A DNA stretch of 35,489 bases. Origin: Candidatus Woesearchaeota archaeon (GTDB taxonomy: Archaea; Nanobdellota; Nanobdellia; SCGC-AAA011-G17; GW2011-AR18). The DNA lies in assembly GCA_018302105.1 (NCBI GenBank), contig JAGWAD010000016.1:1-35489 (forward strand), read 5' to 3'. The notes under the pieces are model-generated. The model worked only from the letters and a program-made list of their open reading frames with translations. It was not told where the DNA came from and ran no database searches. Within the stretch, counting starts at the first letter, position 1. Every line of letters begins with the position of its first letter. Shown one piece after another: positions 1-35,489 of the stretch. A program made the position numbers and the translations under genes.

Positions 1-197
1 AATATTATTATACTAAAATTATGGATAGAAAATGTTTTTCATTGAAAGGATTGAAAATGTTATATTCTTCTACTTTTCTTTCTAAAAAAGAATTTGATAA
101 ATTGTATAATGGAAAAGAATATGATAATTTAAAGAAAAAATATGATCCTTCTGGAAGATTTCCTACTTTGTTTGAGAAAGCTGTTAAATTTAAATAA
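1..197 (+). CDS. FAD-linked oxidoreductase, C-terminal end (DHCR24/FAD_binding_4-like), cut by the window edge
   Basis: The reading frame is open from the first base to a TAA at 195-197, so only the last ~65 residues are present. They read GLKMLYSSTFLSKKEF, then a YDNLKKKYDPSGRFPTLFEK stretch. This is the usual end of the DHCR24-like and decaprenylphosphoryl-ribose-oxidase-like branch of FAD-linked oxidases, where a G-K-M-LY strand is followed by an EF..LY helix and a Y-P-LYEK tail. Family knowledge suggests oxidation or reduction of a polyprenyl or sterol-like lipid at the membrane, but the FAD-binding domain lies outside the window, so the substrate cannot be read. An ATG at 21 is internal, not a start. 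It is convergent with the next gene, separated by a T-rich 52-base gap. Confidence 0.6.
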   Translation, partial: YYYTKIMDRKCFSLKGLKMLYSSTFLSKKEFDKLYNGKEYDNLKKKYDPSGRFPTLFEKAVKFK

Positions 198-249
198 TTA
201 TTTAATCTGATTTTTTTATATTATTTCAAAATATCTCTTGTATATTTCT

Positions 250-891
250 TTATCTTTTTAATAAATTTTTTATTTCTTCTTTAATTTTATTTATTCTTTT
301 TTTTGATTCTTTTTTAGCTTTATTGTATCTTAATTTAAAATTTTCATAATTATTATCATCACCAATTCTTCTCCATATCTCTTGTTTAGTAAATCCTTGT
401 TTTTCCAAACATTCTGTTAATGTACTTATTTGAGATTTATCTACATTATTTATTTTTGCAGACCTAAAGTCAGGTGAATAAATTTCAATTACAACGCCAT
501 AAATTATTGGTTCATAGTTTCTCTTCTTAGCGTAAAATTCAGATAATCTTGCTTTTGCATAATTTTCTTTTGTGTCAAAATCTTGTTTTAGCCATATTGG
601 CAATTTTATAATAAAAACATCAAGAACATTTTTTCTTATTGCATATTCATATTCTCTGAAAGCTTTGCCTATTGGTTTTCCAAATTTTATTTTTTCATTT
701 ATTGCTTTAATTTCTTTATTTTTAATTTCATTTAATAATGTTATTGCATATGTTCTTGAAATTCCATTTGTATCTATTAAGTGCGCTTCCCTAATATTAA
801 AATCGTGTCTAATAACTTTACTTTTTATTTGTCCATATTTTTCTTCTAAAACATCTGTATGTAATCTTTCTGCAAGAGGAAAATGTTCCAT
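250..891 (-). CDS. Chorismate-lyase/UTRA-fold-like protein
   Basis: This 213-residue soluble protein shows a weak but ordered match to the chorismate lyase/UTRA fold: a strand REAHLID followed by RTYAITLLN (34-54), a GKPIGKAF turn (71-78), then an arginine-led strand and a hairpin ending in YGVVIEIYSP (about 113-140). UbiC-like proteins use the same order to bind chorismate or an effector in a buried pocket. The last ~55 residues are helical and very lysine-rich, possibly nucleic-acid binding. There is no N-terminal HTH as in GntR regulators, so a ligand-binding or lyase role is open. A TATA-like AAATTTATA about 27 bases upstream of the ATG suggests a leaderless transcript. The fold is an inference; the sequence identity is low. 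Confidence 0.42.
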   Translation of the reverse strand: MEHFPLAERLHTDVLEEKYGQIKSKVIRHDFNIREAHLIDTNGISRTYAITLLNEIKNKEIKAINEKIKFGKPIGKAFREYEYAIRKNVLDVFIIKLPIWLKQDFDTKENYAKARLSEFYAKKRNYEPIIYGVVIEIYSPDFRSAKINNVDKSQISTLTECLEKQGFTKQEIWRRIGDDNNYENFKLRYNKAKKESKKRINKIKEEIKNLLKR

Positions 892-959
892 GTAATTTTA
901 TATTGAAATGAAGATATAAATTTATCTAAATACAAAAAAATCAATTATTTATTATTTTA

Positions 960-2288
960 TTAACTACCTTGTTGATTTGGTCTAAAGGATTTAAAAAATG
1001 CATGGCCGTATTTTAATAAATCTGATTTATACCGAATATCTTGTTTTCCTTTTTGAATCAATGATATCATGAATTCTTTTTGTCTGTCGTAATAATACGC
1101 TTTATCTAGGCTTGCCAATCCTCCTAAAACTTGATTTGTGTTTTTATTTCCTTCTCTTTCCAAATAGCTTTTTGAACCACCAAAATGTTTATGCAAATCT
1201 TTTTTACATAATTTTATTAATTTCTCTCTTGGTATTCCTTTTGGATAACCATAGCCATCAAATACTGAACCAAGCGGTCCTGACCCAAATAATTCTATAA
1301 CTTCTTCTCTTGTAAAACCTATTAGTTCTGGATATTTTATTAATGAACCTGGATATTTTATCATGTCTGTTCTGTTTGTATCAAAATATTCTAAAATTTT
1401 TCTAGCTCCTTTTGAAACTTCATCTCTATCTATTATTACTGGGCTTTTATCTTGAGATACAAAAGAACAAGCTATTTCAAACATTAATGGCCCATATCCT
1501 TTTTTTGCTGCGATTCTAAATATCTCCCAAGCTCCCAAATATGTTTCTTTATCATGTTTGCACTTAAATTCACAATACCCAATTATTACAGTTTCGGCCA
1601 TCCTATAACCAAGATATCCCAAATCTTCTTCTCCCCAAAAGAAACTTTGGCCATCTGAAAAGAGATATTTTCCTTTTACTTGTTCCTGTTTTATTTTATA
1701 TTCTTTTCTTATTACTTCTCTCAATTCTTCCGGACCTTCATACATCATATGCAATAATTTATCAAAATCTTCAACTTCTTTGTAAAAATTGTTTCTGTTA
1801 TACAATACCATTTGAAATTTATCGTGAGATAACATTAGAGCCATATTGTCATATTCATCTAAATCCCCTCTTGATTTAATCTCTTTTATATTTGAACATT
1901 CTGTTGTTAGTTCTCTAATCTCTTTTACTACCTGCTTTAAATTTTTACATTTTTCCAATAGTGTAATAAATTTTGAATCTCTTTTGCAAATTTCTTGAAT
2001 ATTATCTATATCTATTTGTAGCTTATCGAGCATTTTATTATATTCATAAACTCTTTCTAAAAAAGTTCTGACGATTTTATTCTGATATGCATTAATTGTT
2101 GGTCTTATTTTCTGTATTGTAGAAATTAGTTTTTTATAATCTATATAAACCTCATTTATATTTGATTGAATAGATAGCGTTTTTTTATTTATTTCTTCAG
2201 TATTATGCTGATTTATTAGTGATATTATTTCCAGAATAGATCTAACTAAATTTTCTATTTTGTCAATCCTTTTACTAATATAATCCAT
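960..2288 (-). CDS. Hypothetical protein with N-terminal coiled coil
   Basis: I do not recognise this 442-residue protein. Residues ~1-135 are heptad-like and rich in I, L, K and E (helical bundle or coiled coil). Residues ~140-290 form a mixed region with aromatic-rich patches such as YLFSDGQSFFWGEEDLGYLG. The C-terminal ~150 residues hold a glycine-rich segment (FGSGPLGSVFDGYGYPKG) followed by basic helices. There is no signal peptide, no membrane helix and no cysteine cluster. It reads as a single intact frame with codon use like its neighbours. It lies alone between two genes of the same strand with gaps of about 70 and 105 bases, so it is probably its own transcription unit. A scaffold or structural role is possible but unsupported. 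Confidence 0.75.
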   Translation of the reverse strand: MDYISKRIDKIENLVRSILEIISLINQHNTEEINKKTLSIQSNINEVYIDYKKLISTIQKIRPTINAYQNKIVRTFLERVYEYNKMLDKLQIDIDNIQEICKRDSKFITLLEKCKNLKQVVKEIRELTTECSNIKEIKSRGDLDEYDNMALMLSHDKFQMVLYNRNNFYKEVEDFDKLLHMMYEGPEELREVIRKEYKIKQEQVKGKYLFSDGQSFFWGEEDLGYLGYRMAETVIIGYCEFKCKHDKETYLGAWEIFRIAAKKGYGPLMFEIACSFVSQDKSPVIIDRDEVSKGARKILEYFDTNRTDMIKYPGSLIKYPELIGFTREEVIELFGSGPLGSVFDGYGYPKGIPREKLIKLCKKDLHKHFGGSKSYLEREGNKNTNQVLGGLASLDKAYYYDRQKEFMISLIQKGKQDIRYKSDLLKYGHAFFKSFRPNQQGS

Positions 2289-2394
2289 TAAAAAATTTAT
2301 AATCTTTTTACTATTTAATTGTTTGTAATATTTTATTTCTTTTATTTTTATTAGAAATGTATTTTTTAATTTTTATATTTACTATAATGGCTTT

Positions 2395-3591
2395 TTAATA
2401 AATTTTTGGATAAAAAATAAGATTCAATAATAATATAAAAATTAGGCCACAAATAAAAGCGAAGCTAATAAATGAAACCAAATACCAAAGACTATAAATT
2501 GGTTTATATTTTGTTGCAAAATAAATTGCTGGTCCAACCAATCCAATTAATGATAAAAGTCCCAAGATTAATATTATTAAAAGTATAAATATTTCTGAAT
2601 TTCTGAAATAATACAATCTGCCAATTTTACCTATAATAAAAATTGAAAATGTCCATAATATACTTAATATAAATGGTATTATTAGGCCTGTAACAATTAC
2701 TAATATCAACTTGTTCTGTTTTTTTATAATTTTAAATAATTTTATTGATATTAAACTTAATAAAAATAAAACTACTAATGTTATTAATGAAATAATAAAT
2801 ACTTTACTAAGATTTAATGAAAGCCACGATTCTGAATATTTTCCTTTAACTTTAAAACTTTCATATGGGTCTAATGTACTTGTAGATTTTACATATGAAC
2901 CATAACCTATTGAACCTGAAGATCTATAAACTGTAGAATAATCAGAGGCAGATAAAGCTCCTTTTGCCAATGTTTCAGTAAAACTATTATCCTGATAAAC
3001 TGTTTTGGATTTTCCTTCTTTTAAGTATAATTCATTATTTACATTTATTCCAACTTGGACAAAGTTAACATCAAATTTAGTCTTTATAGTTTCAAAATCA
3101 TAATTAAATATATTTCCTGACTTCTCTGCATAGTCTTCAGATTTATAGTAAATTATTATACTTGCAGATTCTTGAGAATTAATTTTAGTATATAATTGTA
3201 AATCAAGCAAAACTGCATTTGATGTAATTTCTTTTTTGTAATTTATTATTGAATATTTTGGAGTATAATCTCTTTGTCTTGAATACTCAAAACATTCTTC
3301 ATAGCCCTGGTGTGCACATATAGCATTATAACCATAATATTCTTGGACTATATTTATTATTCTAATATTATTTCCGGGAATTTCTAATCTTATATTATTA
3401 ATTTGATTTTTTCCAAAATTATAGAAATTTAATTTTCCAATTACAGAAGCTTCTCCTTCTCCATCAAATGTAACAGTGTAATACTGATTATTCTGATTAT
3501 ATGAATTTGTAGGATAAGCAATCTCAGATGAAAATGTAAAAGGCATTACTAATAAAAATAATATTAATAAACTTTTAATTATTTTTTCCAT
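2395..3591 (-). CDS. Secreted-domain membrane protein, partner of the tethered regulator
   Basis: The protein is 398 residues from the ATG at 3591. That start is chosen over an upstream in-frame codon because it has a perfect GGAGG eight bases before it and is followed at once by a signal peptide (residues 1-22, KIIKSLLILFLLVMPFTF). Residues ~25-260 are a beta-rich, tyrosine/asparagine-rich outside domain with two close cysteines (92 and 100) that could form a disulfide. Four hydrophobic helices follow (about 264-287, 295-320, 334-358, 367-392). The gene overlaps the end of the upstream regulator gene by 13 bases, so the two are translationally coupled. I infer that the outside domain senses or displays something and that the pair works at the membrane. 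No known family was recognised. Confidence 0.7.
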   Translation of the reverse strand: MEKIIKSLLILFLLVMPFTFSSEIAYPTNSYNQNNQYYTVTFDGEGEASVIGKLNFYNFGKNQINNIRLEIPGNNIRIINIVQEYYGYNAICAHQGYEECFEYSRQRDYTPKYSIINYKKEITSNAVLLDLQLYTKINSQESASIIIYYKSEDYAEKSGNIFNYDFETIKTKFDVNFVQVGINVNNELYLKEGKSKTVYQDNSFTETLAKGALSASDYSTVYRSSGSIGYGSYVKSTSTLDPYESFKVKGKYSESWLSLNLSKVFIISLITLVVLFLLSLISIKLFKIIKKQNKLILVIVTGLIIPFILSILWTFSIFIIGKIGRLYYFRNSEIFILLIILILGLLSLIGLVGPAIYFATKYKPIYSLWYLVSFISFAFICGLIFILLLNLIFYPKIY

Positions 3592-4277
3592 TTTCTTGTC
3601 CTCCAGTAGATAAATATAATATATAAGACTAAAATTGTTAGTGTTCCTAAAAAGAACCATAATGCATAATTTGGAATTATAAATTGTGATGTTTGTGCAA
3701 ATTGGCTAATATCAGGAATTTCTGAAGAGATTTGTTGAGTAGATTCTGAAACGTAATTTGAAGGCATTACTAATTGTGTCGTCTGCCCAACTTGAGAAAT
3801 ATTTGATTCTGAAGTTTTTTGCATAATTGAATTTGAAGCGCCAGAAATAAGCCTTTCAGCACTATAACCATAAAATTTTTTATTAAACAATTGATAAATG
3901 TAAATACCTGCTGAAATTAAAAAACCTGATAATGCAACAGGAATTATATCCTTTAACTTTTCCATAAATGAAGGATTGGAATTTTTAGGAGAGATTATTA
4001 TGATTTTATTTGCCAATTGATATAGTTGTATTTTCTTTCCTTTTTCGCTCCATAAGAAATCTTTTATTTCTATTATTCCAGAATTTAATAATTGTTTTAT
4101 ATTATAATGCACTGTTGGTAAAGGCAAACTTAATTTTTCTGCTATTTCTGTTTCTGATAATGGTTTGTTTGCTAAAAAATTTAGAATTTTCCTTGCAGTA
4201 TCTGAAGACATTACTTGTGCTAATTCCTTTGATTTATTATCTTCCAAGTTTAATAATAAAAATTTCTCTTCTGTCAT
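3579..4277 (-). CDS. Membrane-tethered winged-helix (ArsR-like) regulator
   Basis: Residues ~17-90 form an ArsR-like winged helix: SSDTARKILNFLANKPLSET, then EIAEKLSLPLPTVHYNIKQL as the helix-turn-helix, and a wing ending in YQLANKIIIISPK. This type binds DNA and acts as a repressor or activator. Unusually, it continues into a membrane helix (~113-131), a Ser/Gln/Thr-rich loop of ~70 residues that would lie outside the cell, and a second helix (~205-225) with a basic end WRTRKWKK. The DNA-binding domain and the basic C-terminus would both face the cytoplasm. The next gene overlaps by 13 bases and encodes a secreted/membrane protein. The promoter has ATTTATATAG about 30 bases upstream, so the transcript is short-leadered. 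A surface-to-DNA signalling pair is a reasonable inference. Confidence 0.75.
   Translation of the reverse strand: MTEEKFLLLNLEDNKSKELAQVMSSDTARKILNFLANKPLSETEIAEKLSLPLPTVHYNIKQLLNSGIIEIKDFLWSEKGKKIQLYQLANKIIIISPKNSNPSFMEKLKDIIPVALSGFLISAGIYIYQLFNKKFYGYSAERLISGASNSIMQKTSESNISQVGQTTQLVMPSNYVSESTQQISSEIPDISQFAQTSQFIIPNYALWFFLGTLTILVLYIIFIYWRTRKWKK
3600..3604 (-). promoter_or_regulatory. Strong Shine-Dalgarno site for the 3591 start
   Basis: On the minus strand the sequence reads GGAGG, then 8 bases, then ATG. It lies inside the 3' end of the regulator gene, supports the internal start at 3591, and fits translational coupling of the two overlapping genes. Confidence 0.75.
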
Positions 4278-4421
4278 AAATTTAGTTAATAATATTACTA
4301 TATAAATACTATTTTGACTTCAATTTAAATTAAAGTTATGTAAAATTTTCAAAAATTTTATATCGCGGCTCTGGAAAGCCTTAAATTTCTTTTGATAATA
4401 ATTAATATATAAAAATGAAAA

Positions 4422-4931
4422 ATGGATAAAGTTATAATTTATCATTATACAAGGGAAAAAAAATATTTAGGTATGATAAAAAGAGGATTATTTATGCCAA
4501 CATCACCATTTAATTCAAACATAAAAGAAGCTGAGTGGTTAAAATATGTAACCCAATTTTCATTTCCTGTTTCCCGTTTGAATACTTGCTGTTTCTTTGA
4601 GAAAAATCCAAAAAATTGGAAAGAGTATGGCTTATTTGAATTATTAATGGAAGAATTTTCAGGAGGGGATTATTTATTGGAAATCTCTATTAAAGATGAT
4701 AAAGAACAGCCAATTTTAGTAAGGGATCATAGTTTTCATAGCCCAAAAAATTATTGCATGTCTCCTGAAGAATGGAGAGAAAGAAAAAACAGAGATTCAA
4801 AACCTCATTTGAGAGAGGCATGGTATAAATCAACAATACCACTAAAAGATTATAATAATAATTTTATTTGTCCAGAAATATTGGTTCCATTTCCTATATC
4901 TTTAAATAATATTATGATAATAGAAAAATAA
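4422..4931 (+). CDS. Unknown protein, first of a two-gene cassette (weak ART/DarT-like features)
   Basis: The 169-residue protein begins VIIYHYTREKKYLGMIKRGL. This opening (H-Y-T, helix, I-x-x-G-L) is also seen at the start of several ADP-ribosyltransferase-fold families such as DarT/DUF4433. It then has CCFFEKNPKNWKEYGL, a strand DYLLEISIKD, a conserved-looking PILVRDHSFHS and a final PEILVPFPISL, where an E-[IV]-L-V strand would correspond to the last ART strand. I see this only as a fold hint, not proof. It is soluble and has no signal peptide. The stop codon overlaps the start of the next gene by one base (TAATG), so the two are co-translated. A TATA-like run AATATATAAAA ends just before the ATG, so the true TATA box may be further upstream. 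Confidence 0.6.
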   Translation: MDKVIIYHYTREKKYLGMIKRGLFMPTSPFNSNIKEAEWLKYVTQFSFPVSRLNTCCFFEKNPKNWKEYGLFELLMEEFSGGDYLLEISIKDDKEQPILVRDHSFHSPKNYCMSPEEWRERKNRDSKPHLREAWYKSTIPLKDYNNNFICPEILVPFPISLNNIMIIEK

Positions 4932-5320
4932 TGGGTAGCTATATTGAGTTCAATGATACTTTACAAATAACAACTGCACAAGGATTTCCAAAAGAGCTGA
5001 ATTTAGAATCACATTTAAATAAGCCCATAAAAGCTGAAGATTTTGAAGGAAGAGTATTTGAGTTCTGCAATAAATCAAATATACGGATTTATCATCCCGC
5101 TCCTGTGCGTGTCTTTTTAGCTCATAATATTAATGGAAAATGGTTGCACTGGGGAAAAGTCCACATTATAGAACAAACAATTCATGCTGAAACCCAAACA
5201 ACTTCTGGAAAGTATAAGATTATCCAAATTTATGAACCCGAATACATGAGATTAAAAAATATATTTGATGTTGAAGAAGATAAAAGATATTGGGATGATT
5301 CTATGCATAAAATCATATAA
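4931..5320 (+). CDS. Conserved-type hypothetical protein, second gene of the cassette
   Basis: The 129-residue soluble protein starts MGSYIEFNDTLQITTAQGFP, continues with an FEFCNKSNIRIYHPAPVRVF segment and a GKWLHWGKVHIIEQTIHAET strand pair, and ends with TTSGKYKIIQIYEPEYM. From memory this pattern occurs in an uncharacterised family found in bacteria and DPANN archaea; I cannot name it or give a function. The mostly beta composition suggests a small binding domain. It starts within the stop codon of the upstream gene, so stoichiometric production of both proteins is expected. A toxin-antitoxin or modifier-reader relation is possible but not shown. There is no promoter between the two genes. 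Confidence 0.7.
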   Translation: MGSYIEFNDTLQITTAQGFPKELNLESHLNKPIKAEDFEGRVFEFCNKSNIRIYHPAPVRVFLAHNINGKWLHWGKVHIIEQTIHAETQTTSGKYKIIQIYEPEYMRLKNIFDVEEDKRYWDDSMHKII

Positions 5321-5427
5321 TTTAAAATTTCTCAAAATTTTTAATATATCTCAAACAAACATGTTATAATGAAATTTACTAGCGATTCTCTTTAATCTTC
5401 ACCATATGCCGCATCAATTCAGCAAGA

Positions 5428-5460
5428 TTTATATATTACATAGTATTACATAATATTACC
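5428..5460 (+). promoter_or_regulatory. Promoter with three 10-bp-spaced operator repeats before the RHH antitoxin
   Basis: A TATA box (TTTATATA, 5428-5435) stands 26-33 bases before the ATG at 5461, so the transcript is probably leaderless. The repeat TATTACA occurs at 5434-5440 and 5444-5450 and as TATTACC at 5454-5460. The spacing of exactly 10 bp, one helical turn, fills the space between TATA and transcription start. Ribbon-helix-helix dimers commonly bind such tandem half-sites, so this is a likely autoregulatory operator. Confidence 0.6.
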
Positions 5461-5712
5461 ATGGAAACATTGAGCATTAAAGTTGATTTAGATTTGTTGA
5501 ATAAGATAGATTCATCTTTAACTGAATTTGGTTATGGGACAAGAACCGATTTTATAAGAGAAGCAATAAGAGACAAATTAAAAGCTTTAAGAAAAGAACA
5601 ACTTCTGATGAAATATTATGGTGCTTCGAAAAGAACAACTTCTGATAAAGAATTGCACGAGGCTGGAGAAAAAGCAACAAAGGAATTAGCTAAAAAATTT
5701 GGTATTGATTAG
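5461..5712 (+). CDS. Ribbon-helix-helix (CopG-type) antitoxin-like regulator
   Basis: The 83-residue protein opens with the classic RHH strand METLSIKVDLDLLNKIDSSL, followed by helices with FGYGTRTDFIREAIRDKL. This is the pattern of CopG/VapB-type DNA-binding antitoxins. The second half (from ~40) is a charged helical tail that would wrap a toxin. It is convergent with a PIN-domain toxin gene and the two overlap by four bases at their 3' ends. That is unlike the usual co-directional antitoxin-toxin operon. The promoter carries three tandem half-sites directly before the start codon, consistent with self-repression. It may instead be a solitary regulator or pair with a toxin elsewhere. Confidence 0.82.
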   Translation: METLSIKVDLDLLNKIDSSLTEFGYGTRTDFIREAIRDKLKALRKEQLLMKYYGASKRTTSDKELHEAGEKATKELAKKFGID

Positions 5713-6107
5713 ATTAATTCTTGAGACTTTTTAATTTCTATTAGATATTTTAGTTTTTCAAAATGTTTATCTGTATAAATAAGTATTGCTTCATTATCTC
5801 TAGCAATTAAGGCATGTAAAATGTCTCTATAAGATATTTTTATATATTTTTGCATTCTTCTTCCTTCTTCTGCTTGTGCTTTATTTATGTGAACAATTTT
5901 ATTATTTTCAGCAATATTTATTATACATTTAATTTCTTCTCTATTATAGCCTAATTTTTTTAATTCAAGAATGTGAAGATCTGAATAAATAACTAGTATA
6001 TCTGATTTTATTATTTTATTTATTAAAACTAGAGCAATCTCACTATTTATTCCTCTTTTTTCATAAAAATCTAATAATATTGAAGTGTCTAAATAATATT
6101 TAATCAT
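5709..6107 (-). CDS. PIN-domain ribonuclease (VapC-like toxin)
   Basis: The 132-residue single-domain PIN protein has the four acidic residues expected to hold Mg2+/Mn2+ at the RNA-cleaving site: D7 in YYLDTSI, E48 in LHILELKK, D95 in SYRDILHAL and D113 in IYTDKHF. Family knowledge says VapC toxins cut tRNA or rRNA and are neutralised by a cognate antitoxin. No antitoxin gene precedes it on the same strand; the nearest candidate is the RHH gene on the opposite strand, overlapping it tail to tail by four bases. A TATA-like TTTTAAAG about 25 bases upstream gives it its own promoter. The assignment as a PIN nuclease is firm; the pairing is an inference. Confidence 0.85.
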   Translation of the reverse strand: MIKYYLDTSILLDFYEKRGINSEIALVLINKIIKSDILVIYSDLHILELKKLGYNREEIKCIINIAENNKIVHINKAQAEEGRRMQKYIKISYRDILHALIARDNEAILIYTDKHFEKLKYLIEIKKSQELI

Positions 6108-6172
6108 TTAAACTTTATTTAATTTAGACTTTAAAAGTGTGACTTGAAAATATTTCCAGATTAATACAATTT

Positions 6173-6313
6173 TTACACATTAAATATTAACATAAGAATT
6201 CCTGATATCAAAAAATAAGCACCAACAATAAATCTTAGAAAGTTTGGAAATGCCAAAATTAATATTCCCATTAAAATGTTAAACAATGCAATTACTAATA
6301 CTCCTGAGACCAT
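6173..6313 (-). CDS. 46-residue two-helix membrane protein, DUF3096-like
   Basis: A short frame reads MVSGVLVIALFNILMGILIL, then AFPNFLRFIVGAYFLISGIL, and ends LMLIFNV before TAA. It is made of two hydrophobic helices joined by a P-x-x-LRFIV-x-Y turn. That matches the DUF3096 pattern (G-hydrophobic-AGILIL-x-P-x-LL-hydrophobic-Y-hydrophobic-GLL), a family of about 45-50 residue membrane proteins of unknown function found in bacteria and archaea. It is intact, begins with ATG and lies between the PIN gene and the NreA gene. It is read from a visual match only. Confidence 0.65.
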   Translation of the reverse strand: MVSGVLVIALFNILMGILILAFPNFLRFIVGAYFLISGILMLIFNV

Positions 6314-6518
6314 AAAGAAATTTTATTTTTTTGCTTTTTAAAGATTTACTATATGTTCTTTAGAGGGCTTCGCTTCCTTTGGAATTATATGTTTTAAATA
6401 GTTTATAATAATTGATTTAAATTCTTGAATAAATATTCCAATTGGGAAATTAATAATATATAATATAGTTTAAATAATGACATATAAATTTGTTAAAATT
6501 TACAATATTTTCCTTGAA

Positions 6519-6529
6519 AAATATATAAA
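6519..6529 (+). promoter_or_regulatory. TATA-type promoter of nreA
   Basis: The run AAATATATAAA lies 22-32 bases before the ATG at 6551 with no Shine-Dalgarno in between. This is the spacing of a leaderless archaeal transcript and supports the short N-terminus of the NreA-like protein. Confidence 0.5.
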
Positions 6530-6550
6530 CTTCAAAATATTCCTATACTT

Positions 6551-7750
6551 ATGTTAAAGATTAGAAGCCCGTGGATTCAGGATATTAAGATAAAAGCTTT
6601 AAACTTAGTAGACAAAGAATATACTGGGAATACTCCTCCAACTGTTTTTGTAGGTAGCAAATTTGCAGATTTAAATAAAGCAAATGTGGGAATATTAAGC
6701 CCCTTGGAAAACAAAGAGGAAGCATGGAAATATGATGACCCATATCATTGGTACAATAATAATTACAATATAAATAAAATTATTGAATTAAGAGCCAATT
6801 TAATTAATGCAAGAAAAAATTTTTCTATTTTCGAAGTTAGAAACAGCAATAAATTTTTAGATTTGGCACAAGAAATAGCAATGAGCTTTAAACCAAGCAC
6901 AATTGAGGTTGAACTTGAAAAAAAGTTAAAAGCTAAAATAAATTTAGATAATATTCATTTACCATTTGGTCCTGGAGGAGAAGCTAAGAAAATAGAAGCA
7001 ACTGAAAATATAAAGGTTAATCAGAAAATTGAGAAAGTTTATTATGATACTGATTTGAAATCGGCTGAGGCTATTATTGATCTTAATAAAATTGGAATTC
7101 CGGAATATAAATTAAGTCAAATTCTAAGTATTGGAATTACTGGGCTTAAGTATAATCGTAAACTTGTTCCGACTCGATGGTCTATAACTGCAACTGATGA
7201 TATTTTAGGTAAAAATTTAATAAAAGAAATAAAAAATTATAATACAATTAGCAATTACAGGATTTTATTTGGTAATTATTTTGGAAATTATTATCTAATA
7301 TTTTTATTTCCTGATGCTTGGAGCTATGAATTATTTGAAAGTTCAATGCCTGACCAACTACCGAATATAGATCATGAGATTTATACTATGACTGATTATG
7401 AGAATTATTATGGAAGAAAAACATATGCAGATAACACTGTTGGCGGATATTATGCTGCAAGGTTAAGTTTACTAGAATATCTAAGAGATAATAAAATACA
7501 AGCTTCTGCATTATTATTAAGGTTTGTAACTTCAGAATATAGTGCCCCTTTAGGAGTTTTTGTTGTAAGGCAGGCTGTAAGGAAAACTATAAGTTCACAA
7601 ATATTTTATTTTAATGATAAAAAAATCATGTTAGAATTTGGGAAAAATTTAATTTTAAGAAAATTTGGATATAATGTTGATAATTTATTGAAAAAGAGTA
7701 TTTTATTAAATAATATTAATAAACAAAGAAAGATATTTGAATTTACTTAA
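6551..7750 (+). CDS. nreA: NreA-type archaeal DNA repair protein, without N-terminal zinc finger
   Basis: The 399-residue protein follows the Nre family closely: TPPTVFVGSKF (28-38), a DPYHWYN motif, QEIAMSFKP (107-115), DLKSAEAI, KLVPTRWSITATDD (204-217), YGRKTYA, GGYYAARLSLLEYL (298-311) and PLGVFVVRQAVR (333-344). NreA proteins act in DNA damage repair in archaea and bind the PCNA sliding clamp through a C-terminal PIP motif. Here the last residues QRKIFEFT keep Q, I and F at PIP positions 1, 4 and 7 but lack the second aromatic. The usual N-terminal cysteine zinc finger is absent; the protein begins only ~27 residues before the TPP motif, and the TATA box position supports that start. Loss or divergence of both terminal contact motifs is unusual. 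Confidence 0.88.
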   Translation: MLKIRSPWIQDIKIKALNLVDKEYTGNTPPTVFVGSKFADLNKANVGILSPLENKEEAWKYDDPYHWYNNNYNINKIIELRANLINARKNFSIFEVRNSNKFLDLAQEIAMSFKPSTIEVELEKKLKAKINLDNIHLPFGPGGEAKKIEATENIKVNQKIEKVYYDTDLKSAEAIIDLNKIGIPEYKLSQILSIGITGLKYNRKLVPTRWSITATDDILGKNLIKEIKNYNTISNYRILFGNYFGNYYLIFLFPDAWSYELFESSMPDQLPNIDHEIYTMTDYENYYGRKTYADNTVGGYYAARLSLLEYLRDNKIQASALLLRFVTSEYSAPLGVFVVRQAVRKTISSQIFYFNDKKIMLEFGKNLILRKFGYNVDNLLKKSILLNNINKQRKIFEFT

Positions 7751-7758
7751 TTTTTAAG

Positions 7759-7857
7759 TTTCTATTAGTAATGGAGATTATATTATAAAAATTACTATTG
7801 GTAATGGAGATTTTATATAATAAATTACTATTCTTAATGGAAATGTTTATAAACATG
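7759..7857 (+). repeat. Three tandem 33-bp repeats, likely operator/promoter array of the ATPase gene
   Basis: The core CTATTAGTAATGGAGATT starts at 7762, CTATTGGTAATGGAGATT at 7795 and CTATTCTTAATGGAAATG at 7828. The starts are exactly 33 bp apart, close to three helical turns. Each core is a near-perfect 13-bp palindrome of the form CYATTnnTAATRG, and each is followed by a TATA-like segment. The third unit contains TTTATAAA (7846-7853), 22-29 bases before the ATG at 7875, and is the likely working promoter. A dimeric repressor or the ATPase itself could bind all three. Confidence 0.75.
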
Positions 7858-7874
7858 TGCCTCTTTTATATAAT

Positions 7875-9125
7875 ATGGAAAAAGTACGCCTTAAGGAGAT
7901 AGTAATTAGCCAACAAACATTGCAATACAAAGAAATTCTTATAGATAGAGAAATTTCCAAAAATCTGGACTCTTACATAAAGACACCATTCATAATAATA
8001 ATATCTGGAATAAGAAGAACTGGCAAATCAACTTTATTATATCAAATAAAACAGAAATATCCTGGATATTATTTAAATTTTGATGATGAAAGATTAGTTG
8101 AATTTAAGTTAGAAGATTTTCAAATGCTAGATGAAATTTTTCTTGAAGTTTATGGCGAGAAAAAATATTATTATTTTGATGAAATGCAAAATATCAGCGG
8201 TTGGGAAAGATTTGTAAGAAGAATTCACGATGAAGGAAAAAAAGTATTTATTACAGGATCAAATGCATCAATGCTAAGCAGGGAATTAGGAACACATTTG
8301 ACTGGAAGATATCTGGCAATAACTCTTTATCCATTTTCCTTTAAAGAATTTTTAGATTTTAAAAACATAAAATTTGAAAACAATGATTTTTACTTAACAG
8401 CAGGAAAGATAAAATTAAAAAAATATTTTGAAGAATATCTAATAACTGGGGGTTTTCCAGAATATTTAAAAACTAAAAACACTGAATATTTAAAAACATT
8501 ATATGAAAATATTCTTTATAGAGATATAATAGTAAGATATAAACTTACAAATGAAAAAGCATTAAAGGAATTGGTTTACATAGCTGCAAATAATATTTCT
8601 AATGATATAAGTTTTAATTCCATAAAAAAAACCTTACAATTAGGGAGCTCAACAACAGTAAAAGATTATTTTGACTTTTTTGAAAATAGTTATCTTATAT
8701 TTTTAATAAATAAATTTTATTTTTCATTAAAGAAACAAACATATTCAAGCAAAAAACTTTATATTATTGATACCGCTTTAGCAATAAATCTAGGGTTTAG
8801 GATATCAAAGGATATTGGCAGATTATTAGAAAATTTAATATTTATAGAATTAAGAAGAAGAAGAAAAGAAATCTATTATTATTCTGATAAAAGAGAATGT
8901 GATTTTGTAATAAAAAATGGGACAAAAATAACTGAAGTGTTTCAATCATGCTATGAATTAAATGAAGATAATAAAAAAAGAGAAATAGAAGGTTTATTAG
9001 AAGCAATGACTAAGTTTAGATTAAAAGAAGGAATAATATTAACATTAGACCAAAAAGAAGATATTATAATGGATAAGAAAAAAATAAAGATTATTCCTGT
9101 CTGGGAATATTTATTATCAAAGTGA
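7875..9125 (+). CDS. Archaeal DUF4143-type AAA ATPase
   Basis: From the ATG at 7875 the protein has 416 residues; a GTG at 7857 is in frame but lies too close to the TATA box. It has a Walker A GIRRTGKS (45-52), a Walker B YYYFDEMQ (98-105), a sensor-like FITGSNASML (125-134) and GRYLAITLYPFSFKEFL, the hallmark of this ATPase family. After that comes the DUF4143 winged-helix region (SSTTVKDYFDFFENSYLIFL) and a PD-(D/E)XK-like end with RECDFVIKNGTKITEV. Such genes are scattered, fast-moving and abundant in archaea; proposed roles range from mobile-element ATPase to defence, and none is proven. It stands alone behind a 33-bp repeat array. Confidence 0.9.
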   Translation: MEKVRLKEIVISQQTLQYKEILIDREISKNLDSYIKTPFIIIISGIRRTGKSTLLYQIKQKYPGYYLNFDDERLVEFKLEDFQMLDEIFLEVYGEKKYYYFDEMQNISGWERFVRRIHDEGKKVFITGSNASMLSRELGTHLTGRYLAITLYPFSFKEFLDFKNIKFENNDFYLTAGKIKLKKYFEEYLITGGFPEYLKTKNTEYLKTLYENILYRDIIVRYKLTNEKALKELVYIAANNISNDISFNSIKKTLQLGSSTTVKDYFDFFENSYLIFLINKFYFSLKKQTYSSKKLYIIDTALAINLGFRISKDIGRLLENLIFIELRRRRKEIYYYSDKRECDFVIKNGTKITEVFQSCYELNEDNKKREIEGLLEAMTKFRLKEGIILTLDQKEDIIMDKKKIKIIPVWEYLLSK

Positions 9126-9215
9126 ATTTTTTAATACATTATTTAGAAACTATTGTGGAATGCGTGGTTTTGTATCAATAAAAAAGTTTATTAATCTGTT
9201 AACAAATTGAAGTCT

Positions 9216-9719
9216 ATGGGTTATTTTGTTATTATTCGTGGTCCTTTAGGAATAGGCAAGTCTACTTTATCAAAAAAACTTACTAAAATTTTAAAAGGTA
9301 ATTATATTTCTATGGATAAGATTGTAGATAAAAACAGGATAATTAAGAAACGAGATAAAAATGGTTTGATTGATGTAAGGAACTTTATTCATGCAAATAC
9401 AGTTTTATTGCCTGTTGCTTTGAAATTTTTAAAAGAAGACAAACCAGTTACGACTGATGGCTGTTTTTATCATAAAGAACAGATTGTTGATTTAATTAAT
9501 AGATTAAAACCTTATGATGTTTATATTTTTGACTTAAAGGCGCCAGTAGACATTTGTATAGAAAGGGATAAACATAGAAAAATAAGTCTTGGCGAAGATG
9601 CGACAAGAGCAGTTTATAATGCAGTTTCCAGAATTGATTGCGACATTAAAATTGATACTCTTGGAAAAACACCAGACCAGACTATTAAAGAAATATTAAA
9701 ACATCTGCCCAGACAATAA
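9216..9719 (+). CDS. P-loop kinase of the AAA_33/shikimate-kinase-like group
   Basis: The 167-residue protein begins with FVIIRGPLGIGKSTLSKKL, a Walker A loop typical of small nucleotide or metabolite kinases. Next are YISMDKIVD, where shikimate- and gluconate-kinase-like enzymes bind substrate, and a VTTDGCFYH strand in place of a Walker B. It ends with YIFDLKAPVDICIERDKHR, which resembles the LID arginine region. The phosphate acceptor cannot be read. The start at 9216 is preferred to an in-frame TTG nine bases upstream because TTTATTA at 9187-9193 would place transcription start close to this ATG. Its last 24 bases overlap the end of the convergent kinase gene on the other strand. Confidence 0.75.
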   Translation: MGYFVIIRGPLGIGKSTLSKKLTKILKGNYISMDKIVDKNRIIKKRDKNGLIDVRNFIHANTVLLPVALKFLKEDKPVTTDGCFYHKEQIVDLINRLKPYDVYIFDLKAPVDICIERDKHRKISLGEDATRAVYNAVSRIDCDIKIDTLGKTPDQTIKEILKHLPRQ

Positions 9720-10589
9720 TTTTTCTAATAAATTTATATCCTTTAATAACCTATTATTCTTTTCTTTTATCTTCTTAGTCAATCCTAAGCTCCATAAAGA
9801 ATAACCTATAGAACTAAATAAAAGAATCAAATAAAAAATATACAATTTTTTCCTACTTACGGAAGTGTTTGGATAACCATAAGATTTTAAAAATAATTTT
9901 ATTTGCTTTCTGGATAATATATAAGAATCTATAAAATATACTATTTCCCTTTCTGGCATCCCATAGCCTGCAAACTCCCAGTCTATTAACTTTACTTTAT
10001 CTTTTTTATAAAAAATATTTTCTCTTGAAGAATCATTGTGCAATAAAGAACATAATTTTCTATCAGAGAAAATTTTATTATTTTCTATACAAATCTTTAA
10101 CCCCTTATTGATGCACATTTCTAGTTTTTTACTTAAAGTAATATTATTAATGTACTGTTTATATTTTAAGTAATTATTGTAGTAAGGTTTTACTGCAGAT
10201 TTTACAGAATAAGGTTTGGTTTTTCTTTTATTCTTATGAAGTTCTTTAAACCATTTAGCCATAGTAATTACAAAATTATCTGTTGGTTTGTTTGGTGGAT
10301 GAATTCCTTCTATAAATTCTTCAATTAAATAATCCATTTCAATTATCTTGCGAGAACTATCAAATAAGAAAACCTTTGGAGCTAAACCAAGACTTAATGA
10401 TTTTAGTAATTTGTATTCTTTTTTTAGATTTTTGAATTGTTTATTATTCTCAATTCTTAATACAAATTTTTCTTTATCTGTTTCTAATACATAATTTATA
10501 TTATGATTTCCTTTAGCCAGAAATTTATAAGCAATTAGTTTTGTATTTAATTTTTTACAAATATTTTCAACCTGATTTTTTTTAATCAT
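9696..10589 (-). CDS. APH/choline-kinase-fold phosphotransferase (copy 1)
   Basis: This 297-residue kinase-fold protein has the small-lobe strand KFVLRIENN (lysine/arginine for ATP), an EEFIEG hinge (about residue 90), the catalytic loop SLLHNDSSRENIF (H-x-D-x4-N) and the metal-binding KLIDWEFAGYG. This is the aminoglycoside phosphotransferase/choline kinase superfamily, whose members phosphorylate sugars, choline, amino alcohols or drugs; the acceptor here is unknown. The glycine usual after the catalytic-loop histidine is asparagine (HND), a mild deviation. A second, clearly related gene lies two genes upstream, with a ParB-like gene between. It is convergent with the P-loop kinase by a 24-base overlap. 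Confidence 0.82.
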   Translation of the reverse strand: MIKKNQVENICKKLNTKLIAYKFLAKGNHNINYVLETDKEKFVLRIENNKQFKNLKKEYKLLKSLSLGLAPKVFLFDSSRKIIEMDYLIEEFIEGIHPPNKPTDNFVITMAKWFKELHKNKRKTKPYSVKSAVKPYYNNYLKYKQYINNITLSKKLEMCINKGLKICIENNKIFSDRKLCSLLHNDSSRENIFYKKDKVKLIDWEFAGYGMPEREIVYFIDSYILSRKQIKLFLKSYGYPNTSVSRKKLYIFYLILLFSSIGYSLWSLGLTKKIKEKNNRLLKDINLLEKLLSGQMF

Positions 10590-10620
10590 TATCTTATAGC
10601 TTAATATTCATTTAAATACC

Positions 10621-11142
10621 TTACTTTGATCTTAAATAATCAATCATATACCCCAGTATATCTCCATTTTCTATCATTGCTTCAGTTTTTTCTGCAACAG
10701 TCCAGAATTTTTTTGGATGTTTTAAAAAATGTTCTTTAAGACCATTAATTGTAGCTTCAAATGTATTGTCTATACCAAATTTTCCAGAATCTTTTAGTGT
10801 CCTAGCTTTTGTTATATCTGAATCATTTTCAATGATTATACCTATAATATTTCTTTTAGCTAAATATGCAGCACTAGCTCTATGCTTTCCATCCATTTGA
10901 AAAAACTCAACATGATGAGTAGAAATAAACTTTTCAAAAACTCTTATGTAAGAAGATAATCTTTGATCTTGGATAAAATAGAGTAATACTATGACTATTG
11001 GGATTAATGGAATTGGAACGATTTTACTATAATCTTTATTTTTAAAATACTCAAAGTATTCAATTAAAGCTTTTGGACTATGTAATGGTGGATAATCATT
11101 TAGTCCAATAATCTGTTCTGGTAAAACTGATATTTGTTTCAT
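10621..11142 (-). CDS. ParB/sulfiredoxin-like domain protein
   Basis: The 173-residue protein holds a ParB-type core: an N-terminal strand PEQIIGLNDYPPLHSPKALI and later VEFFQMDGKHRASAAYLAKR, where the G-x-H-R box is the ATP/CTP-contact motif of the ParB N-terminal/sulfiredoxin fold. Such proteins may be nucleotidases, kinases (SerK-like) or DNA partition factors; this one has no HTH domain, so classical ParB partitioning is unlikely. SerK-like free serine kinases share the DGKHR motif, which would suit its position between two small-molecule kinases. It ends 31 bases before copy 1 of the APH-fold gene, so the two may be co-transcribed. Confidence 0.65.
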   Translation of the reverse strand: MKQISVLPEQIIGLNDYPPLHSPKALIEYFEYFKNKDYSKIVPIPLIPIVIVLLYFIQDQRLSSYIRVFEKFISTHHVEFFQMDGKHRASAAYLAKRNIIGIIIENDSDITKARTLKDSGKFGIDNTFEATINGLKEHFLKHPKKFWTVAEKTEAMIENGDILGYMIDYLRSK

Positions 11143-11443
11143 AAAAAATAAAATAAACTGAACTTTATATAACTTATTGTGTTGTCCAAAAGATCCTGTT
11201 AATATTAATAAAATTGGTTTAAGTATAAAATAGGCATATTAAATAAATTTTATTTTTTAATAACGTAATCGTTAACAAAGTCAAATTCCAAAAGTTATCC
11301 AAATATAAAAGGTTTTAACTCCCAATTCCATACTTTTTTTAAATTAGTAATTAGAATATAGCATTATTTTTAAATATTTTTGTATTGATAGTGGCTATTT
11401 ATATATACTTAGTGATATAAAATGTTTAATTTAATAAAATATC
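11143..11443. other. Intergenic region, no gene seen
   Basis: This 301-base AT-rich stretch separates the ParB-like gene from APH-fold copy 2 on the same strand. It contains TATA-like runs (for example TTTATATAAC near 11165, which could drive the ParB-like gene) but no RNA-like structure, repeat or coding frame that I can support. Confidence 0.5.
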
Positions 11444-12391
11444 CTAAAAAAAGTTACTATTTTTTATAATCTGCCTTGTTTTTTTTAGTTCTTTTATTAT
11501 TCTGTTTTCAACTTTTTTCTTATTATGATGAGAATGTTTTTCCTGAATCTTATTTTCTTTTATTAATCTTAGTCTATTAATAAACCATGCTAATGTTGAG
11601 AATGATTCTATTAATTCTATAACATTAAATATTTCTTTGGTTAAACTGTTTATTTTGTATCTGTATGAATTTAGGAATATTTTCTTTCTTTCTTCATTAT
11701 AACAATAATGTCTTATGAATTGCATTAAATCCCATTCTGGTAAGTCATACTCTGCAAATTCCCAGTCTACTAGTTTTATTCCTGTTTTTGTCAAGAAAAT
11801 GTTTTCTGACCAAGGATCTCCATGAATTAATGAAAAATTATTTCTTTTGTGCAATAATTTATCTTTTTCTTTAATAATTGTAATCATTTTATTATAAATT
11901 TCTTCAGTTCTAATTCTTATTTTTCCTTCTAAATGATGTATTGATTTTTTATAATCTTTTAATCCATGTGCACCTAATGCCTTAATTAATGAATAATAAT
12001 TATTTTTTCTTGCAAACTTAGGTATTCTATTTGTTTTATTGTTGTGTAGTATTTTATACCATTTCCCCATATTTTTAATAAATTCTTCATCATTCTTGGG
12101 ATGTTTTCCTTCAAGATACTCTTCTATTAAATAATTTTTATTAATTATTTTCTTACTCAAATCACAAATGTAAACTTTTGGCGCCAAATTTGTATTTTCT
12201 AATAATTTTAAGACTCTGTATTCTTCTATTAATGGATTTTTATTAATACTGCTTATACGTAAGACAAACTTTCTTTCCCTAGAATTCAATAAATAATTAA
12301 AATTATGGGCTCCAGCACCAAGGAAAGAATAAGAAGAGATTTCATATCCTAACTTTTTAGAGATTAGATCTAACTTTCTTTTATTTAACAT
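11444..12391 (-). CDS. APH/choline-kinase-fold phosphotransferase (copy 2)
   Basis: This 315-residue relative of the gene at 9696-10589 shares the same order of motifs: YSFLGAGAHNFNYLL, KFVLRISS, APKVYICDLSKKII, NYLIEEYLEGKHP, then a canonical catalytic loop SLIHGDPWSENIF and KLVDWEFAEYDLPEWDL. All catalytic residues of the APH fold (H-G-D-x4-N and D-W-E) are intact, so it should be an active kinase. The two copies have diverged strongly, implying an old duplication or two separate gains with different substrates. The N-terminus and TATA-like sequences upstream suggest its own promoter. The substrate is unknown; choline- or ethanolamine-like or sugar substrates are possible. Confidence 0.85.
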   Translation of the reverse strand: MLNKRKLDLISKKLGYEISSYSFLGAGAHNFNYLLNSRERKFVLRISSINKNPLIEEYRVLKLLENTNLAPKVYICDLSKKIINKNYLIEEYLEGKHPKNDEEFIKNMGKWYKILHNNKTNRIPKFARKNNYYSLIKALGAHGLKDYKKSIHHLEGKIRIRTEEIYNKMITIIKEKDKLLHKRNNFSLIHGDPWSENIFLTKTGIKLVDWEFAEYDLPEWDLMQFIRHYCYNEERKKIFLNSYRYKINSLTKEIFNVIELIESFSTLAWFINRLRLIKENKIQEKHSHHNKKKVENRIIKELKKTRQIIKNSNFF

Positions 12392-12615
12392 ACAATAATT
12401 CTAAGAATTTATACTTAAAAATGTATCTTTATCTAAATACTATATTATTATACAAAACTAATAATTTTCTCAAATAGTATTAATTATAATGACTATATAC
12501 AATATATCTTGTTAATGTTATAGTACTAATACGATAATATGATAGAAAACGAACACAAACATTCAAAAAATCTAATTATTTTTTTGTTGATTAATATGAA
12601 AAACTTATATTCCGA

Positions 12616-13608
12616 CTAATGATTTTTAGATTTTATAGTTAGAAGGTTGTTTAATTGTATTATTTTTTCCATAAACTCATTAGAAGTTAAGCCTAAATGT
12701 TTTGCAGATTTAATGAAATCAGATTCTATAGCTAAATAAGGATTAGGATTTATTTCCAAAACATAAGCTGTATTATCTGCATACCTTATATCCATAGTTG
12801 CATAACCCGCACTATTCAACCTTGAAAATATCAATTTAGCTGTTTCTTTTATCTTATTATCCAACTCAGGCTCTAGATCTTTAACTCTTGAATAAGTATT
12901 TTTGAAAGCATTTGTGTTTCTGCTCCATTTTGCTTTATATGATAATATTTTAGGTTTATTTTCAAAATGTTCTGAAAAATCAATTTCTAAAATTGGAAAA
13001 GTTTCAACTTCTCCTTTATTGAACACAATAGGGACACAAAACTCTCTCCCATCTATATACTGTTCTATAAAAACCTTGTCAAATTTTTTGAAAATTTCTG
13101 ATAATTTCCTATTTAATTCTACTTCGTTATAAACTACTGAGTCTTCATCAATACCAAGAGAAGCGTCTGTTGCTGCAGGTTTAATTATTATTGGATAGCT
13201 CAAATTAGCAGGAATTTTCATATTTTGGCCTATTAAATGATATGAAGGGGTTTCAACACCGCAATTTTGAAAGAATTCCTTTGCTTTTGGCTTGTCTGTA
13301 AACAAATAATGTATTTTTCTATTGCAACCACTGAATGGAATGCCTAATTTATCTAATTTTTCAAATAACTGGTCATATTCTTCTATGTCATCAATACCAT
13401 CTGCACCATTAAAAATGAAATCATAATCTGCTTTTTTTATTTCTTTTACAAAATTTTCAGAATATTCAATTAGTTCAACTTCATGATTGTTAGATCTAAT
13501 TCTATCTGCTAAGTACTTATCTGCAGTGCATATTTCTTTCTGAACAACTGCAAGCCCATGAATGTCCTGAATTATTTCTTCCGGACAATAAAGATATCCT
13601 ATACGCAT
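12616..13608 (-). CDS. ATP-grasp ligase of the D-alanine-D-alanine ligase type
   Basis: The 330-residue enzyme has an N-terminal Rossmann-like domain (VELIEYSENF, DYDFIFNGADG), a SGCNRKIHYLFTDKPKAKEF linker, the ATP-grasp strand PIIIKPAATDASLGI (139-153), the adenine-contact EQYIDGREF (182-190) and the Mg2+ site DIRYADNTAYVLEINPNPYL near residue 290. These are the marks of Ddl-like ATP-grasp enzymes, which join two small carboxylate/amine substrates with ATP. Archaea generally lack murein, so the product may be another dipeptide or amide; strict D-Ala specificity cannot be read. Two L,D-transpeptidases, also murein-type enzymes, lie elsewhere in the window. The start has TATA-like AT tracts upstream in the gene-free region. 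Confidence 0.82.
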   Translation of the reverse strand: MRIGYLYCPEEIIQDIHGLAVVQKEICTADKYLADRIRSNNHEVELIEYSENFVKEIKKADYDFIFNGADGIDDIEEYDQLFEKLDKLGIPFSGCNRKIHYLFTDKPKAKEFFQNCGVETPSYHLIGQNMKIPANLSYPIIIKPAATDASLGIDEDSVVYNEVELNRKLSEIFKKFDKVFIEQYIDGREFCVPIVFNKGEVETFPILEIDFSEHFENKPKILSYKAKWSRNTNAFKNTYSRVKDLEPELDNKIKETAKLIFSRLNSAGYATMDIRYADNTAYVLEINPNPYLAIESDFIKSAKHLGLTSNEFMEKIIQLNNLLTIKSKNH

Positions 13609-14144
13609 TTTTCTAATTTTATTTTTTTATAATATTATGATGTATATGTTATTTAAATATTTTTTTGTTTTAGAAAAATTTTTCAAAAAAATTATTTTAT
13701 GCTTTTTTAGATTAAATTAAAAAATTTTATCCTATTTTATTTTAAAATTATTAATAAAAAATAAAATATTATTTTTCTCGACGGAGAATTTCTTAATTTC
13801 AATAAATATTTTTGATTTTATTTAATACACATTGATTTTTATGGTTTTTATTTGATTTTTTGAAAAAAAGTTATCAATTTCTAATTTATGGTGAATTTAT
13901 TAGATTTTTTAAAATTTTTAACTAAAAAATTATTATTTTCATGATTTTTGAATGTTTGATGATCAAAATTTGTAAAAATTTTGTTTAACATAAGTTTTTA
14001 GCTAAGAAATGCTAATAATTTTACTATTTATTATACTTTTTTCACAATTTCTTATAGAATATAAGAATATTTTACCAGTTTTAGTTAATATTTTCCAAAA
14101 ATTTTCAGTAATGTTTATAAATTTCAATTTCTTAATAAATTTTA
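13609..14144. other. Gene-free, extremely AT-rich region between divergent genes
   Basis: This 536-base stretch is roughly 10-16% G+C by counting sample lines, well below the rest of the window. It holds two small hairpins: TTCTC-GACG-GAGAA at 13775-13788 and CAAAATTT-GTAA-AAATTTTG at 13964-13983, the latter with a GNRA-type loop. It has no coding frame. A TATA box TTTATAAAT near 14115 serves the gene at 14145. Possible roles are an origin-type unwinding region or simply a promoter desert; neither is proven. Confidence 0.45.
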
Positions 14145-14441
14145 ATGAGAAAATTTGAAATTAACTGGAAAATTGTTTTTTGGACAGGAGTTATTGTAAT
14201 CTTTCTATGGATCCTTGCTAAAAAGGCAGGCTTGTTTAATACACCCTTAATTATAGAAATAATTCCTTATATTGGTGGGATAATTGTAATTTTAGCTATA
14301 GTTAAAGAAATGGGCAAAACAATTAATAAACTTGATAATACAATTTCTGATATAAAAGAAATGAAGACTGAAATTAAAAATATCGGATGTGAACTGCATA
14401 ATTTAGACAAGAGAGTTGCGGTTTTAGAGACAAGAATCTAA
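14145..14441 (+). CDS. Small membrane protein with C-terminal coiled coil
   Basis: The 98-residue protein has two hydrophobic helices (IVFWTGVIVIFLWILAKKAG at about 10-29 and IIEIIPYIGGIIVILAIVKE at about 36-55) followed by a heptad-like charged helix NKLDNTISDIKEMKTEI up to the C-terminus. This plan, a hairpin in the membrane with a cytoplasmic coiled coil, is common for small DPANN proteins of unknown function that may organise membranes or anchor partners. A TATA box TTTATAAAT lies about 27 bases before the ATG, so the mRNA is probably leaderless. No family was recognised. Confidence 0.75.
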   Translation: MRKFEINWKIVFWTGVIVIFLWILAKKAGLFNTPLIIEIIPYIGGIIVILAIVKEMGKTINKLDNTISDIKEMKTEIKNIGCELHNLDKRVAVLETRI

Positions 14442-14474
14442 TTTTCTATTTCTTAAGAAGTTTTATAAATTTTG

Positions 14475-14624
14475 GTGATTGATACATTTCCCAAGAATAT
14501 TGATGAAGATTTAACTCAAATTTCAATAGAAGAAAAATTAGATAAACTTATACCCTATTTAATAATTAGCAACTTATTTGTTGATCAAAATAGATACATT
14601 GATCCTGAGGCGGTTATTTATTAA
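14475..14624 (+). CDS. Possible 49-residue protein (GTG start)
   Basis: A frame from GTG reads MIDTFPKNIDEDLTQISIEE, then KLDKLIPYLIISNLFVDQNR and a short tail ending in IY, stopping four bases into the end of the LeuRS gene on the other strand. The composition is protein-like (amphipathic middle helix), and it directly follows the small membrane protein gene. However, it lacks an ATG, has no clear ribosome-binding site, and the TATAAAT nearby is too close for a leaderless start. It may be a remnant or chance. Confidence 0.28.
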   Translation: MIDTFPKNIDEDLTQISIEEKLDKLIPYLIISNLFVDQNRYIDPEAVIY

Positions 14625-17434
14625 CTAATAACAATTGCAGGCTTGAATGGCAAGGAATTCTTAGCTTTTTGATCTTTACTTTTCTCTGCAATTTCAATTA
14701 AAATCTTGCTTTTGAGTTCTTTTTCTAAAAATTCTTTTTTATCGTTGAAAATTTTCAATTCTTTTTCTTGGGATAAAATGAATTCTGGCTGTCCTTGTAT
14801 CAATTTTGGAATTAATTTTGAAATTTCCTGTCCATATTGCCTAAATTTATCTATTTTCATAAGTTCTTTTATTATTTCTGAAGCATTTCTTGTTTTTTCC
14901 ATTAATTCTTTAACTTTTGCAAATAATTCATATTTCCATTTTGAAGATATTATTATTGTAATTTCTTTTGGATTTTCTATTTTTATCAAATTTTTCACAT
15001 ATTTTATGTCTTCAATTATATTATTTATTAGATTTTCAGCAATTTCCAGTTCTAAATTTATCTTTTTTTCATCATATTTTGGCCAAGATTGTAATGAAAT
15101 AAAGGATTTATTGCCTAAATTGTGCCAAATTTCCTCTGTAATATGCGGGATAAATGGAGATAAAAGTTTAATTTGAGTATTAATATACTGGTTGATTAAT
15201 TTTTTATTTGGTTTTTCAACTTTCTTCATATAATTCTTAAAAACCTTTTGCATATCGAAATAGGCTTTTTGAATTGCTGTCCTAAATTTTGTTAATTCCA
15301 TTGCTTCTGTTGTCTCTTTTATTATCTGGTTAATTTGAGATTCGAACAATTCTTCCGGATTTTCATAATTATTTGTTCCTTTATTATAATTTTCAATAGA
15401 AAAGTCATGCAAATTAGGCAGTCTCTGTATTAATGTTGATGCAAAAGAATTATCCCAGTTAGGATCATCAAGTTCTTCTCCACCATTTAACATTGTAAAT
15501 CTTGATACATCAGCTGAATATTTTTTAATTGCATCTCTTATTGTTATAAAATTACCTAAGGATTTTGACATTTTTTGTCCATCTACAACAGTCCAACCAT
15601 TTACTCCAATTCCTTTAGGCCAATGTTTTTCTGGAAATATCGCGACATGATTAAATATGAAAAAGGTTAAATGATTTTGTATTAAATCCTTTCCAGAATT
15701 TCTAAAATCTACAGGGTACCAATATTCAAATTCTTCTTTTAGAGTTTCTATATTCTTTATTTTAGGTTTTTTACCTTTATTTAGGAAAATATAATCAAAT
15801 AATCTGTCATCTATCTCATCTATAGGGATTTCTTTTATCAAATGTGAAATTGTATAATAAGCCATATATATAGTTGAGTCAGATAAACTTTCTATAACCC
15901 ATTTTTCATCCCATGGAAGTTTTGTGCCTAATCCTTCTTCATGAGTGCAGGCCCATTGTTTTAACCAATCAATTACGTAATTAAATTGCTGTCTTGCTTT
16001 TTCTGGATATAATCCCAATTTATCTAAACAATTATGTGCTAATTTTTTCCATTCTTTGTTTCCATAATCAATAAACCATTGATCTGAAACAATTTTAATT
16101 ATTGATGGTGTTAAACACCTACATACAACTTTTCCTGTTAATTCATAAAACATTACAGCATTATTAGAAGCTATTAAATCTTTTTTTATTAATTCTTGTG
16201 CAATTTCTACAGACATTCCTGCATATTTTTCACAATTCTGTTTCATTGTTCCTTTTCTGTAAATATTTTTATTTAATTCATCCTTTGCTTCTTTTACTTT
16301 ATCTTTTTCTTTTGCAGATTTGATTTTATATTTATTAATCATTTCTTGTCCAAGATTATCGCCTAACTCAGGTATACTTATTATTGGAATGGGTTTTAAT
16401 TTCTTAATAACTTCAAGATCTAATTTATATTTGTCTAATTTTTTTAAATCATTTTGGATATCCTGGATTTCTATTAAGTCTACTGGATCTTCTAAAGCAG
16501 AATATACAATACCAGAACCAATTTTTGCATCAATAAACCAAGCAGGCACAATGTAAATATCGTAATCTACCAAAGGGCCTTTTACCCATTTACCCATTAA
16601 TTCATTTGCTTTTATTTCTCCTATAATTGTAGGTTTTTCATATTGTTCTTGAATTTTTTGTATTGCTTCTTGACCTACAACCCATTTTTCATTTTTGACT
16701 TTCACAATTTTATATGTTGCTTCTGGATCTATCCATAAATGTGTTTGACCCAATAGAGCATCAGGCCTAGTTGTACCGGCCATAAGTATTAGATCGGATT
16801 CTTTTAATCTAAATTTGACCCAAATAAAATCTTTTGGTGTTTCGCCTTCTCCTTCACTTCTAGAATGATCCTGTACAATTGTATTATCCTTTGGACACCA
16901 GACAACAGGGAATTTGCTTTTTATTACATAATTTTTTTCTTTAAGTTTATTAAATTGCCATCTAACGAATTTATCATAATGTGGATTTAGATCTGTTGTA
17001 AAAAATTCTCTTCTCCAGTCTATTGAAAAACCTGCACTTTTAAGATCTTTCTTATTTTCTGGGGGAAAATATTTTATCCAGTATTTTGGATCAGCGAATT
17101 TTTTTATTTCTGAATCTGAAAAACCCATTTCTTTCATAATATGGATTTGTTTAGGTTCATTTTCTGCTATTCTTTGTGCTGCATTTATTATTGGTGAGCC
17201 AGTAGCATGCCAACCTTGCGGATATAGGACATTAAAATCTTGCATTCTTTTATATCTTGCAAAAGCCTCAACCCTTAATAATGTGTAAAGATGACCAATA
17301 TGCATATAACCATTAACATATGGATAAGGAAAATTAACAAAATATTTCTTTTTTTTGCTTATCTCTGGTTGGAATACTTTATTTTCTTCCCATTCTTTCT
17401 GCCATTTAGACTCTATTTCCCTTAAGTTTAGCAT
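14621..17434 (-). CDS. leuS: Leucyl-tRNA synthetase, archaeal type
   Basis: The 937-residue class I synthetase charges tRNA-Leu with leucine using ATP. The Rossmann core shows FPYPYVNGYMHIGHLYT with HIGH at 45-48 and VDGQKMSKSLGNF near residue 620. The long CP1 insertion carries the editing domain, including the TTRPDALLGQTHLW segment whose threonine-rich loop and later aspartate hydrolyse mischarged tRNA. The anticodon-binding helical domain and the archaeal/eukaryal C-terminal extension follow. Length and layout fit archaeal LeuRS (about 930-970 residues) and not the bacterial type, a good lineage marker. A TTTAAATTA about 25 bases upstream suggests its own promoter, 75 bases after the operon of membrane-associated genes. 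Confidence 0.97.
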   Translation of the reverse strand: MLNLREIESKWQKEWEENKVFQPEISKKKKYFVNFPYPYVNGYMHIGHLYTLLRVEAFARYKRMQDFNVLYPQGWHATGSPIINAAQRIAENEPKQIHIMKEMGFSDSEIKKFADPKYWIKYFPPENKKDLKSAGFSIDWRREFFTTDLNPHYDKFVRWQFNKLKEKNYVIKSKFPVVWCPKDNTIVQDHSRSEGEGETPKDFIWVKFRLKESDLILMAGTTRPDALLGQTHLWIDPEATYKIVKVKNEKWVVGQEAIQKIQEQYEKPTIIGEIKANELMGKWVKGPLVDYDIYIVPAWFIDAKIGSGIVYSALEDPVDLIEIQDIQNDLKKLDKYKLDLEVIKKLKPIPIISIPELGDNLGQEMINKYKIKSAKEKDKVKEAKDELNKNIYRKGTMKQNCEKYAGMSVEIAQELIKKDLIASNNAVMFYELTGKVVCRCLTPSIIKIVSDQWFIDYGNKEWKKLAHNCLDKLGLYPEKARQQFNYVIDWLKQWACTHEEGLGTKLPWDEKWVIESLSDSTIYMAYYTISHLIKEIPIDEIDDRLFDYIFLNKGKKPKIKNIETLKEEFEYWYPVDFRNSGKDLIQNHLTFFIFNHVAIFPEKHWPKGIGVNGWTVVDGQKMSKSLGNFITIRDAIKKYSADVSRFTMLNGGEELDDPNWDNSFASTLIQRLPNLHDFSIENYNKGTNNYENPEELFESQINQIIKETTEAMELTKFRTAIQKAYFDMQKVFKNYMKKVEKPNKKLINQYINTQIKLLSPFIPHITEEIWHNLGNKSFISLQSWPKYDEKKINLELEIAENLINNIIEDIKYVKNLIKIENPKEITIIISSKWKYELFAKVKELMEKTRNASEIIKELMKIDKFRQYGQEISKLIPKLIQGQPEFILSQEKELKIFNDKKEFLEKELKSKILIEIAEKSKDQKAKNSLPFKPAIVIS

Positions 17435-17508
17435 ATAATTGAGACCTTATATTAATTTAAAAAGTTAGCGAATTAATTTAAACTCATTATTAGAATCTAA
17501 GTTCATTA

Positions 17509-18228
17509 TTATATATCCTGAAGACTATCTTTCAATAAGTTACATACTGAACTTGCTATTGAATAAACATTTTTAGTTCTTTTATATAATAATCCTATTT
17601 GCTTATTCATTGCAAATTCTTCAAGCCTATATAGTCTCATTAATTCAGGAACATTATAAGTTTGTTTTGGATTTTTTAATAATGAAGCTTCTAATGCCTT
17701 ATATTCTATAGTATTTATTATTGTATCGCGGATATTTATCCTTTCATCTCTTAAGTGGTTAACTTCATTAAAGAGTTGTTTAGATGCTTCTGGGTTTTTA
17801 GATTTTTTGAATAATATTAAAACCAACCTAGAACCTAATATATTATTAATCTGGTCTATACCCTGACCTGTTGTATACATAAAAAATGGCTGAAATTTCC
17901 TTGGCTCGTTTTCTATAAACTGATATGTTAAAGTATTTGCACCCAGACTATCTTCTTCAGAAGAGTTATTGTTGTAAACAGGTATTGTTAAAAAATTTAT
18001 TATGTTATAGAAATTATAGGCCGCCCATAATTTATCTGTTAATTCTAACTGAATATCAAAATAATTCTTTTGGTTATTTATTGGATAAGAATTTCTTTTA
18101 AAATAATAAATTAAATCTTCTTTTAATAATTGATTTTTTGATCTTTTTAATTTTGATGTTATTTGTTCTACTAGTTCCTGCAATGCTGATCCTGATAATT
18201 CCATTATTCCTGTTTCTTCAGCAGACAT
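17509..18228 (-). CDS. Hypothetical protein, last gene of the Lon-like/DUF151 operon
   Basis: I do not recognise this 239-residue, mostly helical soluble protein. It begins MSAEETGIMELSGSALQELV and has a Lys-rich N-terminal helix, a central NSSEEDSLGAN loop and a long C-terminal helical region (NEVNHLRDERINIRDTIINT). There is no signal peptide or membrane helix. Its start overlaps the end of the DUF151 gene by 11 bases, so it is translated together with the membrane protease and nuclease-like proteins upstream. It could be an adaptor or regulator of them. Intact and typical in codon use. Confidence 0.75.
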   Translation of the reverse strand: MSAEETGIMELSGSALQELVEQITSKLKRSKNQLLKEDLIYYFKRNSYPINNQKNYFDIQLELTDKLWAAYNFYNIINFLTIPVYNNNSSEEDSLGANTLTYQFIENEPRKFQPFFMYTTGQGIDQINNILGSRLVLILFKKSKNPEASKQLFNEVNHLRDERINIRDTIINTIEYKALEASLLKNPKQTYNVPELMRLYRLEEFAMNKQIGLLYKRTKNVYSIASSVCNLLKDSLQDI

Positions 18229-18793
18229 TTTTACCTAAACTATAAAATAAATTAGATTTTACAAATATTGGAACATTCATCCTTGCAGCTATTGCAATTG
18301 CATCACTTGCTTTTGTGTCTACATTCAATATTTTGTTTTCATGCCTATAAATGGTTCTTGCAAAGTAATGCATACCCTGGTTTTCTACAATTTTTGTCTG
18401 TAATAGTGAAATATTATAACCTTTTAATACGCTTACCATTATATCATGAGTTGTTGGCCTTATGTCTACTTTAGATTTAAGACCTTGTTCTATGGAATAT
18501 GCCTGATATTCATTTGTGGTTATAATCATTGCAGTGCAGTTATTATTCAAGATTATTGCATTATCTTTCAAACCTACAAAAACTTCAGTAAATCCTTTTA
18601 AAGACAATGGATCATATGTTAAGTTTAATTCAAGTACTGGAATAGAAAAATAATCTTCAATAACATTTAGAGTGTCAAGTTTAAGCTGATTTAAAATTTT
18701 AAAATTGGAAAACATGAAATATGCATTTATTAAAATTATTATAACAAGTATTCCAACAAGTGATTTTATTAATATGTTCCTAGTTTTTTTCAT
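18218..18793 (-). CDS. Membrane-anchored DUF151 (bifunctional nuclease-like) protein
   Basis: The 191-residue protein starts with a membrane anchor (SLVGILVIIILINAYFMF, 11-28) and carries a DUF151/BFN domain. Its hallmark is the C-terminal RTIYRHENKIL followed by DTKASDAIAIAARMNVPIFV at 159-178; the S-D-A-I-A-[IL]-A box with 'R-x-N-V-P-I' is diagnostic. BFN proteins from plants have reported nuclease activity, while the bacterial function is unclear. The anchor would place the domain outside the membrane if oriented N-in, which is odd for a nuclease. The start codon overlaps the stop of the Lon-like protease gene (ATGA), so the two are coupled. Confidence 0.85.
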   Translation of the reverse strand: MKKTRNILIKSLVGILVIIILINAYFMFSNFKILNQLKLDTLNVIEDYFSIPVLELNLTYDPLSLKGFTEVFVGLKDNAIILNNNCTAMIITTNEYQAYSIEQGLKSKVDIRPTTHDIMVSVLKGYNISLLQTKIVENQGMHYFARTIYRHENKILNVDTKASDAIAIAARMNVPIFVKSNLFYSLGKNVC

Positions 18794-19527
18794 TTTTCTA
18801 TAAAATAATTAATAGTTTCATTAATATTCTTTACTTCTTTTACTGCAATGCCTAATACCTGGCTAATATTTGCTTCTGTTGGTTTAAAAATAATCTCACA
18901 ATATTCAAATTGCCTATAAGTTGTACATGCTTCTTGTTTTTCAAAACCCTGTACATAATTTGCTGAAGGTATTAAAAATAACTCTGCTCCTGCCTGTTTT
19001 GCAGCACTAGCTTTTTCAACAATACCTGAAACAGGGACAATTTCTCCTGAAATATCTATTGCACCAGTCATAAATACTTTTGATTTAATGTTTTTATTTT
19101 CTAATGCTGCTATTGTGCCTACAGCCATAACTGCTCCTGCAGAAGGACCTTCAATTACAGAAGCATTTGCCTTTATATTATAAATTATATCAAGATTAGC
19201 CAAACTTTTACCTGTATAAGTTTCAGCAACTTTTGCTGCATTTCTTGCACTTATCTGTGTTAAGTAATCTGCTAAAACATTATTGATATTAACTAAAACC
19301 AAACCAGATCCAGATTTTACTTCTGCTGACAATATTCCTGTTACACCTTTTCCTTTATCGTCTACTCCAACAATGGGTATTTCTCTATAACCTTCAACCA
19401 TTAGAGAACTTTGTACTGGTACATTTTGTATTGCTTCCTGAGAATTTTTTGACAAATATGAACCAATTAGTATTCCGATTATGAAAATCAGTACAATTCC
19501 AATAAAAATTGTTATTTTCTTTATCAT
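18790..19527 (-). CDS. Membrane-anchored Lon-like (S16) serine protease without ATPase domain
   Basis: The 245-residue protein has an N-terminal membrane anchor (ITIFIGIVLIFIIGILIGSY) and a Lon S16 protease domain. The catalytic Ser is S129 in EGPSAGAVMAVG and the catalytic Lys is K172 in VSGIVEKASAAKQAG. Their 43-residue separation equals that of Lon's Ser-Lys dyad. The MTGAIDISGEIVPVSG segment before the lysine is also standard. There is no AAA domain, so unfolding energy must come from elsewhere, or the enzyme cuts short or disordered substrates near the membrane. A late CTTYRQFEYCEIIF segment has two cysteines nine residues apart, possibly a disulfide. It follows the SFM1-like gene by 11 bases and overlaps the DUF151 gene. 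Confidence 0.9.
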   Translation of the reverse strand: MIKKITIFIGIVLIFIIGILIGSYLSKNSQEAIQNVPVQSSLMVEGYREIPIVGVDDKGKGVTGILSAEVKSGSGLVLVNINNVLADYLTQISARNAAKVAETYTGKSLANLDIIYNIKANASVIEGPSAGAVMAVGTIAALENKNIKSKVFMTGAIDISGEIVPVSGIVEKASAAKQAGAELFLIPSANYVQGFEKQEACTTYRQFEYCEIIFKPTEANISQVLGIAVKEVKNINETINYFIEK

Positions 19528-19538
19528 TTTTATATTAA

Positions 19539-20111
19539 TTACAGGTCTTTCTTAGATTTTAAATATTTTATAAGCTCTTTTGATATTATAAGCTTATCAT
19601 ATAGCATTATATACCTATATGGAAGGATTATTTCCTCATTAAATCTGCCTTTTTTAATATTTATAACAGGTTTATCTTTAAATTTTAAATTTTCAATTTT
19701 ATTTCCTTCTGATATTAGTTTAACTGCTAAAACTGCTACATCTGTAGGCATTTGTTCTTTAGTTAAGTTTCTTCTTTTTGCTTTAAGATTTTTAAAATAA
19801 TTAGCTGTCCTTTCTCTTGGAGGATAATCACCCAAAATCCCGCCAAACAAAAAATAATCAAATTTTTCACAATCTTCCGGATTTAATTCTTTTTCACAAG
19901 AAGGATCTAAAAGACAGATATTTTTAAAATTTAATTTCAATATGCTTTCTTTTTTAACTTCTCCAATATTTTTTAGTTTTACAAAATCATTTTTATTATT
20001 TATATTTGTAAAAATTAAGTTATTTCTTCCCACTAATTTAGATATATGTTTGTATTCTATGCAACACCAATCATAAATTTTATTCTCAGTATGCTCTATT
20101 ATGTATTTCAT
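19539..20111 (-). CDS. SFM1-like SPOUT protein-arginine methyltransferase (DUF431)
   Basis: The 190-residue protein matches the SFM1/DUF431 family: it opens MKYIIEHTENKIYDWCCIEY, has an ICLLDPSCEKEL strand and carries the SAM-binding knot FGGILGDYPPRERT at 89-102, followed by LTKEQMPTDVAVLAVKLI. In yeast, SFM1 methylates an arginine of ribosomal protein uS3 with S-adenosylmethionine; archaeal members are presumed to act on a related ribosomal site. The fold is a deep trefoil knot. It overlaps the MFS transporter gene by four bases and is followed after 11 bases by the Lon-like gene, so it is part of a five-gene operon. Confidence 0.88.
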   Translation of the reverse strand: MKYIIEHTENKIYDWCCIEYKHISKLVGRNNLIFTNINNKNDFVKLKNIGEVKKESILKLNFKNICLLDPSCEKELNPEDCEKFDYFLFGGILGDYPPRERTANYFKNLKAKRRNLTKEQMPTDVAVLAVKLISEGNKIENLKFKDKPVINIKKGRFNEEIILPYRYIMLYDKLIISKELIKYLKSKKDL

Positions 20112-21271
20112 TTAGTTTCCTTTAAAGTTAATGAGATTAGTGCAAAGATTAACATCAAGATTGAAGCTACAAGAAACATTATACTGAAATTTGTGAATAA
20201 TAAAATTGTTGAAAATATTAAAGGACCTGTTAAATTTCCCACATCAGATGAAGTTTTAAATATTGGATAAAAATTTACTTCATCAGACCTTTTGTTTGTT
20301 TCGAAGAAATAAGCTTCTTTTAATGGTTCTACAAATGCAATTCCCAGATTGGTTAATATGAAGAATAATAATTTTATATAGATCTGATTAGTAAAGAACG
20401 TTGCTATTCCAAATAAAGCTATCAATAAGAACCCAAAGCAAAATAATTTCTTATAACCAAAATATTTTGTTAATTTTGTTACTGGAATTTCTAATATAAC
20501 TAATGGTATTACTGTAAATGCCAAAACCAAACCTATTGTTTTCTCGCTTAATCCTTCTTTTGACATATACAATGGCAGGTAAATATAAATTATTGTTAAC
20601 CAAGCCATTAATCCTAAACTTATAAAATAATTAATTAATAGATTTTTATTTCTAAAGAAATTCTTAATATTTGCAAATAAATTTACTTTTTCTATCCTAG
20701 TATTATGCGTTTTACCCTTTTGAGTAAATAACAGTAAAAATACTAAAAATGGGAATATTGCAGCTATTGAAAAAACAGTTTTTATTGTATATGCATTTGC
20801 TAAAAAACCTCCTATAATTGGTCCAATAAAAAAAGAAATATTTATTATAGCAAAATAATAACCTTCATTTTTACTTATTGTTTTTTTAGTGCTTGCATCC
20901 CTAATTAATAAGCCCATGACTACAAAATTTACTGCAATAAATAAAGTCCTGAATATTTCTAAGATTATTAGTTGTGTAACTGAATTTATTATTGTTAACA
21001 AAAAAATTGTAATTCCAAAACCAAAAACTGAAAATTTTAATATTGTTATTTTATTATTTTTTAGGAAATAAGTTGAGATCAGTATGTAGATTAATACCAA
21101 AAAATAGATAAAAGACATGAAATAACCTACATATGCTGATTTGTTTACTAAACTTTTAAGAAATAAAGGAAATACAGGCATAATTAAAGTTGAGGATAGT
21201 GAATAAATAAAGGCAATTAATACTGCAAATGCAGCACCGCTTACTGGTAACCTATATTTGTATCTTAGCAT
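20108..21271 (-). CDS. Major facilitator superfamily transporter
   Basis: The 387-residue protein has about 12 membrane helices in two halves, starting with VSGAAFAVLIAFIYSLSSTL. A loop of the type GYFMSFIYF follows helix 2, and GFGITIFLLTIINSV, FFIGPIIGGFLANAY and a long central cytoplasmic loop rich in K/N (TQKGKTHNTRIEKVNLF) are typical of drug/sugar-proton antiporters. The transported compound is unknown. It is the first gene of an operon with SFM1-like, Lon-like, DUF151 and an unknown protein. A TATA-like AAATTTATAATAC lies about 26 bases before the start, so the operon is probably driven from here. Confidence 0.85.
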   Translation of the reverse strand: MLRYKYRLPVSGAAFAVLIAFIYSLSSTLIMPVFPLFLKSLVNKSAYVGYFMSFIYFLVLIYILISTYFLKNNKITILKFSVFGFGITIFLLTIINSVTQLIILEIFRTLFIAVNFVVMGLLIRDASTKKTISKNEGYYFAIINISFFIGPIIGGFLANAYTIKTVFSIAAIFPFLVFLLLFTQKGKTHNTRIEKVNLFANIKNFFRNKNLLINYFISLGLMAWLTIIYIYLPLYMSKEGLSEKTIGLVLAFTVIPLVILEIPVTKLTKYFGYKKLFCFGFLLIALFGIATFFTNQIYIKLLFFILTNLGIAFVEPLKEAYFFETNKRSDEVNFYPIFKTSSDVGNLTGPLIFSTILLFTNFSIMFLVASILMLIFALISLTLKETK

Positions 21272-21368
21272 TTATTTATTCCAAATGAGGTGTATTATAA
21301 ATTTTTCTTAAGCATGAATTAAGGAAAAAGAAAGGTTTTAAAAGGATAATTTAGTTCATTTTACCTAT

Positions 21369-21454
21369 GGGCCCGTTTTGGGTAAATAGCGCATCTGCCT
21401 TCTAGCTTATAGGAAGTTAGCAGGGGGTCGTGAGTTCAAATCTCATCGGGCCCG
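21369..21454 (+). tRNA. tRNA-Arg(TCT) with a 14-base intron at 37/38
   Basis: The acceptor stem GGGCCCG (21369-21375) pairs with CGGGCCC (21447-21453), with discriminator G at 21454 and no encoded CCA. The T arm is GTGAG-TTCAAAT-CTCAT. The anticodon stem TCTGC/GCAGG encloses CT-TCT-A, then an intron (21405-21418), then A. The intron folds as a bulge-helix-bulge: CTTC pairs with GAAG, with three-base bulges TAG and TTA. Cutting two bases into each bulge leaves the standard loop CTTCTAA, anticodon UCU for AGA. The D-arm is odd: only 18 bases separate acceptor and anticodon stems and at most two pairs form. A TTTTAAAAGG about 30 bases upstream could be its promoter. Confidence 0.88.
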
Positions 21455-21591
21455 TATTTATTTAATTCTTCAAGCACTCGTCACATATTCCAACAACAAA
21501 TATTTAAAAAATCCAATTATTTTTGCCGGCTGACCATATAATTAATTTTGTTGAAAATAAAAGACTTTTATCAATTGTTTTTTATAAGTTA

Positions 21592-21984
21592 TTATAAAAT
21601 TAGCTTATTTAATTCTTCTATTCTTCTAAAATCTGTATCCAATGTAACTAAAATCCCACCATTTTCTATTGTCTGGCTTGCAATCAAAAGATCTGCTAAT
21701 GGAAGCATTTCTCCATTTTTATCATATTTTTGTTTTAATTCAGCTAGAATTTCTGCGGTTCTTTTTGATACTTTGAGCATATTAAATTTATGAACAAAAG
21801 ACAATGCTTTATCTTTATTTTTAATATTTTTATTCATTAACCCATAATAAAATTCAAAATAATTAATAAATGTAATTTTTGCAGGTGATGGATAAATTTC
21901 TATATATTCTTTTATTTTATCTATTACTTTTTTATTTTTTCTTTCTAATTCTATTAATGTTGATGTATCAAATATTAAATTCAT
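21592..21984 (-). CDS. VapC-type PIN-domain toxin
   Basis: The 130-residue PIN protein has D6 in IFDTSTLIELE, E44 in INYFEFYYG, D98 in LPLADLLIA and D116/D118 in VTLDTDFRRIEEL, the complete acidic set of a VapC ribonuclease. These toxins cut tRNA or rRNA to stop translation and are held in check by a VapB antitoxin. The gene overlaps the end of the antitoxin gene by four bases (ATGA), the classic operon arrangement. It is preceded by tRNA-Arg on the opposite strand, in a region typical for insertion next to a tRNA. It is intact; no residue is missing. Confidence 0.92.
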   Translation of the reverse strand: MNLIFDTSTLIELERKNKKVIDKIKEYIEIYPSPAKITFINYFEFYYGLMNKNIKNKDKALSFVHKFNMLKVSKRTAEILAELKQKYDKNGEMLPLADLLIASQTIENGGILVTLDTDFRRIEELNKLIL

Positions 21985-22223
21985 TTTCTGAACCCATGTT
22001 CTTTTCTCAATTTTACTGTTTCTTTAATCAGTTCTTCAGCTTCTTTTTCATTTAATAATTTTTCTCCATATAAAACATCTTTCCAAAATTCACTCGATTT
22101 AGATTCGTATTCCTTTATCATCTCACCTAATAATTTGCCCATATCCATCCTATTTTTCAGAGCTAAAGATTTAAATCTAAACCAAGTATCATCATCCACA
22201 CCTTTAATTGTTTTAGTTGTCAT
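21981..22223 (-). CDS. VapB-type antitoxin (ribbon-helix-helix-like)
   Basis: The 80-residue protein starts with a strand and helix, TTKTIKGVDDDTWFRFKSLA, continues KNRMDMGKLLGEMIKEYESK as the second helix, and ends with a charged helix EAEELIKETVKLRKEHGF that should bind the toxin. This is a common VapB form. It is the first gene of a two-gene operon with the PIN toxin. Right before its start lies a perfect 19-bp palindrome, and a TATA-like ATTTAAAT about 27 bases upstream suggests a leaderless mRNA. Self-repression of the operon by the antitoxin is a sound inference. Confidence 0.82.
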   Translation of the reverse strand: MTTKTIKGVDDDTWFRFKSLALKNRMDMGKLLGEMIKEYESKSSEFWKDVLYGEKLLNEKEAEELIKETVKLRKEHGFRK

Positions 22224-22224
22224 A

Positions 22225-22243
22225 AAGTATTATAATAATACTT
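22225..22243. promoter_or_regulatory. Palindromic operator of the VapBC operon
   Basis: AAGTATTA, TAA, TAATACTT form a perfect 8-bp inverted repeat one base before the antitoxin start codon, between the start and a TATA-like box near 22246-22253. A dimer bound here would block transcription start. Confidence 0.65.
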
Positions 22244-22290
22244 GTATTTAAATATTACCAATTTTAAGTTATATGAAAAAAAACACTAAA

Positions 22291-22902
22291 TTAATGATTT
22301 TCAAAACTCTTTCTAATAATTCCAGAAGCAGTTTTTATAGCTAAATAAGTGCCTGACACTATTACAACAGGGATTAGACCCATTATGGCCGCAGATGCAC
22401 CAGCAGTAGCTAATAATGCAGTATCATTATCTGTAACAAAAGTGACTACTTTATTCATAATTGAAGGTGGAGTTTTTGAAGAATCCATTTCAACTAAAAT
22501 TTTTCCATCTTTAAAAATTTTTATCCATTGGTTTTCTTCACTTATTAAAATAGCAGTACAATTCTTTATATTTGTAGTTACTCCTATAGCTGCAGCATGC
22601 TTTGTTCCGTAACCTGGAAGTGCTTTAGACTTAAGTATTCTGGCACCAAATGAGTGAAGCGTTCCGTCATCATATATTAAAAAAGCACCATCTAATTCTG
22701 CTAATTTTATTATGAGTTCTTTTGCACCTTTTTCAAAAATATCTGAATTTGATAAAACCTGAGGATATAATTGTTCAAAAATATTTTTGAATGAATTGTT
22801 CGGGGCGATTACAAATAATGCGCCGCTTTTTCTTTTGGAAATTTCTTTAGCTAAACTTAATAAAAAGTTATAAACTTCCTCTTTTTTCACAACTTTTTTC
22901 AT
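22291..22902 (-). CDS. DacZ-like diadenylate cyclase (DAC domain)
   Basis: The 203-residue protein is a DAC-domain enzyme that condenses two ATP into the signal c-di-AMP. The metal/ATP motif DGA is at 71-73 (ELDGAFLIYDDGTLHSFGAR), and the second motif is GTKHAAAIG at 99-107 with ILISEE at 118-123. In many bacterial cyclases the second motif reads R-H-R; here it is K-H-A. Archaeal relatives vary at the last position, so activity is still likely. C-terminal of the domain is a hydrophobic segment (AAIMGLIPVVIVSGTYLAIK) not typical of the bacterial DisA or CdaA, suggesting membrane attachment at the C-terminus. c-di-AMP commonly controls potassium uptake and osmotic balance. The gene is alone, 67 bases upstream of the VapBC operon on the same strand. 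Confidence 0.85.
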   Translation of the reverse strand: MKKVVKKEEVYNFLLSLAKEISKRKSGALFVIAPNNSFKNIFEQLYPQVLSNSDIFEKGAKELIIKLAELDGAFLIYDDGTLHSFGARILKSKALPGYGTKHAAAIGVTTNIKNCTAILISEENQWIKIFKDGKILVEMDSSKTPPSIMNKVVTFVTDNDTALLATAGASAAIMGLIPVVIVSGTYLAIKTASGIIRKSFENH

Positions 22903-22946
22903 AGTTATAATCTTCTGAAAGAAGTAATATATAAACGTGTTGTTAA

Positions 22947-23060
22947 TTAACCAAAATTGATTAAAATTTTTAATAATTCTGTTGCTAATCTTGGATTTCC
23001 TCTTCCAACTGGAAAATGAGATGGAAAAATTTTGTATGGTTTATTATATAGCCTTGAATA
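22947..23060 (-). pseudogene. Possible remnant of an unidentified gene (C-terminal part)
   Basis: On the minus strand an open stretch without any ATG reads RLYNKPYKIFPSHFPVGRGN and then PRLATELLKILINFG before TAA. The middle has non-random composition (P-x-H-F-P-V-G-R-G-N-P), unlike surrounding AT-rich spacer translations. It could be the decayed end of a gene. I could not name the family, and chance cannot be excluded. Confidence 0.2.
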
Positions 23061-23084
23061 TTAATTTTTATGATGTATGAAAAC

Positions 23085-23096
23085 TTATATAAATAC
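23085..23096 (+). promoter_or_regulatory. TATA box of the tRNA-Cys gene
   Basis: TTATATAAATAC lies 21-32 bases before the first base of the tRNA at 23117, the expected archaeal spacing. Confidence 0.6.
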
Positions 23097-23116
23097 TTGA
23101 CCTTGCTTAAGCTTAT

Positions 23117-23266
23117 GCGTGGGTGGCCAAACGGTAAGGCAGTTGCCTGCAGTTTGCTATTATGAGCTTAGGCAATGATAAAGAAGATAGCAACAGATTG
23201 GGGGTTCAAATATCGACATGCGCAATTTGTTTTGCGTCTTTGTGATTGAATGTCCCTCCCCACGCT
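23117..23266 (+). tRNA. tRNA-Cys(GCA) with two introns, one in the anticodon loop and one in the T loop
   Basis: The acceptor GCGTGGG (23117-23123) pairs with CCCACGC (23259-23265), followed by U73, the cysteine discriminator. The D-arm is GCC-AAACGGTAA-GGC. Anticodon stem GTTGC (23142-23146) pairs with GCAAC (23190-23194), and the loop CT-GCA-G is interrupted by a 36-base intron (23153-23188) before A38. The T stem GGGGG (23200-23204) pairs with CCCTC (23254-23258) only if a second intron of 42 bases (23211-23252) is removed from the loop. There TTCA pairs with TGAA, flanked by three-base bulges AAT and TGT, then ATCgACA pairs with TGTGAT: a full bulge-helix-bulge. Splicing restores the standard loop TTCAAAT, with the intron between 59 and 60. 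Mature length 72. Confidence 0.92.
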
Positions 23267-23574
23267 TATTTAAATTTATAAAGAACAGAACTAAAGTCTT
23301 GTATTTTATTATTTTTAATTTGTATACCTTCTTTTTCTAATAATTTTATTTTAGCTTTTGATCCATGTGCAAAACCACCTAAATCAGAATTCGAATTCAC
23401 GATACGATGGCATGGAACAATTGGAGCATAAGGATTTTTGTTTAATGCATTTCCAACAGCACGAAAAGACATTGGATTATGCAAAGCTTTAGCAATCTCT
23501 TTGTATGTTGATACCTTTCCTTTTGGTATTTTCTTACATAATTCCCAAACTTTTTCATTAAAACCCATCAACAT
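23266..23574 (-). CDS. ogt: MGMT/Ogt-type alkyltransferase domain protein
   Basis: The 102-residue protein consists of only the C-terminal, DNA-binding and active-site domain of O6-alkylguanine-DNA alkyltransferases. It has KVWELCKKIPKGKVSTYKEI, RAVGNALNKNPYAPIVPCHR and IVNSNSDLGGFAHG. The cysteine in PCHR accepts the alkyl group from damaged guanine, so the protein should repair O6-alkylguanine in a suicide reaction. The missing N-terminal domain is common in short archaeal forms. The chosen ATG is at 23574, with a TATA-like AATATTTAAAG about 20-25 bases upstream; the third residue, also Met, is an alternative. Its stop codon shares one base with the end of tRNA-Cys. Confidence 0.9.
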   Translation of the reverse strand: MLMGFNEKVWELCKKIPKGKVSTYKEIAKALHNPMSFRAVGNALNKNPYAPIVPCHRIVNSNSDLGGFAHGSKAKIKLLEKEGIQIKNNKIQDFSSVLYKFK

Positions 23575-23609
23575 AACAGTTATAAATTACTTTAAATATT
23601 TAATTCTTA

Positions 23610-24242
23610 ATGAAAGAGGGTGCAAAATCGCTGGAACGTATAATTGATAAACTGATTCCTCCTGCACTGCTTGTATTATTAGTAATATTAATTCTAGAAT
23701 TCTTTTTTTCTCATGATGTAGAGCCTTATCATATTTACATTGAAATTTTAGATTTTTTAATAATCTCAATATTTGTTATTGACTTAATTTTTAAATATAA
23801 TAAAACTAAAAATATTCCATTATTCTTTAAAAAATACTGGTTAGAGATAATAGCTGTAATTCCTTTTTTCTTAGTATTCAGGGCATTAGAAGGATTAGCA
23901 AGAATCTTTGGATTAGTTGAAAAAACTGCAAGAGAAGGACAAAAAGTATTGCATACTGGATTAGAGATAAGCAAAGAATTTTCAAGAGCTGGATTTGAAG
24001 CTGAAGAAGTTGTAAGATTGAACAGAGGAGAAAGATTTGCAAGATTTTTAAGACCTTTAGCAAGAATTCCAAGATTGTTTAAATTTTTAGGTGAAGAAAT
24101 AAAAGTTTTCAGTCTTCATGGAAATGAGTTATTACATTTTTTTGATGAACCTGAAATAAAATTTTATAAAAAAGAATTTAATAAATTAGAATTTAAACCT
24201 GCTAAATTAAAAGAAGAAATGTTTAACATAAAAAGATTATAA
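23610..24242 (+). CDS. Voltage-sensor-like membrane protein without a pore domain
   Basis: The 210-residue protein has three hydrophobic helices: PPALLVLLVILILEFFF (~17-33), YIEILDFLIISIFVIDLIFK (~43-62) and KKYWLEIIAVIPFFLVFRAL (~74-93). The D in FVIDLIFK and the YWLEIIAVIPFF stretch resemble S2-S3 of voltage-gated ion channels. Further on is an arginine-rich helix RFARFLRPLARIPRLFKFL like an S4 sensor, but it is separated by ~45 residues and no pore loop follows. It may be a voltage-sensor-only or relict channel. The remaining C-terminus is charged. It is divergently transcribed from the MGMT gene with a 35-base gap; a TTATAAATT about 26 bases upstream suggests a leaderless transcript. Confidence 0.6.
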   Translation: MKEGAKSLERIIDKLIPPALLVLLVILILEFFFSHDVEPYHIYIEILDFLIISIFVIDLIFKYNKTKNIPLFFKKYWLEIIAVIPFFLVFRALEGLARIFGLVEKTAREGQKVLHTGLEISKEFSRAGFEAEEVVRLNRGERFARFLRPLARIPRLFKFLGEEIKVFSLHGNELLHFFDEPEIKFYKKEFNKLEFKPAKLKEEMFNIKRL

Positions 24243-24269
24243 TTTATTGTTTCTTTCTTAATTGTGACA

Positions 24270-25985
24270 TTATCTTCTTCTAAATAAGCTTACTAATAAA
24301 ACAATAATTCCCAATGCTAAGATTATATAAGCTAATACCCATATAGCTGTTGGAATTTTAGTAATACCAGTATCCCAGAATGATTTATCAGTTACTGTTG
24401 CACCAGTATAAGTTGGCTGACTTGTTCCTACAGGTACTGTTCCAGTAGAACCTGAATCGTTAGGCTGGTTTGCTTGATCCCCTGCAGGTTGTCCACTTGG
24501 TTGACTAGGCTGAGTGCCACAATTTGTTACTGCTAATGTTAATTGTTCTGTTTTAACTTCTCCACTATATCTGGCTGTAACAGTTAAAGGATAATTTCCA
24601 TTCTGTACATTTGAAGGAACTCGAAACATTACTGAAGTTGACTGAACATTATCATCATCATTTCTGTCTTCAGACAAGCTTAAACCTTCTGATAATTGTG
24701 ATATTCCTAAAGCTGCATTTTCTACATTAACAGTTACTCTCTGATCTTCTGATCCGATGTTTCTTAATACTGCATTTACAGAAGCAGTTCCACCACAACT
24801 TACTGCAGTTGGATTTAATGTCAATGAATCAAATTCTACAGCGTTTTCTGGAATTTCTAAATTTAAATCAATTGAATCTTCAACACAAATTGTGTCTTCT
24901 TTTCCTTTTTCAAATGCTTTAATGTATAATCTTAATTCTGTATCTTCATCAAAATCTTCCCCAGCTAAAGGAAATTCAAAAAATACTGAACCTTCATCAT
25001 TATTATTTATTCTTTTTTCTGTTGTATCACTGTCTACTCTTTTACCTTCATCTAAATTGTATAATAAAGCTTGAACTCTTATTCTTTTGTCATCACTTGC
25101 ATCGTTTGTAATATCAACTCTAACCTGCATATCATCTCCAGGCTGGAAATCCTGATCATCTTCAGGTTCTTCAATATTTATTTTTAAATTGTTTGATAAA
25201 GCAGAAGCCTTGCATGTTAAAGGAGTAACTTCAATTTTTGCCGGCAATGTCTTTTTTATCATTTCATTTGCTTCAACTGCTAAATTACCAGATAAATCTT
25301 CAACATCGAAACCTGATTGTATTGTTGCAGTTAATTCAAAATTAGCTGTTGATCCAATAGTTAACGAGTTTAATGTTGCTGGATTTAATCTTAATGTTAT
25401 TGTATCATCATCGTCATCTGTTAAATCTGAAAATTCTGTAGTTAAACGTATATTTGACAGGTCAACATTACCTGCGTTTTTAATTGTTAATGGCAATCTT
25501 ACTATTTCTTCACCAGGCTGTCCTGTTATTTTAATTTCTGATAAAACTGATCCTGATTGTAATATTTCAAAAGCTGGAGAAGCAACTACTGTTACTGCTT
25601 TATTAACTGTAACTATATTTTCTTCATTGTCTAAATTTTTAACTTTTAAATTTAATGTATAAGCTCCAGGTTTAGAACTTCTTGGAAAATTAAATGTTAA
25701 TGTTGCAGTTTTTGTCTGGTTTGATTCAATATTTATCAAAGTTGCTGATATTTCCGACACTTGTGATGGGCCTGAAACTACTCCTGCGATTTCTACTACA
25801 GAAACTGCATCTGCTCCTGTATTTAATATGTTTAATGTTACTGTAACAGGCACAGAATTACTACTTGTAAATTCTATTGCTACAGGTGTATGTGAAGAAC
25901 TTGCAATCCTTAAATCTGCAAATACACTAAAAGAAAGTATTACCAAAAATAATAAAATTGTCAACAATAATTTATTTGTTTTCAT
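24270..25985 (-). CDS. Large cell-surface protein with CARDB/COG1361-like domains and C-terminal membrane anchor
   Basis: The 571-residue protein has a signal peptide (KLLLTILLFLVILSFSVFA, 5-23). Then come several beta domains of the COG1361/CARDB kind, seen by repeated patterns such as TLNILNTGADAVSVVEI, LPLTIKNAGNVDLSNIRL, VDITNDASDDKRIRVQA and VNAVLRNIGSEDQRVTV. An acidic, cysteine-containing middle follows, then a Gly/Ser/Pro/Gln-rich linker (~490-535, with SQPSGQPAGDQANQPNDSG) and the membrane helix IPTAIWVLAYIILALGIIVL capped by FRRR. The surface of many DPANN cells is covered by such proteins. The end (linker, helix, basic tail) has the layout of a sorting signal, and an archaeosortase gene lies about 5 kb downstream. 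Codon use matches the neighbours. Confidence 0.85.
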   Translation of the reverse strand: MKTNKLLLTILLFLVILSFSVFADLRIASSSHTPVAIEFTSSNSVPVTVTLNILNTGADAVSVVEIAGVVSGPSQVSEISATLINIESNQTKTATLTFNFPRSSKPGAYTLNLKVKNLDNEENIVTVNKAVTVVASPAFEILQSGSVLSEIKITGQPGEEIVRLPLTIKNAGNVDLSNIRLTTEFSDLTDDDDDTITLRLNPATLNSLTIGSTANFELTATIQSGFDVEDLSGNLAVEANEMIKKTLPAKIEVTPLTCKASALSNNLKINIEEPEDDQDFQPGDDMQVRVDITNDASDDKRIRVQALLYNLDEGKRVDSDTTEKRINNNDEGSVFFEFPLAGEDFDEDTELRLYIKAFEKGKEDTICVEDSIDLNLEIPENAVEFDSLTLNPTAVSCGGTASVNAVLRNIGSEDQRVTVNVENAALGISQLSEGLSLSEDRNDDDNVQSTSVMFRVPSNVQNGNYPLTVTARYSGEVKTEQLTLAVTNCGTQPSQPSGQPAGDQANQPNDSGSTGTVPVGTSQPTYTGATVTDKSFWDTGITKIPTAIWVLAYIILALGIIVLLVSLFRRR

Positions 25986-26072
25986 TTTTTGTTGCTATTG
26001 TGAAGTTATGACTAATATTTAAATGTTTTGGTTTATTAAAATTAGTGTAACTCTTTAGTTATTATAATAACA

Positions 26073-26082
26073 ATATTTATAT
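26073..26082 (+). promoter_or_regulatory. TATA-type promoter of the lipoprotein L,D-transpeptidase gene
   Basis: TTTATATAGA lies 24-33 bases before the ATG at 26106, the spacing of a leaderless archaeal transcript. Confidence 0.5.
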
Positions 26083-26105
26083 AGAAATTCAAAATCATCA
26101 TTAAA

Positions 26106-26702
26106 ATGAAAAAGACAATGCTATATCTTTTAATAACCTTAACTTTAGCAAGCTGCAAGCCTGCAAGATTAGAAGAAAATGTAGAAGCTGCAGAACAAAA
26201 TAACAAGCCTTATTTATTAGTGTCTAAATTTTATGATAATATTACGTTTTATAACGGTTTAGGCGAAACTTATTCTTTTGACGCTGCTTTTGGCATTTTA
26301 AGCAGATTAGGGACAAAAAAAGAAAGAGGGGACAAAAAAACTCCAGAAGGGGAATATTATATCTGTGATAAAAGACCAAGTTCATCTGGATTTAATAAAT
26401 TTATGCAAATTAACTATCCAAATCCACAAGATGCGAAAAGAGGCTTAGAACAAGGACTTATTAATGAATACCAATATGATTCAATCAGGTTTGCACATAG
26501 AAAAGGAATTTGTCCACCTTCTAACACTAATTTAGGAGGAAACATAGGAATACATGGTGAAAAACATATTAAAATTGGTAAATTGACTTTCAAAATAGGA
26601 AGTTTTGTTGACTGGACAGAGGGATGTATTGCAATTGACAATCCAAACATAGAAATTCTCTATAGACGCGTTCCTGAAAATACTCCAATAACTATTGAAT
26701 AG
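26106..26702 (+). CDS. L,D-transpeptidase (YkuD-like), lipoprotein
   Basis: The 198-residue protein begins with a signal peptide ending in a lipobox, TLTLASC (Cys17), so it should be lipid-anchored outside the cell. The YkuD domain shows SRLGTKKERGDKKTPEGEYY, then GGNIGIHG with H150-G151 and the catalytic WTEGCIAIDN with Cys174. In bacteria, this cysteine forms a thioacyl intermediate and joins murein peptides or attaches lipoproteins to them. Here the usual SHGC motif is replaced by TEGC, as in some YafK-like members. It is convergent with a second L,D-transpeptidase, just four bases apart. The presence of such enzymes in an archaeal genome is unusual and suggests transfer from bacteria. Confidence 0.87.
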   Translation: MKKTMLYLLITLTLASCKPARLEENVEAAEQNNKPYLLVSKFYDNITFYNGLGETYSFDAAFGILSRLGTKKERGDKKTPEGEYYICDKRPSSSGFNKFMQINYPNPQDAKRGLEQGLINEYQYDSIRFAHRKGICPPSNTNLGGNIGIHGEKHIKIGKLTFKIGSFVDWTEGCIAIDNPNIEILYRRVPENTPITIE

Positions 26703-26705
26703 AAA

Positions 26706-28076
26706 CTAAGCATTTGGATAATTATTATATCTATGAACAATAAAAAATATATCGCCTTTTTTTGATATAAAAATAATATCCTTAAGAACTTCTATGTCTG
26801 ATGGACTCATATGAATGCATCCGTGGGATATTGGCTGCATAAGATTCCCAATGTCTTTTGGAGCAAGCTGTGTAAATTCTCCTAAAATATTTGTATGTAT
26901 TTTTTCAGGAGAAACTTTTTCATTTTCATTTTTATATTCAATTGCCAAATGACCAAATGGATTTAAGTACCACTTACTTAATAATACTCCACCTATGTAA
27001 AAATCACTTTTTTTAAGGCCATTAACTTTAGCTTTTGGTCCTGTAACAAAGAACCATGTTTTGCCTTCATTTTCACTGACTTCAATTTGATCATTATTTT
27101 CTCTAATTGATGCCCCAAATTTTATTCTTGCATAGTTCCAACTACTATCTCTTTTTACATATGGACTTATATTATCGCGAAGAATTATGAATTTCCCTGA
27201 ATGTGTTGGTCCATAACTATGCCCTGGATTAACATTATCTTTATATCTTTCTTGTGGTCCGCCTCTAGCAGTCAATTCTATTAATGAGTATCCTGTTACA
27301 GCATCATAAACAATCATTTGTCTTGTGCCTGGAAAAAAATGTACTTCTATGCCATGCAACTGTGCTAATCTTAAAATATCAGGAGATAATTTTTTTTCTT
27401 TTAGATGTTCCATATAAGTTTGCATTACGGCACTATAACCTACTGCAGGCCTTATCATATTCATTTTCATGCCAACTCCAGCCAATGAAGCAACTAATGC
27501 AGCGCTAACTGTTAACTTTTTTAATTTTGATTTTCCTAATTTTTTACCTTTTTTATTCATAAATATTCCACACAAAATGGGATTTTGCCCAGATACTGCG
27601 TCATTTAAATCATCTAATATACTAACAATTATGGTTTTTAATTTTGACATTAATTGTTTATGCTTTGAAATTAAATCATCACTTATATGGGTATTATTCC
27701 TAATTAACTTTCTTATATTCAATAAATTATTAAATAAATTATTCAAATTTGCATTAATTTTTTGCAATGTCGGAATAAAACCATTGTCCTTATTATATAA
27801 TGAATTATTTTGAAGTTCGGTTGATGCAAATTCTTTATTCACTATGAACCCTTCTTGTATTAATGTTTCTCTGTTAAATAATTTGTAAGATATCTTATTT
27901 ATTAATACATTAATTGCTGACTTTAAATTTAATTCTACTGAATTTATTTCATCATCATTGTTATTTCCCATTTCATTTAATGATGCGAGAAGAAAATTAA
28001 GCTTTTCAATAATTTCATTTAATCTTGCAAATTCTTTTAGAATCTTTTTTCTTTTAGAAAAAACCAACCAGCTCAT
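26706..28076 (-). CDS. L,D-transpeptidase domain protein with coiled-coil N-terminus and internal membrane helix
   Basis: The 456-residue protein has a long helical N-terminal region (~1-180, many N/L/K heptads, RLNEIIEKLNFLLASLNEMG) and one membrane helix at about 186-206 (LTVSAALVASLAGVGMKMNM). The C-terminal YkuD domain contains NPFGHLAIEY, IHTNILGEF and the canonical catalytic PISHGCIHMSP with C420. This catalytic part would be outside the cell. L,D-transpeptidases link peptide side chains in bacterial murein. Its 3' end meets the other L,D-transpeptidase gene tail to tail. Its start is only 45 bases from the insertion sequence; a TATA-like CTTAAATATT remains in between. Confidence 0.88.
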   Translation of the reverse strand: MSWLVFSKRKKILKEFARLNEIIEKLNFLLASLNEMGNNNDDEINSVELNLKSAINVLINKISYKLFNRETLIQEGFIVNKEFASTELQNNSLYNKDNGFIPTLQKINANLNNLFNNLLNIRKLIRNNTHISDDLISKHKQLMSKLKTIIVSILDDLNDAVSGQNPILCGIFMNKKGKKLGKSKLKKLTVSAALVASLAGVGMKMNMIRPAVGYSAVMQTYMEHLKEKKLSPDILRLAQLHGIEVHFFPGTRQMIVYDAVTGYSLIELTARGGPQERYKDNVNPGHSYGPTHSGKFIILRDNISPYVKRDSSWNYARIKFGASIRENNDQIEVSENEGKTWFFVTGPKAKVNGLKKSDFYIGGVLLSKWYLNPFGHLAIEYKNENEKVSPEKIHTNILGEFTQLAPKDIGNLMQPISHGCIHMSPSDIEVLKDIIFISKKGDIFFIVHRYNNYPNA

Positions 28077-28145
28077 TGCTTGTTATTGGTTACTTTAATA
28101 TTTAAGTCTTTTTAATCAACGATACTGTCAACTTAAAGGGATAAG

Positions 28146-28188
28146 TATATAAATCCTTAAGGTTTTTATTCTATGAATGTGAGGTGAT
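28146..28188 (+). promoter_or_regulatory. Transposase promoter and Shine-Dalgarno
   Basis: TATATAAATCC begins at 28146, and a strong GAGGTGAT Shine-Dalgarno (28181-28188) precedes the ATG at 28194 by five bases. Most other genes here lack such a site, so the element brings its own translation signal. Confidence 0.6.
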
Positions 28189-28193
28189 GTATT

Positions 28194-29106
28194 ATGAAAT
28201 GTCCAGAATGTAAAGGCAAAAATATTTCTAAAAGAGGAAAAAGATATAATAAATCTCAGACAAAACAACTTTATTTATGCAATAATTGTAATATAAAATT
28301 TGTAGAACAAAATGGTTTTGAAAGAATGAGATATAAAAAAGAGAATATTGTTAGAGCAATTCATTTGCATAATGAAGGTTTATCTTTATTTCAAGTAAAA
28401 GACCATTTATGGCAGCATGATGGTGTTAAAGTAAGTAGAGAAACAATAAGAGAATGGTGCAACAAGTATAGTCTTTTTTTAAAATAGACTAAATGAAATC
28501 GTTGAACCAAAAATAAAAGGAAACATACATTACGATAAAAAATATGTTAAAGTAAAAAATAAAGATTGTTATGATTTAAACGCAATTGATAATAAAACAA
28601 AATTTATTTTAGCACATTCTTTCGTCGATAAAAGAACAAAAGTAAACTGTATAAATTTCCTAAAACAAATAAAAGATAATTGTTACAAACAAATACTGAG
28701 AAGATATGAAAATGAGAAACATAAGAAAGCAGAAGACAAAGAACTAATAGAATTTACATGTGATAAATTTGCAAACTACAAAAATGCTTTCAACAAATTA
28801 TTCTCAAAAACTTGCAAATTAAATTTTGGAGTACCAATTGCCTGCAAAAAATATAATTTAAAACACAACAATAATCCAATAGAAAGATACAATGGAAAAA
28901 TAAAAGACAGAATAAAAAATATGAGAAGTGGATTTAAAAATTTTTATGATACAGAAAATTTTATGAATTTAAGAAGAATAATTAACAATTATGTAAATCC
29001 ACACCAAGAACTTAAAGGAAAAACACCAGCAGAAGAAGCAAACATAAAACTAAATTTAGGGAGAAATAAATTAATGGATTTAATTAAATTTGTAAGAAAC
29101 AACTAA
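28194..29106 (+). pseudogene. DDE transposase (IS6/IS240-like) with one +1 frameshift
   Basis: The first frame (28194-28487) encodes a zinc ribbon CPECKGKNISKRGKRYN...YLCNNCNIKF and an HTH SRETIREWCNKY. It stops at TAG after a T7-A4 run. The second frame, offset by +1, is open from 28483 to the stop at 29104-29106 without a Met until 28921. It holds the DDE core: EPKIKGNIHYDKKYVKVK (first Asp), LIEFTCDKFANYKNAF (second Asp) and NNNPIERYNGKIKDRIKN (Glu), ending KTPAEEANIKLNLG. Reading through by skipping one A at the run would give one ~303-residue transposase. The frameshift may be a mutation, a sequencing error in the homopolymer, or programmed. The glutamate usual after the first Asp is lysine. 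Confidence 0.82.
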
Positions 29107-29131
29107 AACCCGTTATCCTGACAGTATCCTT

Positions 29132-29671
29132 TTATGTTAAATTAAATTGTTTTTTGTATTCTAATTTTGAAATTATCAATCCAAGTATATATCCTAAAAA
29201 AGCACCAGCAATAATATCTGAAAGATAGTGCACTCCCAAGTATAATCTGGAGAAAACTATAAGGCAAGCGAATGATAAAAAGTACCATTTAAACTTAGGA
29301 AAATTCTTATTAATCAGATATAAAGGTGTAAAAGCTATTGCTGCGTGCCTGCTTGGAAATGAGTTACCTGCAGAATAAATTAAATAATCTACTTCTGGTC
29401 TTGGTCTTGGAATGCTGAATTTTAATAGTTCAATTAATAAAAAAACAATAATAAAGCTTAACCACAATAATGGAATTAATTTTAGTTTTTTCTTATATAA
29501 TAATATAAATGTTGAAAATAAGAAAATTATATACGGGCCAAAGTCTGTTAAGAAAATGAATATATAATTTAAATAGGATATTCTATAATGTATTATAAAA
29601 TTTAAAATTCTTGAATCAAATAATAATGATAAACCTAATAATACTATAATTACTGAAATTAGTCTTTTCAT
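29132..29671 (-). CDS. PAP2-family membrane phosphatase
   Basis: The 179-residue protein has five or six membrane helices and the full PAP2 signature: K84-x5-R89-P90 (KFSIPRPRP), the PSRH box at 106-109 (SFPSRH), and S141-R142-x5-H148-x3-D152 (SRLYLGVHYLSD). Such phosphatases remove phosphate from lipids such as phosphatidic acid or polyprenyl diphosphates on the membrane surface; in archaea dolichyl-type carriers are plausible. It follows the DedA gene by three bases on the same strand and forms an operon with it. The stop is three bases before the insertion sequence, which left it intact. Confidence 0.93.
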   Translation of the reverse strand: MKRLISVIIVLLGLSLLFDSRILNFIIHYRISYLNYIFIFLTDFGPYIIFLFSTFILLYKKKLKLIPLLWLSFIIVFLLIELLKFSIPRPRPEVDYLIYSAGNSFPSRHAAIAFTPLYLINKNFPKFKWYFLSFACLIVFSRLYLGVHYLSDIIAGAFLGYILGLIISKLEYKKQFNLT

Positions 29672-29674
29672 ATA

Positions 29675-30301
29675 TTAAGAGGATTTATATTCCTTATAAT
29701 TTTTGTGTTTAATGTGCCTGTAAACATGGAATATTATTACTAATACTAATAAGATTATAATAATAATATCTAGTTCTCTTGAATATTCATGCAGCAAATA
29801 CCATTTTTGCTTTAAAGCATAGCCTGCATATGCCAATGCCATATTCCAGATTGAAGCGCCGATAAAAGTATAGATAATAAATTTTTTTAAATCCATTTTT
29901 GCCATTCCTGCAGGTATTGAAATTATATGCCTTATAACTGGGATAAATCTTGAAATAAAAATTGTTTTTTGCCCATTTTTCTTAAACCAGTTTTCTGTCC
30001 ATTCTAAATCCTTATTATTAAGTAAAAAATATTTTCCATATTTCGGAATAATTGTTTTGCTTCCAACTGAACCTATATAATAAGAAATTAAAGATCCAAC
30101 TACTGAACCTAAGCTACTTGCTATAAATACAATAAAAAATGAAAATTTGTTTTCTGCTATTAGAAATCCTGCAAATGGCATTATTGCTTCACTTGGTACT
30201 GGCAGAACCATACTTTCTGCAACCATAAATAAAAAGATTCCAAAATAACCTGTTGCTGCAATTATAGTCGTTATCCAAATAGTTAAATATTCTAATATCA
30301 T
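29675..30301 (-). CDS. DedA family (SNARE-associated/VTT domain) membrane protein
   Basis: The 208-residue membrane protein carries the DedA signature: an N-terminal re-entrant segment MVAESMVLPVPSEAIMPFAG, the SLGSVVGSLISYYIGSVGSK helix, and FISRFIPVIRHIISIPAGMA with the conserved R-x-x-P-x-x-R pattern. DedA proteins are thought to flip or help recycle lipid carriers; several bacterial members transport undecaprenyl phosphate. The pairing with a PAP2 phosphatase fits a shared role in polyprenyl-phosphate recycling. It is the first gene of the two-gene operon. The C-terminus ends with a basic HKNYKEYKSS tail. Confidence 0.92.
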   Translation of the reverse strand: MILEYLTIWITTIIAATGYFGIFLFMVAESMVLPVPSEAIMPFAGFLIAENKFSFFIVFIASSLGSVVGSLISYYIGSVGSKTIIPKYGKYFLLNNKDLEWTENWFKKNGQKTIFISRFIPVIRHIISIPAGMAKMDLKKFIIYTFIGASIWNMALAYAGYALKQKWYLLHEYSRELDIIIIILLVLVIIFHVYRHIKHKNYKEYKSS

Positions 30302-30410
30302 CTTAGAAATTTTAGTATTAATTTATTTAAATAAGTAACGAAACTAAATTTAACTATACCAAAACCATAAAAGGTTAACCTTAAATATTTTTCTTCCTAT
30401 AATCTTTAAA

Positions 30411-30803
30411 ATGAAAACAGAATATGAAATATCTGAACTTGAAGATGATTGCGGCTATTTTGAATATAAAAATGATTGTTTAGTTATACGTTTTGATTTA
30501 AATAAAATGATAAGAGATAAAAGAACAACACCAAATACGGGTGATGTAAAAGAGATATTGAAAATTCAAGGAAAAAGAGCTATTGTACAGAAGGCTTCAT
30601 ATGATTATATTTTAAAATTATTCAGTGCTATAGAAGACAAACTAGAAACACCAGTATATATTGCATATCATGCAGTACACCCTGAATATAGTGATGGCAA
30701 TACGCGCATAAGCCCAGAAATTGATGGAGAGCCTTTAACTTTTGGAGAACTTGTTAATTTAGGAATAAGAGATGGAAATTTGGAAATCAAGTTAAGAGAC
30801 TAA
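30411..30803 (+). CDS. Hypothetical protein
   Basis: This 130-residue soluble protein is unrecognised. It has an acidic N-terminal strand (EISELEDDCGYFEYKNDCL), a basic loop IRDKRTTPNTGDVKEI, and a C-terminal half with PVYIAYHAVHPEYSDGNTRI and EPLTFGELVNLGIRD. It looks like a compact alpha/beta domain. A TTAAATAT about 26 bases upstream gives a leaderless transcript. It is separated from the archaeosortase gene by 37 bases on the same strand, so they may be co-transcribed. Confidence 0.7.
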   Translation: MKTEYEISELEDDCGYFEYKNDCLVIRFDLNKMIRDKRTTPNTGDVKEILKIQGKRAIVQKASYDYILKLFSAIEDKLETPVYIAYHAVHPEYSDGNTRISPEIDGEPLTFGELVNLGIRDGNLEIKLRD

Positions 30804-30840
30804 TAGAAATAAATTTAAAGCGTCTTATAATAGATAATAT

Positions 30841-31353
30841 ATGAAATATTTGTATAATTTTTTAATAAGATATTTATTGCTGTTTATTCCTATAAGTTTA
30901 ATATATTTTATTTTTTCTCCAATAACAATTTATGGTTCTTATTATTTAATATATTTTTTAAAACCATCAATTATTGGCAATATAATAACTGTTAATGGTA
31001 TTCCATTTACTTTTATTGATGCCTGCATAGCTGCTTATGCTTATTATTTAATCTGGTTTTTATCATTAACTGCAAAAGATGTTAAAATAAAGACTAGAGT
31101 AAAACTAATTTTAATTGGATTTTTATTGATATTATTAATGAACTATTTCAGAATTTCCTTATTAATTTATCTAACTGTAAAATATGGATTTGATGCTTTT
31201 AATATTGTCCATATGTTTTTCTGGAAATTTTTATCATGGTTTTATGTTGCTTTAGTTTGGATAATACTTGTTAAATTTTATAGGGTAAAAAGTATCCCAC
31301 TTTATGATGATTTTAAGTATTTGTGGAAAAAAAGTTTGTTTAAGAAAAAATAA
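30841..31353 (+). CDS. Archaeosortase/exosortase family transpeptidase (Pacearchaeota type)
   Basis: The 170-residue membrane protein has four to five helices and the triad of the exosortase/archaeosortase superfamily: C62 in DACIAAYAYYLIWFL, R104 in LMNYFRISLLIYL and H124 in IVHMFFWKFLSWFY. These enzymes cut C-terminal sorting tails of surface proteins and can pass the new end to a lipid or other anchor. The small size and sequence agree with my memory of the group called pacearchaeosortase. A candidate substrate in the window is the large surface protein at 24270-25985. The protein ends in a basic cytoplasmic tail (WKKSLFKKK). Confidence 0.82.
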   Translation: MKYLYNFLIRYLLLFIPISLIYFIFSPITIYGSYYLIYFLKPSIIGNIITVNGIPFTFIDACIAAYAYYLIWFLSLTAKDVKIKTRVKLILIGFLLILLMNYFRISLLIYLTVKYGFDAFNIVHMFFWKFLSWFYVALVWIILVKFYRVKSIPLYDDFKYLWKKSLFKKK

Positions 31354-31361
31354 ATTTAAAT

Positions 31362-32237
31362 TTATCCTTCAATCAAGTCTTTTCCCTGTAATGCTAATAT
31401 ATCATCTGTAGTTAATCTTTTTTTATTTTTTAATTTTTCTTCAACTTTCATGCTTTTATCATTAATAATTTTTTTGGTTTTTTCCATTTCCTGTAATTTT
31501 CTTAATTGATTATTTTTGCTTAATACGTTTGAAAGCATGTCATGAGTTTCTAATTTTTTCTTTAATTCTTCAGCAGATTGGGAATACTGGTTTTTATAGT
31601 CTATAAAATTCTGGAATGCCTGCTCCTGCAATGATTTTGTTTCTGTTATTTTCTGAGAGAATTCCATAAATACGCCATAAGTTGCATCATTTGCACTATC
31701 TAATACTTTTTTATGAAATTCATTTGCTTTTTTCCTTGCTTCTTTAATCTGTTTAGAAAGATTGCTAACTTCTTCAGCAATTTTAAATAATTCAGAAGTT
31801 TCTCCATAGACTTTTTTCAACTTTTTTATTTCTTCCATTAATTTTTTTTCTCTTTCAAAATTTGTTTCTATTTCTACTTTCTTTTCCAAATTGTTTATTT
31901 TTTCCTGAATCTTAGAAGGGTCTATCTTTACATTATACTTTTTGAAAGCATTTATCTTATCTTCATTTATATTTTTAATTTTAGAAATTAATTCCTTTAC
32001 TAAAGAATTGTATTTATCCCTTTCTCCTTTTAACTGGTCTAATTCCTGTTTTTTTTGATCTTTTTGTGACCTCAATTCTTTTATCTTTGTGATATGTTCA
32101 TTTATATCTTTTTTTAATGATTCTTTCTTCTGAAACCAATGTTCTTTTTTCTGGTTAATATCTTTAAGTTTATCTCTCAATAAATTTATTTCAGACTGAA
32201 CTTTTTTATACTCTTCTATAGCATTAAAGTTATCCAT
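31362..32237 (-). CDS. Archaeal coiled-coil protein (COG1340-like)
   Basis: The 291-residue protein is coiled coil nearly throughout (for example EINLLRDKLKDINQKKEHWF and SKIKNINEDKINAFKKY), with a proline break at about residue 110 and a central EVSNLSKQIKEARKKANEFH. The C-terminus ends with LTTDDILALQGKDLIEG, a short conserved-looking motif. The pattern, with EFHKKVLDSANDA in the middle, is that of COG1340, a widely distributed archaeal coiled-coil family of unknown role. It is soluble. It is convergent with the archaeosortase gene, eight bases apart. It has a TATA-like TTTTAAATG upstream. Confidence 0.78.
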   Translation of the reverse strand: MDNFNAIEEYKKVQSEINLLRDKLKDINQKKEHWFQKKESLKKDINEHITKIKELRSQKDQKKQELDQLKGERDKYNSLVKELISKIKNINEDKINAFKKYNVKIDPSKIQEKINNLEKKVEIETNFEREKKLMEEIKKLKKVYGETSELFKIAEEVSNLSKQIKEARKKANEFHKKVLDSANDATYGVFMEFSQKITETKSLQEQAFQNFIDYKNQYSQSAEELKKKLETHDMLSNVLSKNNQLRKLQEMEKTKKIINDKSMKVEEKLKNKKRLTTDDILALQGKDLIEG

Positions 32238-32464
32238 AATAAAATGTTAAGAAAGTCTGTTTTTAAATGTTTTGATAACTATAAAACTTATTTTTAAGTT
32301 AATATATATTTAAATATTAATTTAGTAAGCCCATTATTTTGTATAGTGAAAAATTATTTGATAGAATAACTGTCGGATTTAGAGAACACGAAAGACTATT
32401 ATATTAATTTCTAAGAAACAATTTAATTAAAAAAATTTGATAACTTAGAAAAACCTTATTCCTT

Positions 32465-32980
32465 ATGAAAATAGAGATAAAAGAATTAAAATTAATTAAA
32501 GATATTGAAAATGCTTTTAAATATGATTTAGAAAGACCAAAAGATGCGGTTACATTACATCAAGCAACTGCTAGGGATATGGGTTTGTCAAAATCTCAAG
32601 AATTAGAAGCTAGAAAATTTGACACTGATAAACACTGGCGGGAAATTCCAGATAAGTACATGAAAGAAGTTCCAAGTCCTTGGAGTTTTTTAAATAAAAA
32701 AGGACTTAGGTATTATCTTCCAGCATACCTTAGATTTTGCATAAAATTTATACATACTGAAGAATCCTCTGTACAACATGCATTATCAATGATAATACGT
32801 TCTCTTTATCCTTTTGGTTCTAGTGAATGGTCTGTTAAAGAAATGATAAAATCATTAAATCTTAATAAAACTCAATGTAAAATTATTTTTAAATTTCTGA
32901 AAAATTTTGAAGGTGAATATCAATTGAAAGATACAAATTGGAATTCTGCACTTAATGATTGGAAGAAATTCTCTGAATAA
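32465..32980 (+). CDS. DUF6714-like hypothetical protein
   Basis: The 171-residue soluble protein has the order W-x-x-IP-(x)n-A/S-W-x-FL-x-x-x-G-LRYYLPAYLRF seen in DUF6714 (HWREIPDKYM, then PWSFLNKKGLRYYLPAYLRF). Members are common in bacteria as solitary, possibly ADP-ribosylation- or toxin-immunity-like small proteins, function unknown. The N-terminal third is a charged helix-turn-helix-like region with DAVTLHQATARDMGLSK. The stretch before it (32238-32464) holds AT-rich spacer with TATA-like segments. It is convergent with the ribosomal stalk operon. Confidence 0.62.
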   Translation: MKIEIKELKLIKDIENAFKYDLERPKDAVTLHQATARDMGLSKSQELEARKFDTDKHWREIPDKYMKEVPSPWSFLNKKGLRYYLPAYLRFCIKFIHTEESSVQHALSMIIRSLYPFGSSEWSVKEMIKSLNLNKTQCKIIFKFLKNFEGEYQLKDTNWNSALNDWKKFSE

Positions 32981-33006
32981 ATAAAAAAGAAAATAAAAAA
33001 GAAAAT

Positions 33007-33300
33007 TTAACCGAATAATGCTGCTAAACTTCCAGCTGCTTCTTCTTCAGTTTTCTTTTCTTCTTTCTTAGCTGCAGGTGCTGTTTGTGCATGTGCCTGA
33101 ACTGGTGCTGCAACTGCTACTGGCATTGCTGCTTCTTTTATAGCCTGTTCAATATCTACACCTTCTAATGCAGCTACTAAAGCTTTGATTCTTCCTTCTT
33201 CTGCTTTAACTCCGGCTGCTTCTAAGACTTTTTTCAAATTTGTTTCATTTATTTCTTTTTTTGCTGAATGCAAAAGCATACTTGCATATACGTATTCCAT
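33007..33300 (-). CDS. rpl12: Ribosomal protein L12 (P1), stalk
   Basis: The 97-residue acidic protein has the N-terminal dimerisation domain [20 protein letters not shown] and [21 protein letters not shown] low-complexity Ala/Pro hinge ([18 protein letters not shown]) follows, and the tail [13 protein letters not shown] interacts with translation factors. It is the flexible stalk protein of the large subunit that recruits elongation factors. Its ribosome-binding site GGAGG lies nine bases before the start. It ends an operon of L1-L10-L12 order, typical for archaea. Confidence 0.96.
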
Positions 33301-33309
33301 CTTGTTTAT

Positions 33310-33314
33310 CCTCC
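33310..33314 (-). promoter_or_regulatory. Shine-Dalgarno of L12
   Basis: On the minus strand, AGGAGG followed nine bases later by ATG (33300). It is one of the strongest sites in the window, as expected for a protein needed in several copies per ribosome. Confidence 0.75.
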
Positions 33315-33320
33315 TAAATA

Positions 33321-34424
33321 TTATTTCTTTTTATCACCTTTTTTTATTTTCTCGTCCTGAAGTTTTTTTAATAACTCCTGAGCTTTTTTCTCCTGTTGTT
33401 CAAAATCCTTATCTATATTTCTTGAACTCATTGAACCTATTTTTTGATCTTGAAGTCTTTTCAAGACAGCCTGTGCTGCTTCCTCCTCTTTTTGTATTTG
33501 TGATTTTTCTATTTTTGCTTCTTCAACTAAATCACGTTTTTTTTTAACGTCATTATCTTCAGTTGGTAAACTAAATTTATTTTTTAAATGTTCTGCTTCT
33601 AAATGAGCCTGTTCTATGGATTCCTTAACTGTTTCAGGAGTAGGTATATTCCCTTTTTTAGCTACTGAAATTGTTGATCTATAAGCTTTGCTTACTAATA
33701 ATTTTATATTGTCTTTTGTTGGATAAGCAATAAATGCTGCTAAATTGAATGTGCTTTGTGCTGCAAGTTTTATATTATTTAATACTTCAGTATCATCAAT
33801 ATTCAATGTATCTTTTGTAAAAATTGTTCCTGCTTCATAAGCTGCCAATAAGTTTATTCCTATTTCCATAGGTTCTATTCCAAGTTTTGCAAGAACTCCT
33901 GCAACTTGCGGAGAAATTAATTCACCTTCTTTAACAACAAGTTTATCTTCTTTTACTGCAACTTTACCATCAACAACGCCAGTTTTTAATCCAACTGATC
34001 CTAATTCTCCTATTATTGGTCCTGGTGGAAATGCTGTTGGTCCTGCCGGAATTATAATATCATTTGGAGCTATTTGACCAGCTTTTGCAGGTGCAGTACT
34101 TTTTGATTTTTTTAAAAGTTTAGCTAATCTAAATGGATTAGAATTTGTCATTAATATTGCAGGCATACCGCGAATATTCCCAATAAGCTTATCGACTCCT
34201 AACAGTTTTGATTTTAAATTATTTAAAGCAATATTTATCAAAGAACCTTTAGTCATAGTTATATTTACAGAATCTTTTAAACTTGACCTTAATTTTTGAA
34301 GCTGGTGAGAAGGCATGTTAGTCATGTCAGCTACTGCTATTACTTTATAATCTGACAAAAGTTTCTCAACTCTTGAAACCTCTACTTTCTTCCAATTTGA
34401 TATGTGAGCTTTGTGTTCAGCCAT
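33321..34424 (-). CDS. rplP0: Ribosomal protein L10 (P0) with an unusual C-terminus
   Basis: The 367-residue protein is the archaeal P0, which binds 23S rRNA and carries L12 dimers. The N-terminal part reads [40 protein letters not shown] and [20 protein letters not shown]; the P0 insertion [20 protein letters not shown] is present. L12-binding helices lie about 255-300. The last ~65 residues are a charged helix with a repeated unit [13 protein letters not shown] / [13 protein letters not shown], ending in KKGDKKK. The usual archaeal tail GLGALFG, found on P0 and L12 alike, is missing here, though L12 keeps its own. It overlaps the L1 gene by eight bases. Confidence 0.95.
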
Positions 34425-35106
34425 GTTTCTTTTTCTTTTCAGATTTTTCCTCTGTGTTTATTTTAACTAATGGACTCATAGTTAACTTCAATGCAACATA
34501 CCTTACATTATTTTTTTCCTGTGGTAATTTTGGCAAAACATTATTATATGCTGCTAAAACATTATCTGCAATTTCTGAATCATCCATTTTTTCTGTACCA
34601 ATAGTTGCTTTTAATGATAACTCGTTTTTAGTCTGTAAACGAATTGTATTCTGCAGTCTTGTAACTATTGGTTCTAAATTTGTTGCTCCAGGAATAACAC
34701 AACCTGCTTTTGGGCTTGGCATTTTTCCTCTTGCACCTAAAATTTTACCAAAAGTTGCTGCAACTGGAACCATAACTTCAGCCTGGGCTACAAAATAGTC
34801 ATGTGTTTCTGCTAATTTTTTTTGAGCTTTAGGATCTTTTTTCCATTTATCAAATTCTGATTTTAATATTACTGTATCAAATAATTTTTTTGCCTGTGCA
34901 TTTAATTGTTCATCTACTAAAGCACATAATTTAATTTTTTTTCCTAAAGAATGAGGTAATGGTACATAAGAATCAACTTTATGATCTGGTTTTTTTAAAT
35001 CTAAGCCCCTCAAGTTTATTAGTAAATCTACAGATTGTGTAAAGTTCTTTTTAATAGATTTTTCTTTTAATAGTTTCAATGTGTTTAATACTTGCTGCTT
35101 TTCCAT
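34417..35106 (-). CDS. rpl1: Ribosomal protein L1
   Basis: The 229-residue protein has the standard L1 layout: KNFTQSVDLLINLRGLDLKK, VMVPVAATFGKILGARGKMP, SPKAGCVIPGATN and IGTEKMDDSEIADNVLAAYN, ending in a lysine-rich tail. It binds 23S rRNA at the exit site and helps deacylated tRNA leave; in archaea it often also binds its own mRNA to regulate the operon. The first gene of the L1-L10-L12 operon, it has an AAGGGA site eight bases from the ATG and a possible TATA box CTTTATAAAC about 95 bases upstream, giving a ~70-base leader in which an autoregulatory site could lie. I could not confirm such a site. Confidence 0.96.
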   Translation of the reverse strand: MEKQQVLNTLKLLKEKSIKKNFTQSVDLLINLRGLDLKKPDHKVDSYVPLPHSLGKKIKLCALVDEQLNAQAKKLFDTVILKSEFDKWKKDPKAQKKLAETHDYFVAQAEVMVPVAATFGKILGARGKMPSPKAGCVIPGATNLEPIVTRLQNTIRLQTKNELSLKATIGTEKMDDSEIADNVLAAYNNVLPKLPQEKNNVRYVALKLTMSPLVKINTEEKSEKKKKHG

Positions 35107-35274
35107 TATATTTCCCTTCTACCAAAACAGTGCTTCAAGAAATTTATGAAGTCTGCGAGTAGTTATTCGGATAAGTTTGTGATTAATATTGAGTTTATAA
35201 AGATTTTGATTATTTCTTTATAGTAGTAAAATTAGAAAGATTTATAATCTGCCAATATTTCCTGTAGTATTAGA

Positions 35275-35424
35275 ATGAGCTTAGAACAGAAAGTCAGACA
35301 GGAAATCGATACTTGGAAATTAATACTAGGAAAAGTAGCAAGAATTGGAATAACAGATAAAGTATTAGAAAGAATTGGAATAGAAAATAGAAATAGTTTT
35401 CCATCCTCTAATCTTCCTTCGTAA
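35275..35424 (+). CDS. Small reading frame, perhaps a truncated gene
   Basis: An ATG at 35275, with TATA-like TTTATAAT 27-34 bases upstream, opens 49 codons: MSLEQKVRQEIDTWKLILGK, then VARIGITDKVLERIGIENRN, and a tail read on the reverse of an FKBP-like gene. The first ~40 residues look like a genuine amphipathic helical protein with normal codon use; the last ~9 are antisense to the FKBP fragment and are probably not original. The gene seems to have lost its 3' part at the junction near 35390. No family was recognised. Confidence 0.4.
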   Translation: MSLEQKVRQEIDTWKLILGKVARIGITDKVLERIGIENRNSFPSSNLPS

Positions 35425-35462
35425 TCTACATCAACAGTAGAATTTTCTTTCACAGTTTTCAT
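35391..35462 (-). pseudogene. FKBP-type peptidyl-prolyl isomerase (SlyD-like), N-terminal fragment
   Basis: Starting at the ATG at 35462 (minus strand) the protein reads MKTVKENSTVDVDYEGRLED and then GKLF, the characteristic opening of SlyD-like FKBP isomerases (V-DY-G-LEDG-x-x-F, normally followed by D-S/T-S). After 24 residues the homology stops at about 35391. The frame continues to a stop at 35232, but that part is the antisense of a + strand reading frame and has no FKBP features. So the gene is truncated by a rearrangement or by an assembly join. An intact enzyme would help proline isomerisation and folding of new proteins. Confidence 0.6.
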
Positions 35463-35489
35463 TATTTTGTATTAATGCAAGAATTAATA

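Follow-up and report, generated by a model that had tools for sequence, protein, structure and literature searches.

Convergent YkuD-domain genes beside an S-layer gene in a Woesearchaeota genome: candidate enzymes for editing bacterial murein

A convergent YkuD pair on an archaeal contig

The presence of two adjoining YkuD-domain genes on a contig assigned to an archaeon raised the question of whether these genes are archaeal at all and, if so, what their products would act on in an organism that makes no murein. The window analyzed here, 35,489 nt in length, is an entire contig (C32) of a 1.15-Mb genome with 98.3% completeness and 0.45% contamination. In agreement with the initial annotation, which had taken the genome to be archaeal, the contig encodes an archaeal-type LeuRS (1070 bits), an archaeal L1, an L10 with the archaeal L10P insertion, a pacearchaeosortase and a PACE-CTERM S-layer protein. 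It is also co-linear with a 186-kb contig from a different genus of the same family (G196:C20), with identities of 74% for LeuRS, 63% for L1 and 33% for the S-layer protein. Because of these archaeal informational genes, the synteny with G196 and the low contamination, we concluded that the contig is archaeal, and ruled out a bacterial or contaminating origin.

The two genes, P0001 (26106..26702, + strand) and P0002 (26706..28076, − strand), converge across a gap of 3 bp (26703-26705), one base shorter than the four first reported. Both are real and retain their catalytic residues, and the cysteines described earlier within TEGC and SHGC were identified as C174 of P0001 and C420 of P0002. The lipobox and membrane helix, one on each protein, were likewise located, as LASC in P0001 and as a hydrophobic stretch at residues 188-204 of P0002. 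The adjoining surface protein and the surrounding envelope gene block also held up on closer examination: a putative S-layer gene (PACE-CTERM, NF033506) occupies 24270..25985 (− strand; 152.8 bits, cut-off 110), and the gene for a pacearchaeosortase (NF033505), an exosortase-like enzyme, occupies 30841..31353 (+ strand; 125 bits, cut-off 80).

Other genes in the window touch on envelope chemistry. A DedA-type protein similar to UptA, an undecaprenyl-phosphate transporter (29132-30301, − strand; 152.6 bits, cut-off 250), adjoins a PAP2 lipid phosphatase, and these genes probably serve the recycling of an archaeal polyprenyl carrier. An ATP-grasp ligase related to D-Ala-D-Ala ligase (12616-13608, − strand) reached 121 bits (cut-off 243); since it falls far under every Ddl cut-off, we did not take it as evidence for murein.

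Domains and class of the two proteins

P0001 runs from an ATG at 26106 to a stop codon at 26700-26702 and encodes 198 aa. Its YkuD domain scored 55 bits for PF03734, above the curated cut-off of 23.4, and its N-terminus, MKKTMLYLLITLTLASCKPAR, contains the bacterial-type lipobox LASC, for which the Pfam model LPAM_1 gave a sub-threshold match (15.6 bits against 20, E = 0.022). Translation and alignment placed the codon of the catalytic Cys174 at 26625..26627 (within DWTEGCIAI, with Ala at Cys+2), that of His150 at 26553-26555 and that of Lys71 at 26316-26318, all on the + strand, and the three residues were invariant in an alignment of six DPANN relatives. When the profile of these six relatives was compared with the PDB, the closest matches were DpaA (2.9e-10), Bd1075 (1e-9), Pgp2 (3e-7) and Csd6 (1.1e-5), with the transpeptidase YkuD ranking after them (1.1e-4). 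An AF2 model of P0001 (pLDDT 81) gave Bd1075 as its best fold match by E-value (8.7e-8), and DpaA had the highest query-normalised TM-score among the matches listed (0.55).

The active site pointed in the same direction. Lys71 falls in the column of DpaA Lys83 and is invariant in the DPANN alignment; the residue numbers of the 8IKR chain were converted to DpaA numbering with an offset of 18, confirmed by Cys143 and Ala145. Replacement of Lys83 with alanine inactivates DpaA, and most LD-transpeptidases have Arg at Cys+2 (PMC8938487), a position taken by Ala176 in P0001 and His422 in P0002. With closer matches to DpaA and its kin, a Lys83-type lysine and Ala at Cys+2, P0001 fits the DpaA/LD-carboxypeptidase branch as described in PMC10653827 and PMC8938487, and it falls outside the DpaA equivalog itself (NF040599; 26.6 bits, cut-off 365). 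By sequence and modelled fold, P0001 thus belongs to the hydrolytic YkuD branch that includes DpaA, Csd6, Pgp2 and Bd1075, a placement that makes it probably a hydrolase (peptidase or amidase) rather than a transpeptidase. The name L,D-transpeptidase, used for it in the initial annotation, is therefore not supported.

P0002 is a membrane protein of 456 aa with three predicted parts. The N-terminal helical domain (residues 1-185; 27522..28076, − strand) belongs to a stretch, residues 5-230, with 28% identity (E = 5.7e-22) to a protein of G196, and is followed by a membrane helix (residues 188-204; 27465..27515, − strand; Kyte-Doolittle mean 1.54 over 17 residues). Because a basic patch lies before the helix, the N-terminus is predicted to be cytoplasmic. 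The YkuD catalytic region (residues 240-456; 26709..27359, − strand) matches the YkuD profile and is 46% identical to a relative in G131; it contains His394 (codon 26895-26897) and an SHGCIHM box with Cys420 (codon 26817-26819), both read from the − strand. P0002 itself lies under the curated PF03734 cut-off (17.8 bits against 23.4), and its G131 relative scored 22.8 bits, or 26.8 with in-frame neighbours. A profile of P0002 and one relative, aligned with 14 DPANN YkuD domains using hhalign, gave 95% probability (E = 1.8e-8), with SHGC falling on SHGC, and from these alignments we assign the C-terminal domain to YkuD as a divergent member. The structure model reached a pLDDT of 39, few homologues being available. 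With His422 in place of the hydrolase-type Ala or the transpeptidase Arg, P0002 may act by hydrolysis or by exchange or transpeptidation.

Wall enzymes, murein capacity and distribution

Family searches of the whole genome, made for named families, returned no match for Mur_ligase_M or for the PBP transpeptidase in this 98.3% complete assembly. Because Mur ligases and PBPs are absent, we concluded from gene content that the archaeon does not synthesize murein, and we rejected a wall of its own murein, or of pseudomurein made by Mur ligases. The same check, suggested earlier for murein genes elsewhere in the genome, did reveal lytic enzymes, namely three SLT (GH23) lytic-transglycosylase proteins encoded on contigs other than that of the YkuD pair. 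One combines SLT with M23 (GSHLHFEV) and TPR (G000:C6); another combines SLT with a C-terminal Amidase_2 match of 24 bits against 26, clipped by the contig end (G000:C14); the third (C31) combines SLT with an N-terminus that is signal-like and a helix at the C-terminus. No PG_binding_1 domain was found in the genome.

Across 281 genomes of the class, SLT occurred in 117 and YkuD in 36, and 26 of these 36 carried both (odds ratio 4.4, p = 1e-4, kinship ignored). All six genomes with a P0001-type gene encoded SLT and none a Mur ligase. Mur_ligase_M was present in 26 genomes of the class, as a single copy in each, so that no class genome shows the four ligases of the murein pathway.

Beside the SLT/amidase-like gene on C14 (L133:3-1706) lie, up to position 6956, genes for small proteins with hydrophobic N-termini that look pilin-like, and a nearby 720-aa membrane protein looks TadC-like by eye, with no Pfam match. 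The C14 wall enzymes are possibly tied to a pilus-like machine.

The PBP transpeptidase domain was detected in eight of the 281 genomes. Six of these PBPs were examined, and all were class A bifunctional proteins with GT51 and transpeptidase domains (L138:4838-7297 in G196, L139:3627-6131 in G081, L140:4149-6788 in G238, L141:6812-8803, L142:4964-7204 and L143:5072-7450). In the sister genera G081, G196 and G238 an archease gene is found close to the PBP gene, which keeps SxxK, SxN and KTG. No Mur ligase match was found in the PBP-bearing G081, G196, G238 and G040, and none of the eight PBP-bearing genomes encoded YkuD.

Members of the P0001 family are widespread among bacteria. In a tree with long branches, for which the bacterial sample was chosen by one conserved pattern, seven archaeal P0001-type sequences clustered outside the bacterial sequences, and a single archaeal clade was not rejected (p-AU 0.65, with row L067 left out). 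That row, a P0001 relative from Ignavibacteria (L067:3791-4414) adjoining ribosomal and outer-membrane assembly genes, has its catalytic Cys replaced by Ser (NWTDGSVAV); given this replacement (NWTDGS) and its long branch, Ignavibacterium was rejected as the donor. The P0002 catalytic domain occurred elsewhere only in G131, a distant relative, in overlapping draws of 281 and 371 genomes. In that genome a P0001-type gene is found 1.6 kb away. Were the two gene types distributed independently, such a pairing would have a chance of about 1e-4; joint transfer of both genes is another explanation for it. Phage or plasmid cargo was discarded as a source, no relatives of the P0002 domain being found in phages, plasmids or viral contigs; searches for P0001 relatives in phages were likewise negative. 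None of nine other genomes of the same family encodes YkuD. In a Candidatus Pacearchaeota genome (L047), a P0001 relative converges with the gene for a protein of 809 aa that combines PG_binding_1 repeats with YkuD, beyond which lie a membrane protein and then a weak SLT match (E = 0.024).

Comparison with G196 indicated that the position beside the S-layer gene is exchangeable. At the place of P0002, G196 encodes a protein that shares the N-terminal domain and helix of P0002 (28% identity) and ends in a different C-terminal domain, for which no Pfam match was found; at the place of P0001 lies a convergent gene, overlapping by 6 bp, for an alpha/beta hydrolase that is putatively secreted. Because G196 keeps both the N-terminal domain and a convergent enzyme, we read the two genomes as sharing one architecture, in which the S-layer gene adjoins an enzyme-like protein with a membrane anchor and, convergent with it, a putative enzyme, the catalytic parts having been exchanged. 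The exchangeable enzymes at this position indicate where further contact enzymes may be sought. Elsewhere (L039, L040, L041, L042, L047 and L036), a family of membrane proteins that begin RGQVTIFI-like precede large secreted proteins, usually overlapping them, and P0001-type YkuD genes are convergent with or near these loci. Three of the large secreted proteins are mutually homologous, with no Pfam match, and that of L039 has a peptidase C25 match.

Possible roles and comparison with known systems

We consider it likely, judging from gene content, domain assignments and the co-occurrence of YkuD with SLT across the class, that P0001 and P0002 are surface enzymes that edit bacterial murein outside the archaeal cell. 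Because the archaeon makes no murein, the murein they act on would come from a bacterium living as its host, prey or competitor, and among the targets raised by the initial annotation a murein-less genome with SLT, M23 and amidase-like proteins favours a bacterial wall, whether of host or prey. P0001 would be exported, perhaps with a lipid anchor, and its most likely activity would be to hydrolyse stem peptides at their meso-diaminopimelate end, either as an L,D-carboxypeptidase or as a DpaA-like amidase cutting proteins off murein. P0002 would be anchored in the membrane of the archaeon, expose its YkuD domain to the exterior and act on the same stem peptides at the contact site. With the lytic transglycosylases acting on glycan strands, M23 on peptide bridges and the amidase-like domain separating stem from glycan, the combined set could cut or edit most murein bond types, so that exported wall enzymes would weaken and modify a bacterial neighbour's murein where the cells touch, be it for predation, nutrition, attachment or competition. 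Against this stand the lack of a PG_binding_1 match in the genome and the location of the other wall enzymes away from the YkuD contig, and the SLT-like domains of DPANN may act on something other than murein.

Related readings give the enzymes a constructive part. Since YkuD proteins here and bifunctional class A PBPs in three sister genera occur without Mur ligases, they would act on partner-made murein or lipid II, and the archaeal family might remodel or build with bacterial murein rather than merely digest it, for instance by sealing the contact site or by dressing its cells in borrowed murein; we regard this as doubtful. LdtA, LdtB and LdtC tie Lpp to murein, and one or both enzymes might similarly tie an archaeal surface protein, such as the S-layer protein, covalently to murein and so bond the archaeon to its host. 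The pair is situated between the S-layer gene and its sortase, P0001 relatives adjoin large secreted proteins in five other genomes, and P0002 is membrane-anchored with a His at Cys+2 of its SHGC box in place of the hydrolase-type Ala. However, P0001 carries hydrolase signatures, the S-layer gene occurs without YkuD in G196 and no acceptor motif was identified, and we judge such docking unlikely.

That the enzymes instead cross-link or trim a peptide polymer of the archaeon's own is, in our estimate, quite improbable. Their genes do lie within its own envelope block, in a window with a Ddl-like ATP-grasp ligase and polyprenyl-carrier genes, but the genome lacks Mur_ligase_M, a family that also covers pseudomurein ligases, the other family genomes surveyed have no YkuD and the Ddl-like score is low; nothing was found in support of the unknown archaeal polymer that had been proposed as a target. 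Similarly improbable is that these are recently acquired bacterial genes without a settled use, now being lost. The patchy distribution, the breadth of the P0001 family in bacteria and GC contents of 0.32 (P0001) and 0.28 (P0002) against 0.26 for the window would fit such an origin, but the neighbouring S-layer gene has a similar GC of 0.318, the archaeal P0001 sequences fall outside the sampled bacterial crown in a compatible single clade, the active sites are intact and the pair recurs in a distant family.

The editing of bacterial murein is the preferred reading. The gene complement suggests that this archaeon, itself without murein, breaches or reshapes the walls of nearby bacteria. The feature is real and coherent, and its putative enzymes bring new types to an existing hypothesis. 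DPANN life on bacteria is debated, with lytic transglycosylases as the main hint so far, and a murein-less archaeon with YkuD, M23, amidase-like and three SLT proteins makes the idea testable by simple enzymology.

Among known systems, DpaA (YafK/LdtF), Csd6, Pgp2 and Bd1075 share with P0001 the YkuD fold, the Lys83-type residue and Ala at Cys+2; these enzymes act on the producer's own murein, whereas P0001 sits in a murein-less archaeon. The type VI secretion effector Tlde1a (PMC9638812) is a YkuD enzyme used on the murein of another cell, but it is delivered by a bacterial injection machine, and we liken it to the pair by description. Also comparable by description are the LD-transpeptidases Bd0886 and Bd1176 of Bdellovibrio (PMC10482364), YkuD-type enzymes with which a predator alters the wall of a cell it has entered, although Bdellovibrio is a bacterial predator with its own murein. 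Pacearchaeota and Woesearchaeota have been suggested to attach to or attack bacteria, and the murein-like lytic transglycosylases described in DPANN (PMC8204110, PMC9723730) come from the same organism group and have an inferred bacterial-wall target. Some archaea are reported to make bacteria-killing peptidoglycan hydrolases (PMC12352652), which share the domain of life and have bacterial walls as their inferred target. The word "transpeptidase" is absent from the main texts of these three papers, and our literature searches, with partial coverage, returned no report of YkuD proteins in DPANN. The YkuD, M23 and amidase-like domains of the present genome extend the set of archaeal wall enzymes described in these papers.
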